A DNA stretch of 64,000 bases from NCBI GenBank assembly GCA_014695255.1, contig JACJNX010000053.1, positions 1-64,000 of the forward strand, in the 5' to 3' direction. The translations under genes were made by a program, and so were the position numbers. This document shows, in pieces, positions 1-64,000 of the stretch; within the stretch, counting starts at the first letter, position 1; the number at the start of each line of letters is the position of its first letter. Source of the stretch: Cyanobacteria bacterium FACHB-63. Lineage in GTDB: Bacteria; Cyanobacteriota; Cyanobacteriia; Leptolyngbyales; Leptolyngbyaceae. The notes below the pieces were generated by a model. The model saw nothing but the letters and a program-made list of their open reading frames with translations, was not told the DNA's origin and did no database searches.

Positions 1-110
1 GTTAGACTTTGAAAGATGCGAGGCTTATTTCGCAGACTCTGGTAACTCAGCATCATGACCATTCTAGGCGACAGATCTTATTGTTCAGCGTACCTTATTT
101 CCGATGAAGT

Positions 111-599
111 TTATAACGTCCAAAATTCCCGATGGACTTCCAGAATTTCCTCTGCAACTTCTGGAGTTTCGCCCCAAACTCGAATCGCCTTCTGACCTTG
201 TTGAAAGACCGATCGACAAGGTAAATTCAGCGTCGGATTCTCCGAATGATTGCCTGTCAATTCTAATAACCGAGTTTCCGCAATTCCATAAACCAAACGC
301 CCAATGTTCCCCCAATACAGCGTTCCAGCGCACATGGCGCAAGGTTCAACCGTTGTATAAAGCGTACAGTCCCACAAATACTGTGGACTCAAATTTTGAT
401 ACGCTGTTCGGACGAGCACCGATTCCGCGTGATTGACCGAATCGACGTTGCCCTGCTCGAACAAAACGGTTTCGTGATCTGGTGCGACTAGAATCGCACC
501 GAACGGATGATGACCAAAGGAGCGCGATCGCACGGCAATCTGATTCGCTCGCCGCAAATGTTTCAGCATTTCCTCAAAAGTCGGATCGCGGGTTTCCAT
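111..599 (-). CDS. nucleoside/nucleobase deaminase, CDA fold
   Basis: Zinc-dependent deaminase of the TadA/guanine deaminase/cytidine deaminase superfamily, 162 residues. The zinc site is visible as an HAE motif near residue 58 and a PCAMC motif near residue 88, both spaced as in the family. The substrate (guanine, cytosine, a nucleoside or tRNA adenosine) cannot be read from the sequence. An ATG at 599 shares one base with the tmk stop (TGATG), which suggests translational coupling; a GTG at 602 is the alternative start. It is the second gene of a tmk-deaminase unit. Family assignment is firm, exact reaction is not. Confidence 0.88.
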   Translation of the reverse strand: METRDPTFEEMLKHLRRANQIAVRSRSFGHHPFGAILVAPDHETVLFEQGNVDSVNHAESVLVRTAYQNLSPQYLWDCTLYTTVEPCAMCAGTLYWGNIGRLVYGIAETRLLELTGNHSENPTLNLPCRSVFQQGQKAIRVWGETPEVAEEILEVHREFWTL

Positions 600-1234
600 C
601 ACATCCCCCAGCGCTTTAATGCCTGACTGAGTACAGCTTTAACTTGTCCTGCCACCGTTAACTCGCTGCCGCTCCCATCAATGCGAACAATGCGATCGGA
701 GTTTTCCTGCGCCAGTGCTGCGAATCCCTGCCGGACTCGATGATGAAACTCAAGACTGGCTTGCTCGATGCGGTCGCGCTTTCCTCGCTGTTTCATTCGC
801 TCGAACCCAGCTTCGACATCGATATCGAGCCAAATCGTTAGATTACTTTGTAGTCCATCGGTTGCCACCTGATTGAGTTGGTCGATTAAGGTGCGATCTA
901 AACCGCGACCGTAACCTTGATAAGCGATCGTCGAATCAGTGTAGCGGTCGCACAAAATGATCGCGCCTCGTTCTAAATGCGGACGCAAAAAGGTTTCGAC
1001 GTGCTGAGCGCGATCGGCAGCATATAAGAGCAACTCAGCGCGATCGTGAATCAGCTCTTCGTCACTGTGCAGTAAAAGTTGACGAATGCCTCCGCCGAGT
1101 TGAGTCCCGCCCGGTTCGCGGGTGGAAATTACCTCTACTGAAACACTGCTGGTTAACCATTGGCGCAATCGTTCAAGCTGCGTCGTCTTGCCACAGCCTT
1201 CTATTCCTTCAAAGACAATCAATTTTCCACTCAT
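599..1234 (-). CDS. tmk: thymidylate kinase
   Basis: Phosphorylates dTMP to dTDP in the cytoplasm for DNA synthesis. The 211-residue length is normal. The P-loop GIEGCGKTT lies at residues 10-18, a DRYTDST motif follows near residue 98, and a lid-type segment rich in Arg and Lys (ERMKQRGKRDR) lies near residue 146. The stop codon overlaps the start of the downstream deaminase, so the two are probably cotranscribed. In many bacteria tmk is followed by holB; here a deaminase takes that place. Start ATG at 1234. Confidence 0.95.
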   Translation of the reverse strand: MSGKLIVFEGIEGCGKTTQLERLRQWLTSSVSVEVISTREPGGTQLGGGIRQLLLHSDEELIHDRAELLLYAADRAQHVETFLRPHLERGAIILCDRYTDSTIAYQGYGRGLDRTLIDQLNQVATDGLQSNLTIWLDIDVEAGFERMKQRGKRDRIEQASLEFHHRVRQGFAALAQENSDRIVRIDGSGSELTVAGQVKAVLSQALKRWGM

Positions 1235-1403
1235 CTTAAACCCACGTCAGTTCCGATCCTCTAGCGTATTTCAAATTAAATGCTTTCTATTCGATCTCCG
1301 CAGAATAGATCACTTTTGAGGTTATCCGCTATAAAGGGGCTAGAACGATTTGTCACCAAGAGTGCCATGCTCTAGATAAGAACTACGCAAACTGCTAGCT
1401 GTA

Positions 1404-1419
1404 CTGGTCTGGAGACCAG
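1404..1419 (+). other. short perfect hairpin in leader of 1520 gene
   Basis: CTGGTC (1404-1409), loop TGGA, GACCAG (1414-1419) form a perfect 6-bp stem inside the 285-bp gap 1235-1519, about 100 bp upstream of the small protein gene at 1520. The heptamer GACCAGA recurs at 1443-1450. It could be part of a 5' UTR structure; there is no T-run, so it is not a standard terminator. Apart from this hairpin I see no gene in 1235-1519. Confidence 0.3.
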
Positions 1420-1519
1420 ATTAAAATTTACGGGCAGATACCTAGACCAGAGGATCGTTTTAGCGTAGGTTGGTAACGGAGAAAGTGAAGATTCACTTGT
1501 CACAAGATTGGGGTTTGCT

Positions 1520-1867
1520 ATGGCTCGTTACACCTGTCTATTCACTGTTGGAGTCCCAATGCAGAATCTCCAGCCGCTGTTGAATCAGACGCTGAAATCC
1601 TGCAACCTGGATGTCATTTACGCGACAGAAGACTATATGATGGCGCGTGAAATTCCAGGGAAAGTGGCATTTCCAAAGCTGGTTACAGTGGAGGTGCTGA
1701 TTGATAAGACAACGGCAACCGACCAAGAAACTCGGATGAATTTTGTCGTTAAGAACGAAGAGCTACCGCTCCAAGTCGAGAATCACTGTCGCAAAATGTA
1801 TAACTTGGTGAGCCAGGCGATCAGCGAAAATCAGGGCTGGAATTTGATTGAAACGGTAACGGGCTGA
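1520..1867 (+). CDS. conserved cyanobacterial protein of unknown function
   Basis: Small soluble protein of 115 residues starting MARYTCLFTVGV. No signal peptide, membrane segment or catalytic motif is visible. I recognise the general look of a conserved cyanobacterial hypothetical but no named domain. ATG at 1520 is preferred over an in-frame TTG at 1508 because the Met-Ala start fits better and TTG has no clear ribosome site. It is a single-gene unit with a long leader and ends at a strong bidirectional terminator shared with the FHA gene. Confidence 0.75.
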   Translation: MARYTCLFTVGVPMQNLQPLLNQTLKSCNLDVIYATEDYMMAREIPGKVAFPKLVTVEVLIDKTTATDQETRMNFVVKNEELPLQVENHCRKMYNLVSQAISENQGWNLIETVTG

Positions 1868-1878
1868 TTCTTTGAACT

Positions 1879-1918
1879 AAAAAACTCCGATCTTCTACTG
1901 GGGAGATCGGAGTTTTTT
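1879..1918. terminator. bidirectional Rho-independent terminator
   Basis: A 15-bp perfect stem with a 10-nt loop: arms 1879-1893 and 1904-1918, with an A-run on the left and a T-run on the right. It sits between the convergent genes ending at 1867 (+) and 1920 (-), so it can terminate both. Confidence 0.9.
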
Positions 1919-1919
1919 C

Positions 1920-2348
1920 TTACTCTTCGTCTTCTGGATCACCAACCATATTCGGGCTGATCAAGGTAATGTCAAATTCATCGGGTGGAACCGTCAGCAC
2001 CGCATCCCGTTTTAGCAAGTAATAGATGGCGCGGACTTGAGGACCAAAAACAATCTCATCTTGGTTACGGAGGTCGCATTGTTGCAGCTTACGACCGTTA
2101 ATCAAAAGCCCGTTCGCACTCGGCTTGCCTTTGAGGTTGCCATCGACAATTCGGTAATAGTGGGTTCCGTCTTCATTGGGAAGCTGAAGCAGGGTGGCAT
2201 GACGACGAGAGACAAACTGTGACACTAAGCGAATATCGCACTTCGCGTCACGTCCGATCGAATAAACCGGGGCATCTAACACAAACTCCCGGCGACCCTT
2301 ATCGTCTTCGATAATGATGAGATGGTTTTGATGCGGTTCTGAAGGCAT
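1920..2348 (-). CDS. FHA domain protein
   Basis: Phosphothreonine-binding forkhead-associated domain protein, 142 residues. The FHA core is clear: IGRDAKCDIRL, then SRRHATLL, then SANGLLINGRKL, covering roughly residues 29-92. Such proteins usually read Ser/Thr kinase signals; two such kinases lie elsewhere in this window, but a partnership is only conjecture. The ATG at 2348 is chosen; a GTG at 2354 is two codons upstream. The C-terminus is acidic (DPEDEE). Confidence 0.9.
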   Translation of the reverse strand: MPSEPHQNHLIIIEDDKGRREFVLDAPVYSIGRDAKCDIRLVSQFVSRRHATLLQLPNEDGTHYYRIVDGNLKGKPSANGLLINGRKLQQCDLRNQDEIVFGPQVRAIYYLLKRDAVLTVPPDEFDITLISPNMVGDPEDEE

Positions 2349-2519
2349 TGACACTCAAATTAAGGGATTGGGTGAACGGCAGGAAGGATCTATCCTAAAA
2401 AAGATAAATTTATTTTATGCGAAGCAACGCAGTACGAGTATCGACATCCGCTCAAGCTGTGTGTACTTCAGTGTTTCATTGTAATGAATTAGGCTGATTA
2501 CGATCGATCATTAAATCGT

Positions 2520-4868
2520 TTATGCCTCACTCAATGTAACTGATTCTGGTCGTTCTGACGATTTTGAAAAACGTCGTAATAATAGTGAATTGGTGACAAC
2601 ACTAACGGAGCTAAATGCCATAAATGCGCCTGCGGCGGCAGGGCTGAGCAAAATGCCAAATGCAGGCAGTAAAAGACCTGCGGCGATCGGGATTCCAAGT
2701 AAGTTATAGGCGAATGCCCAGAATAAGTTCTGCTGAATTTTGGCAAAGGTGGCGCGACTGAGGCGGATAGATTCAACGACATCGCTGAGGCGATCGCGCA
2801 TGAGAACGATTCCTGCGGTTTCGATCGCGACATCGGTTCCCGATTTGAGCGCGATGCCGACATCGGCTTGCGCGAGGGCAGGTGCGTCGTTGATGCCGTC
2901 TCCAACCATACCAACACAGTGACCTTCGGCTTGCAGTTGGGCGATCGCGCTAGCTTTTCCTTCGGGCGGAATCTCTGCAAAGACATCAGATAATCCAAGA
3001 TTTGCCGCGATCGCCTGAGCGGTTGAGGTGCGATCGCCGCTAAGCATCAAGACCCGCAGATGTAAGTCCTTTAGAGCTTTGATCGTCGATTGAGCATCAG
3101 GTCTGAGCGCATCTGAGACTGCGATGATGCCAATGAGAGTTTCAGTGCCAACATAGACGATCGTTTTTCCTGCTGCTGCAAGTTGGTCAGCTTGCGATTG
3201 GGCAGTTTCAGAAATCGCGATGTGGTTATTCTCAAGCCATTTTGCGGTTCCAAGAAATACGGGTTGCTGAACCGAGTCGATCTCGACGTTTGCCGAAATT
3301 CCGAATCCTGCCTGCGTGTAAAAGTCTTGTGCCGGAAGTAGAGGTAGGGTTTCAGCAGCTTTTAGAATTGCGGCAGCAAGCGGATGACGGGTTCCACTTT
3401 CGACCGTGGCGGCGATTTGTAGGACACTATCACTCTCAAGTTCGATCACATCGGTGACAACAGGTTTTCCAGTCGTGAGCGTTCCAGTTTTGTCAAAGAC
3501 GATCGTATCGAGATGATGCACTTGCTCTAGGACATCTCCACCTCGAATCAGTAATCCGCGTTCGGCTCCAATGCCGGAACCGACGAGGATTGCAGTCGGC
3601 GTTGCGAGTCCCAAAGCGCAAGGACAGGCAATGACAAGGACAGCGATCGCTAACTTCAAACTCAGCAGCATCGGTGAGGGATGTGGCATCATGCCCATAT
3701 CGTGAGCGTGTTCGATGCCGATCGTCCACTGCGGTAGATTTGTCCAGATCTTGGTGCCGATGAATTCCCAGAATAAGAAAGTACAAAGCGCGATCGACAA
3801 CACGCCATAAGTAAAGTAGCCTGCGATCGTATCGGCTAACTTTTGAATTGGAGCTTTGCGAGCTTGAGCCGATTCGACTAAATCAATAATTCGAGCCAAA
3901 GTAGTGTCTTTGCCGACTCGCGTGACTCGAACGGCGATCGCGCCCGATTGATTCATGGTTCCAGCCGCAACGAGATCCCCGACTTGCTTTTGCACAGGAA
4001 TCGATTCACCTGTTAATAAGGATTCGTCGATCGTCGTTTCACCTAGAACGATCTCACCATCCACCGGGATCTGTTCACTCGGTAAAACTTGCAGCCATTC
4101 GCCAACTCGAATATGAGCGATCGGAATCTCGATTCCTGTTTGAGTCGCGCCATTTTTGCCGATCAGTCTTGCCGATCGCGGTTGCAGAGCAACCAGGGAT
4201 TGAAAAGCGGCGGCAGCTTGTCCGCGTGCGCGTTGTTCGAGAGTTCTTCCGAGTAAGATAAACCCGACTAGCATCACAGGCTCATCGAAAAAGCATTCCC
4301 ATCCAAGTTGCGGGAGGATCAAGGCAACGAAACTTGCGGTAAAGGCTGTGAGTGTTCCCAAACTCACCAGCGTATTCATATTCGGTGCATTGCGGCGGAG
4401 TCCTTGCCAGCCGTCTATGATCATCGATCGACCGGGAAAGATCAGCGCGGCGATCGCCAGCCCACAGTGAAACCAGACATTACTCAGTCCAAGAATTCCA
4501 ATATGAAGATGTCCGATCGTTGAGAAAACGAGCAGTAGGATCGCGATCGCGAGTTGTTTCGTTTGCCGCTGCATGTCTGCTTGACGGCGTTCTGCGAGAT
4601 CAGGAGTGTCGGAACTTTCTCCGGTGCGTGGCTGACTTGGGAAGCCTGCTTCAGTGAGTTTGAGAGCGAGATTATTGGGATCGATCGACGGCTCACATTC
4701 GACGGTGGCGAGTTCCGTCACCAAATTGACCGTGGCAGATTTGACTCCCGGTTGTTGAGTCAGTTGTTTCTCGACGGCTCTGACGCATCCGGCACACTTC
4801 ATTCCGGTGACATCGAGGGTAATCGTCTCGATTGATTCGTCTGTAGGGGGTAAAACGGTTTGCGACAA
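2520..4868 (-). CDS. copper-transporting P1B-type ATPase
   Basis: ATP-driven Cu+ transporter in the cytoplasmic or thylakoid membrane (CopA/PacS/CtaA family), 782 residues. In order: N-terminal heavy-metal domain with CxxC (Cys25, Cys28), membrane helices, TGES actuator loop, CPC metal-binding motif near residue 415, DKTGT phosphorylation site near 457, an HP motif (RHPL) and GDGIND near 656. The late helices carry YN and MxxSS motifs, as in Cu+ ATPases. The loop before the CPC helix is His/Met-rich. The start is a TTG with GGAG about 9 nt upstream. PacS versus CtaA cannot be separated without a tree. Confidence 0.93.
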   Translation of the reverse strand: MSQTVLPPTDESIETITLDVTGMKCAGCVRAVEKQLTQQPGVKSATVNLVTELATVECEPSIDPNNLALKLTEAGFPSQPRTGESSDTPDLAERRQADMQRQTKQLAIAILLLVFSTIGHLHIGILGLSNVWFHCGLAIAALIFPGRSMIIDGWQGLRRNAPNMNTLVSLGTLTAFTASFVALILPQLGWECFFDEPVMLVGFILLGRTLEQRARGQAAAAFQSLVALQPRSARLIGKNGATQTGIEIPIAHIRVGEWLQVLPSEQIPVDGEIVLGETTIDESLLTGESIPVQKQVGDLVAAGTMNQSGAIAVRVTRVGKDTTLARIIDLVESAQARKAPIQKLADTIAGYFTYGVLSIALCTFLFWEFIGTKIWTNLPQWTIGIEHAHDMGMMPHPSPMLLSLKLAIAVLVIACPCALGLATPTAILVGSGIGAERGLLIRGGDVLEQVHHLDTIVFDKTGTLTTGKPVVTDVIELESDSVLQIAATVESGTRHPLAAAILKAAETLPLLPAQDFYTQAGFGISANVEIDSVQQPVFLGTAKWLENNHIAISETAQSQADQLAAAGKTIVYVGTETLIGIIAVSDALRPDAQSTIKALKDLHLRVLMLSGDRTSTAQAIAANLGLSDVFAEIPPEGKASAIAQLQAEGHCVGMVGDGINDAPALAQADVGIALKSGTDVAIETAGIVLMRDRLSDVVESIRLSRATFAKIQQNLFWAFAYNLLGIPIAAGLLLPAFGILLSPAAAGAFMAFSSVSVVTNSLLLRRFSKSSERPESVTLSEA

Positions 4869-4957
4869 GATCCAACGCTCCGATCAAAGACATCTCCTTT
4901 CTTGAGCGTAGAAGAAGTTTTACCGGATTGGTCATTTTTTTTGAATCTCGTTAGGGT

Positions 4958-5140
4958 TTAGTCCTTCAGAGTGTCACGACGGAACCAGAGAAAATAAACG
5001 ACTAGCCCAATCTGAACTGGGACGAGAATAAGATAATTTCTAAGAATTGGATTGATGTCGAGTGAGGAAAAGGCGTTGAAGTAGCCCATTCCCAGAACGC
5101 TGTAAAAGAACAGAAGCGAGGATTTTGAAAGTTTCCGCAT
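4958..5140 (-). CDS. small membrane protein, unknown function
   Basis: 60 residues with a basic N-terminus (MRKLSKSS), then two hydrophobic stretches (about residues 8-25 and 35-52) and a short charged tail, a typical two-helix small membrane protein. An AGG lies about 8 nt upstream of the ATG. It lies between the copper ATPase and the TM2 gene on the same strand. No family recognised. It could be spurious, but the amino-acid composition is coherent. Confidence 0.5.
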   Translation of the reverse strand: MRKLSKSSLLFFYSVLGMGYFNAFSSLDINPILRNYLILVPVQIGLVVYFLWFRRDTLKD

Positions 5141-5259
5141 TGTCGAGACCTAAGAGAATCCAATGCAGCCTAATTTCGATCGTCAAAACTAGACTGCATT
5201 ACTAAGCTACCCTTGTGTTGAAGCTACCTTTGTTAGAACCAACTTGTTAGAATCAACTG

Positions 5260-5523
5260 TTAAAACCAACCTTTTTTGCTGGTGATGTAGGTGCTAACAA
5301 ATTCATCATCGCTCTTGGTAAGGTAAATGATGCCTTCTACGATTCCGATAATTGATGTCACCATTGCACCAAGTCCGCAGGTTAGAAAGGTTGCAGCTAA
5401 GATAATTAGCCCTTCGGTTGTGTAACCCAAAATAAATTTGTGTACACCAAGGCTTCCTAGCAAAATACCGCAGATGCCTGCTGCGATCTTCTTGCTTGCA
5501 TCACCAGAAGTTCCACTTGTCAT
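5260..5523 (-). CDS. TM2 domain protein
   Basis: 87 residues with two hydrophobic helices (about 15-30 and 38-68), a GVHKFILGY motif in the first half and a charged end: the TM2 domain family, whose function is not established. The ribosome site AAGGAG lies just upstream of the ATG at 5523. It is probably a single-gene unit. Confidence 0.85.
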   Translation of the reverse strand: MTSGTSGDASKKIAAGICGILLGSLGVHKFILGYTTEGLIILAATFLTCGLGAMVTSIIGIVEGIIYLTKSDDEFVSTYITSKKGWF

Positions 5524-5599
5524 ACTTTCTCCTTTTGAAGCTCATGTCTATCTGCTGGCAGTGTACCCTAACCCCAAGAAATACCTACACAGGAGACAC

Positions 5600-5628
5600 T
5601 TGACAAAGTTTACAGACGTAACTGTGAT
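5600..5628 (+). promoter_or_regulatory. sigma70-type promoter for the 5713 gene
   Basis: Perfect -35 TTGACA at 5600-5605, 17-bp spacer, -10 TGTGAT at 5623-5628 (4 of 6 to TATAAT), upstream of the plus-strand gene at 5713, implying a leader of about 78 nt. Identified by sequence match only. Confidence 0.5.
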
Positions 5629-5712
5629 ATTACTGAGAAGCTGTGTGAACGGTTCAACCGCAGGATTGGTGAGATAATTTGCTAAAACGATCGCCGACGA
5701 TCGCCCACCAAG

Positions 5713-6108
5713 ATGCGCCCCATGAAAGGATTGATTCAATATCTTTATAAAATCAAACCCAGTAAAGCGGTTCTCTGGTGCTATCTCATTTGGTATCTAG
5801 TTACGGTTTACTTTTACTTCGATCCGTCACCCAAGCTCTGGATCAACTCGATCGGCATTAGCGCCGTGATTGGAACAGGGTTGCTCTTAAGCGTGTCCCC
5901 TCAAAGCAGGCGCGATCGCTGGCAAACATTCAGGCTATATCTGATGCCATTTTGTGTTTCGAGTTTCGCAGCGCTAACGAAGGGACAAGATTTCATCGTA
6001 ATTCTGTCGCCAAGAATCGAAGAAACGATCGTCGCGATCGCGCTTTGTGTAATGTTTTTAGGAATAATCCTGCTGGTCAAGAATCAATTGAACGATATCG
6101 ATCGTTAA
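5713..6108 (+). CDS. small multi-spanning membrane protein, unknown
   Basis: 131 residues with about four hydrophobic segments (roughly 20-37, 45-62, 76-92 and 108-125). No known motif. ATG at 5713, with a second ATG at 5722 (MKGLIQYLY) equally possible. Its last 51 bases overlap the 3' end of the convergent Uma2 gene, so both ends share sequence on opposite strands. Confidence 0.65.
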   Translation: MRPMKGLIQYLYKIKPSKAVLWCYLIWYLVTVYFYFDPSPKLWINSIGISAVIGTGLLLSVSPQSRRDRWQTFRLYLMPFCVSSFAALTKGQDFIVILSPRIEETIVAIALCVMFLGIILLVKNQLNDIDR

Positions 6109-6831
6109 TCCCAACGAACCCGCTATCTGCTCCGCACTGAGTCCTAACGCGAACAATCGCGGCACGGCTTCCCGCAGGGTTTGTTCTGCCTGTTCTGCAC
6201 GTAGCCGTTCCTGTTCTGCACGTAACCGTTCTTGCTCTGCGCGTTGCTCCAATTCCACAGAACTCAGAAATCGTCGTCCATCCGGGCGATATACCACTAA
6301 TTCTGTTCTCGGTTGCCACTCAAAGCGAATCCCTAGACGTGGACTGATCCAACTAGACATCTGCGGAATTGGAATCAAAGATGATCCTTGCCGTTGCCAA
6401 CCTTCCAAGGCGAAGTCATCGGGCTCATAGATGTAATATTCCTCTACTCCGTATTGCTCATAAAAGCGAAACTTAGACTGCATCGCCTCAATGGCATTTC
6501 GGGTTTTGTTACTGTCGGATAGAACTTCAAACACAACTTGAAATGGCAGGTTGTCTTCTTGCCATTGCTTATAGGAACGCCGCGCTCCTTTGGGTCTGCC
6601 AAAGACAATCATTACATCGGGAGCTTGATGTGGCACAGGGAATTGCTTCACTTTCACCGGGTACCAAAATAAGTCAGCGGCAATGAAGACATCAGATCGA
6701 TCGGCAAACAGAATCTCCAGATTTTCCTTGAGCATGACAATCCAACGGTATTGCTCAGTATTTTCTGCCATTGGTTTGCCGTCGCCGGAAGGGTAGAGAA
6801 GATCTTCACTGAGATCAAGAGAGGTACTCAT
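6058..6831 (-). CDS. Uma2-family (DUF820) PD-(D/E)XK protein
   Basis: 257-residue member of the Uma2/DUF820 family, a restriction-endonuclease fold widely expanded in cyanobacteria, with no established biological role. The core is visible as PDVMIVFG, then VVFEVLSDSNKTRN, then YYIYEPDDFALEGW. The C-terminal third carries an EQERLRA-type heptad repeat (6182-6250 on DNA, unit about 21 bp), predicted coiled coil. Start at ATG 6831 (MSTSLDL); the longer form from 6882 would overlap the upstream protease gene and has a poorer start. Confidence 0.85.
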   Translation of the reverse strand: MSTSLDLSEDLLYPSGDGKPMAENTEQYRWIVMLKENLEILFADRSDVFIAADLFWYPVKVKQFPVPHQAPDVMIVFGRPKGARRSYKQWQEDNLPFQVVFEVLSDSNKTRNAIEAMQSKFRFYEQYGVEEYYIYEPDDFALEGWQRQGSSLIPIPQMSSWISPRLGIRFEWQPRTELVVYRPDGRRFLSSVELEQRAEQERLRAEQERLRAEQAEQTLREAVPRLFALGLSAEQIAGSLGLTIDIVQLILDQQDYS

Positions 6832-6862
6832 AGTCGCTGCCTCCAAGTGAGTCTGCCAAATT

Positions 6863-8368
6863 TCAGCTTGCGGAACTGCCAAGTAAGAACAATGCTAACA
6901 AGGTTCCACTATTCCACAGCGCATGAAGTAACACTGATGCCATGAGATTTTGCGTCCGGGTGTAAACAAATCCGAGAATTACACCCAACACGGTTAAGGG
7001 CAGAACTTCAGATAAACTCAAATGCACGATCGCAAAGATCAAGCCGCTAATTAAAATCGCTTGCCAAGTGGTGAAATACTTCGTCAATGAAGGCAAGAGA
7101 AATCCTCGGAAAAACGTTTCCTCAAATAATGGAGCCGCGATCGCTGCCGTGACAAAAAATAGAACGAGCGCGATCGAATCTCGACCCTCAAGCGCGATCG
7201 ACAAGAGCGGATTACTGCCGCCGCGACCCTGCCAAATCTTGTCATTGATCCAAGAGATTCCTGCAACTAGCGGGTAAGCTGCTGCATATCCACCCACACC
7301 CCAAAGCAACCAGCGACCCTTTAGGCTAAAGCGAAACCAGTTATTCTCAAGCGGCAAAAACTTCCGAACTGAGAAATACAAAACGCTAAGTCCACCTGCG
7401 GCAAGCAGTAGATAAGTGAAGAAAGCGAGAAACGCACGATCGCGCACAGTAAAGGTCGTCGGATCAAACTGAAATGCTGTTCTTGCCGCCAACAATCCGA
7501 GCGGGACAATCACCTGTCCGATCAGCAGTTGCCCAACGGCAAAGAATCCAACCACTAACACCTGCCAAGTAATCTCAAAATCCCAAGGCACTGCCCATCG
7601 GATTGAGTTCGTTCCCAACAGTAAGGATTGGTCGCGCTTGAGCAGCCATTGTCCTACTAGAATGACCAGCACCCCAAAACCAACAATCAGCGCGATCGCC
7701 GGAACCGCATTAGCGCTGACCCATTTCACTAAAGCCTGCTGAGAGGCTTCCTGTTCTGCACTGCGAAGGTCAGTGAGTGCATCCGATCGCTGTTCTAGGG
7801 TGTAGAGTTTTTCGAGCGATCGATTACGGAACCAGCCTGTGAGATTTTGCTTCAGAATCGACTCAGCTCTGGGTGGCAATGTATTCTGCCACAGTGCGGT
7901 TAAGGTATCCGCCGTTGTTTTGAGATTGCGGCTTTTTTGAGTTTGCGGAGCGGTGAGATTTGCCCAGCTTTTGAGTGCTGCATCGACTTGATTTTGTTGA
8001 GCCTGAAGAATGCCAATTCTGACATCAAGCTCATCGCGTAATGTCACTTGTTTTGCAAGTTCCGTCGTTAAGGCTTTAGCAGAATCGGAGTCTGATTCAA
8101 TTTGGGTTTGAGCCGTGGAGATTCCTTTTTCAACCGACGATCGTGTTTTTTGATACGCCTCTAGCGCAGTTTTCTGAGGGTTGCGATCGGTCAAGGCGGC
8201 GGTATTGGAATCGCCTTGATACTGCGCGGCTTGGAGCAGTAAATCTGTCTGAGAAAGTTCCAATCGACTTTGAAATTGAGGTTGATTCCAACTGCCAATT
8301 AGATCAAGCGCGATGGCCGCGACTGCAACTAAGGTCAAACCCCACAATAAAATCCGCTTCGGTGTCAT
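6863..8368 (-). CDS. CPBP-family intramembrane metalloprotease
   Basis: 501-residue membrane protein with a C-terminal CPBP (CAAX protease/bacteriocin-processing) domain. Catalytic motifs are EETFFRG near residue 416, FAIVHLSL, and a final LLHALWNS. Before that lie an N-terminal anchor helix, a long soluble coiled-coil-like segment (about residues 30-200, rich in Gln, Thr and Leu) and several membrane helices. Cyanobacteria usually carry several CPBP proteins; substrates are unknown. The Uma2 gene follows closely on the same strand. Confidence 0.88.
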   Translation of the reverse strand: MTPKRILLWGLTLVAVAAIALDLIGSWNQPQFQSRLELSQTDLLLQAAQYQGDSNTAALTDRNPQKTALEAYQKTRSSVEKGISTAQTQIESDSDSAKALTTELAKQVTLRDELDVRIGILQAQQNQVDAALKSWANLTAPQTQKSRNLKTTADTLTALWQNTLPPRAESILKQNLTGWFRNRSLEKLYTLEQRSDALTDLRSAEQEASQQALVKWVSANAVPAIALIVGFGVLVILVGQWLLKRDQSLLLGTNSIRWAVPWDFEITWQVLVVGFFAVGQLLIGQVIVPLGLLAARTAFQFDPTTFTVRDRAFLAFFTYLLLAAGGLSVLYFSVRKFLPLENNWFRFSLKGRWLLWGVGGYAAAYPLVAGISWINDKIWQGRGGSNPLLSIALEGRDSIALVLFFVTAAIAAPLFEETFFRGFLLPSLTKYFTTWQAILISGLIFAIVHLSLSEVLPLTVLGVILGFVYTRTQNLMASVLLHALWNSGTLLALFLLGSSAS

Positions 8369-8495
8369 GCCAGTCCCTTAAAGTGTCTTCCCGTTATTCT
8401 AGGGAACTCAGAGCGCGATCGCGCTGAATCACGATCGTACTTTCGCCACCCGAACACGATAAAATCAGGCTGACTTTTTGCCCTAAACAACTTCT

Positions 8496-9821
8496 ATGAC
8501 GACTCGTGTAATTCTCGTGCGCCACGGTGAAAGCAGCTATAACGTGGAAAAAAGAGCGCAGGGGCATTGTGATCTCTCCACGCTGACCGAGAAGGGCGAA
8601 AAGATGGCAACCCAAGTTGCAACTGCCCTGAAAGATTTGAAGTTCGATGCGATTTACTGCAGTCCTTTACAACGCGCTAAACGCACGGCTGAAATTGTTC
8701 TCGCAGGCTTCGACAATCCGCCCCCACTTCAAACGACTGATGATCTCAAAGAGATTAATATTCAGATTTGGGAAGGATTGCTGTTTACGGAAATTGCAGA
8801 GAAATACCCGGAAATGTATGCTCACTGGCACTCTGAGCCGCACAAAGTCAGAATGCCGCTACCGGATGGAACTGAGCTTGTACCTGTTCTAGATTTGTAT
8901 GAACAAGCAGAGCGCTTTTGGCGATCGATCATTCCCCAACACCCGAATCAAACGATTTTGATCGTCGCGCATAGTGGGATTAATCGAGCATTGATCAATA
9001 CTGCGATCGGTCTTCAACCCGCAGAGTATCAGCGCTTCCATATTTCTAACTGTGGCATCAGCGTTCTCAACTTCTCTGGTGAATTGGGGGAGCAAGTTCA
9101 AATCGAATCGCTCAATGTCACCTCACATCTGGGCGAAACAATTCCCAAAATCAGACCAAATCACAAAGGCGCTCGTCTGTTGCTAGTGCGACACGGCGAA
9201 ACCGAGTGGAATCGTCAGGGGCGATTTCAAGGTCAAATTGATGTGCCGCTCAACGACAACGGACGAGTTCAAGCCAGTCAAGCCGCAGAATTTCTCAAAT
9301 CTGTGCAGATTGATTCTGCCGTGAGTAGCTCAATGGCGCGTCCAAAAGAAACCGCAGAAATTATCCTCAAATATCATCCCGAAGTTGAACTGAAGCTACG
9401 CGATGATTTGCGCGAGATCAGTCACGGACTTTGGGAGGGTAAGTTTGAATCTGAAATTGAAGCAGGTTATCCAGGCTTGCTGCATGAATGGCAAAGTAAG
9501 CCGGAGACAGTCCAAATGCCTGAAGGTGAAAATTTACAGCAAGTTTGGGATCGTGCTGTTGCGGGATGGGATGCGATCGTTCAGTCTGCCCAACCTGGAG
9601 AAACCATTCTGGTCGTGGCTCACGATGCCATTAACAAAGCCATTCTTTGCTACGTTGCAGGCTTAACTCCGGCTGCTTTCTGGAATTTCAAGCAAGGAAA
9701 TGGTGCGGTGAGCGTGATCGATTACGTAAAAGGAGCCGATGCAACCCCACTATTGATGGCAATGAACATTACAACGCATTTAGGCGGCGTTTTAGACAAG
9801 ACTGCAGCAGGCGCACTCTAG
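8496..9821 (+). CDS. tandem two-domain histidine phosphatase
   Basis: 441 residues formed by two complete histidine-phosphatase domains. The first has VRHGESSYN (catalytic His10), the second VRHGETEWN (His near 233). Each half also has its second catalytic His (VAHSG and VAHDA) and the acid-containing turn. The family includes phosphoglycerate mutases, phosphoserine phosphatases and sugar phosphatases; the substrate here cannot be told. The stop codon shares a CTAG palindrome with the stop of the convergent gene. Confidence 0.9.
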   Translation: MTTRVILVRHGESSYNVEKRAQGHCDLSTLTEKGEKMATQVATALKDLKFDAIYCSPLQRAKRTAEIVLAGFDNPPPLQTTDDLKEINIQIWEGLLFTEIAEKYPEMYAHWHSEPHKVRMPLPDGTELVPVLDLYEQAERFWRSIIPQHPNQTILIVAHSGINRALINTAIGLQPAEYQRFHISNCGISVLNFSGELGEQVQIESLNVTSHLGETIPKIRPNHKGARLLLVRHGETEWNRQGRFQGQIDVPLNDNGRVQASQAAEFLKSVQIDSAVSSSMARPKETAEIILKYHPEVELKLRDDLREISHGLWEGKFESEIEAGYPGLLHEWQSKPETVQMPEGENLQQVWDRAVAGWDAIVQSAQPGETILVVAHDAINKAILCYVAGLTPAAFWNFKQGNGAVSVIDYVKGADATPLLMAMNITTHLGGVLDKTAAGAL

Positions 9822-10888
9822 ATCGAATTTACCGGAGTGGGCGATCGCAACTCTGCAATCGCCCCGATCAATTGTTGCAACTTACGCTCAGCTTGCCCTA
9901 GTTCTAGAATCGCTTTGGCTTGAGCAAATCCCGCTTCTAGACTGGTGCAGATGTGCGATCGCCACAAATAAAACCCACTATTCCAAATCACCGCTTGCGA
10001 CAGTTCGGAAGGTTCGCCTTTAAGAACTGCTCGCATTTCGATGAAAAATTCATCGAGCGGGGTGAGGGGTAACTCTTTTGCGGCAAATCCATGATCACGC
10101 GGCACTAAAGTTAGGCGCTCAAACTTTTCGCCCATACCCATGCCGATAATCGCAGTACGATCGCGAGGCAAATCACAACTGCCTTCTAGTCCTTTCACCG
10201 TTGTAAAGTTCGTCGTTCCCCGCATTGCAAACGCATCCCGGAACATTCCTTCAGTTGGGGGATGGACATAGCCGCAAATTAAATGCGATTCACCTGCGTA
10301 AGGGTTCCACATCAATTCCAGCGTCGAAAACGGTGGGCGTTTACCAATTTGTTCTCGGTACGGAACCAAACCTTGAGCTAAGGGAAAGTGCATCGGCAAA
10401 TACACAAATCCTAAGCCTGTACTGGCTAGAACTTGATGCACTTGAGCGATCGATAAAGGCTTCCAATTCACGCCTAATCCATCCCAAAGTTCAATCAAGG
10501 GGACACCTTCTTTTGTCGGCATTCGATCGCCCCCATGTAGCACCACGGGAATCCCGGCTGCCGCTAAGACCAGCGCAATTAATGGACTCAAGGGAGCAGT
10601 GCGCGATCGACCATCGTAGGGATTGCACATTACCGTAACGGGAATCTTGGAAGCAATTGCAGGCAGTCTCTCGCTCAAGGCATCATAAGCATCGAGCATT
10701 CCAGCCAGTTCTTCTCCGGTGGGGCGCTTGATTCGGTGCGAGATCATAAATGCACCAATCTGGGCAGGAGTCGCTTCTTGCAGCAGCATCAATCGAGTTG
10801 CGGTTTCTGCTTCTTGACGAGTCAGGTTCTCGTTTGTGTGGTTTCCACTGCCGACTTTTTTCAACAAGTCCCGAAACTCGTAGCTCAT
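9818..10888 (-). CDS. anthranilate phosphoribosyltransferase-like protein (TrpD2/YbiB type)
   Basis: 356 residues, related to anthranilate phosphoribosyltransferase (N-terminal helical domain followed by a glycosyltransferase domain). The Gly-rich PRPP loop of true TrpD is altered to VVLHGGDRMPTKEGV, which points to the TrpD2/YbiB side branch rather than tryptophan synthesis. Start ATG at 10888 (MSYEFRDLL) is preferred to the 10918 start. It lies 70 bp behind ntcB on the same strand and is likely cotranscribed with it, implying a nitrogen-regulated role. The function is unknown. Confidence 0.82.
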   Translation of the reverse strand: MSYEFRDLLKKVGSGNHTNENLTRQEAETATRLMLLQEATPAQIGAFMISHRIKRPTGEELAGMLDAYDALSERLPAIASKIPVTVMCNPYDGRSRTAPLSPLIALVLAAAGIPVVLHGGDRMPTKEGVPLIELWDGLGVNWKPLSIAQVHQVLASTGLGFVYLPMHFPLAQGLVPYREQIGKRPPFSTLELMWNPYAGESHLICGYVHPPTEGMFRDAFAMRGTTNFTTVKGLEGSCDLPRDRTAIIGMGMGEKFERLTLVPRDHGFAAKELPLTPLDEFFIEMRAVLKGEPSELSQAVIWNSGFYLWRSHICTSLEAGFAQAKAILELGQAERKLQQLIGAIAELRSPTPVNSI

Positions 10889-10958
10889 AGCTTCTACCCA
10901 AGAAATGAATGGCTGCAATTACAAAGTGTCCCATCATATTGAACGAATTCAGTTCAAT

Positions 10959-11885
10959 TCAGACCATTGCTTTCGGCATTCGTACCAATAACGACGGCTG
11001 CATCAGTTCTTGAACTAGTGCCCGAAATCGTTGAATGGGAGGGATCTGAAGCCGATCGTGCGTCGTCACCAGAACGACTTGTCGAATGAGCGTTGGGTCA
11101 GTGGTCGATCGTACGACTAATGTTGGATCTAAATGAACGTCTTGAATCGCACTCTCAGGTAAAAGGGCAACCAATTCTCCCTGGCGCACCACACCTCGAA
11201 ACGCATCGAGAGTATTGAGTTCTAATGCAGCTTTGAGCGTTGCCCCTTGGCGCTGGAATTGTTCTTGCACCAAGCGCTGCATTCCATAACCATCTTTGAA
11301 CACGACTTGCGAATAGTGAACTAGCTCCGACCAGGGAACCGTTTGATACTTTGTGAGAGGATGATCTGCTGCCATTAACACCCGTACAGGCTCATCGTAA
11401 AGCACATCCACCACCATCTCTGGACTTGCCGTGAGAAAGCGGTTGTTCATCACGATCGCCAAATCCACCAATCCATCTTTCAAGACTTTTAAGGCGCGAT
11501 CGCTCCCTAGCGAAGTCACGCGCAACCGCACTTCGGGAAAATCCTGACAAAAGCGTTGCAGCACAGGCGGCAAATGAAAGGCGCAGACCGAATGAATTGC
11601 GGCAACACAAAGTTCCGGTTGTTTACCGAGCCGCAGTTCTTCAAGCTCTGCGATCGCGTTGCGCCATTCTTGACAGATTCTCCGAGCGCGGGGCAAAAAT
11701 CGCTCACCCGCAACGGTCAATTTTGCCTGAGCCGTCCGATGCAGCAAAGACATTCCCAAATCAGCCTCCAGCGATTGAAGTTGACGGCTAATCGTCGATT
11801 GCGTCACATCACACTTGCGGGCGGCTTGTTGAAAACTTCCAGTCTCTGCGATCGCTAAAAATGCCTGTAGCTGCTCTAGGCGCAT
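10959..11885 (-). CDS. ntcB: LysR-family nitrogen assimilation activator NtcB
   Basis: 308-residue LysR regulator: winged helix at residues 1-60 (AFLAIAETGSFQQAARKCDV and TQSTISRQLQSLE) and a co-inducer domain from about 90. The closely NtcB-like stretches CVAAIHSV, LKVLKDGLVDLAIVMNNRF and VFKDGYGMQRLVQ identify it from memory of the family. NtcB enhances nitrate-assimilation gene transcription, probably sensing nitrite. Its promoter has a perfect NtcA-activated architecture, as expected for ntcB. The nitrate and nitrite reductase genes themselves are not in the window. Confidence 0.85.
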   Translation of the reverse strand: MRLEQLQAFLAIAETGSFQQAARKCDVTQSTISRQLQSLEADLGMSLLHRTAQAKLTVAGERFLPRARRICQEWRNAIAELEELRLGKQPELCVAAIHSVCAFHLPPVLQRFCQDFPEVRLRVTSLGSDRALKVLKDGLVDLAIVMNNRFLTASPEMVVDVLYDEPVRVLMAADHPLTKYQTVPWSELVHYSQVVFKDGYGMQRLVQEQFQRQGATLKAALELNTLDAFRGVVRQGELVALLPESAIQDVHLDPTLVVRSTTDPTLIRQVVLVTTHDRLQIPPIQRFRALVQELMQPSLLVRMPKAMV

Positions 11886-11899
11886 AAGGTGTAACCTGA

Positions 11900-11915
11900 G
11901 TCACATTCTTGTGAC
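11900..11915. promoter_or_regulatory. palindromic operator candidate at ntcB start site
   Basis: GTCACA-TTCT-TGTGAC is a perfect 6-bp inverted repeat overlapping the ntcB -10 box and the expected transcription start. A regulator bound here would block the promoter. Autoregulation by NtcB or repression by another factor are both possible. Confidence 0.4.
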
Positions 11916-11955
11916 CTTAACGGATTTGCGAAAGAACTTTCGTAAGGGCTGATAC
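11914..11955 (-). promoter_or_regulatory. NtcA-activated promoter of ntcB
   Basis: On the minus strand, GTAN8TAC (11955-11942) is followed after exactly 22 nt by TAAGGT (11919-11914), which fits TAN3T. This is the canonical class II NtcA promoter layout GTAN8TAC-N22-TAN3T. The start codon is at 11885, giving a leader of about 20 nt. In the other direction, toward acnB, no -10 box is found at the right distance, so the site belongs to ntcB. Confidence 0.8.
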
Positions 11956-12082
11956 AGGAGAAAATTTAGGTTCAGAAAAAGATTTGAAGTGCAGGCATTT
12001 TACCGCATCCTTCCTCTGAAGTTTTAGACTAGAAGTTCGCGATAGAGTGATAACGCTGCTGATCTACACCGAATAACCGAAT

Positions 12083-14674
12083 ATGCTTGAATCTTACCGT
12101 CAACACGTCGCTGAGCGGGCGGCTTTAGGAATTCCACCCCTGCCTCTCAGTCCGCAGCAAACGTCAGACCTGTGTGAATTGCTCAAGGCTCCACCTGTGG
12201 GTGAAGAAGCTTTTCTGCTGTCATTGTTACGCGATCGCATTCCGCCGGGAGTCGATCAAGCGGCTTACGTTAAGGCAGGATTTTTGAGTGCGATCGCGAA
12301 AGAAGAAATCATGAGTCCACTCGTTTCACCAAAAGAAGCGGTCGAACTGCTTGGAACGATGATGGGCGGCTACAATGTCCACTCGCTGATCGAATTGCTC
12401 AAGTCACCCCATCCTGAAATTGCAGAAACAGCAACGATCGCTCTTGGTAAAACGCTGCTCGTTTACGATGCGTTCCATGACGTGCAAGAACTTGCGGAGA
12501 GCGGAAACTCCTACGCTCAGAATGTGCTGAAGTCTTGGGCAGAGGCAAAATGGTTTACCAGTCGCGCTCCTTTGCCTGAAGCGATTACGGTGACAGTGTT
12601 CAAGGTTCCGGGTGAAACCAACACTGACGATTTATCGCCTGCAACTCACGCCACCACGCGCCCCGACATTCCGCTTCACGCGCTGGCAATGTTGGAAACG
12701 CGCCAGCCTGGATCGCTTGAAACGATCGTTGAACTCAAGCAAAAAGGGCATCCGCTTGCTTATGTGGGCGATGTGGTCGGAACCGGATCATCGCGGAAAT
12801 CGGCGATTAACTCGGTGCTGTGGCACATTGGCGAGGATATTCCATTTGTGCCAAATAAGCGATCGAGCGGCTACATTCTCGGTGGCAAGATTGCGCCAAT
12901 CTTCTTCAACACAGCGGAAGATTCGGGGGCATTACCGATCGAATGTGATGTCACGCACTTGAATACAGGCGATGTGATCACGATCTATCCCTACAAAGGT
13001 GAAATCACCAACGAATCCGGTGAAGTCGTTTCAACTTTCACACTGAAGCCGGACACGATTTTGGATGAAGTCCGCGCCGGGGGACGGATTCCCCTGCTGA
13101 TTGGTCGGACGTTAACCGACAAGATTCGATCGGCAATGGGACTACCGATCTCAGATTTGTTCGTGCGTCCACAAATGCCAGCCGATACCGGAAAAGGCTT
13201 TACGCTGGCGCAAAAAATGGTCGGTAAAGCTTGTGGACTTCCCGGCGTTCGTCCCGGAACCTCTTGCGAACCCATCATGACCACGGTCGGATCGCAAGAT
13301 ACCACAGGACCCATGACCCGCGACGAACTAAAAGAACTCGCCTGTCTCGGATTCAGCGCAGATCTGGTGATGCAAAGTTTCTGTCACACGGCAGCCTATC
13401 CGAAACCCGTAGACATCAAAACACACCACGAACTGCCCGACTTCATCAATTCTCGCGGTGGCGTTTCTCTACGTCCGGGAGATGGCATCATTCACTCTTG
13501 GCTGAATCGAATGCTGCTTCCTGACACCGTTGGTACAGGCGGCGATTCCCACACTCGCTTCCCGCTTGGAATCTCTTTCCCGGCTGGCTCAGGTTTGGTT
13601 GCGTTTGCCGCCGCGCTTGGTGCAATGCCGTTAGATATGCCTGAATCGGTACTGGTTCGATTCAAAGGTAAACTACAGCCCGGAGTCACGCTACGCGATG
13701 TGGTAAATGCGATTCCGTATGTCGCGATGCAGCAAGGTAAACTCACGGTTGCCAAAGAAAACAAAAAGAACGTTTACTCTGGCAAAATCATCGAGATGGA
13801 AGGATTGCCCGATTTGCAGCTAGAGCAAGCCTTTGAACTCACAGATGCTACGGCTGAACGATCGGCGGCAGGCTGCACGATCGCGCTCTCCGTCGAAACC
13901 GTCTCCGAATACCTGCGATCGAATGTTGCCTTACTCAAAAACATGGTAGCGCGAGGTTATGGCGATGCTCGTACCATTCTCCGCCGCGTTCGCCAGATGG
14001 AAGAATGGCTGGCTGATCCACACCTGCTGCAAGCCGATTCCGATGCCGAATATGCCGACATCATTGAAGTCGATTTGGATCAGATTAAAGAGCCGATCGT
14101 TGCTGCTCCAAATGACCCCGACAACATCAAACTGATGTCCGAATGTGCAGGCGATCCAATTCATGAAGTCTTTATCGGCTCGTGTATGACCAACATTGGA
14201 CATTACCGCGCTGCTGCGAAAATTCTTGAAGGAGCCGGAGTCGCCAAAGCCAAACTCTGGATCGCCCCGCCGACCCGCATGGACGAACAACATCTACGCG
14301 CTGAAGGAGTCTACGAAATCTTCCAAGCCACCGGAGCACGGACAGAAATGCCCGGATGCTCTCTTTGTATGGGCAACCAGGCACGAGTAGAGGACGGCGT
14401 AACCGTGTTCTCGACTTCCACCCGGAACTTCAACAACCGCATGGGTAAAGGTGCACAAGTGTATCTTGGCTCTGCGGAACTCGCGGCGGTCTGTGCCCTA
14501 CTGGGTAAAATTCCGACGATCGAGGAGTACATGAGTGTGGTAAAAGAAAAAGTTGACCCGTTCGCGGCAGACTTATATCAGTATTTGAACTTCGATCGGA
14601 TCTCCGGTTTTGAAGATGAAGGTCGAGTACTGTCGAAAGAAGAAGAAGCGAAACTCATCGCTAGTGTGAGTTAG
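12083..14674 (+). CDS. acnB: aconitate hydratase B
   Basis: Interconverts citrate and isocitrate in the cytoplasm; 863 residues, as expected for AcnB. The N-terminal HEAT-like domain (residues 1-160) typical of AcnB precedes the swivel domain, and the iron-sulfur cysteines appear in [11 protein letters not shown] near residue 700 and CSLCMGNQ near 760. It feeds 2-oxoglutarate formation and so supplies both glutamate and the 2-oxoglutarate bypass encoded at 31.7-34.8 kb. It is divergent from ntcB, with 197 bp between them. Confidence 0.97.
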
Positions 14675-14787
14675 CCAGGGTGGAAAGAGGGTATCTACAA
14701 TCTTGCTCAAAGGCTTGCTGCATCTGCTTCTCGAGCAAACTTCTGGAAAAATAGAGTGTTCCTACAAGTTTATAGACTCCCATTGTT

Positions 14788-14810
14788 CCAGTGTAAGATC
14801 ACTGGTTTTT
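14788..14810 (+). terminator. terminator of acnB
   Basis: CCAGTG (14788-14793), loop TAAGAT, CACTGG (14800-14805), then five T. It is a short but perfect stem 114 bp after the acnB stop. Confidence 0.55.
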
Positions 14811-14952
14811 GTGAAGCTACTTCAAAACAAGGTGTAAATTTTACGAAGTTGCACTGAAGGGGTTTCACCCCTCACCCTGTCAATGTCATACTGTGATAAG
14901 TAGATGCACCCTGATGATAGGAGGAACTCGCGAACTGCGACCCTCCTTTTTT
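14811..14952 (+). ncRNA. candidate small RNA between two terminators
   Basis: The 349-bp gap 14675-15023 has no credible coding frame. After the acnB terminator it contains a hairpin AGGGG-TTTCA-CCCCT (14858-14872) and then a second strong terminator (14919-14952). Two successive terminators with a structured stretch between them suggest a separate short transcript of at most about 140 nt. No known cyanobacterial RNA family (Yfr1, 6S and similar) could be matched by eye, and no clear promoter is seen. Confidence 0.3.
14919..14952 (+). terminator. Rho-independent terminator
   Basis: AGGAGG (14919-14924) pairs with CCTCCT (14942-14947), an inner TCGC/GCGA stem extends the hairpin, and a run of six T (14947-14952) follows. 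It lies 70 bp upstream of argJ. Confidence 0.75.
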
Positions 14953-15023
14953 CTTGTTTAAACCTCTAGCCCCTCATCCCGACTGCCGATATAATCGCGA
15001 TTCAGGAACATAGGTGAGATATT

Positions 15024-16280
15024 ATGGCAGACTGGCAGCAAATCGCAGGCGGCATTACAGCTCCGAAAGGCTACAAAGCAGCAGGAATCACGGCTGGACT
15101 CAAGCCCTCTGGCTTACCGGATCTCGCTCTAATTGTCTCCGAAGTTGATGCGATCGCGGCTGGAGTCTTCACCACGTCCCAAGTCCGCGCTGCTCCAGTC
15201 GATTACTGCCGCGAGCGCCTACAAACGAAATCGAATTGCCGCGCAATCCTCTGCAACGCCGGACAAGCGAATGCCGCAACAGGCTCACAAGGCATGATCG
15301 ATGCCCTCGAAAGCGCTCAACTAATTGCCCAAGCGCTCAATGTGGCTTCAGATACGATTCTCCTTGCTTCCACTGGCGTTATCGGTCAGCGAATCAAAAT
15401 GGATGTGCTGAGATCGGCAGTGCCAAATCTCGTTGCAAGCCTGAGCGAAACCGGAAACGATGCCGCAGCCAAAGCGATTACGACCACAGATTTAGTCACC
15501 AAATCGATCGCGCTAGAAACGACGATTGCCGATCGTCCGGTTCGCATCGGTGGCATTGCCAAAGGCTCAGGCATGATTCACCCCAACATGGCGACGATGT
15601 TAGCGTTTGTCACTTGTGATGCGGCGGTTTCTCCTCCCCTATGGCAGCAAATGTTAAGTCGGGCGGCCGATCGTAGTTTTAACCAAATCACAGTTGATGG
15701 TGATACCAGCACGAATGATTGTTTGATTGCTTTAACGAATGGACAATCGAGGACACCTGCCATTACCGAAGCAGGAGCCGAAGCAGAAAAGCTCGAAGCG
15801 ATGCTGACCGAAGTTTGTATGTATTTAGCAAAAGCGATCGCACGAGATGGCGAAGGGGCAACCTGTCTGATTGAAGTGCAGGTCTCCGGCGCAGCAGATG
15901 ACGCATCGGCGCGGAAAGTCGCTCGAACGATCGCGGGTTCTTCGCTGGTAAAATCAGCCATTTTTGGACGCGATCCGAACTGGGGCAGAATTGCAGGTGC
16001 AGCCGGACGAGCCGATGTCACGTTCGATCAAGCAGATTTGCAGATTAAGCTGGGTGAATTCCTGATGATGCAGAACGGACAGCCACAACCGTTCGATCGT
16101 GCAGCAGCAAGTGGATATTTGAAACAACAAGCAGCAAGAAGTACAGAAGGCGATCGACAATCGTTAGATCATCCGGTGATTCTCTCTGTAAGCATTGGTA
16201 ACGGTTCAGGTAGTGGAAAAGCTTGGGGCTGCGATCTAAGTTATGACTATGTAAAAATCAACGCAGAGTACACAACTTAG
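15024..16280 (+). CDS. argJ: bifunctional glutamate N-acetyltransferase / amino-acid acetyltransferase
   Basis: Transfers acetyl from N-acetylornithine to glutamate (and can acetylate glutamate from acetyl-CoA) in arginine synthesis. 418 residues. The self-cleavage site is MATML with nucleophile Thr191, preceded by KGSGMIHPN; cleavage makes the alpha and beta chains. The C-terminal ATCL and GRDPNWGRI motifs are typical. It is a single-gene unit with its own upstream region. Arginine is also the precursor of cyanophycin in many cyanobacteria. Confidence 0.97.
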   Translation: MADWQQIAGGITAPKGYKAAGITAGLKPSGLPDLALIVSEVDAIAAGVFTTSQVRAAPVDYCRERLQTKSNCRAILCNAGQANAATGSQGMIDALESAQLIAQALNVASDTILLASTGVIGQRIKMDVLRSAVPNLVASLSETGNDAAAKAITTTDLVTKSIALETTIADRPVRIGGIAKGSGMIHPNMATMLAFVTCDAAVSPPLWQQMLSRAADRSFNQITVDGDTSTNDCLIALTNGQSRTPAITEAGAEAEKLEAMLTEVCMYLAKAIARDGEGATCLIEVQVSGAADDASARKVARTIAGSSLVKSAIFGRDPNWGRIAGAAGRADVTFDQADLQIKLGEFLMMQNGQPQPFDRAAASGYLKQQAARSTEGDRQSLDHPVILSVSIGNGSGSGKAWGCDLSYDYVKINAEYTT

Positions 16281-16305
16281 AACATTCAAATTACTGCTCC
16301 TGTAA

Positions 16306-16334
16306 AGAGGGATCGTCCTTCACACGATCCCTCT
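16306..16334. terminator. hairpin between convergent argJ and PepSY-like gene
   Basis: An 11-bp perfect stem (arms 16306-16316 and 16324-16334, loop CCTTCAC) lies midway in the 60-bp gap between stop codons at 16280 (+) and 16341 (-). A T-run is lacking, so it is a weak intrinsic terminator or a 3' stabilising hairpin. Confidence 0.6.
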
Positions 16335-16340
16335 CGTAAT

Positions 16341-16775
16341 CTAAGCGTCCTCGTTAGCATTGCCCACTGGATTACCACGATCGTCAAAATAAAGTTCTAT
16401 TTCCTCGTTACCGCGCTCAATTTCAACCTCATAAAATGTGCCGTTCGGAGTCAGTTCAATTTCGTGCTTTGTCACCGCATACCCTGGATATTGCTGTCTC
16501 ACCCGCTCTAGCACGATCGCAGAAAACTGATCGGCTTCCACCTCGTATTCCGTTTCGAGCCACTGTCCCGATCGAGAAAACTCCGCCTCATACTCTCTGC
16601 CATCTTTGACAAAAACTGCTTCATAACCATAGGGCTTTCCTTCCCACCTTGCATTTACACCGGGATACTTCAGATTGAAAGCTTGCTGAACAGGGTTTGG
16701 AACTGCATGACTGGGGCTACAACTAACCAGCGCTAAAGATGCGATCAGAATTGTGTGTCTATGCGATCGGCGCAT
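16341..16775 (-). CDS. secreted PepSY-like protein
   Basis: 144 residues with a Lys/Arg-poor but clear export signal: MRRSHRH, hydrophobic ILIASLALV, then SCSP, which reads as a lipobox-like LVSC. The mature part has two similar halves (VPNPVQQAFNLKYPGV... and AIVLERVRQQYPGY...), the PepSY-like/BLIP fold seen in periplasmic inhibitors. ATG at 16775 gives a better signal peptide than 16796. The target is unknown. Confidence 0.7.
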   Translation of the reverse strand: MRRSHRHTILIASLALVSCSPSHAVPNPVQQAFNLKYPGVNARWEGKPYGYEAVFVKDGREYEAEFSRSGQWLETEYEVEADQFSAIVLERVRQQYPGYAVTKHEIELTPNGTFYEVEIERGNEEIELYFDDRGNPVGNANEDA

Positions 16776-16835
16776 TGTCGAAAAGTTGAATAGCATAATG
16801 AATGACAGGTGATTTCTAAATTAGTTTGCCCAAGC

Positions 16836-16873
16836 GCTGATCTCATCTCAATTTGCTGATTTCATCTCAATTT
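16836..16873. repeat. 19-bp tandem duplication
   Basis: GCTGATCTCATCTCAATTT (16836-16854) is followed directly by a copy with one mismatch (16855-16873). It lies in the 228-bp divergent region between the PepSY-like gene and anmK, where duplicated motifs could be regulatory sites or a simple slippage product. Otherwise I see nothing in this gap. Confidence 0.8.
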
Positions 16874-17003
16874 GATTTGTGGACGTTCACATTCAATTAA
16901 GCATCTCGGAATTTGTGTTTCAAACTAGAATCAAATTTGCAAATGATTGCGGTTTCAACCATTCAACTCCACAATAAATCCTGACCTTTAAGCAGCAAAC
17001 CCC

Positions 17004-18119
17004 ATGCGTATAACTGGCTTGATGAGTGGTACATCCGTCGATGGCATTGATGCCGCTCTCGTCGAGATCTCTGGCTCTACAGATGACTTACAAGCAACTC
17101 TAATCGCAGGTGAAACCTATCCCTATCCAGCACAGTTACGCGATCGCATTCTCTCCGTTTGCAGTGGAGCCGCTTTATCAATGGCGGAACTTGCCGAACT
17201 TGATGACGAAATCGCTGATCAATTCGCCCAAGCCGCCCTGCGAATTCAAAGCAACCAAACGCCAGCCGTTCTAATCGGATCGCATGGTCAAACTGTGTTT
17301 CATCGTCCCCCATCCGATCGCTTAGGCTACAGCCTGCAACTTGGACGCGGAGCCGTGATCGCGCATCAAACAAAAATTGCCACCATCAGCAACTTCCGCA
17401 CCGCAGACATCGAGATCGGCGGACAAGGCGCACCCCTCGTTCCCGCGATCGATGCTGCTTTACTGAGACACCCGATCGAATTTCGCTGTGTGCAAAACAT
17501 TGGCGGCATTGGCAATGTCACTTTTTTACCTCCAGCAAAATCAGGATTGCCGATTCGAGGTTGGGACACGGGAGCCGGAAATATGCTGATCGACCTAGCA
17601 GTCCAGCAGTTCTCAGACCAAACTTACGATCGCGATGGCGCTTGGGCAGCCAGCGGCACCCCAAATCAAGAACTCGTCGATCGCTGGTTACAGCAAGACT
17701 TTTTTCAACAACCGCCGCCCAAATCTACCGGACGAGAACACTTTGGACAAGACTATCTCAACACTTGTTTAGCCGATGCCGCAGGTCTAAGTCAGGCTGA
17801 CATTTTGGCAACCCTAACCGAATTCACTGCTGCCTCGATCGCCCACAGCTACAAAACATTCCTGCCGCAGCTACCCGATCGCGTCCTAGTCTGCGGCGGT
17901 GGCAGTCATAACACTTACCTCAAAGTCCGCCTCCAAGCCTTGCTGCCCGACAGCATTATTACCACAACCGACGAAGCTGGAGTGAACGCCGACTTTAAAG
18001 AAGCGATCGCATTCGCAGTCCTGGCATATTGGCGATATCACGGAATTCCCGGTAATCTCCCGGAGGTCACAGGCGCACCGCAACCCGTACTTTTAGGGGA
18101 AATCCACCACGTGGCCTAA
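17004..18119 (+). CDS. anmK: anhydro-N-acetylmuramic acid kinase
   Basis: Phosphorylates and hydrolyses 1,6-anhydro-MurNAc from peptidoglycan turnover to MurNAc-6-phosphate. 371 residues. The signature [15 protein letters not shown] is at the N-terminus; later [32 protein letters not shown] and VCGGGSHN follow in family order. The small protein at 18165 follows 45 bp downstream. Confidence 0.96.
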
Positions 18120-18164
18120 GAGCACTGCGTGGTAGCATGGGGAGCCACTTAGCCTAGAACCGCC

Positions 18165-18623
18165 GTGAACCACACGTTTTTAATGGAGCCAGGACGTTGG
18201 ACACTCCAGGGAAATTGGCTAGAGCGTGACGGACTCCCGATCGCTATGAAGGGAAAACTCATCGTCGCTTGGAGCCGCGATGACTGGTTCACTCTGATTA
18301 CCAAACTCACGTTTCCTCAAGCGCCCGATCGCGAAGATATGACCCTGCACTATCGGGGACGACTCGATCAAGGCGATCGCCGCTATACCTTTGTGTTGCA
18401 GCACAGTATTCTGGGGCGTATCGAAGGTGAAGGTTGGATTGCGCCTGAATCGCTGGTTCAGCGGCACTGGGTTTTAGGCGATCGCCAGCGACGTAGCGGA
18501 TTTGAAACGATTTACCGCCTGAGCGACGATCGCTATTATCTCGCCAGCACGATGCTCACCGGACACGCGCTCACCAACATGATGGAAGCGACCCTAGAGC
18601 GACAAACCACTCCACTTACGTAG
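18165..18623 (+). CDS. conserved cyanobacterial protein of unknown function
   Basis: 152 residues, no signal or membrane segment, rich in Trp, Arg and aromatic beta-type stretches (TLHYRGRLDQGDRRYTF, FETIYRLSDDRYYL). It resembles beta-barrel/lipocalin-like small cyanobacterial proteins but I cannot name a family. GTG at 18165 is taken as start; an ATG at 18183 is possible. It probably shares a transcript with anmK and may continue into the kinase gene. Confidence 0.7.
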   Translation: MNHTFLMEPGRWTLQGNWLERDGLPIAMKGKLIVAWSRDDWFTLITKLTFPQAPDREDMTLHYRGRLDQGDRRYTFVLQHSILGRIEGEGWIAPESLVQRHWVLGDRQRRSGFETIYRLSDDRYYLASTMLTGHALTNMMEATLERQTTPLT

Positions 18624-18701
18624 GCAGTCCCCGCTTCATCAAGTTACTTCAAAGGCGCAAGTGTCCATACTGAAGTTATCCGTTCCTTGAATCCTCGCCG
18701 C

Positions 18702-20249
18702 ATGACTGACCCTCGAATCGGACAATTGCTCTCCAATCGCTATCAACTGATCGAACTGATCGGGCGTGGTGCGATGGGGCAGGTATACAAAGCGGAAGAT
18801 GTCCTACTCGGCGGCGTGATCGTCGCAGTCAAGTTTCTGTCGCAAACGCTGTTAACGCGGAAAATGCGCGATCGCTTCCGCAGTGAAGCCCGGACTTGTG
18901 CACTCCTCAGCACCAAAAGTATGCACATTGTCCGCGTGATGGATTACGGAGTCGATGACCAAGAAGTGCCCTACTATGTGATGGAATACTTAGAGGGCAA
19001 TAGCTTGAGCGAAATGATTAGCGCTCAAAATCTACCGCTTCCTCGCTTTCTCAGTTTAGCGCGTCAGCTTTGCGCCGGACTGCACTGCGCTCATCAGGGC
19101 ATTGCGATCGACGGCGCTCTTTGTCCGATCATTCACCGAGATATCAAGCCCAGTAACATCCTTGTAACGCAGGACACAGGCTTTGGAGAATTGCTCAAAG
19201 TTCTCGACTTCGGGATTTCTAAATTGATGCAAGCCGACAACAATCAAACCAGTTCCTACATGGGAACTTTGGCGTATTCTTCTCCGGAGCAAATGGAAGG
19301 ACGCGAACTCGACTCGCGATCGGACATCTACAGTTTAGGGGTGATGTTTTATGAAATGCTAACCGGACGAATGCCACTGCAAGCGGAGACCCATTCGTTT
19401 GGCGGTTGGTACAAAGCGCATCATTTTCAGCAACCAAAAAGTTTTGCCGAGGCAAATTCCTCCACAAGAGTTCCGAAGGTACTAGAAGCCTTGGTCATGC
19501 GGTGTTTAGCCAAACTGCCACAAGATCGTCCTCAAACGATCGGAGAAATTCTCAAAGCTTTAGAGCCGCTGGAGCAGCGCTACGATGCCAATCGCCACAT
19601 TAGTCATCGCATTGGTGAGGCGTTGCTGAAAAGATCGGTCACAACGTCAGCCCGGACTACACATCGCCTCTCTGCGGATGATGCTTGCCAACTCACTACT
19701 TGGCCCAAAGATAAACCGATCGCGCAAATTGTCTTTCCCCACGTTCTCGAAACCAAGCAGGACACTTCAGCGACGATATGGGTGATGCTCCCTCAGCAGG
19801 AAATTGAGAACATTCAAGTCGGTCGGCTATACAATCAGTTTTTTAAAACGTTTCTGTGCATTCAATCGCCGCATCCTGTGATTCTCTGGGTGACAGCGCT
19901 TTACAATCAGATTCAGCATAAAGACGGCAATCCGCGCTGGTTAAAGTGTTTTCTGGATTTGAAAACCGAGCAGGGTCAAAAACTGACACGTCTCCTGATC
20001 GAAAAGGAAAGTTATTACATTCTGTTTTTCGCGATCGAAGATCCGCACCACTGCGCCTATGTGATCCCTGTACAGACGACAGATGCCCAGCGATCGCAAC
20101 TTCGCGAGTGGATGCTTTCCAGTCAAGCCTGGGCATCTGTAGGCAAAGCAGCGATCAGTAAGGACTTGCTCAAGGCTGAATTTGAGCGGATGAAGCCGAA
20201 AGTTCTTAAGGATTTAACCCAGGTTCATTTCGACAGAAGTCCGGCTTAA
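18702..20249 (+). CDS. serine/threonine protein kinase with unknown C-terminal domain
   Basis: 515 residues. Kinase domain at about 10-285: Gly loop GRGAMGQVYKAE, VAVKFL lysine, HRDIKPSNIL catalytic loop, DFGISKL, and YSSPEQME in place of APE. No transmembrane helix is apparent. The C-terminal 220 residues (from about 300) are a soluble region I do not recognise, probably a ligand-binding or output domain. ATG at 18702 replaces a TTG at 18687. It converges with the universal stress protein gene and shares a TTAA stop palindrome with it. Confidence 0.92.
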   Translation: MTDPRIGQLLSNRYQLIELIGRGAMGQVYKAEDVLLGGVIVAVKFLSQTLLTRKMRDRFRSEARTCALLSTKSMHIVRVMDYGVDDQEVPYYVMEYLEGNSLSEMISAQNLPLPRFLSLARQLCAGLHCAHQGIAIDGALCPIIHRDIKPSNILVTQDTGFGELLKVLDFGISKLMQADNNQTSSYMGTLAYSSPEQMEGRELDSRSDIYSLGVMFYEMLTGRMPLQAETHSFGGWYKAHHFQQPKSFAEANSSTRVPKVLEALVMRCLAKLPQDRPQTIGEILKALEPLEQRYDANRHISHRIGEALLKRSVTTSARTTHRLSADDACQLTTWPKDKPIAQIVFPHVLETKQDTSATIWVMLPQQEIENIQVGRLYNQFFKTFLCIQSPHPVILWVTALYNQIQHKDGNPRWLKCFLDLKTEQGQKLTRLLIEKESYYILFFAIEDPHHCAYVIPVQTTDAQRSQLREWMLSSQAWASVGKAAISKDLLKAEFERMKPKVLKDLTQVHFDRSPA

Positions 20250-21112
20250 CGAGGAGCCGGAAAAAACAAAACGGGATGCAAACTTCGCCGTAAGAGTTCT
20301 GCTGCAAAGCTAGGAACAGAGGAGAAACCACGATTGCTGCTGTTAGAGGAAATTGCGATTGCACTGACATCTTGATCCTGAGCAGCTTCCAAGATTTGAG
20401 CGATCGTGCTTCCCCGGCGCAGTTCGATTTCGGTTTTGATCCCTGCGGCTTGCAGTTGTGCTTGAGCAGGCACTAAGGTTTCTGAGATTAAACGTTGTTC
20501 TTCGGCAGGCGAGGGATTAAATCTACCGCCTTCTTCGATGACGCGACAAAGGTAGCAATTTTGAGGGATTTCGGGTCGGGCATGTTGGACAATTTGAGCG
20601 ATCGTGTGCTTTGAAGCGTTGCTGTCGTCGTAGGGAATCAGCAGTCCCCGGAATAGATGCTGACAGCGTAGGGTCAGTTCTTCGGTGGTGAGGGCTGAGA
20701 TCAGTTGGGGACGCACCGTCATGATGGGAGCGGGCGATCGCTGCGAAAGTTCTGCGGTGGTGCTACCAAATAGAGTTTCGGTGAAAAGGTTACGGCTTTG
20801 GGTTCCCATCAAAATCACATCAGATTGATAGGTTTTGGCGATGCGGGAAATCACATCTACAGCGCGTCCGGGTTGCACTTCGACTTTGACTTCGACTCCT
20901 GCGGGAATTTGTTCGAGTGCAGCAGCAAGCCGTCTTTGAGCACGATCGACTTTTTCGGCGTTAGGCTTCGGCACTCCGAGATCTTCTGAGAGCGGCACGA
21001 CATGAAGAAATACAATTTGCTGCATTCCGCTGGCGGCAAACTGCGGGACAAAACGCACCAGTCGCTGGAGTCCATCGCTGAAGTCAGTACAGATTAAAAT
21101 CCGGTGAAACAT
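20246..21112 (-). CDS. tandem universal stress protein
   Basis: 288 residues with two UspA domains (about 1-140 and 155-288). The first retains ILMGTQSRN...FGSTTAELSQRSPAPIMTV, the nucleotide-binding G-2x-G-9x-G(S/T) layout; the second ends AIAISSNSSNRG...AAELLRRSLHPVLFF. A stress or nucleotide-sensing role is typical. Single-gene unit. Confidence 0.92.
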   Translation of the reverse strand: MFHRILICTDFSDGLQRLVRFVPQFAASGMQQIVFLHVVPLSEDLGVPKPNAEKVDRAQRRLAAALEQIPAGVEVKVEVQPGRAVDVISRIAKTYQSDVILMGTQSRNLFTETLFGSTTAELSQRSPAPIMTVRPQLISALTTEELTLRCQHLFRGLLIPYDDSNASKHTIAQIVQHARPEIPQNCYLCRVIEEGGRFNPSPAEEQRLISETLVPAQAQLQAAGIKTEIELRRGSTIAQILEAAQDQDVSAIAISSNSSNRGFSSVPSFAAELLRRSLHPVLFFPAPR

Positions 21113-21165
21113 AGAATTTAGATAACGCGCTATTCTTCCCTAACTGTGCAACATCCTGCGCCTTC

Positions 21166-21957
21166 CTACAAGTCAGTAGAGTTGCTCAAGAAGAAATTTC
21201 TGATTTGCTGAAATTTTGCATGAGCCGAATTGTAGTGATACTTTTGGTCACGATCGATCACCGTATGAATCGGAATCAGTTCCATCACACAGTTTGTATA
21301 AGCGATCGCCTCAAATTCCTGCACCACTTCAGCCGTCCAAGCTTCCTCGATCGGGGATAGTTCTGGAACTAAGCGCGATCGTAACAATCCGGGTAAGATG
21401 CCTGTGCTTAAAGGCGGTGTCCACCAGCGATCATCTTTCCAGCCCCAAAGCGTCCCGGTACTGGATTCGAGCCAGTTCCCATGCTGATCAATCAAAATTG
21501 CTTCTTGAGCATTGGCTCGTTGTGCGGCTTGCAGTGCAAGCCAAGGCGCGAGATAGTTTCCGGTTTTGTGTTGAGGCAGCGATCGACTCAGTTCTGATTC
21601 TGCCACCCAAGCAGTAATGCCTTGCTGTTGACGTTGCGCTAAATCAGGAGGAAGCGATCGACCCGTAATCCATTCTCGCCCATCTGAAAACACAACTATT
21701 CTCAGCGTTGGATAGTGAAGTGCCATCCATTCTGCACCAGAGCGAATGTTGTTCCAGTTTGGATCTTGCCAGTGGAAGGCTGCGATCGTTGCCTTCAATC
21801 GATCGCAATGTTCATTCCACTGAGTTAAAGCATGATCCAGAGATTGATACACTCGCAATGTTGTAAACGTCGTTGCACCATAGATTAAGCCTGGATCATT
21901 GATTGAGAGTTGAATCTGATCACCCTCGATCGCGCTGCCGTTGTACCAATTCACCAT
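21166..21957 (-). CDS. class IV PLP aminotransferase / aminodeoxychorismate lyase-like
   Basis: 263 residues of the fold-type IV PLP family (branched-chain aminotransferase, D-amino-acid transaminase, 4-amino-4-deoxychorismate lyase). The PLP lysine is Lys131 in HKTGNYL; LESSTGTLWGW and TGILPGLLRSRL match phosphate-binding segments. PabC (folate synthesis) is the most likely role since branched-chain enzymes are longer, but this is not proven. The first 7 bases overlap the end of the upstream GT2 gene. Confidence 0.8.
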   Translation of the reverse strand: MVNWYNGSAIEGDQIQLSINDPGLIYGATTFTTLRVYQSLDHALTQWNEHCDRLKATIAAFHWQDPNWNNIRSGAEWMALHYPTLRIVVFSDGREWITGRSLPPDLAQRQQQGITAWVAESELSRSLPQHKTGNYLAPWLALQAAQRANAQEAILIDQHGNWLESSTGTLWGWKDDRWWTPPLSTGILPGLLRSRLVPELSPIEEAWTAEVVQEFEAIAYTNCVMELIPIHTVIDRDQKYHYNSAHAKFQQIRNFFLSNSTDL

Positions 21958-23135
21958 AGTCCCATCTCTCTTAAACCAAGCTTAAGTCTTTCAGCTTCAG
22001 GAGGATTTTGTTGTTGATGTAGCGCGATCGCGGTTCGGAATGCCTCTAAGCTCTGAGGAACTCGACCCAAGTTCAGCAACACCACACCAAGGTTTTGATA
22101 AGCCTCTGCATAGTTCGGATTGAGTGCAATCGCTTGATGGTAATGGTCGATCGCAGTCGTGAACTGTCCCATTGCTTTGAGCGTTGCACCTAAATTACAG
22201 TGTGCGATCGCAAAGGTTGGATCAATGTCTAAAGCTTGCTGATAAAGAAGCGCTGCATTTTGTAGATCACCACAGTCCTTCAACAAGCTTGCAAAGTTAT
22301 TGATTGCTCCTAGCTTGAGTTTTGGTAGAACTGACTGCTGAATCGCTTGCTGATACTGTTGTGCCGCTTTCTCTATTTCATTTAGCTCTAAATACACAAT
22401 GCCCAGATGATAGTGCAGTTCATATTTCGTCGAAACATCTTCGACCGTCGATAATCCCCGCTCTAAAAGCTCGATTCCTTTTGTAGTTTCACCCACCTGA
22501 ACATACAACGCACCCAGCTTGCTACAAACATAAGGATCATTCGGATGAGCAGCAAGGAAACCTTCCATTGTCGATCGTGCTTTGTTCACCTTGTCACGCT
22601 TCGCAATCACCTCCGCCTGATAGCCTTTGTGCAGAATTGCAACTTCTGAAATTGATCCAATCTTCCAGTGCGGCTCGTGCTGCAACAGCGCCACCACCTG
22701 ATCATCAATCATCTCGTGATAGGGACGAGAAAACCAAAGTTGAGGATGGCGGCGAAACAATCGAGAAACTAGGGAATACGGAGATTGCGCTGCTCCAACT
22801 TCTTGTCGGACTAGATTAAAGACTAAATACTCCTCCTGCTTGATCGCGCTTCTCAAAATCGGCGCAACTTCAGGCACTAAAGTCTCATCTGCATCCAGGA
22901 CTAACACCCAATCGCCCTGAGCATACTTCAAACATTCATTCCGCGCTGCTGAAAAGTCATTACACCAATCAAAAGAGTGAACTTGTGCGCCAAACGATCG
23001 AGCAATTTCAACGGTACGATCGCTCGATCCCGTATCCAGCACAATCAGTTCATTCACCCAATCCTGCACACTCCTCAAGCATTGCGGCAAATTCTGCTCT
23101 TCGTTTTTGACAATGATACAAAAGCTTAGCTGCAT
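21951..23135 (-). CDS. GT2 glycosyltransferase with C-terminal TPR repeats
   Basis: 394 residues. The N-terminal GT-A domain (1-200) begins LSFCIIVKNEEQNLPQCLRS and has VLDADETL as its DxD-type metal site; from about 200 there are five or six TPR units (for example NYAEAYQNLGVVLLNLG). Such SunS/WaaE-type proteins glycosylate peptides or glycans; the acceptor is unknown. It overlaps the aminotransferase gene by 7 bp, so the two form a transcription unit. Confidence 0.88.
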   Translation of the reverse strand: MQLSFCIIVKNEEQNLPQCLRSVQDWVNELIVLDTGSSDRTVEIARSFGAQVHSFDWCNDFSAARNECLKYAQGDWVLVLDADETLVPEVAPILRSAIKQEEYLVFNLVRQEVGAAQSPYSLVSRLFRRHPQLWFSRPYHEMIDDQVVALLQHEPHWKIGSISEVAILHKGYQAEVIAKRDKVNKARSTMEGFLAAHPNDPYVCSKLGALYVQVGETTKGIELLERGLSTVEDVSTKYELHYHLGIVYLELNEIEKAAQQYQQAIQQSVLPKLKLGAINNFASLLKDCGDLQNAALLYQQALDIDPTFAIAHCNLGATLKAMGQFTTAIDHYHQAIALNPNYAEAYQNLGVVLLNLGRVPQSLEAFRTAIALHQQQNPPEAERLKLGLREMGLW

Positions 23136-23295
23136 CGCAATTTGCCCCAGAAATCGAAGTCCATTATCAAATCATTACGTTAAATTGGATAAACCAGTGA
23201 TTCTCAGATTTCTTGCAGATTGATGCAAGCTGCCTTAATAAGCAGTAATATAAATTAACAATACAAATCTGAGATCCCTTTTCATTCCTATTTTC

Positions 23296-23301
23296 AGGAG
23301 G
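23296..23301 (+). promoter_or_regulatory. ribosome binding site deciding the ftsH GTG start
   Basis: AGGAGG lies 10 nt upstream of GTG 23312 with no better ATG nearby; it fixes the GTG start. Confidence 0.75.
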
Positions 23302-23311
23302 ATACACCCCG

Positions 23312-25153
23312 GTGAACAAGCGGTGGAGAAATGCAGGGCTATATGCGCTTTTAGCGATCGTCGTAATTGCGTTAGCAACGGCGGTTTTTGATAAGCAACC
23401 CCAAACACGTGAAACCTGGCGCTACAGCCAGTTTATTCAAGAAGTTGAAAAAAACAACGTCAATAAAGTAAGTTTGAGTTCCGATCGCTCTCGCGCCTTG
23501 GTTCAGTCCCAAGACGGCAGCCGGGTTCTCGTCAACCTACCCAGCGACCCCGAACTCATTAGCATTCTGACCCGCAACAACGTCGATATTTCCGTCCTGC
23601 CTGCAACCGATGGCAACGACTTCTGGCTCCGCGCCGTCAGCAGTCTGTTCTTCCCGATCTTGCTGCTTGTGGGTCTATTCTTCCTGTTGCGACGCGCTCA
23701 GAACGGTCCCGGCAGCCAAGCCATGAACTTTGGAAAATCCAAAGCTAGAGTTCAAATGGAACCGCAAACCCAAGTCACGTTTAACGATGTGGCAGGGATT
23801 GATCAAGCAAAACTCGAACTCAATGAAGTCGTAGACTTCTTGAAGAATGCCGATCGCTTTACCGCAATTGGCGCAAAAATTCCCAAGGGTGTCCTACTTG
23901 TAGGTCCTCCTGGAACCGGTAAAACCCTACTGGCAAAAGCGGTTGCAGGTGAAGCAGGTGTACCGTTCTTCTCGATTTCGGGTTCTGAGTTCGTTGAGAT
24001 GTTCGTCGGTGTGGGAGCTTCCCGCGTCCGCGATCTGTTCGAGCAAGCAAAAACCAACGCACCTTGTATCGTCTTTATCGATGAAATTGATGCGGTCGGT
24101 CGTCAGCGGGGCGCAGGTCTCGGTGGTGGAAACGATGAACGCGAACAAACCCTAAACCAACTCCTCACCGAGATGGACGGGTTTGAAGGCAACACCGGAA
24201 TTATCATCATTGCGGCAACAAACCGTCCTGATGTGCTGGATGCTGCACTCTTGCGTCCGGGTCGGTTTGACCGTCAAGTCGTGGTCGATCGTCCGGATTA
24301 CGCAGGTCGTTTGGAAGTGCTCAACGTCCACGCTCGCGGCAAAACCTTGTCGAAAGATGTCGATCTTGAAAAAATCGCCCGTCGGACTCCTGGATTTACC
24401 GGAGCAGACTTATCGAACTTGCTGAACGAAGCAGCGATTCTGGCGGCTCGTCGCAATCTAACCGAAGTTTCGATGGACGAAATCAACGATGCGATCGATC
24501 GTGTCCTTGCTGGACCTGAGAAGAAAGATCGCGTCATGAGCGAAAAGCGCAAAGAGCTAGTCGCTTACCACGAAGCAGGTCACGCATTAGTCGGTGCATT
24601 AATGCCTGACTACGACCCTGTTCAAAAGATCAGCATTATTCCTCGCGGTCGTGCGGGTGGTTTAACTTGGTTCACGCCGAGCGAAGACCGGATGGATTCG
24701 GGCTTATACTCCCGCTCCTACCTGCAAAACCAAATGGCAGTCGCGCTGGGCGGTCGGATTGCTGAAGAAATCGTCTTTGGTGAAGAAGAAGTTACTACAG
24801 GCGCATCGAATGACCTTCAGCAAGTGGCACGAGTCGCAAAGCAAATGGTGACACGCTTCGGAATGAGCGATCGCTTAGGTCCGGTGGCGCTCGGTCGTCA
24901 GCAAGGCAATATGTTCCTCGGTCGGGACATCGCCGCAGAACGCGATTTCTCGGAAGAAACCGCAGCCGCGATCGATGACGAAGTTCGGAACTTAGTCGAG
25001 CAAGCCTATCGTCGTGCGAAAGCGGTTCTGGTTCAAAATCGTCCGGTTCTCGACAAACTAGCTGAGATGCTAGTTGAGAAAGAAACGGTGGATTCAGACG
25101 AACTGCAAGAACTACTCAGCACTAATGATGTGCATATTGCAGCGATTGCCTAG
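23312..25153 (+). CDS. ftsH: ATP-dependent zinc metalloprotease FtsH (FtsH3 type)
   Basis: Membrane AAA protease, 613 residues. Two N-terminal membrane helices (about 8-24 and 106-124) flank a periplasmic/lumenal domain; Walker A GPPGTGKT near 198; second region of homology [15 protein letters not shown]; zinc site HEAGH near 420. The first residues ([11 protein letters not shown]) and the overall match point to the Slr1604/FtsH3 clade, which in cyanobacteria forms hetero-oligomers with other FtsH subunits and acts in iron-response and photosystem repair. GTG start set by AGGAGG. Confidence 0.96.
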
Positions 25154-25174
25154 TTTCTAATTCAGTAGAATTCT

Positions 25175-25209
25175 AAGAGATGTTCCACCGGGGCATCTCT
25201 TTATTTTTT
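25175..25209 (+). terminator. Rho-independent terminator of ftsH
   Basis: AAGAGATG (25175-25182) pairs with CATCTCTT (25194-25201), followed by a T-rich run up to 25209, directly before the SnoaL-like gene. Confidence 0.85.
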
Positions 25210-25219
25210 GCAAAACCAT

Positions 25220-25696
25220 ATGACATCCGAACAGAATAAAGACCTTGTTCTCCAGTTCTACAAAGCATTTGATGACCGCAAAATTGAGCAGGCTTTAGAT
25301 CTTTTAGCTCCAGATTTTGTTGCCCATCTAGTGGGTATGCCTGAGCCCTTGAATGCAGAGGGATTCAAGCAGTTCGGAATGTCGTTCTACTCAGCTTTTA
25401 GTCAAGGACAACACCAGTTTGATGAGATTGTGGTTACTGACGATCGAGTTGTGACCTGTGGAACATTTATCGCAACGCACTCCGGAGCGTTTCAGGGTCT
25501 TCCCCCTACAGGTAAACAAATTCGCTTATCGATCATGCACATCGATCGAGTACACAATGGAAAAATCTTAGAACACTGGGGGCAAGGCGATGCACTTGGA
25601 TTAATGCAGCAACTAGGAATTGTTTTCCTGCCGGGACTAGAATTATTGCCACAGATTGTTAAAGGTGCGGTGTCTAAGCTAATCAAGAGAAATTAA
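25220..25696 (+). CDS. SnoaL-like polyketide cyclase / ester cyclase family protein
   Basis: 158 residues of the SnoaL/NTF2 fold: NKDLVLQFYKAFDDRKIEQAL at the start, then the core with DFVAHL, HIDRVHNGKILEHWGQGD. Members act as cyclases, isomerases or simple binding proteins, so no reaction is assigned. ATG at 25220 is preferred to TTG at 25208, which lies inside the ftsH terminator. It converges with the CDF gene and shares TTAA with its stop. Confidence 0.82.
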   Translation: MTSEQNKDLVLQFYKAFDDRKIEQALDLLAPDFVAHLVGMPEPLNAEGFKQFGMSFYSAFSQGQHQFDEIVVTDDRVVTCGTFIATHSGAFQGLPPTGKQIRLSIMHIDRVHNGKILEHWGQGDALGLMQQLGIVFLPGLELLPQIVKGAVSKLIKRN

Positions 25697-26631
25697 CCTT
25701 CACAAGCAACAGGGCAAGCCGCATTCGGATCGCCAAGCTCAATTTGAATCGTGGCGTGTTCGATCCCGAAATGCTCGTGCAACTCTCGGCAAAGTCCAGC
25801 TATGAATGCATCACCCGGATGTCCAGATGGAGTGACTAGATGAGCGGTTAGTGCTACTTCGGTTGTACTCATTGCCCAAATGTGTAAATCATGCACTTGA
25901 GCGACTTCTGGACGCTCTGCAAGGTAGGCTCGTACCGCAAGCGGCTCAATTCCTTCTGGAACCGCATCCAGCATGAGATTAAACGATTCTTGAAACAGTT
26001 GCCACGTTCCGATCACAATCACGATCGTAATTGCCAAACTGACGATCGGATCAAGCCACTGCCAGCCGGTCATCAGAATCGCAATCCCGGTTAACACCAC
26101 GCCCAGTGAAACCACTGCATCGGCGGCTAAATGCAAAAATGCGCCCCTGATATTCAGATCAGAGTTGCGTCCTGACACAAACATCAGGGCACTGATCGTA
26201 TTCACCGCAATTCCGATCGCCGCCACCAAAATAATCGTTCCGCCTTCAACAGGTGCCGGACTGCGAAATCGCTGGATTGCTTCTAAACCAATGCCACCAC
26301 AGGCAATCAGGAGAAACGTCGCATTGAGCAAAGCCGCTAAGATTGACGATCGACGAAATCCAAAGGTGCGTCGGGGAGTCGGTTGACGACGCGCTAAAAT
26401 ACTCGCTCCCCAAGCCAGTAATAATCCTAAAACGTCGCTGAGATTGTGTCCTGCATCTGCAAGCAGTGCTAGGGAGTTGGCTAAAAGCCCGTAAACTACT
26501 TCAGCAACGACAAAACCAGCATTCAGCGTGACACTGACAACAAAAGCGCGATTGTAAGAATTAGTCCGGTGTGCATGACCGGGACTGGGGTGATGATGGT
26601 GTCCGTGGTGGTGCCCGTGATGGTGTGCCAT
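25693..26631 (-). CDS. cation diffusion facilitator (zinc/cobalt exporter)
   Basis: 312 residues. Six helices with the metal sites LLADAGHNLSD in helix 2 and HLAADAVVSLG in helix 5 (HxxxD, zinc type) and a C-terminal cytoplasmic domain (VHDLHIWAMSTTE). The N-terminus is His-rich (MAHHHGHHHG), likely metal-loading. It is a Zn2+/H+ antiporter of the CzcD/ZitB type. Start at ATG 26631 before the His stretch. Confidence 0.93.
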   Translation of the reverse strand: MAHHHGHHHGHHHHPSPGHAHRTNSYNRAFVVSVTLNAGFVVAEVVYGLLANSLALLADAGHNLSDVLGLLLAWGASILARRQPTPRRTFGFRRSSILAALLNATFLLIACGGIGLEAIQRFRSPAPVEGGTIILVAAIGIAVNTISALMFVSGRNSDLNIRGAFLHLAADAVVSLGVVLTGIAILMTGWQWLDPIVSLAITIVIVIGTWQLFQESFNLMLDAVPEGIEPLAVRAYLAERPEVAQVHDLHIWAMSTTEVALTAHLVTPSGHPGDAFIAGLCRELHEHFGIEHATIQIELGDPNAACPVACEG

Positions 26632-26668
26632 ATCGAGTCGAATGCAGTTTCCCAATTTTAGGTTCAAA

Positions 26669-26700
26669 TCGTAGCGACGCGATTAATCGCGTCGCTACGA
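26669..26700. repeat. 32-bp perfect palindrome, dispersed repeat copy 1
   Basis: Both arms are 16 bp with central core GACGCGATTAATCGCGTC, flanked on the outside by CGTAGC and its complement GCTACG. It lies between CDF and guaA. The same core occurs at 37198-37225 with different outer arms that still pair. Confidence 0.9.
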
Positions 26701-26734
26701 TAAATTCCGCAATGATCGATTATGTGCAACCGTT

Positions 26735-26764
26735 CGATCGCCCGTAATTAATCAAGGGCGATCG
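26735..26764. terminator. hairpin at the 3' end of guaA
   Basis: CGATCGCCC (26735-26743) and GGGCGATCG (26756-26764) with a 12-nt loop, just beyond the guaA stop. No T-run follows, so termination strength is uncertain; the arms contain HIP1-like sequence, which could explain the pairing. Confidence 0.45.
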
Positions 26765-26776
26765 TGCTGTTTTCGC

Positions 26777-28402
26777 TTATTCCCACTCGATCGTTCCCGG
26801 TGGCTTCGAGGTGATATCGTAAACCACGCGGTTTACGCCCTTGACTTCGTTCACGATGCGGTTGGAAATGGTTTCAAGCAGATCATATGGAATTCGCGCC
26901 CAGTCTGCGGTCATGCCGTCTTCGCTCTTGACGCAGCGCAGCACGATCGGATAAGCATAAGTGCGTTGATCTCCCATCACTCCAACGCTTCGCACAGGCA
27001 GCAAGACTGCGAAAGCCTGCCATACATCGTGGTAGATGCCTGCACGATTGATTTCCTGACGCACGATTAGATCGGCATCCCGCAAAATGTTCAGCTTTTC
27101 TTCGTTCACTTCACCCAAAATCCGAATCGCTAGACCAGGACCAGGGAAGGGTTGACGATTGACGATTTCTTCAGGTAGACCGATCGAACGTCCAACCTTT
27201 CGCACTTCGTCTTTGAACAGTTTCCGTAATGGTTCAATCAGCTTGAATTGCAAATCTTTTGGCAATCCACCCACATTGTGATGGCTCTTAATTTTGACCG
27301 CGACTCGCTCTCCAGTTTTTGGATCAACGTTAGTATCCGCAGATTCAATCACGTCCGGGTAAAGCGTCCCTTGAGCGAGATAATCGAATGGGCCTAACCG
27401 CTTCGATTCTTCTTCAAACACGCGAATAAATTCGTGTCCAATGCGTTTGCGCTTCTCTTCAGGATCAGTGATGCCATCGACCGCCGCTAAGAAACGATCG
27501 CGAGCGTTCACATAGGCAACATCGATATGGAACTGCTCATGGAACAGCTTCACCAAGCGTTCTGGCTCTAGCTTTCGCATAAAGCCTTGGTCGATAAACA
27601 TACAGGTGAGTTGATCCCCGATCGCCCGATGCAGCAAGAATGCCAGCGTTGAGGAATCTACACCGCCAGACAGCGCTAACAGCACTCGCTTATCCCCAAC
27701 TTTGCCACGAATTTCGCGAATCGCTTCTTCGACAAACGCATCGGTTGTCCAGGTCGGCTCACATTCGCAGATGTGGTAGACAAAGTTGCGGATCAAAGCC
27801 TGTCCGTATTGAGAATGCACCACTTCTGGGTGGAACTGTACGCCGTAGAGTTTACGATCGTGTTCAGCAATGGCAGCACAGGGCGTATTTGCTGTGTGAG
27901 CGAGGATTTCAAAGCCGGATGGAAGCTGCGTCACCGAATCGCCGTGGCTCATCCACATGATCGAGCCATCTTCGACATTCGTGAGCAAATCGGTGGGATC
28001 ATCGATCGCAAGATTCGCTTTGCCGTACTCGCCGCGATCGCTACGTTCGACACTGCCGCCAAGCTGTTGCACCATCAATTGCATCCCGTAGCACACGCCT
28101 AGAACGGGAATGCCAAGCTGCCAAATTCCTGCATCACACTGCGGTGCGCCATTGTCATAAACCGAATTTGGGCCACCAGATAGAATAATGCCCTTGGGGT
28201 TGAGCTGGCGCAACTGTTCGATCGTGGTGCGATACGACAGAACTTCAGAATAGACCTGAGTTTCGCGGATGCGGCGGGCAATCAGTTCTGAATATTGCGA
28301 CCCAAAATCGAGAATCACGATCATTTGACGATCGAGGGCATTTAGATCTGAAGTAGATACGAGCGGGGTATCCAAAACAGACGGTTCAGTATGTGGAGTC
28401 AC
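26777..28402 (-). CDS. guaA: GMP synthase (glutamine-hydrolysing)
   Basis: Converts XMP to GMP with glutamine and ATP. 541 residues: class I glutamine amidotransferase (about 30-220; nucleophile Cys in GVCYGMQL near 101, then VQFHPEV), ATP-pyrophosphatase domain with ALSGGVDSS near 248, and the C-terminal dimerisation domain ending KPPGTIEWE. The GTG at 28402 has AGGA about 9 nt upstream and is chosen over the TTG at 28435. cbiD is upstream on the same strand with a gap of about 107 bp. Confidence 0.96.
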
Positions 28403-28509
28403 GGGAGTTTCCTGATGAAATGAACGGACGATCAAACCGGGAGCAAACGGACGTTTTGAAGAGCAGTAAAAAATGAGTCGTTTTAGATATTTTGGCTATT
28501 CTAATCACA

Positions 28510-29583
28510 TTAGCAAACGGACTCAAGCAGTTGAGTTGCTTTTCTGCTTTTTACCAAAATCTGCCGAGCGCGATCGAACAAAATGCTACCGACCTCAACG
28601 GTTGCTTCACTGTGCGTAAAAATGTAATGCTGGGCGCGATCGTCAATGGTTTGGGCGATCGAGGTATAAACTTCGATTTCTCTTCCTAAATTTCTTAAGT
28701 ATTTCAATCCGTCTTCAGCCGTAGCACTGGCAAGAATTGCTTGCAAATCGGATGACTCGATTCCCACTCTTGCCGCATGAGCGGTGAGGATTTCTTGTCG
28801 AGCATCGGCAACATAATGATGGGTGTGAAAGATGCCGCCTGCAAGTTTAATTAATTTACCGTGATAGCCAAATAGAAGAATTGATTTAACTTGTTGAACT
28901 CCCGCTTCGACTAAGAGAGAACCGATCCAGTTCGCAGTTTTGAGAGTGCGATCGCGATCGATGCCCAACTTTGCAGCGAGATCCAAACCGTTCTCTCCGA
29001 TGCAAAAAACAAGCGTGTCAAATCGCTTTGATTTTTCCTGAAGTTCGGCGCGGAATTGTTCAAGTTGGTCGGGAGCGCTGAGCGGTTGAGCAATGCCAGA
29101 GGTTCCAAGCAGCGATAAGCCTTCCACGACTCCGAAGGCTTCGTTTGAAGTGCGTTTTGCCAGTTGCCGACCTTCAGGCAAAATTAAGGTGACGCGCAGG
29201 GATTCTCCAGGCTGAAGTAATCGATTTAAGTTTGTGAGAATTAACTGTTGAGCATAAGCGTAGATTGCAGCGTGTTGATCCGATCGCTGCCCAATGCCTT
29301 CACCACCAACGATCGTAATTCCTTCTCCTTGGTTTAATTCAACCATCGCCCAAATTGGTGTGTTCCGGGTCAGATCGAGATTATCGCCCGGATCGCTGCG
29401 GGTAATTGCCAGTGCAGAGTTTGCAGTCAGCTTCGCGACTTGCTCGATCGCAATCTGCACCTTTTGATCTGGATGAATCAGATCAAGTTCAACCTCACGA
29501 ATCGCGTTACTGTGTCGAAGATGCTGGAGCGCTGCGATCGCAGAGGCACAGGCAAATACAGGTAGGGTGTAACCAGATTTCAT
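28510..29583 (-). CDS. cbiD: cobalt-precorrin-5B C1-methyltransferase
   Basis: Acts in the anaerobic corrin-ring branch of cobalamin synthesis. 357 residues; the family signature MKSGYTLPVFACASAIAAL is at the start, with TRSDPGDNLDLTRNTPIW, GTSGIAQPLSA and FCIGENGLDLAAKLG further on. It is an isolated cobalamin gene here, followed by guaA. Confidence 0.93.
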   Translation of the reverse strand: MKSGYTLPVFACASAIAALQHLRHSNAIREVELDLIHPDQKVQIAIEQVAKLTANSALAITRSDPGDNLDLTRNTPIWAMVELNQGEGITIVGGEGIGQRSDQHAAIYAYAQQLILTNLNRLLQPGESLRVTLILPEGRQLAKRTSNEAFGVVEGLSLLGTSGIAQPLSAPDQLEQFRAELQEKSKRFDTLVFCIGENGLDLAAKLGIDRDRTLKTANWIGSLLVEAGVQQVKSILLFGYHGKLIKLAGGIFHTHHYVADARQEILTAHAARVGIESSDLQAILASATAEDGLKYLRNLGREIEVYTSIAQTIDDRAQHYIFTHSEATVEVGSILFDRARQILVKSRKATQLLESVC

Positions 29584-29858
29584 AGCGCTTAAATTTAGTC
29601 AGATCCGTAGATCGTATAACGATCCTGTTTGATTTGTAGAGTCGGCGATTATCCCCACTTCTGATGACCAATGATTTGACGACCGATAATTCTCGGCTGC
29701 GCTTTTAACCTTTTCTTTAACAAGGATAAGAATTACAGGCAAAAATCCTGCTTTGAATCAACTTGAGTTAACCTCTTCGCCTATATAAATAAGCTTCATA
29801 GACAGGCTCTGCGTTACTGCGATGATTTTTCATCCCCACAAAGACAGATGAAAGATAA

Positions 29859-29894
29859 ATTCTGAAATCTTTTTATTAAGGTTAATTTCAGAAT
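29859..29894 (+). promoter_or_regulatory. 10-bp inverted repeat in the 29584-29981 gap
   Basis: ATTCTGAAAT (29859-29868) and ATTTCAGAAT (29885-29894) flank a 16-nt loop, 88 bp upstream of the membrane protein gene at 29982. The AT-rich gap is otherwise non-coding; GAGGAG lies near 29964, rather far for a ribosome site. It may be an operator or a leader hairpin. Confidence 0.35.
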
Positions 29895-29981
29895 AAGGAT
29901 AAGTAAAGGGACATGCCATCCCTGCGTTTGATTTGTCGATGTCGCGATACACAATTACTTCAGAGGAGTTTGTGAGACGTA

Positions 29982-30686
29982 ATGAATTTAGAAAGGCGAC
30001 GCTCGATTGAAGTCTTATTTCTGCTGGTACTCACCGACCTTGTAATACTTGCATTTCACGTAGGCGCATACGCTCTTGGAGATCAGGATGACTGGTACTG
30101 GTCGATGACCGAAGAGCGAAGCTTTGGTGAGTCATTTCAGTACATTAAAGAACTGTGGTTAATCTTTAGTTTTGCAGCCTTGATCAGAATTCGCTCTAAC
30201 TGGCTATATCTAGCATTCTGCTTACTCTTTCTCTATTTATTTGTAGATGACATATTTCAACTGCATGAGCGTTTAGGCAGCATGATTGCCTCTACAGCGA
30301 ATTTCCAGGGCACGCTTGGCTTAAGAGCCATTGACTTTGGTGAACTACTGGTGAGCGCAATTGCAGGGCTTTTCTTCGTGGTTGTCCTTGGGGGTTCATA
30401 CTGGTTTGGCAGCAAGACATTTCGGCGCGTCTGCCAGCGAGTATTGATATTGATCAGCGGACTTGTGTTCTGCGGAATTGCTCTAGATGTACTGCATAGC
30501 GTTCTTAAGCGATTCTCTTGGCTGGAGGTGTGGTTAGATGTTCTTGAGGATGGTGGGGAGATGCTGTTTATGAGCGCGCTGTGCTGGTACGGAATCTCAC
30601 TACTCAGGGAGAAAGAGACCCCACCCCTGGAAGCCCTGAAGGTATTGCAGTCCCAGCCTGGATCACCGCTTCAGCGCCAACGTTAA
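29982..30686 (+). CDS. multi-spanning membrane protein with DD/HE and EDGGE motifs, unknown
   Basis: 234 residues with about six hydrophobic helices. Polar residues lie within or next to helices: LYLFVDDIFQLHERLG near 88 and LDVLEDGGEML near 187. The recurring acidic and His residues suggest a metal-binding membrane enzyme or channel, but I know no characterised member. The 3' end overlaps that of the convergent methyltransferase by 24 bp. Confidence 0.7.
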   Translation: MNLERRRSIEVLFLLVLTDLVILAFHVGAYALGDQDDWYWSMTEERSFGESFQYIKELWLIFSFAALIRIRSNWLYLAFCLLFLYLFVDDIFQLHERLGSMIASTANFQGTLGLRAIDFGELLVSAIAGLFFVVVLGGSYWFGSKTFRRVCQRVLILISGLVFCGIALDVLHSVLKRFSWLEVWLDVLEDGGEMLFMSALCWYGISLLREKETPPLEALKVLQSQPGSPLQRQR

Positions 30687-31322
30687 TCCATCGGCGATCG
30701 GCAATAAGCTAACCCAGACGCGATCGTCTTGTGCCACTTTGGTATTAAAGGCACGAATCGTGTTGGTAATCTTATCGTGATCGGTTTCATCTGCCACGCG
30801 ACCCGACCACAGAACATTATCGATCGCAATTAATCCACCGGGTCGTATCAGTTGAAGTGCTCGATCGTAGTAGTTGGCGTAGTTTCCTTTATCCGCATCA
30901 ATAAAGGCAAAATCGAAGGTTTCTGCTTGATCTCTGAGCAGGCGATCGAGCGTGTCGATCGCAGGTGCGAGGTGAAGCTCAATTTTGTCTGCAACATTTG
31001 CCATTGCCCAATATCGACGGGCGATCGTTGTATATTGCTCACTCACGTCACAAGCAATCAGTTTCCCACCGGGCGGAAGTGCCATCGCCACACAAAGCGA
31101 ACTGTATCCGGTAAAAACTCCGACTTCTAGGGCTTTTTTCGCCTGAATCGATCTCACCAGCAGCGCCATAAACTGACCTTGATCGGGTGAAATCTGCATT
31201 CGGGCTTGAGGCAGTTGTGCAGTTTCTTCGCGAAGTTGCGCGAGAATGTCTGATTCTTGCAGCGAGTTTGAGAGAATATAGCGGTAGAGTGACTCATCGA
31301 CACCAAATGCCTGCTTAAACAT
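30663..31322 (-). CDS. class I SAM-dependent O-methyltransferase
   Basis: 219 residues of the caffeoyl-CoA O-methyltransferase-like family: SAM-binding ALEVGVFTGYSSLCVAMAL, LIACDVSE, and the metal-site DADKGNYANYYDRAL followed by DNVLWSGRV. Such enzymes methylate catechol-like groups with Mg2+ or Ca2+; the substrate is unknown. Start at 31322, with the divergent lipoprotein gene starting only a few bases away. Confidence 0.92.
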   Translation of the reverse strand: MFKQAFGVDESLYRYILSNSLQESDILAQLREETAQLPQARMQISPDQGQFMALLVRSIQAKKALEVGVFTGYSSLCVAMALPPGGKLIACDVSEQYTTIARRYWAMANVADKIELHLAPAIDTLDRLLRDQAETFDFAFIDADKGNYANYYDRALQLIRPGGLIAIDNVLWSGRVADETDHDKITNTIRAFNTKVAQDDRVWVSLLPIADGLTLALKR

Positions 31323-31335
31323 AGGAGCTATGACC

Positions 31336-31758
31336 GTGAAACGAGCGATACAAATTATCCTAGCGATTGTCCTTGCAGTTGGATTGGTTGCCTGCGGTGG
31401 GCGCTACTCGGTTCCGGGTGGAGTGTTGAAAAAAGCGATCGCCATTACGGTCGATCGCACCCAGCAAGAAATTAGTCAGCAGCTTAAGTTAACGTCTGCT
31501 CCGAAAGTCACGATCGATCGCGTCAAAATCACGGATCAAACTCCGCTTAAAATCGAAGGATTTGATGGGTATCACGTCAAAGGTGAGTATGATTTCACCT
31601 TGAAGCAGTCGAAGCGCCAGGACAAACAAGTGGATAACACCTTCGATCTGTATTTGCAGCGTCAGACCGAGGGAAAAAACCAAACTTGGCAATTAGCCCA
31701 ACAGAGCGGAGACGATTGGATTTTAACCGCGATCGACCCCGCTCGGAAGCAGCGCTAG
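31336..31758 (+). CDS. lipoprotein of unknown function
   Basis: 140 residues with a signal of Lys/Arg, hydrophobic AIQIILAIVLAVGL and lipobox LVAC (Cys20), then a beta-rich mature part. Start GTG at 31336 is chosen because AGGAG (31323-31327) is 8 nt away; the ATG at 31330 would leave only 2 nt. It starts 13 bp from a divergent gene and shares its stop palindrome CTAG with the convergent decarboxylase, so it has no intergenic space of its own. Confidence 0.75.
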   Translation: MKRAIQIILAIVLAVGLVACGGRYSVPGGVLKKAIAITVDRTQQEISQQLKLTSAPKVTIDRVKITDQTPLKIEGFDGYHVKGEYDFTLKQSKRQDKQVDNTFDLYLQRQTEGKNQTWQLAQQSGDDWILTAIDPARKQR

Positions 31759-33392
31759 ATCAGGCAGCTTAAATCGCCTGCTTTCTGCGTAAATCGGAGA
31801 TTCTCCCGATAGTCCACGGGACAGTCAATCACTGCGGGAACGTCTTGTGATAATGCTTCTTTCAGGGTTGGAATCAAATCTGCCACTGATTCAACCTGAT
31901 AGCCTTTTAGCCCCATACTTTCGGCAAATTTAACGAAATCAGGATTGCTGAACTTGATAAACGCGGAATGTCCAAACTGATTTTCTTGCTTCCACTCGAT
32001 CAAGCCATAGCCGCCGTCGTTAAAGATGATTGTCACGAAGGCAGTTCCCACTCTCAGCGCTGTTTCAAGCTCCTGACAGTTCATCATAAAACCGCCATCT
32101 CCAGTAACTGCAACAACTTTACGATCGGGATGCACTAACTTGGCCGCGATCGCGCCTGGAATTGCAATGCCCATCGCTGCAAATCCATTTGAGATAATGC
32201 AAGTATTCGGGCGATGACAGTGATAATGCCGCGCCATCCACATCTTATGAGCGCCCACATCCGAAATCACAATGTCATCTGCGCCCATCACTTGCCGCAA
32301 ATCATAAATCAGCTTTTGCGGCTTGATCGGGAAGCCTTCATCATTCGCATATTGAGCATAATCACTACGAATTTCAGCGCGTAAATTGAGAGCTTGTGGA
32401 TCGGGTTTGCCATCGCGATCGCAGCGATACAAAATCTCTTGCAGCGAATCGGAGATGTCGCCTACGACTTCTGCGAGTGGCATATAGCTACTATCGACCT
32501 CAGCAGGCGTACTACCAATGTGAATCACCGGAATTTTGCCGTCTGGGTTCCATTTTTTCGGCGAGTATTCTACTAAGTCATAGCCGATCGCAATCACTAA
32601 ATCGGCTTGATCAAATCCGCAGCTAATGTAATCTCGCTGTTGTAATCCCACTGCCCAAAGCGCCAACGGATGCGGGTAAGCAATGACTCCTTTGCCCATA
32701 AACGTATTTGCAACTGGAATGTTTAATCGAGTCGCAAATTTAGTCAGCATTTCACTGGCATTGCTGCGAATTGCCCCATTTCCTACCAGAATCAATGGAT
32801 TGGCTGCATCATTGATGGCGTTAGCAGCTTTCTCGATACTACGGAACGAAGCAAAGGTCTTCTCGATGTTGTCAGAGATAAGCGGCTTTCCATCTACAGG
32901 CATCGCTGCAATGTTTTCCGGTAAATCAATATGAACCGCTCCGGGCTTTTCAGTTTGAGCAATCTTAAAGGCTTTGCGAACAATCTCAGCCGTGTTACTT
33001 GGTCGCACAATTTGTGTGTTCCATTTGGTGACAGGCGCAAACATTGCAACCAGATCGAGGTATTGATGCGATTCGATGTGCATTCGATCGGTTCCCACCT
33101 GCCCCGTAATGGCAACTAAGGGAGCGCGATCAAGGTTGGCATCTGCCACCCCAGTCATCAAATTGGTTGCACCAGGTCCTAATGTCGAGAGGCAAACCCC
33201 CGCCCTTCCGGTGAGTCGCCCGTAGACATCTGCCATAAAGGCTGCCCCTTGCTCATGTCGCGTGGTGATAAACCGGATTGATGAGTTTTGCAGCGCTTCT
33301 AGCACATGAAGATTTTCTTCCCCTGGTAGACCGAAGATATATTCAACGCCTTCCGCTTCCAAACATCGGACTAATAATTCTGCCGTGTTCAT
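31755..33392 (-). CDS. 2-oxoglutarate decarboxylase (acetolactate synthase-like)
   Basis: 545-residue ThDP-dependent enzyme of the acetolactate synthase fold: GLPGEENL, RHEQGAAFMADVYGRLTG (catalytic Glu), STLGPGATNL, and the ThDP motif GDGGFMMNCQELETA. It resembles the cyanobacterial decarboxylase (SynPCC7002_A2770 type) that turns 2-oxoglutarate into succinic semialdehyde, often mislabelled ilvB. The identification rests largely on the SSADH gene directly upstream, an arrangement matching the characterised pair. True acetolactate synthase is the alternative. Confidence 0.82.
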   Translation of the reverse strand: MNTAELLVRCLEAEGVEYIFGLPGEENLHVLEALQNSSIRFITTRHEQGAAFMADVYGRLTGRAGVCLSTLGPGATNLMTGVADANLDRAPLVAITGQVGTDRMHIESHQYLDLVAMFAPVTKWNTQIVRPSNTAEIVRKAFKIAQTEKPGAVHIDLPENIAAMPVDGKPLISDNIEKTFASFRSIEKAANAINDAANPLILVGNGAIRSNASEMLTKFATRLNIPVANTFMGKGVIAYPHPLALWAVGLQQRDYISCGFDQADLVIAIGYDLVEYSPKKWNPDGKIPVIHIGSTPAEVDSSYMPLAEVVGDISDSLQEILYRCDRDGKPDPQALNLRAEIRSDYAQYANDEGFPIKPQKLIYDLRQVMGADDIVISDVGAHKMWMARHYHCHRPNTCIISNGFAAMGIAIPGAIAAKLVHPDRKVVAVTGDGGFMMNCQELETALRVGTAFVTIIFNDGGYGLIEWKQENQFGHSAFIKFSNPDFVKFAESMGLKGYQVESVADLIPTLKEALSQDVPAVIDCPVDYRENLRFTQKAGDLSCLI

Positions 33393-33463
33393 GCTCGTTC
33401 TCCACAGTAAAGGGCTAGGGATTCGTATAGTGATAGCCCAGATTTGATGATTTAAAAGACTTT

Positions 33464-34831
33464 CTATTGCACCCAGACGGTTTTGGTGTTGACAAACTCA
33501 AGGATGCCTTCGCGTCCTAGTTCCCGCCCAAAACCCGATCGCTTAATGCCACCAAACGGTAGCTTCACATCGGATTTCACCATCGCATTGATAAACACTG
33601 ATCCGGATTCAATTTCTTCGATCAGGCGATCGCGCTCCGTTTCATCTTGCGTCCAAGCACTTGCACCGAGTCCAAACGGTGAATCATTCGCACGAGCGAT
33701 CGCGCTATCTAGATCCGGCACTCGAAACACCAGCGCAACCGGACCAAAAAACTCGTCATACTCAGCAATACAGCCTTTTGAAATTTCAGCCAAAATCGTG
33801 GGTGCGTAGAAGTTTCCGGGTCGATCGCGCAGCGGTTCCCCACCGATTAGCACTTTTGCGCCTTGCTGAATTGAGGTCTGAACTTGCTGATCGAGGTCTT
33901 TCAGAATGCCTGGAGTCGCTAAGGGACCAATCTCGGTCTCTGGCAGCATTGGATCACCGACTTTCAGCGCTTTGTACTGTTCAACTAAACGATCGAGAAA
34001 TTGATCCGCGATCGCGTCTGCCACAATAAAGCGCTTTGCTGCGATGCAGGATTGTCCACTGTTGATCATTCGAGCCGTTACCGCCGTTTTTACCGCCTGA
34101 TCCAAATCTGCACTCGGCATCACAATAAACGGATCACTGCCGCCTAGCTCTAGAACGACTTTTTTGATGTGTTTGCCTGCGATCGACGCAAGACTTGCTC
34201 CCGCAGGCTCACTTCCGGTTAGGGTTGCTGCTTTAACGCGATCGTCTTCGACAATCATCGCCACTTTGTCCGCGCCCACCAGTAAGGTTTGAAATGCGCC
34301 ATCCGGAAAGCCAGCGCGAACGAACACTTCCTCGATCGCCAGTGCCGACTGCGGTACATTCGAGGCGTGCTTAAGCAATCCTACATTTCCTGCCATCAAA
34401 GCTGGAGCCGCAAATCGAAACACTTGCCAAAACGGAAAATTCCACGGCATCACCGCCAGAAGTATACCTAACGGCTGATACCGCACAAAGCTAGATGAAG
34501 CCTCAGTTTGAATTGGCACATCGGCTAAAAATTCGGCAGCCCGTTCCGCATAAAAGCGACAGACCGACGCAGATTTCTCGACTTCTGCGATCGCGGCTTT
34601 CAGCGGCTTACCCATTTCCAGCGTGATTAATTCACCGAAGCGATCGCGCTCTCTTTCCAAAATGTCTGCCGCTTCCGACAGCCAGTGTGAACGCTGATCC
34701 ATTGGAACGGAGCGATACTGCAAAAATCGGGAGTGTGCCACCTCGATTTTCTGCTGAATTTCTCCATTCGTGAGCGCTTCAAACGTTTTTACTACTTCTC
34801 CAGTTGCAGGGTTTACGGTTGCGATCGCCAT
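33464..34831 (-). CDS. gabD: succinate-semialdehyde dehydrogenase
   Basis: NAD(P)-dependent aldehyde dehydrogenase, 455 residues: [34 protein letters not shown], catalytic Glu in LELGGSDPF, catalytic Cys in GQSCIAAKR, and C-terminal [15 protein letters not shown]. It oxidises succinic semialdehyde to succinate. The adjacent decarboxylase, 71 bp downstream on the same strand, makes its substrate; together they form the cyanobacterial TCA bypass around 2-oxoglutarate dehydrogenase. Confidence 0.92.
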
Positions 34832-35120
34832 AGCCCTTCCTCCCTAATTTTCAGGAATCTATAGAATGCGATCGCACGGATTGAAGCTTGATTTAATCAT
34901 TTCTTCATAATTAGAATTGAAACCGTGTAGATCGCTACTTTGTTCTAACAAATATTTCTATTACAATTCTCTCAACAATTGTGTAAAACGAGCAGTAAAC
35001 TATGATTAAATTTGCAATTGTTCTTGATTGCTAGACGATTAACGTGTTGCTCAAGCTGCAAAGAAAGATTAATTCTGATGACGAGATGGGCAAATGTTTC
35101 AGAAAAGTTAAGTTTTTTCG

Positions 35121-35134
35121 GTAAGCTCAGATAC
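35121..35134. promoter_or_regulatory. isolated GTAN8TAC match
   Basis: GTAAGCTCAGATAC fits the NtcA consensus, in the 476-bp gap 34832-35307. No TAN3T lies at the required 22-nt distance in either direction. Such matches occur by chance about once per few kb, so this is weak. Confidence 0.2.
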
Positions 35135-35255
35135 AAAAAACGTTTGCTATATCATAAGAGGTACGCGACCGAAGCAACCTACGGTAATCATCGAGCTACA
35201 TCTCTTGCATTCGCAACTAGCTAGAGAAGTCATCCGCTAGGATGAAAGTCGTCTA

Positions 35256-35285
35256 CATTAGCTCAATTGTCATTAGCTCAATTGT
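35256..35285. repeat. 15-bp exact tandem duplication
   Basis: CATTAGCTCAATTGT at 35256-35270 repeats exactly at 35271-35285, just before the response regulator gene at 35308. The rest of the gap 34832-35307 is AT-rich, with a few short open frames that lack good starts; I see no gene in it. Confidence 0.85.
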
Positions 35286-35307
35286 CAACACCGATTAAAT
35301 AAGGGCG

Positions 35308-35808
35308 ATGTCTGCCGCTCTTGAAAGTGCTTTACCTCAGTCTTGCAGTGAGTTGGAAGTTGTAGAACAGGTTGGACATAGCCTTAATATGAACTCATTA
35401 GATATGAATTTACACACTTCCTCAAGTAGACCGATCGTGCTTGCAGTAGATGATAGTGTTGATAACCTCGTTTTGTTAGAGTATCAGCTTACTGCCATGA
35501 CCGAGTGTACTGTCGTCACGGCTGAGACTGGCGAAGCTGCGGTTCGCCTTGCACAACACAGTCAACCCAGCTTAATTCTGTTAGACATATTGCTGCCTGA
35601 TATCAATGGAATTGAGGTGATTCAGCGATTGAGGCAATCTCCCAGTACAGCTGGAATTCCGATCGTTGCTCTCACTGCACTCGCCAGAACTGAAGACCGC
35701 GATCGCATTCTTGACTCTGGCTGCGATGATTATCTGGCTAAACCCTACGATTTAGATGACTTACAAGCGGTGGTTAATCGTCATCTACCCCAGTGTTGTC
35801 GTCTCTAA
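35308..35808 (+). CDS. stand-alone response regulator receiver protein
   Basis: 166 residues: a 40-residue N-terminal tail, then a receiver domain (about 42-160) with acidic pair Asp48-Asp49, phosphorylation site Asp93 in LLDILLPD, Thr123 and Lys145 in AKPYD. No output domain is present (CheY-like). The partner kinase is unknown; it could be the kinase at 57983 or elsewhere. The last 35 bases overlap the convergent DUF2294 gene. Confidence 0.92.
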   Translation: MSAALESALPQSCSELEVVEQVGHSLNMNSLDMNLHTSSSRPIVLAVDDSVDNLVLLEYQLTAMTECTVVTAETGEAAVRLAQHSQPSLILLDILLPDINGIEVIQRLRQSPSTAGIPIVALTALARTEDRDRILDSGCDDYLAKPYDLDDLQAVVNRHLPQCCRL

Positions 35809-36193
35809 GGCGGCGGGAGTTAGATTCGCGCAGTTGGGGAGCTTTTTCCAGCACCACGATCGTCCCGCTGCGCCCTGTATCAAACGTAGCATCGCTGAGA
35901 ATATCAATCACCTTGACCTCGACGACTTCTTCGATTAGAGCTGTCAGTTGTGGATGTAGCGCTTTGTCTAGATCGTTGTGTACCTTCTCTGCAAGTTCTT
36001 CTTGTCCCGTTTCAAGTAGTAATTTTTCAGGTTTAGTAATTGCATCTTCTAGCACGATAATTACTTTGCCGTCTGCAATATGGCAACTGACGCGACTCGG
36101 TTGGTGTCCGAGTTGAGTCCGATAAAAGGCTTGTATGCGCTGCGAAAGTGTCCGCTCCAGTTGTCCGCGGGTCGGTAAAGTTGTAGAGGTCAT
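35774..36193 (-). CDS. DUF2294 / MpsC-like protein
   Basis: 139 residues. The N-terminus TRGQLERTLSQRIQAFYRTQLGHQPSRVSCHI matches DUF2294, also named MpsC and linked in staphylococci to a Na+-translocating membrane-potential system; the cyanobacterial role is not known. No membrane segment is apparent. Ends with an acidic tail. It overlaps the response regulator gene at the 3' end. Confidence 0.75.
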   Translation of the reverse strand: MTSTTLPTRGQLERTLSQRIQAFYRTQLGHQPSRVSCHIADGKVIIVLEDAITKPEKLLLETGQEELAEKVHNDLDKALHPQLTALIEEVVEVKVIDILSDATFDTGRSGTIVVLEKAPQLRESNSRRLRDDNTGVDDD

Positions 36194-36336
36194 AATAGGA
36201 AGTTAATAAGAATCAAGTCCGGTCATAGGATTTCACAATAGAGCCATTATTGCGGTCTGGATTGTGTTACCAATCTCCCTAGAGAAAGGTTTTCCCCTGC
36301 ATTGTTCTCAGCGTATCGGAAGTAACATTTTTATGG

Positions 36337-36516
36337 TTAACGGACTTCAATTAAGCCATTGACGATCGTGAGTACGATCGATAAACCAATCAATATCCAT
36401 AAGATAAAACCAGGCAAAAATGCAAGCAGTCCGATACCGCGCAAAATCCACACGATCGCGGTCAGCGCAAGGACAACAATATAAACAATTGCTCTGGAAT
36501 TGCTGGGTTGATTCAT
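36337..36516 (-). CDS. small two-helix membrane protein, unknown
   Basis: 59 residues from MNQPSNSRA, with two hydrophobic helices (about 9-30 and 34-55). The first ATG at 36543 would add only nine residues. No ribosome site is obvious and no family is recognised, but a coherent hydrophobic composition supports a real gene. Confidence 0.5.
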   Translation of the reverse strand: MNQPSNSRAIVYIVVLALTAIVWILRGIGLLAFLPGFILWILIGLSIVLTIVNGLIEVR

Positions 36517-36648
36517 AAGATAATCGATGCTTCTTTCTATCACTATAGGCAGACTTTCTTAGATCTTCATCAGTTAAATACAATCGTTTTACGGAATGCT
36601 TGCTATTGTGTCGGTTGATCAGATCGTGTGAATGAGGAGTGTTTGGAC

Positions 36649-37164
36649 ATGATGACCTTGGTACGCGAGTCTGCTTTGATGCAAGGTGAGATTTTGCTGA
36701 AGACACAGCCGCATTCTGCTTGGGGAGGAGCGGTTTCTGCACAGATGTATTTACCGATCGCGCCGACTCTAGTTTGGGAGCAGGTGACGGATTATCCACG
36801 CTGGACGCAGTATTTTCCAGATGTGACGCGCAGCGAAGTGCAGCAAGTGATTTCGCTGCGAACCAAGCGAATTTATCAAGCCGCAAGTAAAGCATTTTTG
36901 ATCTTTACGGCTCAAGTTGAAATCACACTGAATGTTCTCGAAACTCATCAGCAGCGAGTTCAGTTCTTCCTGGAATCTGGAAGCTTCAGCGATTTTACCG
37001 CCGATTTGCAGCTACAGTCATATGCGGAAGGAACGATTCTGACTTATGCGGTGCAGGCGACTCCGACGATTCCAGTTCCAAGTTTTTTGATCGAGCAGGC
37101 GATCCGGTTGGATTTGCCTGTGAATTTGAGACAGATGCGATCGGTGATCTGTGCCGGGAAGTAA
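36649..37164 (+). CDS. SRPBCC/START-type lipid-binding domain protein
   Basis: 171 residues with the COQ10/polyketide-cyclase-like SRPBCC fold: VWEQVTDYPRWTQYFPDVTRSEV, then beta strands and a final helix IEQAIRLDLPVNLRQMR. Such proteins bind hydrophobic ligands. ATG at 36649 is chosen because GAGGAG lies 9 nt upstream; the GTG at 36628 lacks a site. Confidence 0.82.
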   Translation: MMTLVRESALMQGEILLKTQPHSAWGGAVSAQMYLPIAPTLVWEQVTDYPRWTQYFPDVTRSEVQQVISLRTKRIYQAASKAFLIFTAQVEITLNVLETHQQRVQFFLESGSFSDFTADLQLQSYAEGTILTYAVQATPTIPVPSFLIEQAIRLDLPVNLRQMRSVICAGK

Positions 37165-37197
37165 TACCAACGCTCTAAATGCTCGCTACAGATGCTG

Positions 37198-37225
37198 GTA
37201 AAGACGCGATTAATCGCGTCTTTAC
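37198..37225. repeat. 28-bp perfect palindrome, dispersed repeat copy 2
   Basis: GTAAA and TTTAC outer arms around the same core GACGCGATTAATCGCGTC as the copy at 26669-26700. It lies between the convergent stop codons at 37164 (+) and 37245 (-), where it might also help end transcription. Confidence 0.9.
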
Positions 37226-37244
37226 GAGGGTGCGGTTTCGTGAT

Positions 37245-40175
37245 CTAGCTTTCGTAAGCGTCCATCGGTAAGCAGGAACAGACTAGATTACGATCGCCAT
37301 AGGCATTGTCAATTCGCCCTACTGCTGGATAGAACTTGTTTGCACGAGTCCAAGCCGTTGGGAAAATTGCCTCAGCACGGGAATAGGGACGATTCCAATC
37401 AGCCGTCAGATCAGCAACAGTGTGCGGTGCATTCTTGAGAAGATTGTTGACGCGATCAACTTTTCCGGTTTCGATTTCCCGGATCTCTTCGCGAATCGCA
37501 ATCATGGCATCACAGAAGCGATCGAGTTCTGATTGAGATTCGCTCTCGGTGGGTTCGACCATGACAGTTCCAGCAACGGGCCAAGAAACCGTCGGTGGAT
37601 GGAATCCATAATCGATTAACCGTTTGGCAATGTCATCGACTTCGATGTCTGCGCTCTTTTTGAACTCCCGCAGATCGAGAATGCACTCATGCGCCACCAA
37701 GCCATTTTTACCTTTGTACAACACCGGATAATGTCTTTCGAGGCGTTTGGCAATGTAGTTGGCGTTGAGAATGGCAATCTCGGTGGCTTCAGTCAAGCCG
37801 CGTCCGCCCATCATCGCAATGTACATCCAAGAAATCGGCAGAATACTCGCACTGCCCCAAGGAGCCGCCGATACCGCTCCGATTCCTTGTTCTGTGCTGG
37901 TAGGAACGATCGAGTGATTCGGCAAGAAGGGCACAAGATGGGAGGCAACGCCGATCGGCCCCACTCCAGGCCCGCCGCCGCCATGCGGAATGCAGAAGGT
38001 CTTATGCAGATTCAAATGACAAACATCTGCACCAAAATCACCAGGACGGCATAATCCCACCTGGGCATTCATGTTTGCGCCATCCATGTAAACTTGTCCG
38101 CCGTTTTCATGCACGATCGTACAAATTTCCCGAATGCCTTCTTCAAACACACCATGCGTTGAGGGGTAGGTCACCATCAATGCCGCAAGGTTTTGGCGAT
38201 GCTGTTGGGCTTTGGTTCTGAGATCGTCTAAATCGATATTGCCTTCGCTGTCACAGGCGATCGCCACCACTTTCATGCCTGCCATGACTGCACTCGCCGG
38301 ATTGGTTCCATGTGCCGATTGTGGAATCAGACAGATGTTGCGATGCGTATCGCTGCGACTTTGATGATATTGCCGAATCACCAACAGTCCAGCGTATTCA
38401 CCTTGAGATCCCGCATTCGGTTGCAGTGAAATGCTTGCAAATCCGGTAATTTCAGATAGCCAAGATTCAAGCTGTTTGAATAATTCCTGATAGCCTTGTG
38501 TCTGGTCGATCGGGGCAAACGGATGCAGTTGTCCGAATTCTGCCCAGGTAATCGGCACCATTTCCGCCGTCGCATTCAGTTTCATGGTGCAAGAACCGAG
38601 CGGAATCATTGCAGAAGTGAGCGATAGATCTCGCGACTGCAAACGATACATATACCGGAGCAATTCGGTTTCCGATCGATAAGCCGAAAACGTTGGATGT
38701 GTCAGATAATCTGAGGTTCGCACGAATTGAGTCGGAATCCGAGCGGCGGGAATTTCGGCTAGAGTTGCGCGATCGCTAAAACTCTTCAAAATGTCGATCA
38801 AATCAGTTTGCGAAACGGTTTCATCGAGTGAAATACCGATCGTATCTGCATCAATCTTGCGTAAGTTAATGCCTCGCTTCAAAGCCTGCGCCAAAATCTG
38901 ATCCGCTTTACCCGGAACTTCGATTCGGAGTGTGTCAAAGTACGGCTCGGTTCCGAGTTTGCAGCCTGCTTTTTGAAGAGCGATCGCTAACTGTGCAGTG
39001 AGGCGATGAACGCGATCAGCGATCTGTTTCAATCCAGATGCGCCATGATACACGCCATACATTCCAGCAATCACCGCGAGTAAAACTTGCGCGGTACAAA
39101 TATTGCTCGTCGCTTTGTCGCGCCGGATGTGTTGTTCGCGAGTTTGCAGCGCCAGTCTTAATGCGGGTTGACCATTTCGATCTTTTGAAACCCCGACCAA
39201 TCTTCCGGGGAGTTGGCGTTTAAAGGCTTCTTTGGTCGCAAAGTAAGCGGCGTGAGGGCCTCCGTAACCCAGAGGAACACCAAATCGTTGAGTATTGCCG
39301 ATCGCAATATCCGCACCAAATTCTCCAGGCGGTTTGAGCAGCGTCAAACTGAGCAAGTCAGCCGCAACTGTTACCAATGCACCGGCTTGATGAGCACGAT
39401 CAACAAACTCGGAATAGTCATAAATTGCGCCATCGGTCGCTGGATATTGCAGCAATGCTCCGAAGATTGGCGTATCGAACTCAAACGTGCGGTGATCTCC
39501 GACGATGACCTGAATACCAAGCGGAATGGCGCGAGTTTGAATGACTTCGATCGTTTGTGGGTGACACGCGCTCGACACCCAGAAAGTTTTCGCACTGTTT
39601 TTGACCAGTCCGAAACTCATTGCCATCGCTTCGGCGGCGGCCGTTCCTTCATCAAGCAACGAGGCATTGGCGATTTCGAGCTTGGTCAAGTCCATCACCA
39701 TCGTCTGAAAATTCAGCAGCGCTTCGAGGCGACCTTGAGCGATCTCGGGCTGATAAGGCGTGTACTGCGTGTACCAACCGGGATTCTCTAGAATGTTGCG
39801 CTGAATCACCGGAGGCGTAATGCAATTCGAGTAGCCCATGCCGATGAACGATCGCATCACCTGATTTTTGGCAGCGATCGCTTTGAGTTCCTTCAGCATT
39901 TCATACTCGCTCCGTCCTGATTCAATCTGGAGCGGGCGCTTAATCCTAATACTTTGAGGAACAGCTTTATCGATTAGATCATCGATCGAGTTCAAGCCCA
40001 ACACCTGAAGCATCGCTTGAATTTCCTCACCCCGCACCCCGATATGCCGATCGACAAACCGATCAGTATAAGTAAGGTCAGTTTGCGCAGGAGTGCGATC
40101 GGAAGATTCAGAAACATCGAAATCGAGGGAAGCGCGATCGTAGTCAAAAGGTGCGGTCACGGTGGGTTCAGACAT
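37245..40175 (-). CDS. gcvP: glycine dehydrogenase (decarboxylating), P-protein
   Basis: 976-residue PLP protein of the glycine cleavage complex, decarboxylating glycine and passing the aminomethyl group to lipoyl-GcvH. The fused two-half structure is complete; the PLP lysine lies in [20 protein letters not shown]. In cyanobacteria it serves photorespiratory glycine and one-carbon metabolism. It is separated from gcvH by 203 bp containing a hairpin, so it may have its own promoter. Confidence 0.97.
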
Positions 40176-40303
40176 AGAAGGTCAGCGGTTTAGGGTAACA
40201 AGTGGAGCTTCTAAAATTCGGCTTTGAAACTAAAAGTGTGGAGTGGTCAATACCATGAACGTTAAAGATATCAAAATTATTTAGAAACATTCTGCAATAA
40301 TTA

Positions 40304-40326
40304 ACCCGCCAGCGAAACTAGCGGGT
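40304..40326. terminator. hairpin between gcvH and gcvP
   Basis: ACCCGC (40304-40309) pairs with GCGGGT (40321-40326) around an 11-nt loop. On the minus strand it is followed by the T-rich TTAATTATT, so it may attenuate or end the gcvT-gcvH transcript before gcvP. Confidence 0.5.
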
Positions 40327-40378
40327 GTAAAGCTATCGTGAATTTACGGAGTAGGTTTCGGGAATTACAGAGAAAATC

Positions 40379-40768
40379 TCAGCTTCCCTCGACCATGCTG
40401 CGGTATTCATCGGCAGATAGCGCATTTTCTAGTTCCGCAACATCACTGGCGCTCACCTTGATTAGCCAACCTGCATTGTAAGGATCATCCACTAATTTTT
40501 CCGGCGTATCCATCATTTCGGTATTGACCTCCAGCACCGTACCACTGACCGGAGCTTTCAAATCTTCTACTGCTTTGACCGATTCGATCGTGCCGAATCG
40601 TTCGCCTTTTTCCACTGTGTCCCCTGGTGCTGGCAATTCCAGAAACACAATATCGCCAAGCTCATCGATCGCGAACGCCGTAATCCCGATCGTCACGGTG
40701 TACTCGTCAACTTTGGCGTATTCGTGGGAGTCGGTATATTTCAGAGTGTCAGGATATTCAAATGCCAT
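40379..40768 (-). CDS. gcvH: glycine cleavage system H protein
   Basis: 129-residue lipoyl carrier shuttling the aminomethyl intermediate. The lipoylation site is Lys65 in [10 protein letters not shown]. It lies 32 bp behind gcvT and is cotranscribed with it. Confidence 0.97.
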
Positions 40769-40800
40769 GAGCGATCAGGGGTCAAATTGCACTTCCTATT

Positions 40801-41883
40801 CTATTTCGTTGCGCGGTAGAACGGACGCTTAACGACGATCGCGCCATAGTTTTTCCCGCGAATGCCGATTTCGAGCAGTTGTCCAGGTTTGGATAATTCA
40901 GTCGGGACATAACCGAGCGCGATCGCTTGTCCGACCGTCGGCGCTAGAGTTCCACTGGTCACAATTCCAACTGCTTCACCTTCATGAAAAATCGGGTAAT
41001 CGTGACGGGCAATATTCCGCCCTTGCATCTGTAGCCCGACAAGTCGTTTTTTGACTCCGTTTTGCTTTTGGTCTTCCAGAATCGATCGCCCAATAAAATC
41101 ACCCTTTGTATCAAGATGCACGAGCCATCCTAAGCCCGCTTCGAGTGGAGTCGTCGAATCGTTGATATCCTGCCCGTAAAGCGCCATAGCCGCTTCTAAC
41201 CGCAAGGTATCCCTCGCTCCCAGTCCGCAAGGAGTGACACCCGTTTCGAGCAGTGATCGCCAAAGATCGATCGCACCTTGCGGATCAAGCATCACCTCAA
41301 ATCCGTCTTCTCCGGTGTATCCGGTTCTTGCAATAAAGGCACGATGACCAAGAATATTTGCTTCTAGATGTCCAAACGGTTTGATGTGCGAAAGATTCTG
41401 ATCGACGATCGCGCTCAAATGCTCAACTGCTTTCTTTCCTTGCACCGCAATCAGCGCTTGAGAATCGGAAAGATCCTTAAACTCAATATCGGTTAAATTC
41501 GCTAACAGCCACTCGCGATCTTTCTGAGTCGTTGCCGCATTCACAATCACAACCCAGCGATCGTCCCCTTGAAAATAAAAAATTAAATCATCGATAATTC
41601 CGCCCTGTGGATTCAGCAGCACCGTGTATTGGGCTTGTCCCGGTTGCAGACGACTTAAATCCGAAGGAACAAGCCTCTGAATTTGGGGCAGCACACTCTT
41701 ACCCATCAGCGTGAACTTGCCCATGTGCGAAATGTCGAACATTCCCGCATCAGATCGCACCGCATGATGCTCCTGGGTAATTCCGCTAAATTGCACAGGC
41801 ATCTCCCAACCCGAAAATCCGGTCATGCGGGCATTTAGCTTGATCGCTAAGTCATACAAAGGGGTGCGGCGCAGAGAATTCAA
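40801..41883 (-). CDS. gcvT: aminomethyltransferase, T-protein
   Basis: 360 residues; transfers the methylene to tetrahydrofolate and releases ammonia. The start [23 protein letters not shown] and the [10 protein letters not shown] and [16 protein letters not shown] motifs are diagnostic. First gene of the gcvT-gcvH unit, divergent from glgC. No glycine-riboswitch core was seen in the upstream region 41884-42087. Confidence 0.97.
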
Positions 41884-42087
41884 GGGAATAACTCACAGAA
41901 CTGTACATCACTCCCAAATTACCATTACTCTCGATTTTCGATTAGCAAATGTATTCCAGATTGCAAACGGATAAAATTTTCCTCGATCGATCCCCAATTG
42001 CAATTCTCTGCCCGAAACCCCTTGTCAACTTTGCCATCCAGACAGACACTAAGGATGGGAGTCGAAGTGGAACTGCGAGGTCAATCT

Positions 42088-43383
42088 GTGAAGAAGGTAT
42101 TAGCAATTATCCTGGGAGGGGGTGCTGGAACCCGTTTATATCCGTTGACTAAACAACGGGCAAAACCAGCCGTCCCATTAGCCGGAAAGTATCGATTAAT
42201 TGATATTCCCGTTAGTAACTGTATCAATTCCGAAATTTTTAAGATCTATGTTCTAACTCAATTTAATTCCGCTTCTCTTAATCGCCATTTGAGCCGCGCC
42301 TATAACTTCTCTAGCTTTAGCGAAGGATTTGTTGAAGTTCTCGCCGCTCAACAAACTGCCGAAAATCCGAACTGGTTTCAGGGGACTGCTGATGCCGTAC
42401 GCCAGTATATTTGGCTGTTTCAAGAATGGGATATCGATGAATATTTGATTCTTTCTGGTGATCATTTGTACCGGATGGATTACCGCGAATTCGTGCAGCG
42501 CCATCGCGATACGGGTGCAGATATCACCCTATCGGTTGTGCCGATCGATGAGGCTCGCGCCTCGGATTTCGGCTTGATGAAGATCGATCAGAATGGACGA
42601 GTGATCGACTTTAGTGAAAAGCCTAAAGGCGATGCCCTCAAAGCCATGCAGGTTGATACAACGGTGCTGGGTCTAACGCCCGAAGAAGCGCGTCAAAGCC
42701 CCTACATTGCCTCAATGGGAATTTACGTCTTTAAGAAGGAAGTTCTCCAACAATTGCTGAAAGAATCCCCCAATCAGACGGATTTCGGCAAAGAAATTAT
42801 TCCGCATTCTGCGACCAAGTACAACGTTCAAGCCTATCTGTTTAACGACTACTGGGAAGACATTGGAACGATCGAAGCGTTCTATGAGTCCAACTTGGCA
42901 CTCACGCAGCAACCCCGCCCACCCTTTAGCTTCTACGACGAAACCGCACCGATCTACACTCGTCAGCGCTTTCTGCCGCCGAGTAAGTTCCTCGATTCGC
43001 ATGTGACCGAATCGATCATCGGTGAGGGCTGCATTCTAAAGAACTGTCGGGTGCATCATTCGGTATTGGGAGTGCGATCGAGAATCGAAGCCAATTCGGT
43101 GATCGAAGACTCGCTAATCATGGGCGCTGACTTCTATGAAGCTCATGCTGAGCGCCAATCGGGAGTTGATTGCAGCAGCCCCGGAGTTCCGCTGGGGATT
43201 GGATCGGACACGATTATCCGTCGAGCGATTATCGACAAAAATGCTCACATCGGCTGCAATGTGCAGATTGTGAACAAAGATCGAGTTCAAGAAGCCGATC
43301 GCGAGAATCTCGGTTTCTACATTCGCAGTGGAATTGTTGTGACATTAAAAGGTGCGGTGATTCCCGACGGAACCATCATCTAA
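42088..43383 (+). CDS. glgC: glucose-1-phosphate adenylyltransferase
   Basis: Makes ADP-glucose for glycogen, the main carbon reserve. 431 residues: [20 protein letters not shown] at the start, [31 protein letters not shown] (Asp catalytic), FSEKPKG, and a left-handed beta-helix C-terminus ending [11 protein letters not shown]. The GTG at 42088 has GAGG about 8 nt upstream and gives the family-standard N-terminus; the in-frame ATG at 41998 would add 30 unrelated residues. Confidence 0.96.
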
Positions 43384-43393
43384 GGTTCGCTTA

Positions 43394-43846
43394 ATTCTAC
43401 TGATTGGCTTACCAGGGAGCGGCAAATCAACTTACGCCTGCTCCCTTGATTCGTGCATCATTTCAACCGACATGATTCGCGCTCAACTGTTTGGTGACGA
43501 AGCCGTGCAGGGCAGTTGGCTCAAGATTTGGCTAGAGGTACGATCGCAGTTCCAGCAAGCGGTCAGCGCGAGCCAATCCGGTGAAATCGAATTTGCGATC
43601 TACGATGCCACGAATGCTGTAAGAAAACAGAGACGCGCGGCGATCTCGCTTGCTCGAAAATCTGGCTTCACCCACATCACCGGAGTTTGGATTAATCCAG
43701 CAATCGAAGTCTGTCTAGAGCGCAATCGAATGCGCGATCGCCAAGTTCCCGAAGATGTAATTCATCGAATGGTGCGTCGATTATACGGAGCGCCCCCCGC
43801 ACTCGACGAGGGACTTGATGAACTCCTACTGCTTGAATCGCCTTAA
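43394..43846 (+). CDS. P-loop kinase (polynucleotide-kinase-like) with non-canonical start
   Basis: About 150 residues of the AAA_33/PNK-like P-loop family: Walker A GLPGSGKST at 43406-43432, ISTDMIRAQLF, DATNAVRKQRR, a Cys-containing strand and a lid RNRMRDRQVPEDVIHRM. The in-frame stop upstream is TGA at 43358-43360 and no ATG, GTG or TTG occurs before the Walker A, so the first normal start (43472) would cut off the active site. ATT at 43394 lies 8 nt after AAGG and is the best candidate start; CTG at 43400 is another. It starts 10 bp after the glgC stop and ends sharing TTAA with parA. Confidence 0.7.
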   Translation: MLLIGLPGSGKSTYACSLDSCIISTDMIRAQLFGDEAVQGSWLKIWLEVRSQFQQAVSASQSGEIEFAIYDATNAVRKQRRAAISLARKSGFTHITGVWINPAIEVCLERNRMRDRQVPEDVIHRMVRRLYGAPPALDEGLDELLLLESP

Positions 43847-44784
43847 TTCAGCGATGACAGCGACATTTTCTTTTCTAAGGCTTGACTGCGCGTCAACGCT
43901 GCTAGTTTTTGCAGCACTTCTTGAGCCATCGTGACAAAAGCTTTCGACCCCGCAGTTCCGGGATTTGTCAGTACCACCGGCGAAAAGCTATCGATCGCTT
44001 TTGGCACATTCACATCGGACGGAATCCGCGTTTTGAATAACTTCGCTTCGCTGAAATCTTCATTCAACCGCTTCATCACTTGCCCGTAATAGCGACTGGT
44101 CAAGATATTCCCAGACAGAGAAAATGCAATTCCAAGTAGCTCTAAATTGACTTGAGTTAAATCCGTTTTGTGCATCTCTTTTAGCTTGTTGATGCGGCGC
44201 TCTAGAAGCTGAATACCAATCAGCGAAAGCGGTTCAGGTCTTGCAGGAATCATGTAGAACTGACTTGCAAGTAAGGCACTCCGAGTAATCAGGTTATATC
44301 CTGGAGCGCAATCGAGCAGAATGAGGTCGTAATCGTTTGCGATCGGTGCGAGGACTCTCTGAATCAGGTTCTTTTCAAACACATTCCAAACGTGTTCAAA
44401 ATCGGTTTCCTGCTTTTGTAGCGCTGTCTTGTGCAGCATCTGGGAAACCAAAAATTCATCATATAAATCAATATCACCCGGCAGCAGATCAAAGCCTTTC
44501 AACTGACACACATATTTGTGAATCGCATCTGGAACGACTTGCGGCAGTTTTGGATCTGAGGTGATTGCGCTTTGAATCAGATGTCTTAAGGTGCGCTTAT
44601 CGTTGCGGAGTCTCGCGAAGTCTGCAGGCGGCATCAAGCTCAGAGTTGCGCTGATTTGAGTGTCCAGATCGACTAGAAGAACTCGCTTTTGGTGATACTT
44701 TGCCAAACAAGCCGCCAAGTTGACAGACAGAGTTGTTTTACCGACTCCGCCTTTCATGTTCGTCATCGCGATCGTATATGTCAT
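43843..44784 (-). CDS. ParA-family ATPase
   Basis: 313 residues with deviant Walker A KGGVGKTT (Lys11, Lys16), VLLVDLDTQ and LLDCAPGYN. Chromosomal ParA or MinD-like partitioning of DNA or another cargo. No ParB gene or parS is visible nearby, so the cargo is open. Single-gene unit; 4-nt convergent overlap with the kinase gene. Confidence 0.9.
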   Translation of the reverse strand: MTYTIAMTNMKGGVGKTTLSVNLAACLAKYHQKRVLLVDLDTQISATLSLMPPADFARLRNDKRTLRHLIQSAITSDPKLPQVVPDAIHKYVCQLKGFDLLPGDIDLYDEFLVSQMLHKTALQKQETDFEHVWNVFEKNLIQRVLAPIANDYDLILLDCAPGYNLITRSALLASQFYMIPARPEPLSLIGIQLLERRINKLKEMHKTDLTQVNLELLGIAFSLSGNILTSRYYGQVMKRLNEDFSEAKLFKTRIPSDVNVPKAIDSFSPVVLTNPGTAGSKAFVTMAQEVLQKLAALTRSQALEKKMSLSSLN

Positions 44785-44900
44785 GCTCGCCTCCGATGAT
44801 GCGTCAAAATCGCTACCCTAACATTTGGGTCATCATACAGCGTTCTGATTTAAGTTGATCAAATCAAATTTCAAAGCAGATTCATCTCAACAACCAAAAT

Positions 44901-45842
44901 TCATCGCTTTCTGCGAACGCCGCTCAGTCTCAACACATCCTCCATCGTTGAGCAATAATTCTCCATGCCAAACGTAGCAGGACTAATCGGATTTTGATGG
45001 GTAAAGTGACGGTAGCGCAACGCGAACCGATCCCACTCCCCCATCTGAATCCGAAACAGAAAAATGACTAGATCTGCAAGTAGAATCAACGGAAAGCCCA
45101 GCATCGGTTTCAGACCAAAGTAAAAACAAAGCTCCTCAAACGCCTGATTGACCGTAATTTTCTCATTGCCCACTACAAAACTTCTTTCCTTCGGCGGGTG
45201 ATCCACAAAATGCCGCACCACTTGAGCAATATCATGTGCGTGAATAAAGTGAAAACTGCCATCTGCACGGAAAAAGCGAATCAGCTTCGCCCATTTTGCC
45301 ACCTCTGGAATTCCAGTAGTCACCGCCGAGTAAGGATAACGTTCTCCGCCTCCAATCACCAGCGTTGGAAATAGCTTGGTAATCTTAGGCGCGATCGCCA
45401 ACCCTGCTAATTTCTCACAGCAGACATACTTTGACTTTAAATAATCATTCCCGATCGTGAATGCTTCAGGCAGCAGTTGATTATCGCGATCGAGAATACT
45501 AGCCGTAGAAAAATAAATGACCTGCTCGATGCGCTCTGGATCAAGCATCGAGAGCAATTGCAGATTGCTTTGCACATTAACTTCCTGAATCCCTTCTCCA
45601 CCCCAAGCCGTCGCCGCTAATATCGCACAATCGATCGTTTTGAGTAGCTCTCGGTGTTGCTCAATCTCGCGCAGATCCGACTCAATTACAGTAATGCCCG
45701 ATCGCGCCGTCAGATCGATCTTGATCTTGCTGGCATCGCGAACGAGCAAAAACAGTTCATGTCGAGTGTTTTGAATCAGGGCTTCGACAAGATAGTGACC
45801 GATGCAACCACTTGCACCCGTCACGAAGATTCGCTTGGTCAT
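44901..45842 (-). CDS. NAD(P)-dependent epimerase/dehydratase (extended SDR)
   Basis: 313 residues with TGASGCIGHYLVEAL (NAD-binding Gly motif), IESDLRE, FSTASIL and a YxxxK-type DYLKSKYV. Substrate unknown; sugar nucleotides or flavonoid-like alcohols are typical for the superfamily. Confidence 0.88.
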   Translation of the reverse strand: MTKRIFVTGASGCIGHYLVEALIQNTRHELFLLVRDASKIKIDLTARSGITVIESDLREIEQHRELLKTIDCAILAATAWGGEGIQEVNVQSNLQLLSMLDPERIEQVIYFSTASILDRDNQLLPEAFTIGNDYLKSKYVCCEKLAGLAIAPKITKLFPTLVIGGGERYPYSAVTTGIPEVAKWAKLIRFFRADGSFHFIHAHDIAQVVRHFVDHPPKERSFVVGNEKITVNQAFEELCFYFGLKPMLGFPLILLADLVIFLFRIQMGEWDRFALRYRHFTHQNPISPATFGMENYCSTMEDVLRLSGVRRKR

Positions 45843-45961
45843 TGAGGAATTCAGGAATGAATGATGAAAGACAAAGTGCAGGAGGAAACCCTATGAATTA
45901 ACAGAATAAACGGTTCTGCTCAATTCTGATCCGCTCAATGCCTTTCATCGTCGAAATTTCA

Positions 45962-47026
45962 TCAACGCGCAGCAGCAAGAAGCTGATCGACTTGCTTTGC
46001 CGTTTCAAAGAAGTAAGCCGCATTTTCCTCCGGAGTATTGGGGAGAATGCCGTGTCCGAGGTTCAAAATGTGACCCCGGTTGCCTGCTTTGCGAATCGTA
46101 TCGAGAATGCGATCGCGGATGAATTCCTTCGAGCCAAACAGCACGCCCGGATCAAGGTTGCCTTGCACTTTCATCTCTTTACCGAGTCGAGCACGAGCAT
46201 CCGCCATATCGACTGTCCAATCGATCGTCAAGATATCCGCTCCCGCTTTTGCCATGCGTTCTAGGAGTCCAGCGCTTCCTGTAACCAACAGAATCAGCGG
46301 CGTATCCGGATGCACCTGTTTAATTTTGCGGAACACTTGCTGCTGATACGGCAACGCAAACGTATCGTAATCTTGGGGGCTGAGTTGTCCTGCCCAAGAA
46401 TCGAACATTTGGATCACTTGTGCGCCGCAGTCAATTTGATAGCAAGCGTAAGTTGCGATCGCATCTGCCAGCTTCGACAACAATTGATGCAGAATCGCCG
46501 GATCAGAAAACGCCATGTTTTTGATGATCGAATAGGTTTTCGATCCTTTACCTTCGACCGCGTAAGCGGCTAATGTCCAAGGCGCACCGACAAATCCCAG
46601 AACCGTTGCTTCGTTTTTGACTTCTTCGCGCAGAGACTTCAGAATCGTTTTGATAAACGGCATCGTTTCTTCGGGAACGAGTGGATGCAGTCGATCGATC
46701 TGTGCCTGAGTACGAATCGGATCAGCAATGATCGGGCCTTTTCCTTCAGCGATATCCATTTCGATGCCAAGACCCGGAAGCGGAGTCACAATGTCGGAAA
46801 ACAGAATCACGCCATCCGGCTTAAATGCTCGCCAGGGTTGCAGCGACACTTCGATCGCGACTTCTGGAATCTCAGAGCGTTCGCGGAACGACGGATAGCG
46901 ATCGCGCAAATCTCGATAGGCTTTCATATAGCGACCAGCCTGTCGCATCATCCAAACTGGGGGACGATCTAACACTTCGCCCCGTGCTGCCCGTAACAAA
47001 AGTGGAAGTTGCGAAGAACCCGTCAT
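45962..47026 (-). CDS. hemE: uroporphyrinogen decarboxylase
   Basis: Decarboxylates uroporphyrinogen III to coproporphyrinogen III for heme, chlorophyll and bilins. 354 residues; signatures [13 protein letters not shown] (N-terminal) and [16 protein letters not shown] are intact. Single-gene unit. Confidence 0.97.
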
Positions 47027-47271
47027 GCAGAAGCCTCTTGATAAAACCTTTTGTTTTCTACGTTTCTTAGCCTATCACTGTCCGGGATCTCGTATTGCCG
47101 CAACCCCAATGAATGTAACGGTTTTGAAATATTCCATCGCTCAAACGACCGATGTTTGTAACCACGAAATAGCTCTAATAACAGAGACACTTCTCAAGCT
47201 TTAGTCAGATTAATTTGGGGTTTGAAATTTCTATTCTGAAGCTGTTCAAGGTTGATAAAAGGATAAAAACA

Positions 47272-47568
47272 ATGACTAAATTTGCTGCAAAACTCGCATT
47301 GGCTTCTGCTTTGATTTTGGCTCCGATGTCGCTGCCTGCAATGAGCCAAACTGGAACCGGTACTGGAACTGGAACCGGTACTGGAACTGGAACGACGACT
47401 CAAGACGCAGGGTATCACCAAGAAGGACGCAACGGTTACTGGGGTCTGTTGGGCTTGCTCGGTTTGTTCGGTTTGATGGGACGCAAGAGCCGCGATGAGC
47501 ATTCTTCGACGGGTGCAACGGCATATCGTGACCCCGCAGACGTATCGGGAACCCGCGATCGCTACTAA
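47272..47568 (+). CDS. exported WGxxGxxG-family small protein
   Basis: 98 residues: signal peptide (MTKFAAKLALASALILAP, cleavage near AMSQ), a Thr-Gly dipeptide stretch from an 18-bp tandem repeat, then the WGLLGLLGLFGLMGRKSR segment of the WGxxGxxG family (a hydrophobic helix followed by a basic cluster, like a sorting signal), and a polar tail. ATG at 47272 is chosen since it begins the signal. Function and processing partner unknown. Confidence 0.8.
   Translation: MTKFAAKLALASALILAPMSLPAMSQTGTGTGTGTGTGTGTTTQDAGYHQEGRNGYWGLLGLLGLFGLMGRKSRDEHSSTGATAYRDPADVSGTRDRY
47353..47388 (+). repeat. 18-bp tandem repeat encoding TG dipeptides
   Basis: GGAACCGGTACTGGAACT occurs twice exactly (47353-47370, 47371-47388) with a partial third copy, within the WGxxGxxG gene. 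Copy number is likely variable. Confidence 0.85.
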
Positions 47569-47593
47569 TTGATTAGGTTAATCAAAAGCTTAG

Positions 47594-47633
47594 CGGCATG
47601 GAAGCAGAGAAGCCTTTCGTGCCGTTATTTTTT
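47594..47633 (+). terminator. terminator of the WGxxGxxG gene
   Basis: CGGCATG (47594-47600) pairs with CGTGCCG (47618-47624, one G-U), followed by TTATTTTTT. A small TTGATTA/TAATCAA hairpin (47569-47585) precedes it. Confidence 0.75.
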
Positions 47634-47637
47634 CTGA

Positions 47638-49266
47638 TTAATCGTGCAAATCTGCGTCCCAAACTCCGACATAAATTCGATCGCGCTCATTCCGCTCAAT
47701 CACCCCTTTGAGATTGCCTTGCTGAAATCGATAGCGATCGCGTTCTCGGCGATACACTTGCTTCAATCCGTTAATGATTTCCGGTGTTGCACGACTCCCT
47801 AGCATTCCATTGACCGTCACTTGCACCGTTAAATCATCAACCGATTGAGCAAACGATACTTCAGTTTGGCGGACTTGATTTGTGCTGCGATCGTACAGAT
47901 AGGCAAGCGTAATTCGATCGGGCACAACTTCATACAAAGCGCTGCGAGTATTTTGCCAATAGCCACGACCCGTTTGTGCAGGTTCTCCGAGGGCTGATCG
48001 AACTTCTTGTTCAGAAGTGCCGACCGGAAAACCAGGAATGCGACCCGTCGATTGAGTGTTTGTCTGAGGTGGCGGAGCAAGTGGAGACGGCTCGATCGGA
48101 GTGGGGGACGGTGTAATCGAGACGCTGGGTTTTGGGCGCGGCGATTCGGCTTGGACGACGGGCGGACGCGGAGAATCAGACGGCGTAGGTGAAACCGAAG
48201 GAAGGGGACTTGGAGAATTCAGCGTTACGGCAGGTTCAGAGGTTTGGCGCGATCGTGGCGAGAGGAGAGCGATCGCAACTCCGGTTAGGGTGAGTCCTGT
48301 TAAAGCTGCAAGCAGCCACGCCATGCGCAATCCTCGCTTTGCAGGTGCTGCAATCGGTTCAGGATTTGGGATATGGGCGACAGTGGCAGCGGTTGCAGTT
48401 GAAGCTCTGGGAAGCTGCGTTACTGAAGCCGTGAAATTCTGCGGCAGCGGGGCGGAATCCTGCGGCAGAAGGGATAGCCATTCTGCCACGCTGGCAGGAC
48501 GCAGGGTAGCATCCATCGCCATACCACGCAAAATGGCCTGATTCACACCCGGACTCATCGAGGGTTGGAGTTCCCGCGGTTCGGGCATTCGTTCATGATC
48601 TCGTAGAATTGATGCGATCGGAACGGTTGCTGTTACTAATGCGTAGAGTGTTGCGGCTAAACCGTAAACATCGCTTGCGGGACTGCGTTTTTGTTGAGCG
48701 AAATATTGTTCGATCGGCGCATATCCGACTGACATCATTTGGGTATGCACTTGCGTTGAATTGGGTGTAAATTCCCGTGCAATGCCAAAATCAATCAGAA
48801 TGGCTTCTTGGGTTCCTTCGCGAATAATAATGTTGTCGGGTTTGATATCTCGATGCAGCAATCCGTTGCGGTGAACCACTTGCAGCGCCGAGCCGATTTG
48901 TCGAACGTAGTGAATTGCGATCGCTTCCGGTAGCGGTCGATTCGGGAAAACAATTTCCTCAAGCGTCTTGCCTGGAATGTAATCCATCACCATGTACGAG
49001 CGATCGTTTTCGATGAAAAAATCACTCACGCGCACAATGTTCGGATGCACACAGAGCGCTAACCGCCGCGCCTCATCCTGGAATTTGCGCTCGAAATCGG
49101 CAAAATTTCGCTCGAATCGTAACGACTCATTCAACGTTTTGATCACTACAGTTTGATGCAAAAAGTGATGAATCGCCTTATAGGTCACACCAAATCCACC
49201 CTGACCAATAACCGCTTGCAGGGTGTACTTACCATTCGAGAGCGTTGTACCAACGAGAGAATCCAT
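47638..49266 (-). CDS. membrane-anchored serine/threonine protein kinase
   Basis: 542 residues: kinase at about 14-270 ([43 protein letters not shown]), a transmembrane helix near 312-330 ([21 protein letters not shown]), a Pro/Ser-rich linker, and a C-terminal extracytoplasmic domain of about 130 residues (begins [14 protein letters not shown]) that could sense a signal. The upstream histidine kinase gene is only 21 bp away, so they are likely cotranscribed. Confidence 0.93.
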
Positions 49267-49287
49267 GCCAAACCAAGCTTGACCGCT

Positions 49288-50109
49288 TTATGATTGAACC
49301 GCATTTCGAGGTAGAGTGCATCGGAGCTGAGTGATAGTTTCTGCTGAGTTCATGGGCAGCTTGACCAATTCTAACCGACCCTTCATGAACTCCATGAGAT
49401 TCTGATTCAGCAATAAACTAAATCCTAACGAGGGCGATTCTAAATCGGGTGGCGCTTCTAGTTTGAGCAAACCGATCGCTTCTTGCCAAACCTCGATCGG
49501 GCGCTCGTCTTCCAAATCGATATACACAAAATTTGGATCTGCGTGTGCCGAAAGTTTAATCGAGCCTTCTTGCATCGTCGCGATCGCGCCGCTAATCAAA
49601 CTGGTTAACACTTGCAAGAGCGATTTGCGATCGGCAATAACCTCAAGGTCTGGATCGGGTGAGGCTAAATGAAAGGGTAAATTCCGATTTTCCGATAATA
49701 GATGCGTTAAAGAATACACATTATCAAACACATCAGAAATAGAAACAGGCTGTAAGTCTAATTTGCCTGTTCCGTATTCAGTTTTAGAAATATGAATAAC
49801 TTCATCAAGTAGCTTGACCAGCTTTAGTGCAGACTCATTTGCCTGGGCAATAAATTCGCGTTCTTCTTCAGGCGATTCGCATAAGTCCGCAAGAATGAGC
49901 TGATGTGCGCCAATCATGCCGTTGAGAGGCGATCGTAATTCATGAGACGTTCGTGCCAGAAATCCCGCTTTAAATTGGCTGAGTTCAAGCAGCGATCGAT
50001 ACGCCAATTCAAGCTCCTGATTATTCTTGGGAGCGTTTCGTGCCAACCGTCCAGCGATAAAACCGAAACTCAATCCTGCAATTAAATTAATCCAATCCAT
50101 ACTTACCAC
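49288..50109 (-). CDS. histidine kinase-like protein with degenerate ATPase domain
   Basis: 273 residues: an N-terminal membrane helix (about 7-24), a short coiled segment, a good dimerisation/H-box RTSHELRSPLNG (His56), then a GHKL-like region where the N-box (LTSLISGAIATM) lacks the conserved Asn and no DxGxG is seen. It may not autophosphorylate, acting instead as a phosphotransfer or pseudokinase. 40 bp downstream of the BMP gene. Confidence 0.75.
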   Translation of the reverse strand: MVSMDWINLIAGLSFGFIAGRLARNAPKNNQELELAYRSLLELSQFKAGFLARTSHELRSPLNGMIGAHQLILADLCESPEEEREFIAQANESALKLVKLLDEVIHISKTEYGTGKLDLQPVSISDVFDNVYSLTHLLSENRNLPFHLASPDPDLEVIADRKSLLQVLTSLISGAIATMQEGSIKLSAHADPNFVYIDLEDERPIEVWQEAIGLLKLEAPPDLESPSLGFSLLLNQNLMEFMKGRLELVKLPMNSAETITQLRCTLPRNAVQS

Positions 50110-50149
50110 CGCTAATCCCGTCTATGAGTTTAGCGGTGGCAGTGAATTT

Positions 50150-51349
50150 CTAGGCGGTTTTGCCGACGACACCTTCAACCAGCCAGTTCATCGACTCAAG
50201 CTCGATCGCGGTTGCGCTGTAATCTTTACCTGCTGGAACAACTGTTTTTCCGGTGTTATCTTTCAAGCCCCCTTTGTAAATCACCAGCGATCCAGCCCGC
50301 ATCTTATCTCTTGCGGCTTCTGCATCTTTTTTCGCGACGTCCGTCACCGCAGGACCAAACGCCGAGATCTTCACAAACTCGTCTTTATAGCCCCCTCTAA
50401 GCAAATGCGGAATTCCGCCATTCATCAGCGTCTTGCCTTCTTGAATCATCTTGGCGTATTCGCTATACACCTTTGTCCAATCCCACTCTGCACCCGTCAG
50501 ATAGCCCTTCGGTGCCAGTGATGACTGGTTGGCGTGATAGCCCGACGTAAACACACCCCGTTTTTCTGCGGTTTCCATCACCACTTTCGGGCTGTCCACA
50601 TGGCAGGTAATCACATCTGCGCCTTGGTCAACTAAGCTGTTTGTGGCTTCCGCTTCTTTGACCGGGAGCGACCAATCCCCCGTGAAAATCACCTGAGTTG
50701 TGATGTTCGGCTTGATGCTGCGTGCGCCTAACGTGAAACTGTTGATGTTGCGAAGCACTTGCGGAATCGGTTTTGCCGCCACAAAACCGAGCTTGCCTGT
50801 TTTGCTCATGTGTCCAGCAACGACACCCGCAACGTATTGAGCTTCGTCAATGTAGCCGAAGTAGCTTCCTACATTTTTTGGGTGTTTGCTGGCATCGTAG
50901 AGTCCGCCACAGTGGAAGAACTGCACTTCAGGATAATCGGTGGCAAGCTTGAGAATATGCGGGTCGAAGTAGCCGAATGACGTTGGAAACAAGACCGTGG
51001 CTTTATCTTGCTCGATCATGTTTCGCATGGCTTCTTGAACTTCGGTCGTTTCAGGAACGCTGGCTTGATCGACCGTTTTGACATTCAAGGCTTTCAACCC
51101 TTCTTTGCCCTGAAAGTGCGCCTGGTTGTAGCCGAAGTCATCTTTAGGCCCAACGTAGATGAACCCCATGACAAGCTCTTTTCCTGCCGCTGGACTTGCA
51201 CCTGTCGTCGTTGTTGCGTTGTTTGTATTGTTAGCGGGCGTACATCCTGTCCAGAGTTTCGAGGTTGCACCAAAGGCTCCGGTCGCCAGAAGTCCCCGCA
51301 CAACCTGACGGCGGGAAACTCGCGAATGGCGATCATCATTCTTGCTCAT
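50150..51349 (-). CDS. BMP-family ABC solute-binding protein
   Basis: 399-residue exported binding protein: twin-arginine SRRQVVRGLLATGAFG, then lipobox-like LWTGC. The body matches the BMP/PnrA/Med family (GFIYVGPKDDFGYNQAH, YIDEAQYVAGVVAGHMSKTGK). These bind nucleosides or other small ligands. ABC permease and ATPase genes are not nearby. It follows the hydrolase gene by 75 bp, so it may bind an amide-type nitrogen source. Confidence 0.88.
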   Translation of the reverse strand: MSKNDDRHSRVSRRQVVRGLLATGAFGATSKLWTGCTPANNTNNATTTTGASPAAGKELVMGFIYVGPKDDFGYNQAHFQGKEGLKALNVKTVDQASVPETTEVQEAMRNMIEQDKATVLFPTSFGYFDPHILKLATDYPEVQFFHCGGLYDASKHPKNVGSYFGYIDEAQYVAGVVAGHMSKTGKLGFVAAKPIPQVLRNINSFTLGARSIKPNITTQVIFTGDWSLPVKEAEATNSLVDQGADVITCHVDSPKVVMETAEKRGVFTSGYHANQSSLAPKGYLTGAEWDWTKVYSEYAKMIQEGKTLMNGGIPHLLRGGYKDEFVKISAFGPAVTDVAKKDAEAARDKMRAGSLVIYKGGLKDNTGKTVVPAGKDYSATAIELESMNWLVEGVVGKTA

Positions 51350-51424
51350 CGTTGATTCCTTTTTCGGATACTAATAGACGCGATCGATTGAAGTCTGTTT
51401 CCTCCGATCAGATTGTATAGTCTG

Positions 51425-52111
51425 TCACAATCCTGCTTTTAGGGCGGTGATGAGCGCGATCGAGTCGGAGACTGCTCCAAAGACACCGCCCTGCATTTGA
51501 ATCATCTTCAGGGCGGCGAGGTGGTTTCCATAATCAGTTGCGCCCGTGCAGTCAGACAGCAGTAAGCATTCGTAACCGCGATCGTTCGCATCTCTCATCG
51601 TGGTGTGTACACAGACATCGGTTGTAATCCCGGTCAGAATCAAATTCTGAATGTTCTTGCGTTTCAGAATCAGATCCAGATCAGTTGCATAAAACGAGCC
51701 TTTTCCGGGTTTGTCGATGATCACTTCTCCGGGCAAGGGTGCCAGTTCAGGAATGATCTCCCATCCAGGTTCGCCACGCACGAGAATTCTTCCACAAGGG
51801 CCTGGATCACCAATTCCAGCGCCGATTTGCTGCGATCGCCAGCGTTTATTCTCTGGGAGATCTGACAAATCCGGGCGGTGTCCTTCGCGGGTGTGAATGA
51901 TTGTGTAGTTGAGTGATCGCATGACCATCAACAGGGTGCGGATGGGTTCGATCGGGGCGCGAGTGAGCGACAAATCATAGCCCATTTTGTCAACATACCC
52001 GCCCTTGCCGCAGAAGTCCGTTTGCATATCAATTACAATCAGTGCGGTGTTTTCAGGACGCAGATCGCCATTAAACGGATAGGGATACGGATCAGCCTCG
52101 ACAAACATCAT
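51425..52111 (-). CDS. isochorismatase-like cysteine hydrolase
   Basis: 228 residues of the cysteine-hydrolase superfamily with catalytic Asp28 (IVIDMQTDF), Lys134 (IDKPGKGSF) and Cys167 (TDVCVHTT). Members include biuret hydrolase, RutB and nicotinamidase; the linked formamidase suggests an amide or urea-like substrate. The ATG at 52111 is preferred since the next gene ends at 52114, a 2-bp gap. Confidence 0.9.
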
Positions 52112-52113
52112 GC

Positions 52114-53139
52114 TTAACCTCCAGTCACAGAGGTCGGGAGTTCTTCGCCACGGTACGATCGTGTGGGAGCCGCGAATCCGCAAGAGGTTCCATCGGTGTA
52201 CATCACTTCGTCTTCCCAAGGCAAGCGATAACTGCCATTGACTAAATCTTGCATGTAAGTGTAAGGACAGTCCTGCGCTCCACCTTTTACCGCCACATAG
52301 CCGCGATGTCCGAACTGATAGATATTGTTTTCAACGCTCCAATGCTTCCGGGCTTCACGCACCAGATCCGGGCGTAGCTCTGCGGTGATAATTTCATCCG
52401 GGCGATGGCTACCCAGCACCAACGGCGCACCGTCAAAGTTCACAAACATTCCTTCACCCATCGAATCAAATGTGCCATCGGTGCCACACATACAAACTGA
52501 GGCAGTGTACATCAGATTGCAAAAAGCGTTCGATTGGTTAGTGACTTGCCAAGAGTGACGAATTGGAGCGGTGTAGCCCGCGGTACGAATCATGATTTCT
52601 GCACCTTTGTAGGCACATTCACGCGCCATCTCCGGGAACATTCCATCGTGACAAATGATGAGCGCGATCGTGCTGCCGTTTGGACCTTCACACACAGGAA
52701 TTCCCAAGTTTCCAGGCTCCCACGGTTCGACCGGAACCCAAGGATGCAGCTTGCGGTAATACAGTTTCAGTTCTCCAGTGTCGTCGATGATGATGCCGCT
52801 GTTGTAGGGATTGCCGTGGGGATTGTATTCCATGATCGAAAAGCATCCCCAGATGCGATTGTCCCGGCAAGCTTTCTGAAACGCTTGGACTTCTTTTCCG
52901 TCTAAGCGGCACATGATTTCTGGGTTGGTGTCCATCGACAAGCCATGCAGCGAGTATTCAGGGAAGACCACCAGATCCATCGTCGGCATATTTCGTCGCG
53001 CTTTGCCGACCATTTGACAGATCCGATCGGTCTGCGCCGTCAGATCATCCGGTGTCACCACGGTCGGAAGCTGCAACTGCACCATCCCCAAAACCACACC
53101 GTTTGGAGTCTTATTTAATCCACCCAGTCCACTCATCAA
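52114..53139 (-). CDS. amiF: formamidase (nitrilase family)
   Basis: 341 residues; hydrolyses formamide to formate and ammonia (or another short amide). The nitrilase triad is Glu60 (FPEYS), Lys129 (YYRKLHPW) and Cys162 (ICHDGM). The overall match to AmiF/AmiE amidases is strong, with [29 protein letters not shown] and [14 protein letters not shown]. The broad-range AmiE is less likely. First gene of the nitrogen-scavenging cluster. Confidence 0.88.
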
Positions 53140-53160
53140 ATCCTGCCCTCAAGACTATTC

Positions 53161-53180
53161 GTGTGTCAGCTTTATCACAC
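53161..53180. promoter_or_regulatory. inverted repeat upstream of amiF
   Basis: GTGTG-N10-CACAC (53161-53165, 53176-53180), 22 bp before the amiF start, covering the expected -10 region. Candidate operator. Confidence 0.35.
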
Positions 53181-53197
53181 TTTTCCAAGGGCAATTC

Positions 53198-53211
53198 GTG
53201 CTTTACGATAC
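53198..53211 (-). promoter_or_regulatory. NtcA-like site upstream of amiF
   Basis: On the minus strand GTATCGTAAAGCAC, one mismatch from GTAN8TAC, followed 20-24 nt later by an AT-rich GATAAAG. Consistent with nitrogen control, but weaker than the ntcB promoter. Confidence 0.35.
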
Positions 53212-53213
53212 GG

Positions 53214-54323
53214 TTAGGAATCTGTCAGTTCCTTTAAGCGCTGAACAAACGCGGGTTTACCAAACGCTGCAAGGCTCTCTTGGCGTAACCACTCGCTCAC
53301 ACAGCGCTGATCCTCGCCTTTGAGCATTTCGATACAGGCGATCGCGACTTCATCCGGGTCACGATGCGGCACTCGCCACCCTAAACGCCCATCTTGCAGC
53401 GGATCAGCCGAGCCATCTGCATCTCCTGAAAGCACAGGCACACCGGATGCCATTGCTTCTAGATACACAATGCCAAAGCCTTCTTGTGAGGGCATTACAT
53501 ACGCATCTGCAAGACAATAATGTTTCGGCAGTTCCTCAGTAGCAACGAATCCGGCAAACACAATGAGATCGCTCACGCCCAGTTCTTCTGCCAATTCTGC
53601 TAATCGCGGCTGATCGTCTCCCCGCCCAACCACTAGATATTTCACATCGGGAAACACTCGGAGAATTTGCGGCAAAGCGCGAATTGTGACATCTACACCC
53701 TTGTACGGATCGCCCGACCACAGGCGCGCAACAGTCATTAAAATCTTGCAATTCTCAAGCTGATATTTCTGCAATAATTTTGAGTCTTTTGCTTGGGGTT
53801 GAAACACGGAACCATCCACCGCACAAAAGAGAAAATCGACCTTCTCAGGCTCAATTCCATTCGCGGCACAAGCCCGATCACGTGAATACCGACTAATTGC
53901 CCAGATGCGATCGGCATTCTGCAAAGCACGTTGTTTCGCGCTCGGTAACGGTTCCCAGACTTCCTTGCCGTAGGTCAAGACAGTATAAGGAATTTCCAAC
54001 GGTTTACAGAGCGTTTGAATTAAAGGAGCAAGCAGAATGTGACCGCAAAATACTCGGTCTGGACGGTGCTTTAATAGATGCGTGAATAGAGCGATCGCTA
54101 GCTTGATTCGTCCCAATCGGGGCGATCGAGCTTTGCAGTAATGAAACCGCGATCGCTCTGATGCAAACGGATTCTCAACAGATACGCTATCTCGTAGAAG
54201 AAAGATATCAGCGCTCAGCGTATCAATTTGCGAATAAGCTCGCAGAATGTCTTTGACATAAGACTGGATCCCGCCTTCGCAAGAGAAGATTTCGAGAAAA
54301 ACAAAAACGTGATTCTGGGGCAT
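53214..54323 (-). CDS. GT4-family glycosyltransferase
   Basis: 369 residues of the GT-B fold: N-terminal acceptor domain, then VARLWSGDPYKGVDVTIRALP, VVGRGDDQPRLAEL, and C-terminal MPSQEGFGIVYLEAMASGVPVL (EX7E). It probably adds a sugar in exopolysaccharide or glycolipid assembly. ATG at 54323 (MPQNHVF) is preferred over the 54365 start. Confidence 0.9.
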   Translation of the reverse strand: MPQNHVFVFLEIFSCEGGIQSYVKDILRAYSQIDTLSADIFLLRDSVSVENPFASERSRFHYCKARSPRLGRIKLAIALFTHLLKHRPDRVFCGHILLAPLIQTLCKPLEIPYTVLTYGKEVWEPLPSAKQRALQNADRIWAISRYSRDRACAANGIEPEKVDFLFCAVDGSVFQPQAKDSKLLQKYQLENCKILMTVARLWSGDPYKGVDVTIRALPQILRVFPDVKYLVVGRGDDQPRLAELAEELGVSDLIVFAGFVATEELPKHYCLADAYVMPSQEGFGIVYLEAMASGVPVLSGDADGSADPLQDGRLGWRVPHRDPDEVAIACIEMLKGEDQRCVSEWLRQESLAAFGKPAFVQRLKELTDS

Positions 54324-54445
54324 AAACAGGAAAAAGGGCGAACCGTAGTCCGCCCAGAAGAGCATCAGATTACCCTTCCTTTAAATGCCCAAATCGTGAG
54401 CACGATCACACAATTTCAGGAACCAAAGAATTTTCTGTGCGTCCC

Positions 54446-54739
54446 CTAGTCGCTGGGTCGAACACGCTTCAGCATTTCTACTAGAATGATGTGCGCTTCT
54501 TTTGCGTCTTTCAGCGTGCGATCGAAGGTCACTCGCACCGGAACCATTTCTTCGTTCACTTGTGCTAAAAGATCCATCCCTTTTTCATCAACGGACTTCA
54601 TTTCGGCAGCCGTCGCATCCTTGACCTTGCCAAAATACTGTGCGTAAACCAGCACCGCATCGCCATGATCTTTGTTCATGTGGCTGCAAATGCGATCGCT
54701 CACCGCAGGCGAAAACGCTTCGCTGACGGATTCAGACAT
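54446..54739 (-). CDS. DUF2470 domain protein
   Basis: 97 residues, SDRICSHMNKDHGDAVLVYAQYFG followed by a beta-rich second half: the DUF2470/heme-utilisation-like domain seen next to split-barrel flavoproteins. The exact role is not established. It is followed on the same strand by the GT4 gene. Confidence 0.85.
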   Translation of the reverse strand: MSESVSEAFSPAVSDRICSHMNKDHGDAVLVYAQYFGKVKDATAAEMKSVDEKGMDLLAQVNEEMVPVRVTFDRTLKDAKEAHIILVEMLKRVRPSD

Positions 54740-54798
54740 AACTCTCTCCTATGCACTGATCCCGATGATATCGCAATCTGATTCGGAGAAAACGATGG

Positions 54799-56250
54799 CT
54801 AAGTTGCGGACTTCCAAGTTCCATGAAAGCCGATCGGGATCACTTCGGGTAAACCTAATCGACACACAGGCTCATCGTTTAGACCATCGCTATCGAAAAC
54901 CCAAACTTCACTCTGATCGCGATTACCATCGTAAACAACGGTGATAATCCAACCCTGATGAGCATCGATCGCGTCAGGCGCATAAATCGGCTCCATCGGA
55001 TAGCAATTCTCACCGAAATCGGCTTCGATCAACTCTCCAGTTTCTGGGTCAAATCGAGCGATCGCGCCGAAGATCTCTTTTGCTGGATCAGCATTCCGAC
55101 GATGCAGCGAGAGGTAGGTTTGTTGCCAGGATTGCCCAACTTCTACAGGCTTCACCACTGGAAATTCACAATGTCGATCGAGCAATTCCTGCTGCTCCAG
55201 CACTTTTGCGGTGAGTGGATCAACTCGAATTTGCCAGAGTGTCGATCGTGCTGAGGTCTGAGTTTTTCCGGTTGCCACTTGTCTTAGATATTCATTGGTG
55301 TTGAAGTCAGCATAACGAATCACATCAACGACGATACTTCCATCACGATCGACGCAAGCATTGCTAAAGTGCCATTGATACCAGGGATCAGCTTCACTCT
55401 GGCTGATCAGTTTTAGAGTTTGACGATCAAACACCAATACCTGAGTGCCCTGCTCTGGTTTCCAGTCAAGCGAGTCGCTGAAACTCTTCAACCGGGTTAA
55501 CAACGCTAACGGATTTAATTGCACAGGCGGAATGAAGAACAAGAGATACCGTCCCGCCATGACAAAATCATGAATCAGCGGAATTCCGTCTAATTTGTGA
55601 CTCTCATGTTGTTGTAGTTTGCCGCTGGCATCTACGCGGTACAGATTGAGAGCCGTATCTTTCCCGAAGCTGACCCCGAAGTTATAAACGTCGCCCGTCT
55701 GCGGATCGCGTTTTGGATGTGCGGAAAATGGCAGCGAATCGGATAACCCTCCCAAATTGTCAATGCTGCGGGTTTGGAGAGTTTCGAGATCGAGTGCATA
55801 GGGCTGCCCGCCTTCCCAAAGGGCGAGGAGTCGATCGTCCAACGCTAGCACCGACGTATTCGCCGCATTCTTCAAGCCTTTGGTGAAGCGATCGATCAAT
55901 CCTCCAGGCGGCAACATTCCATATCCGGTGTATATCAATCGTCCAGCGCGTTCTTCCTCAAGAAATTCCGGCGTTTCAACATAGCGATACACCCCTGTTG
56001 CGCCTGTTTGAGCAAAATGTACTCTCAAGATTGCCCCATCGCCATCAAACCAATGTCCAACGCGAGTGTTACCACGCTCTAATCGACTTGGACCGTTGCG
56101 ATACAAAGACCCGCGTAATCCTGCGGGAATTGCACCCGACAGAATCGGGAGTGTTGTGGGTGCGAATCCTTTTGCTGTATGTAAGACTGATTGATTCCAG
56201 GTGTACGATGCCTCTGGCGCAGGAAAACCTGTTCGTGTTGCAGCTACCAT
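54799..56250 (-). CDS. carotenoid cleavage oxygenase
   Basis: 483 residues; non-heme iron enzyme of the carotenoid/apocarotenoid oxygenase family, probably forming retinal or related aldehydes. The four iron His ligands are visible in FSAHPKRDP, LIHDFVMAG, WHFSNACV and FHGTW; the start LSGAIPAGLRGSLYRNGP is typical of the family. Synechocystis ACO (Diox1) is the nearest characterised type I would compare. Single-gene unit. Confidence 0.93.
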   Translation of the reverse strand: MVAATRTGFPAPEASYTWNQSVLHTAKGFAPTTLPILSGAIPAGLRGSLYRNGPSRLERGNTRVGHWFDGDGAILRVHFAQTGATGVYRYVETPEFLEEERAGRLIYTGYGMLPPGGLIDRFTKGLKNAANTSVLALDDRLLALWEGGQPYALDLETLQTRSIDNLGGLSDSLPFSAHPKRDPQTGDVYNFGVSFGKDTALNLYRVDASGKLQQHESHKLDGIPLIHDFVMAGRYLLFFIPPVQLNPLALLTRLKSFSDSLDWKPEQGTQVLVFDRQTLKLISQSEADPWYQWHFSNACVDRDGSIVVDVIRYADFNTNEYLRQVATGKTQTSARSTLWQIRVDPLTAKVLEQQELLDRHCEFPVVKPVEVGQSWQQTYLSLHRRNADPAKEIFGAIARFDPETGELIEADFGENCYPMEPIYAPDAIDAHQGWIITVVYDGNRDQSEVWVFDSDGLNDEPVCRLGLPEVIPIGFHGTWKSAT

Positions 56251-56300
56251 AATTCTCTCAATTTAGCGATCTTCTGTCTTTGAGTTCGACATTCTGCCAT

Positions 56301-56328
56301 GTGTCACTAATACAGTGTCACTAATACA
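56301..56328. repeat. 14-bp exact tandem duplication
   Basis: GTGTCACTAATACA repeats directly (56301-56314, 56315-56328), in the region upstream of the DprA-like gene. Confidence 0.85.
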
Positions 56329-56401
56329 ATCGTACAGCTTTGTTCTTTATCGAAATGAAGTTCTCGAACTGTATGCAAATCACTCGGATGTCAGGACTGT
56401 C

Positions 56402-56410
56402 TGATACAAT
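56402..56410 (+). promoter_or_regulatory. extended -10 promoter for the 56441 operon
   Basis: TGATACAAT fits the extended -10 TGnTATAAT with one mismatch; no good -35 is found, as is allowed for extended -10 promoters. The transcription start would be near 56417. Confidence 0.4.
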
Positions 56411-56440
56411 GAACGGCGTTGTCAACTAGATGTACATCCT

Positions 56441-56947
56441 TTGAGCCAATCGATCGATGATCTACCCAAGGTAGACGATTTTCTACAAGAACTTGCCACG
56501 ATTCAACAAACAGGGTCGAAGCGGATCGCGATTTTAGGATCGCGCCACGTTCCGATTACGCATCAAACCTTGATCGAAATGATGACCTACGCCCTGGTGC
56601 TAGAAGGGAATCGGATTATCACGTCCGGTTCGACCGGGACGAATTTTGCTGTCATTCGGGGAGCACTCCGGGCTGACCCGTCAATGCTGACGGTAATTCT
56701 GCCGCAGGGACTCGATCGCCAGCCCCGCGAATCGCGTGAGCAGCTTGAAACGGTGATGCACCTGGTTGAATGCCCAGAAAATAATTCTTTATCGCTGGGA
56801 GAAGCGAGCGCGCTGTGTAACCAGGAGATTATTTCGCGGTGTCAACAATTGATTTCGTTTGCGTTCCACGATAGCCATACTTTGCTGCAAACCTGTCGCG
56901 ATGCCGAAGATCAGCGTAAAGTTGTGACACTGTTCTATTTTGATTAA
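56441..56947 (+). CDS. DprA/LOG-like Rossmann protein
   Basis: 168 residues with a single Rossmann-type fold: KRIAILGSRHVP, then ITSGSTGTNFAVIRGAL and TVILPQGLDR, as in DprA and lysine-decarboxylase-like proteins. It is shorter than full DprA (no C-terminal winged helix, about half length), so DNA uptake is not assured. Start is TTG at 56441; no better in-frame ATG lies nearby. First gene of a three-gene unit. Confidence 0.75.
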   Translation: MSQSIDDLPKVDDFLQELATIQQTGSKRIAILGSRHVPITHQTLIEMMTYALVLEGNRIITSGSTGTNFAVIRGALRADPSMLTVILPQGLDRQPRESREQLETVMHLVECPENNSLSLGEASALCNQEIISRCQQLISFAFHDSHTLLQTCRDAEDQRKVVTLFYFD

Positions 56948-56950
56948 TTT

Positions 56951-57373
56951 ATGCTGTTTGGACTCTCTGTTCCAAGTCTGCTGTTGATTGCGATCGCCGT
57001 TGCGGTCGTCTGGATTTACTTACCGTTTTTGGTGGTGGCATACGGACGGGTGCAAATCGGCTATAGCAAAGAAATCATGGCGGCTCCTCGTGCTGCTTTT
57101 GACAGGCTTCCAGATTACGCAAAACGCGCAACCTGGGCACACCAAAATGCACTCGAAGCCTTTCCAATTTTTGCCGCCGCTGCACTGATGGCGTATGTGA
57201 CAAATCAAACTTCTGAAATTGCAGGATGGGCAGCGATCGTGTGGATGACGGCGCGATTTTTGTTTCCGATTTTTTATATTTTGAATATTCCAACTTTGCG
57301 ATCGTTGATGTTCGGAATTGGTTCGATTTGCAGCTTTACTCTAATCGGATTAAGCTTGATCAGCACGCTTTAA
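56951..57373 (+). CDS. MAPEG-family membrane protein
   Basis: 140 residues, four membrane helices and the typical PRAAFDRLPDYAKRATWAHQNALEAFPIFAAA segment of the MAPEG family (microsomal-glutathione-transferase-like). A glutathione-dependent detoxification role is possible. Starts 3 bp after the previous stop. Confidence 0.9.
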   Translation: MLFGLSVPSLLLIAIAVAVVWIYLPFLVVAYGRVQIGYSKEIMAAPRAAFDRLPDYAKRATWAHQNALEAFPIFAAAALMAYVTNQTSEIAGWAAIVWMTARFLFPIFYILNIPTLRSLMFGIGSICSFTLIGLSLISTL

Positions 57374-57382
57374 TTATTGCTT

Positions 57383-57874
57383 ATGGCTTCTACTTTTTCG
57401 TTTGATATTGTTAGCGACTTCGATCGCCAAGAATTGGTCAACGCGATCGATACGACCAAGCGCGATGTCCAGAGCCGCTACGATCTCAAAGACACGAAAA
57501 CGGAGATCGAACTCGGTACGGATACGATCACAATTAATACCGATAGTGAATTTACCCTGGATGCAGTGCATACCCTAATGCAGCAGCGAGCAGCAAAGCG
57601 CAATTTATCACTGAAAATCTTTGATTACGGTAAAGTTGAGTCTGCAAGTGGAAACCGCGTTCGGCAAGAAATTAAGCTAAAAAAAGGAATTAGTCAGGAG
57701 ATCGCGAAGCAAATTACTAAAATTATTCGCGATGAATACAAGAAAGTTCAAGGCTCGATTCAAGGCGATGCGGTGCGTGTTTCTGCAAAATCAAAGGATG
57801 ATTTGCAAGTGGTGATGCAGCGGATGAAGCAAGAAGATTTTCCGGTAGCGTTGCAGTTTACAAACTATCGATAG
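57383..57874 (+). CDS. YajQ-family nucleotide-binding protein
   Basis: 163 residues of the YajQ/UPF0234 family ([21 protein letters not shown] and DLKDT), members of which bind c-di-GMP or RNA/tRNA. ATG at 57383; the preceding TTG at 57377 is not needed. Third gene of the DprA-like/MAPEG/YajQ unit, ending at a strong terminator. Confidence 0.93.
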
Positions 57875-57948
57875 TTTGTGGATTTTGTGTCGATCGTCTC
57901 AATGGAATAGACCTGAATTTTTCCGCTTTGGTTCAGTCGGCTAATTGT

Positions 57949-57977
57949 CCCCTAGATCGCCAGCTCTAGGGGATTTT
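57949..57977. terminator. terminator after the YajQ gene
   Basis: CCCCTAGA (57949-57956) pairs with TCTAGGGG (57965-57972), then ATTTT. It lies just before the stop of the convergent kinase (57983), so it probably serves both directions. Confidence 0.75.
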
Positions 57978-57982
57978 GAATC

Positions 57983-59182
57983 TCAGTTATTTGATTCGAT
58001 TGCGTCTTGAATTTCTAGCGGGAAAATCACTGTGAAAGTCGAGCCTTCTTGGGGTTGGGAGGAAAGATAAATATTGCCTTTCAAGAGTTCTACTAGACGA
58101 GCCACGATCGCTAATCCTAATCCGGTACTATCGGGCGATCGCATTGTTCCAACGCGCTCAAAGGGAGCAAACAGCCTAATCTGATCTTCTGGATCAATCC
58201 CGATTCCCGTATCCGTTACAGAGAGCGCCCAGCGATCGTTAGCTAAAGTGCGACTGGTGATCGTGACGCTGCCAGATTCGGTATAACGCACTGCGTTACT
58301 GACTAAATTGACAATGACTTGCTGCAACCGATAGGGATCAGTAATGACTTCGGTTGGAGCTTGATCAAGTTTAGTAATCAATTGCAAGCCACGATCGTTG
58401 GCTAAGGGTTGGATCACTTCTAGAACAGATTGAATCAAAGCAGGTAGGTCGATCGCTTCGGGGATCACCTGCATTTTTCCAGCTTCGTAGCGCGAGAGAT
58501 CGAGCGCATCATTGATCAGACGCAGCAATCGTCGTCCACCCCGTAATACTTTCTCGACGTGTTCTAAGCTAGCGATAGAATCTCGCGCTTGTTCTTGTCG
58601 AGATTGCCGTAAAAACAAATCTGCATAGCCAATAATCGAAGTAAGCGGTGTTTTCAGCTCGTGAGCGAGAATAGAGAGGTTATCTTCACTCGATCGTGCT
58701 AATCGCTTCAATTCGGTTACGGTCATGCTGAGTTGGCTTCGCACTTGTTCCAATTCATCTAACCGTTCAGCAACATAGCTTTTGAAGCATTTTGAAATCG
58801 CCAGATCGATCACCGCATCAATCACCATGACTGCACGAAAAATTTCTTCAGATGTGCCTGTCAGTAACTCGGTGCGAAGACAGTCGAAAATCGTTTTGCG
58901 TAAGAGATGGTATTCCTGGGCGATTTCGCTCGGATCAAAGCCTTGTGCTGCACGCAGAACACCGTGAGAAATACTTGCTTTTGTAACTGTCTCATCATCA
59001 TCGTCTGCGGTTTGCGACATTGTGATCGCCATCGCCAGCAATACATCCTCGATGTGATCCTCGATCGCGGTTCGCTCTATGGTCGCTGCACTGCGAATGT
59101 GGCGATCGTTTCCCACCGCATCTGCCCAGTTTTGCTTGATGCGATCGATGTTATCTTTCAGCAGTTGGCTAAAATCCTGCAT
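57983..59182 (-). CDS. histidine kinase with RsbRD-like N-terminal domain
   Basis: 399 residues, cytoplasmic. N-terminal helical RsbRD-like domain (about 1-140), a coiled linker, then H-box ILAHELKTPLTS (His174), N-box NLVSNAVRYT, DTGIGIDPED and TGLGLAIV, all intact. Partner regulator unknown. Single-gene unit. Confidence 0.92.
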   Translation of the reverse strand: MQDFSQLLKDNIDRIKQNWADAVGNDRHIRSAATIERTAIEDHIEDVLLAMAITMSQTADDDDETVTKASISHGVLRAAQGFDPSEIAQEYHLLRKTIFDCLRTELLTGTSEEIFRAVMVIDAVIDLAISKCFKSYVAERLDELEQVRSQLSMTVTELKRLARSSEDNLSILAHELKTPLTSIIGYADLFLRQSRQEQARDSIASLEHVEKVLRGGRRLLRLINDALDLSRYEAGKMQVIPEAIDLPALIQSVLEVIQPLANDRGLQLITKLDQAPTEVITDPYRLQQVIVNLVSNAVRYTESGSVTITSRTLANDRWALSVTDTGIGIDPEDQIRLFAPFERVGTMRSPDSTGLGLAIVARLVELLKGNIYLSSQPQEGSTFTVIFPLEIQDAIESNN

Positions 59183-59254
59183 AGCAACGATTAGAAACCT
59201 TTGAGGATTATCACCAAAAAAGCTATCGAAATTAATCCATCATGCGAGTGAAAT

Positions 59255-59905
59255 TTACTTCAAAGCAGGAATGTTTGGGCGTAGACACAGATATGCAAGG
59301 GGACCAAACAAAGGAACAAGCGCAACGACCCAAAAGAACTGAGACTGTTGCATTAATCCCCGCCGCGCCATATCATCACTCAACAATGTTGGATAGGGAA
59401 ACAATAGCGTAAATAGTAGAACTGCCAACGTCATGCCGTGAATAAACTTATCAGTTAGAAAGGATTGAATAAAAGCGCCCCAGTCACCCAATAGAATCGC
59501 GAACAATAGCAATACCAGAGTACTGATGGTCAGAACAATCCCTGTCGATCGAGCATCCAACACCGAGAGCAAAGGATCTTTTTCGCCTGAGAACTGTTCA
59601 TTCGGTTCGCGCAGTGCAAGATAAGGAATCAAAGCAAGCACACCGGACGCAACCGACCCTAGCATAAACGCCCACGCTGGAATCCGCTGCGTTCTACCAT
59701 CGGCAAAGATGAGGCAGCTATAAATCAGTAGCCAGATTCCAACCATGCTGAATATCGACACCACCACCGGATTAAGTAGCGGAATCTGTCCTGATAACAA
59801 CGTTTGAATGGGCTGTAGCAAGTTAGAGCGTAAAGGTGGAGCAAACCACAGCACATAGACAATAAATCCAAACCATATCATCCATAAGCCTAGTTTTCGT
59901 AGCAT
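59255..59905 (-). CDS. six- to seven-helix membrane protein, unknown
   Basis: 216 residues from MLRKLGLWMIW, chosen because AAGGAG lies about 7 nt upstream; the longer form from 59998 begins with a hydrophilic, unlikely segment. Multiple hydrophobic helices throughout, no known motif. 72 bp upstream of the small-protein gene. Confidence 0.7.
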   Translation of the reverse strand: MLRKLGLWMIWFGFIVYVLWFAPPLRSNLLQPIQTLLSGQIPLLNPVVVSIFSMVGIWLLIYSCLIFADGRTQRIPAWAFMLGSVASGVLALIPYLALREPNEQFSGEKDPLLSVLDARSTGIVLTISTLVLLLFAILLGDWGAFIQSFLTDKFIHGMTLAVLLFTLLFPYPTLLSDDMARRGLMQQSQFFWVVALVPLFGPLAYLCLRPNIPALK

Positions 59906-60041
59906 TCCCCGCTCCTTATCCATTTGCTTGTGAGCTTCTAAGTTACCTCGAATGATTACCTCGCATGACCGTGGGATAGGCATCTTGCTCGTTCTCAAAA
60001 TTACTCAAGATCCGATCGAGATGCCTGACCCACCGGTGCTT

Positions 60042-60359
60042 TTATGCTAGGGATTCGCCCGCTTGCGACAACAATTCGCCCAACTGCTCGACTTTAACTG
60101 CGATGTCTCCAGTCGCATCGGCTGCGGCTTCCGAAGTATCTTCACCCAAATCCATCAGAATCTCTGAAATTGCAGCAACATCGCCATCTGACAATGCTGC
60201 TTTGAGAGCGCCGAGATCTTCTGATAGATCAGTGCCTTGAAGCTGTTGTTGCCAGCTTTCGATCACTGCGATCGCTTGCTCGATCGGAATCGAGGTCAGT
60301 CCGCCTTGAAGTGCCGAAATCGTCGTATCGACATCAATCGTTTTAATCGAGTCTGCCAT
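60042..60359 (-). CDS. small acidic conserved cyanobacterial protein
   Basis: 105 residues, acidic and helical (SDGDVAAISEILMDLGEDTSEAAAD), no signal or membrane segment. I recognise the type as a conserved small cyanobacterial protein but know no function. Confidence 0.7.
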   Translation of the reverse strand: MADSIKTIDVDTTISALQGGLTSIPIEQAIAVIESWQQQLQGTDLSEDLGALKAALSDGDVAAISEILMDLGEDTSEAAADATGDIAVKVEQLGELLSQAGESLA

Positions 60360-60576
60360 AGTTGATCATCCTAAATTTTGTAAAAAATTCTCACAATTGC
60401 CTCACACCTGTCTCGATTCTTGCAGTCTGTCCTTAGAATTCGTCTTCCTTATGAGGGAGATAGGCGATCGGCTAAATTCCTAGCAATTTCCTCAAGCTCA
60501 GTCTTTGGATCGATACATTTCGCATACAAATCTTTAAACAATGAAACAGTTACTTGCCCTACGTTGATTTGTAATC

Positions 60577-61875
60577 ATGCGACTTCCGACTCCTGCCCGA
60601 TTGACGCTCAGCCATCTCGGACTCGCTGGTGTGCTGTTTTTAAGTGGCTGTAACCTGATTCCATCTAGCGATGCCCAACAACAGCCCAATTCCCAGAATC
60701 AGCAAGGAGGGGCGGTTGCAGTAGATGCTGCGGTAGCGGAACTGGGTGCTTTGACAGAAGACCGCAGCTATACGGGAACGACTCGCCCCTTTCGTGAGGT
60801 TTCGCTCCGATCGCAAGCCGAAGGCAGAATCACAGATATCACCGTAAATGTGGGCGATGCAGTGCGATCGGGTCAGGTTGTGGCTCAGTTAGACGGCACG
60901 ATCGCAACCTCATCTGTGGCTCAAGCCGAAGCCGAAGTTGCAGCGCGAGAATCGGAAGTTGCGAGTTTACAAGCAGAAGTTGAAGAAGCCCGAACTCAGG
61001 TCGAACGAGCACGATTAGAATTGCAGCAAGCGCGATCGGACTATCAGCGACAAGCCCAACTGTTTCGTCAGGGTGCCATTTCAGAACAACAAGCGGAAAC
61101 GGGGAGAACCCGTGTTGGAACCGCAGAACAAGCATTACGATCGGCAGAAAAACAAGTTGGAAATCGGCAGCAAGCCGTTACCGCTTCAGCCAGACGCATT
61201 ACAGCCCAGCAAGCGATCGTCAATCAAGAGCGTGAACGTCAGTCTTACAGTGTTCTCACATCTCCAGTAAATGGTGCAGTGCTAGCGCGTCCAACCGAAC
61301 CTGGAAACTTAGCTCAACCGGGAACTGAAGTGCTGCGACTGGGCGATTTCAATCGAGTGAAAGTAGAGGTGCAAGTCTCGGAGCGGGAGTTTGCGAACAT
61401 TCGGGTGGGGCAGAGAGCGCAAGTTCGGTTAGACGCCTTGCCGAATCAAACGATCGCTGGAGAAGTCACGCGAATTTCACCTGCCGCAGAAACACGAGCG
61501 CGATTGATTCCAGTGGAAGTGACCATTCCGAATCCCAACGGCAGAATTGGCAGTGGATTGTTAGCACGAGTCAGTTTTCAAACCGAAAACGCTCGGCGAG
61601 TCGTGGTTCCAGAGACAGCGACGCAAATCGGACAAAGACCGCAGCAATCTTCTGATCAAAATCAAGAGCCACCCAAGTCCGCCACGATCTATGTGGTGAC
61701 TCGATCGAAGGAGCAAGCCACAGTCAGCCCCCGACAAGTGCAGCTTGGCAAGCGGGTAAGCGGGCAAGTCGAAGTTTTATCAGGGTTAAATGCGGGTGAA
61801 TCGTTTGTGGTTCGCAGCAGTGGCAAGTTAGAGGCGGGTGCGCCCGTTCGGTTGAGCATTTTATCGCAGGGATAG
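60577..61875 (+). CDS. RND efflux periplasmic adaptor, HlyD/AcrA family
   Basis: 432-residue membrane-fusion lipoprotein (lipobox LSGC in LAGVLFLSGCNLIP), with a biotinyl-lipoyl hairpin split around a long coiled coil (about residues 105-215, VAQAEAEVAARESEVASLQ...), a beta-barrel domain and a C-terminal membrane-proximal domain. It bridges the RND pump to an outer-membrane channel. The pump gene starts 4 bp downstream. Confidence 0.95.
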   Translation: MRLPTPARLTLSHLGLAGVLFLSGCNLIPSSDAQQQPNSQNQQGGAVAVDAAVAELGALTEDRSYTGTTRPFREVSLRSQAEGRITDITVNVGDAVRSGQVVAQLDGTIATSSVAQAEAEVAARESEVASLQAEVEEARTQVERARLELQQARSDYQRQAQLFRQGAISEQQAETGRTRVGTAEQALRSAEKQVGNRQQAVTASARRITAQQAIVNQERERQSYSVLTSPVNGAVLARPTEPGNLAQPGTEVLRLGDFNRVKVEVQVSEREFANIRVGQRAQVRLDALPNQTIAGEVTRISPAAETRARLIPVEVTIPNPNGRIGSGLLARVSFQTENARRVVVPETATQIGQRPQQSSDQNQEPPKSATIYVVTRSKEQATVSPRQVQLGKRVSGQVEVLSGLNAGESFVVRSSGKLEAGAPVRLSILSQG

Positions 61876-61879
61876 AACC

Positions 61880-64000
61880 ATGACAGTGCAGAATCCTCCA
61901 TCGCGTGGCTTTAGTATTAGCTCGATCGCGATTCGACGACATATTGCGACGTTGATGCTGACATTAGCCGTGATTGTCATCGGTCTTTATTTCTTGTCGA
62001 GTCTACAAGTCGATTTGCTGCCCTCGATTACCTATCCTCGGATTGGGGTGCGGGTGCAGGCACCAGGAATTTCTCCGGATGTTGCAGTCGATGAAGTGAC
62101 TCGTCCGCTGGAAGAAGCGCTGTCTGCAACAGAAGGTGTCGTTCAAGTCTATTCACAAACCCGTGAAGGACAAGTCAGCGTCGATTTGTTCTTTCAACCC
62201 GGCGGAAATATCGACCAAGCGCTGAATGATGCCACCGCAGCGTTTAACCGAGCGCGGGGGAACCTGCCAGATACGATCGAGGAACCTACACTCTTCAAAG
62301 TTGATCCGTCTCAGCTTCCGGTTTACGAGTTTGCGGTCACTGCTCCTTCTTCTAAACTGGTTGATTTGCGCGTGTTTGCCGATGAAGAATTGGCGCGGGA
62401 ATTAGGAGTTGTCGAAGGAGTTGCGGCAGTTGATGTGTCTGGAGGCGTAGAGGAAGAAGTCCGGGTAATCGTGGATCTCGATCGATTGCAGGCACTTGGC
62501 GTAGGTTTGAACAGCATTTTACAAGAGCTAGAAGAGACGAACCAGGATGTCTCCGGGGGTCGGATTTTAGGCAAAAATTCTGAACCGCTGACGCGAACGA
62601 TCGGACGATTCAAAAACGCGGCAGAAATTGAGAATCTGTCCTTCCAATCTGCAACTCAATCAACTACTACACAATCGACAACGCCATCGACAACACAAAC
62701 TACAACGTCTTCTACAACGCAACCCGCAGCACCGCCCCCCTCTAATCGCGTCTATCTGCGTGATTTTGCCGAAGTTAACGATGGTACTCAGAAGCAGCGC
62801 GTATTCGTAAACTTGAATGGTCAGCCTGCGGTAAAAGTGAGTATTCAGAAACAACCGGATGCGAACACGATTCAAGTCGTTCAAGGGGTGAAGCGGCGGA
62901 TTGAGGAACTACGTCGATCCGGTCTGATTCCTCAAGAGATGCAGCTTCTTTCAACTTTAGACGAATCGACCTTCATTCAAGCCTCGCTCAACAGCGTCAC
63001 TGAAGCAGCGTTATCAGGAGCCGTACTCGCAGCATTTTCGGTTCTGTTATTTTTGGGATCACTCAGGCAAACCTTTATCATTTCGCTAACGATTCCACTT
63101 TGTACATTAGTGGCGATCGCGGCAATGAGACTAAGCGGTTTCTCGCTGAATATCTTTAGCATGGCAGGATTAGCGATTAGTATCGGTCAAGCTGTGGATA
63201 CTTCGGTTGTCATCCTGGAAAATATCGACAAAAAGGCTGAAGGACAGGGAGGCACAGCAGGGCTAGCGACGCAAGGAACTGGAGCGTCGATCGACTTGGT
63301 TGAAGAGAGTAGTCGCGAGGTCGAGTCCTCGCTGGTTGCGGCAACCGGCGCAAACTTAGTTTCAGTCTTGCCGTTTATCTTAGTGGGCGGCTTTATTTCT
63401 CTATTGTTTAACGAGTTGATCTTAACGATTTGCTTTGCGGTTGCAGCTTCGTTGCTGGTCGCCGTGACTGTCGTGCCGATGTTAGCCTCTCGATTGTTGG
63501 CGATTCGCTGGTCGAGTCGGGTTAACCGCTTCTGGGTGTTTCGTCAGTTTGATCAGCGTTTAACAGGGGGAACCCGACGCTATGCAGGGTTGCTGGCTAA
63601 AGCGACCCGCAAGCCGATTCTGGTGATCGTGCTGACATTTCTGCTTCTTGGCGGTAGCGGTTTGTGGATGGCGGGACGAATTCCGCAAGAAATCTTGCCG
63701 CGAATTAGTACCGGGCAAGCAAATTTATTCGCTCAATTTCCACCGGGAACGCCGATCGCAACCAGCCAAAGAGTGATGCAGGAAGTCGATAACATTCTGC
63801 AAGCTCAGCCGGAAACCGAGTATGTGTTTACGACAGTGGGTGGCTTTTTGTTTGGCAACAATACCAGTGAAAATCCGCTGCGGGCTTCAAGCAACATCAC
63901 CCTAAAGTCCGGGACAGATGTCGAGAAGTTTGTTGAAAAAATTAATCGTGAATTTCGCAAGCTCAATTTAGTAGACATTCTTCTCCGTGTCAGTCCGGGA
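61880..64000 (+). CDS. RND efflux pump permease, 3' part cut by the window edge
   Basis: At least 707 residues, open to the last base. Inner-membrane AcrB/MdtB-type pump: N-terminal helix and FLSSLQVDLLPSITYPRIGV, porter domain, TM2 onwards (LSGAVLAAFSVLLFLGSLR). The TM4 motif reads AVDTSVVILENI: one Asp (about 440) is kept and the second is Thr, unlike AcrB DD. A Ser/Thr/Gln-rich insert (about residues 257-286) interrupts the first porter half. Substrate unknown. Confidence 0.95.
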   Translation, partial: MTVQNPPSRGFSISSIAIRRHIATLMLTLAVIVIGLYFLSSLQVDLLPSITYPRIGVRVQAPGISPDVAVDEVTRPLEEALSATEGVVQVYSQTREGQVSVDLFFQPGGNIDQALNDATAAFNRARGNLPDTIEEPTLFKVDPSQLPVYEFAVTAPSSKLVDLRVFADEELARELGVVEGVAAVDVSGGVEEEVRVIVDLDRLQALGVGLNSILQELEETNQDVSGGRILGKNSEPLTRTIGRFKNAAEIENLSFQSATQSTTTQSTTPSTTQTTTSSTTQPAAPPPSNRVYLRDFAEVNDGTQKQRVFVNLNGQPAVKVSIQKQPDANTIQVVQGVKRRIEELRRSGLIPQEMQLLSTLDESTFIQASLNSVTEAALSGAVLAAFSVLLFLGSLRQTFIISLTIPLCTLVAIAAMRLSGFSLNIFSMAGLAISIGQAVDTSVVILENIDKKAEGQGGTAGLATQGTGASIDLVEESSREVESSLVAATGANLVSVLPFILVGGFISLLFNELILTICFAVAASLLVAVTVVPMLASRLLAIRWSSRVNRFWVFRQFDQRLTGGTRRYAGLLAKATRKPILVIVLTFLLLGGSGLWMAGRIPQEILPRISTGQANLFAQFPPGTPIATSQRVMQEVDNILQAQPETEYVFTTVGGFLFGNNTSENPLRASSNITLKSGTDVEKFVEKINREFRKLNLVDILLRVSPG

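Follow-up and report, generated by a model that had tools for sequence, protein, structure and literature searches.

Biuret hydrolase and formamidase genes beside an apparently independent kinase unit in a cyanobacterium: a probable piece of a dispersed nitrogen-scavenging system with a split importer

The window analyzed here, a stretch of 64,000 nucleotides from the genome of Cyanobacteria bacterium FACHB-63 (G000), contains a row of five minus-strand genes that we read, with good though not full confidence, as two adjacent, independent units (Table 1). Unit 1 (amiF-biuH-bmp) would belong to a nitrogen-scavenging system whose genes are dispersed and whose importer is split. Unit 2, comprising a degenerate histidine kinase (HK), a membrane Ser/Thr kinase (STK), and hemE, would predate the five-gene row and be unrelated to unit 1. 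What the sequences show are the gene identities, the two-unit synteny, the BMP-less permease genes elsewhere in the genome, and the co-occurrence of the components. Under the proposed mechanism, the exported BMP lipoprotein would catch a small nitrogen-rich molecule and pass it to the PermA-PermB-ATPase importer on contig C68; because this importer is encoded on a contig other than that of BMP, the ABC transporter would be split. Inside the cell, BiuH would convert biuret to ammonia and allophanate, and AmiF would cleave formamide. A TrtA-like protein (C141), an AtzE-family amidase with an AH_C protein (C138), and urease (C101) would finish the processing of triuret, carboxybiuret, and urea.

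All five open reading frames were re-found where they had originally been placed, with gaps of 2, 75, 40, and 21 bp. The start of amiF is an ATG at 53136, three bases downstream of the TTG at 53139 that had been listed as its start. HK more probably begins at the ATG at 50100, which aligns with an ATG in the relatives G170, G115, G251, and G211, than at 50109; the BMP-HK gap would then be 49.

Table 1. Positions of the genes and sequence elements in the window.
Feature	Position	Strand	Description
NtcA-like site GTATCGTAAAGCAC	53198-53211	minus	upstream of amiF; one mismatch to GTAN8TAC
-10-like stretch GTGTGATAAAG	53169-53180	minus	conserved, about 20 nt past the NtcA-like site
amiF	52114-53136	minus	predicted formamidase, nitrilase/CN-hydrolase superfamily
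biuH	51425-52111	minus	predicted biuret amidohydrolase, isochorismatase-like cysteine hydrolase
bmp	50150-51349	minus	AtzT-type BMP solute-binding protein, Tat-type lipoprotein signal
Hairpin TGCCACCGCTAA...TTAGCGGTGGTA	50104-50141	minus	between BMP stop and HK start
Degenerate histidine kinase (HK)	49288-50109 as listed; 49288-50100 from ATG	minus	separate unit
Membrane Ser/Thr kinase (STK)	47638-49266	minus	PF00069, 143.5 bits; separate unit
hemE	45962-47026	minus	uroporphyrinogen decarboxylase, PF01208, 416.2 bits; conserved neighbor of HK-STK

The family names first given to the enzymes hold and can be sharpened. In a profile search, the formamidase scored 581.9 bits against NF009803 (AmiF; cut-off 406), whereas its score against the aliphatic amidase model, 234.5 bits, fell under that model's cut-off of 427. 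The protein carries the motifs FPEYS, YRKL, and ICHDG, whose Glu, Lys, and Cys we take to be the catalytic residues. These motifs align with those of the formamidases in PDB entries 5g3o and 2dyu, and AmiF is predicted to act on formamide. The protein initially named only as a cysteine hydrolase is BiuH, with 421.6 bits against NF050097 (cut-off 370) and 417.9 bits against the BiuH structure 6azo. Biuret hydrolases of this type are recognized by the triad Asp36-Lys142-Cys175 together with Lys145, Gln215, and Phe41 (PMC5806882). The window BiuH keeps D36/K142/C175, K145, Q215, and F41, and is thus identical in the triad and the checked substrate residues to the Rhizobium leguminosarum 3841 enzyme (6azo, PMC5806882); all 42 cyanobacterial rows of the BiuH alignment retain the same set. 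The window protein is predicted to hydrolyze biuret. The gene neighborhood, however, differs from that in Rhizobium, and no cyanuric acid hydrolase was detected in this genome. BiuH exceeded the NF050097 cut-off in 146 of the 388 sampled genomes.

The original prediction joined amide hydrolysis, ligand binding, and the two kinases in a sensing-and-scavenging system. The scavenging of amide nitrogen stands and becomes specific (biuret, formamide, and probably triuret), whereas the kinase link does not. We consider a single operon, in which BMP is a sensor subunit signaling via the two kinases, very improbable. The genes do lie on one strand with short gaps, the five-gene order is the same in G170, G251, G211, and G197 (and in G115, except that HK is broken), and a degenerate HK could serve as an adaptor. 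However, HK-STK-HemE blocks without amide genes beside them occur in two other genera (G034 and G048 in genus g3; G095 and G288 in g7). These four genomes either carry amide genes at other positions or lack them, and G034 is without BiuH, BMP, and PermA. The HK-STK pair is also present, again without amide genes, in G313 (g18). The two units are apart in G265, where HK-STK is on a different contig from BiuH-BMP, and in G115 HK is interrupted with the amide genes intact. Membership of the kinases in an amide operon was rejected on the strength of the HK-STK-HemE blocks found elsewhere and the broken HK of G115. The boundary hairpin and the BMP-less permease set, both described below, also speak against a single operon.

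No HK or STK homologue (at least 45% identity) was found near BMP at any of 80 named BMP loci, for which the scanned flank was at most 8 kb and often less. Among the family STK loci fetched outside five-gene rows, 18 of 24 had no adjoining HK; the HK-STK pair itself is therefore not universal. Of the six genus relatives that have BMP, five keep unit 1 beside HK, as would also be expected of a young functional link. The gene order, proposed at the outset as something to look for in other cyanobacterial genomes, is thus kept in several relatives, but the two units were found side by side in members of this genus alone. The histidine kinase-like protein does lack an N-box, apparently as a trait shared by its entire family: inspected by eye, the N-box and the G-boxes for ATP are degenerate across the entire alignment, which is not the pattern of a functional kinase. 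The phospho-acceptor His is kept in 54 of 54 alignment rows, with repeats among the rows.

The boundary between the two units is probably marked by the hairpin. The 65-nt stretch containing it has a folding energy of -25.6 kcal/mol (z -5.09), which none of 200 shuffled versions matched; the hairpin has no T-run. The hairpin is present in five of the seven genus genomes examined (the window, G170, G115, G251, and G211) and was not present in G197 and G265. Pattern scans returned 4 promoters where 7.8 were expected and 6 terminators where the expectation was 8.3; given this lack of excess, read-through into HK is possible.

BMP scored 133.8 bits against PF02608, and its nearest solved relative is AtzT (6pi5, 198.3 bits), the binding protein of the Pseudomonas sp. 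ADP Atz system. The Tat-type R13 R14 and the lipobox C36 are invariant in 10 aligned BMP sequences, the window's included. At the AtzT-like clamp positions Tyr45/Trp194, Ser97, and Phe98, the window protein has Y, W, S, and F. AtzT binds guanine with a KD of about 110 nM, and Glu165 and Asn220 are ligand contacts (PMC6834077). The importer could accordingly carry intact purines (guanine or adenine) for salvage instead of triuret or biuret, with BiuH and AmiF clearing downstream or unrelated waste. This possibility, which we rate as rather unlikely, agrees with the aromatic clamp (Tyr/Trp at 45, Trp194), kept in 67 of 67 aligned BMP rows, and with Asp at 220 and His at 218, which are as in the adenine-modelled 3s99. 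However, the enzymes of the operon are predicted to act on linear ureides, and the window pocket has Gln for Glu165 (Pro in another subgroup) and Asp for Asn220. As these two contacts are not kept, we classed the protein as AtzT-type and not as a guanine binder. In the nitrogen-scavenging reading that we prefer, the ligand would be a small nitrogen-rich molecule, perhaps biuret or triuret.

That no ABC permease lies beside BMP is correct locally; genome-wide the statement is misleading, since a PermA-PermB-ATPase set is located on another contig. The single close PermA in G000 (C68:94510-95559) is accompanied by PermB and the ATPase and has no BMP. On account of this set, we rejected the idea that the binding protein has no transporter in this genome. 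A sensor role for BMP is unsupported, because the BMP-less permease-ATPase set in the same genome belongs to the partner family that adjoins BMP homologues. We infer that BMP serves the C68 permease. In principle, it could also work with the permease sets of the two further BMP genes in the genome, each of which has adjoining permease homologues. BMP was upstream of PermA in none of the eight genus loci; outside the genus, BMP was present in 41 of the 45 fetched PermA loci, and BMP together with BiuH in 21. Eight family genomes (G000, G115, G170, G211, G251, G265, G288, and G318) each contain a single BMP (E 1e-60) and a single PermA (E 1e-80), which are not linked to each other.

The family's nine unlinked-BMP loci (L090-L098) bring in a further alternative. 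A DAO-type oxidoreductase gene adjoins BMP in all nine and a SomB-type porin gene in eight; BMP of this type may thus have had an ancestral partner other than BiuH. BMP might then no longer feed the PermA importer and instead act alone or with others, such as an outer-membrane porin and an FAD-dependent oxidase. We regard this as very unlikely. BMP and PermA are absent together: across 388 cyanobacterial genomes, in raw counts with related genomes counted separately, 154 had both, 7 BMP only, 2 PermA only, and 225 neither (with BiuH included, 140 had all three and 223 none). Moreover, the neighbor of BMP in genus g1 is BiuH and not a porin or oxidoreductase, and porin and oxidoreductase partners would also fit import.

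The remaining components of the proposed system are elsewhere in the genome. A second isochorismatase gene (C141, L089), apart from the other system genes, matched the triuret hydrolase TrtA (6xix, PMC7948467) at 291 bits, versus at most 199 for BiuH chains. This candidate triuret hydrolase shares the TrtA residues F35, N41, V157, and E160. The AtzE-family amidase scored 749.8 bits (cut-off 461) and occurs with a stand-alone AH_C protein (C138). Urease was present in 13 of 13 genomes examined, at C101 in G000, and a full-length AtzF exceeded the cut-off in 1 of the 13. In G000, the full-length allophanate hydrolase model TIGR02713 (AtzF) remained under its cut-off, with the AtzE-family amidase and AH_C as separate proteins. 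Because the cyanuric acid hydrolase family PF09663 had no match in G000 or in its seven genus relatives, entry by way of cyanuric acid was rejected for this genome. The AtzE-family enzyme is shared with the Pseudomonas sp. ADP Atz system (AtzT plus transporter, AtzDEF), whereas the biuret step here would be carried out by BiuH.

The triuret/biuret cluster of nitrifiers comprises bmpA-nupABC, trtA, biuH, and atzF, with trtB in ammonia-oxidizing bacteria (PMC12625717). The transporter type, BiuH, and TrtA are common to both systems; by sequence, BMP, two permeases, the ATPase, BiuH, and TrtA are all in G000, in three places (C129, C68, and C141). In contrast to the nitrifier arrangement, the genes of genus g1 do not form one cluster but are scattered across several loci; cyanobacteria often add a formamidase, and their AH_C protein stands alone. 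The order of the Nitrospira loci, BMP-PermA-PermB-BiuH-ATPase-TrtA-like-AH_C, was also found in cyanobacteria (L354, L356, and L361). In Nodosilinea nodulosa PCC 7104, a single locus (L362) carries BMP-PermA-PermB-BiuH-ATPase-TrtA-like. The literature searched contained no cyanobacterial counterpart of the published nitrifier operon and no report of biuret hydrolase, cyanuric acid hydrolase, or triuret in cyanobacteria. COG2421 is a family other than AmiF, and for this reason the fmdA of Arthrospira/Limnospira PCC 8005 was not used as evidence. That gene is reported to be raised under nitrogen limitation in one paper and is given as COG2421 in another.

The block formed by the NtcA-like site and the -10-like stretch occurs in the window and in five of the six genus relatives examined, with a perfect GTAN8TAC in two; no NtcA-like site was found in the 120 bases before the G265 BiuH. 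Of 60 regions upstream of BMP, with repeats removed, 12 contained GTAN8TAC, versus 32 of 763 for other genes. These sites suggest a nitrogen-control promoter before amiF, perhaps read by NtcA.

Biuret and triuret are candidate cyanobacterial nitrogen sources for which we found no earlier description in the literature searched. The binding protein, seemingly an orphan, can now be tested as part of a split transporter. The case also illustrates that five genes in a neat row may belong to two unrelated units, something that only comparing genera brings to light. More speculatively, and with appreciable doubt, a natural system of importer plus hydrolases for polyurea waste may exist in about two fifths of the cyanobacterial species sampled. 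Its substrates would be triuret and biuret, in many cases formamide, and in certain lineages rings of the cyanuric type, with oxidized purines as the probable supply. The BMP pocket would have shifted from the guanine type of AtzT to a Gln/Asp type with direct binding of ureides or triazines. The transporter of one genus would have been split, with a second type of BMP replacing the original partner of the permease.

The five ORFs of the original prediction and the intergenic gaps between them were both confirmed. The formamidase (AmiF) assignment was borne out by a curated model (581.9 bits, cut-off 406). The protein called a cysteine hydrolase could be sharpened to a biuret amidohydrolase (BiuH; 421.6 bits, cut-off 370); those catalytic and substrate residues from the available text of PMC5806882 that were checked are all kept in it. 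Among solved structures, the BMP binding protein is nearest to AtzT (198.3 bits) and 3s99 (182 bits).

The proposed five-gene row (amiF, biuH, bmp, the degenerate histidine kinase HK and the membrane Ser/Thr kinase STK) was compared with gene order in relatives. Genus relatives G170, G251, G211, and G197 carry the five genes in the window's order. The order is also that of G115, but there about 1 kb interrupts the HK gene; the neighbouring amide genes and the Ser/Thr kinase are still open. In G265, BiuH-BMP and HK-STK are on different contigs. In G282, the last genome of the genus and an assembly of 1060 contigs, the permease genes PermA-PermB are present, and a search for BMP and BiuH gave no match to either. 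Outside the genus, an HK-STK-HemE block was found in G034, G048 (genus g3), G095, and G288 (g7), and HK-STK at a contig end in G313 (g18); no amide genes were seen beside the kinases in any of these genomes, and searches of G034 for BiuH, BMP, and PermA found all three absent. Because 18 of the 24 STK loci fetched from the window genome's family have an STK homologue without an adjoining HK, the HK-STK pair is confined to some genera, yet it is wider in spread than the five-gene row. The small ORF between STK and hemE has a match at the equivalent place in G170, G115, G251, and G211.

The histidine kinase-like protein was said to have no N-box, and in the alignment both the N-box and the G-boxes look degenerate. 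All 54 rows, repeats included, retain the phospho-acceptor His. Its structure model (pLDDT 73) is nearest to histidine kinases, with GacS and RetS first and DivL lower in the list; two of these, RetS and DivL, act as degenerate partners in signalling. Of 194 cyanobacterial genomes, 102 gave matches to the family at E 1e-30, a number of these matches being longer and perhaps ordinary kinases. The kinase-like protein presents a puzzle of its own.

A hairpin whose stem has about 12 pairs separates BMP from HK (z -5.09, calculated over a 65-nt stretch); it is kept in the window, G170, G115, G251, and G211, and absent from G197 and G265. Because it has no T-run, we regard it as marking a boundary and not as a proven terminator. 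Neither promoters nor terminators were in excess in pattern scans. The NtcA consensus, GTAN8TAC, was counted with repeated loci removed. Of 60 regions upstream of BMP, 12 contain it, compared with 32 of 763 regions before other genes (Fisher p 2.6e-5, not corrected for kinship); the upstream counts are 3/16 for amiF, 3/21 for biuH, 2/21 for permA, 0/11 for HK, and 0/21 for STK. The arrangement GTA-N8-(T/C)AC, followed after about 20 nt by GTGTGATAAAG, precedes amiF in six of the seven genus genomes examined; the site is perfect in G197 and G211 and has one mismatch in the window, G170, G115, and G251. No such GTA-N8-(T/C)AC site is present in the 120 bases before BiuH of G265.

Features located in the window and in the compared contigs and loci
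Feature	Location	Strand	Remarks
Small ORF between STK and hemE	window, 47215-47568	plus	Gly-Thr run and GYWGLLGLLGLFGL segment
Small membrane histidine-kinase family	window, 49288-50100		His intact, ATP-binding motifs degenerate
Broken HK gene of G115	L069, 10125-11926		
Close PermA match	C68:94510-95559		68% identity to the PermA query
Stand-alone AH_C protein	L271, 9546-9929		
Stand-alone AH_C protein	L076, 8832-9245		
Second, solitary BMP copy of G197	L103, 8090-9277		pocket altered (Tyr98, Val165, Arg218)

The binding protein was described as having no ABC permease beside it. Locally this is correct, but a close PermA set exists on another contig of the genome; two further matches to the PermA query have 32 and 29% identity. 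The close PermA is followed by PermB and the ATPase, and no BMP gene is found in this set. BMP is upstream of PermA in 0 of 8 genus loci, in two of which (G265 and G282) the contig stops inside the set. Elsewhere among cyanobacteria, members of this BMP family stand first in the order BMP-PermA-PermB-(AmiF)-BiuH-ATPase-(cupin)-(second isochorismatase)-(AH_C). In a hand-picked set of 45 PermA loci from outside the genus, 41 have BMP and 21 have both BMP and BiuH.

In the PermA phylogeny (53 rows), the eight genus sequences form one clade (support 100/100), nested in a clade of 26, 24 of them from the family (99/98). A quick BMP tree groups the genus BMPs with the family's other unlinked BMPs and one outsider (support 90), and places 14 permease-linked BMPs, 12 from the family, in a separate clade (100). 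Eight of the family's genomes each have a single BMP and a single PermA, and the two genes are unlinked. This distribution is most simply explained by a split transporter whose remote permease would be served by the window BMP; contact between the two proteins is something we infer. The unlinked BMP of the family usually has different neighbours, a family-wide trio with a DAO-type oxidoreductase gene beside it in all nine loci L090-L098 and a SomB-type porin gene close by in 8 of them. GTAN8TAC is present in 5 of 12 porin upstream regions.

The binding pocket was compared in AtzT numbering (chain index + 5, which agrees with 7 of 7 published contacts placed) across 67 aligned BMP rows, three being repeat copies (window, G170, and G115). 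Trp194 and Asp220 are invariant (67/67), position 45 is Tyr or Trp, and His218 and Ser97 occur in 65 and 66 rows, respectively. Position 165 is Gln in 48 rows, Pro in 14, and another residue in 5; 12 of the 14 Pro165 rows belong to the family, and 11 of those 12 come from loci that have no BiuH. AtzT has Glu165 and Asn220, according to the available text of PMC6834077. Relative to AtzT, the planar clamp is thus retained and the hydrogen-bond partners are altered, a combination that makes a purine-like or ureide ligand plausible without marking out guanine as the specific one.

A second isochorismatase of the window's genome (contig C141) matches triuret hydrolase, TrtA, with 291 bits, against at most 199 for BiuH chains. 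F35, N41, V157, and E160 of TrtA, active-site residues taken from the available text of PMC7948467, are present in this protein and in each of the 34 aligned sequences of its type (one a repeat); at these positions 42 of 42 BiuH rows have Y, Y, I or V, and D. Contig C138 encodes a stand-alone protein of the allophanate-hydrolase C-terminal domain (AH_C), then an AtzE-family amidase (749.8 bits, cut-off 461). Ten fetched cyanobacterial loci have a stand-alone AH_C protein among the system genes or at most about 1 kb from them, and three Nitrospira loci have one in or near theirs. All 13 genomes examined, the window's included, have urease alpha above its cut-off; full AtzF is above its cut-off in one of the 13, not the window's. 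No cyanuric acid hydrolase was found in the window's genome or its seven genus relatives. With TrtA-like, BiuH, AtzE-family, AH_C, and urease genes present, a route from triuret through carboxybiuret, biuret, and allophanate to urea or ammonia is encodable. Its decarboxylation would be spontaneous or else carried out by AH_C, the latter being a guess.

Across 388 genomes sampled from the cyanobacterial class, BiuH (E <= 1e-80) was found in 149, PermA (1e-80) in 156, and BMP (1e-60) in 161; 140 have all three and 223 have none, counts that treat genomes as independent and so overstate significance. The cyanuric acid hydrolase/barbiturase family PF09663 is present in 50 of the 388, 49 of which also have an AtzT-type BMP.

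Close relatives of the cyanobacterial genes were also seen in Nitrospira, Pedosphaera, and another Verrucomicrobiota contig (L354, L355, L356, L361, L345, L359, and L363), with BMP identities of 61-69% and an operon-like order in the Nitrospira loci. This search of named genomes covered the best 80 of at least 587 relatives, among which near relations of the window's genome may be missing. According to the available text of PMC12625717, ammonia-oxidising bacteria and comammox carry bmpA-nupABC together with trtA, biuH, and atzF; its main text does not contain the word stem cyanobact. Since this nitrifier operon is published and the Nitrospira loci found here share gene order with some cyanobacteria, the kind of system is already known; what differs in the cyanobacteria is its spread among them, the formamidase, the separate AH_C, and the split importer.
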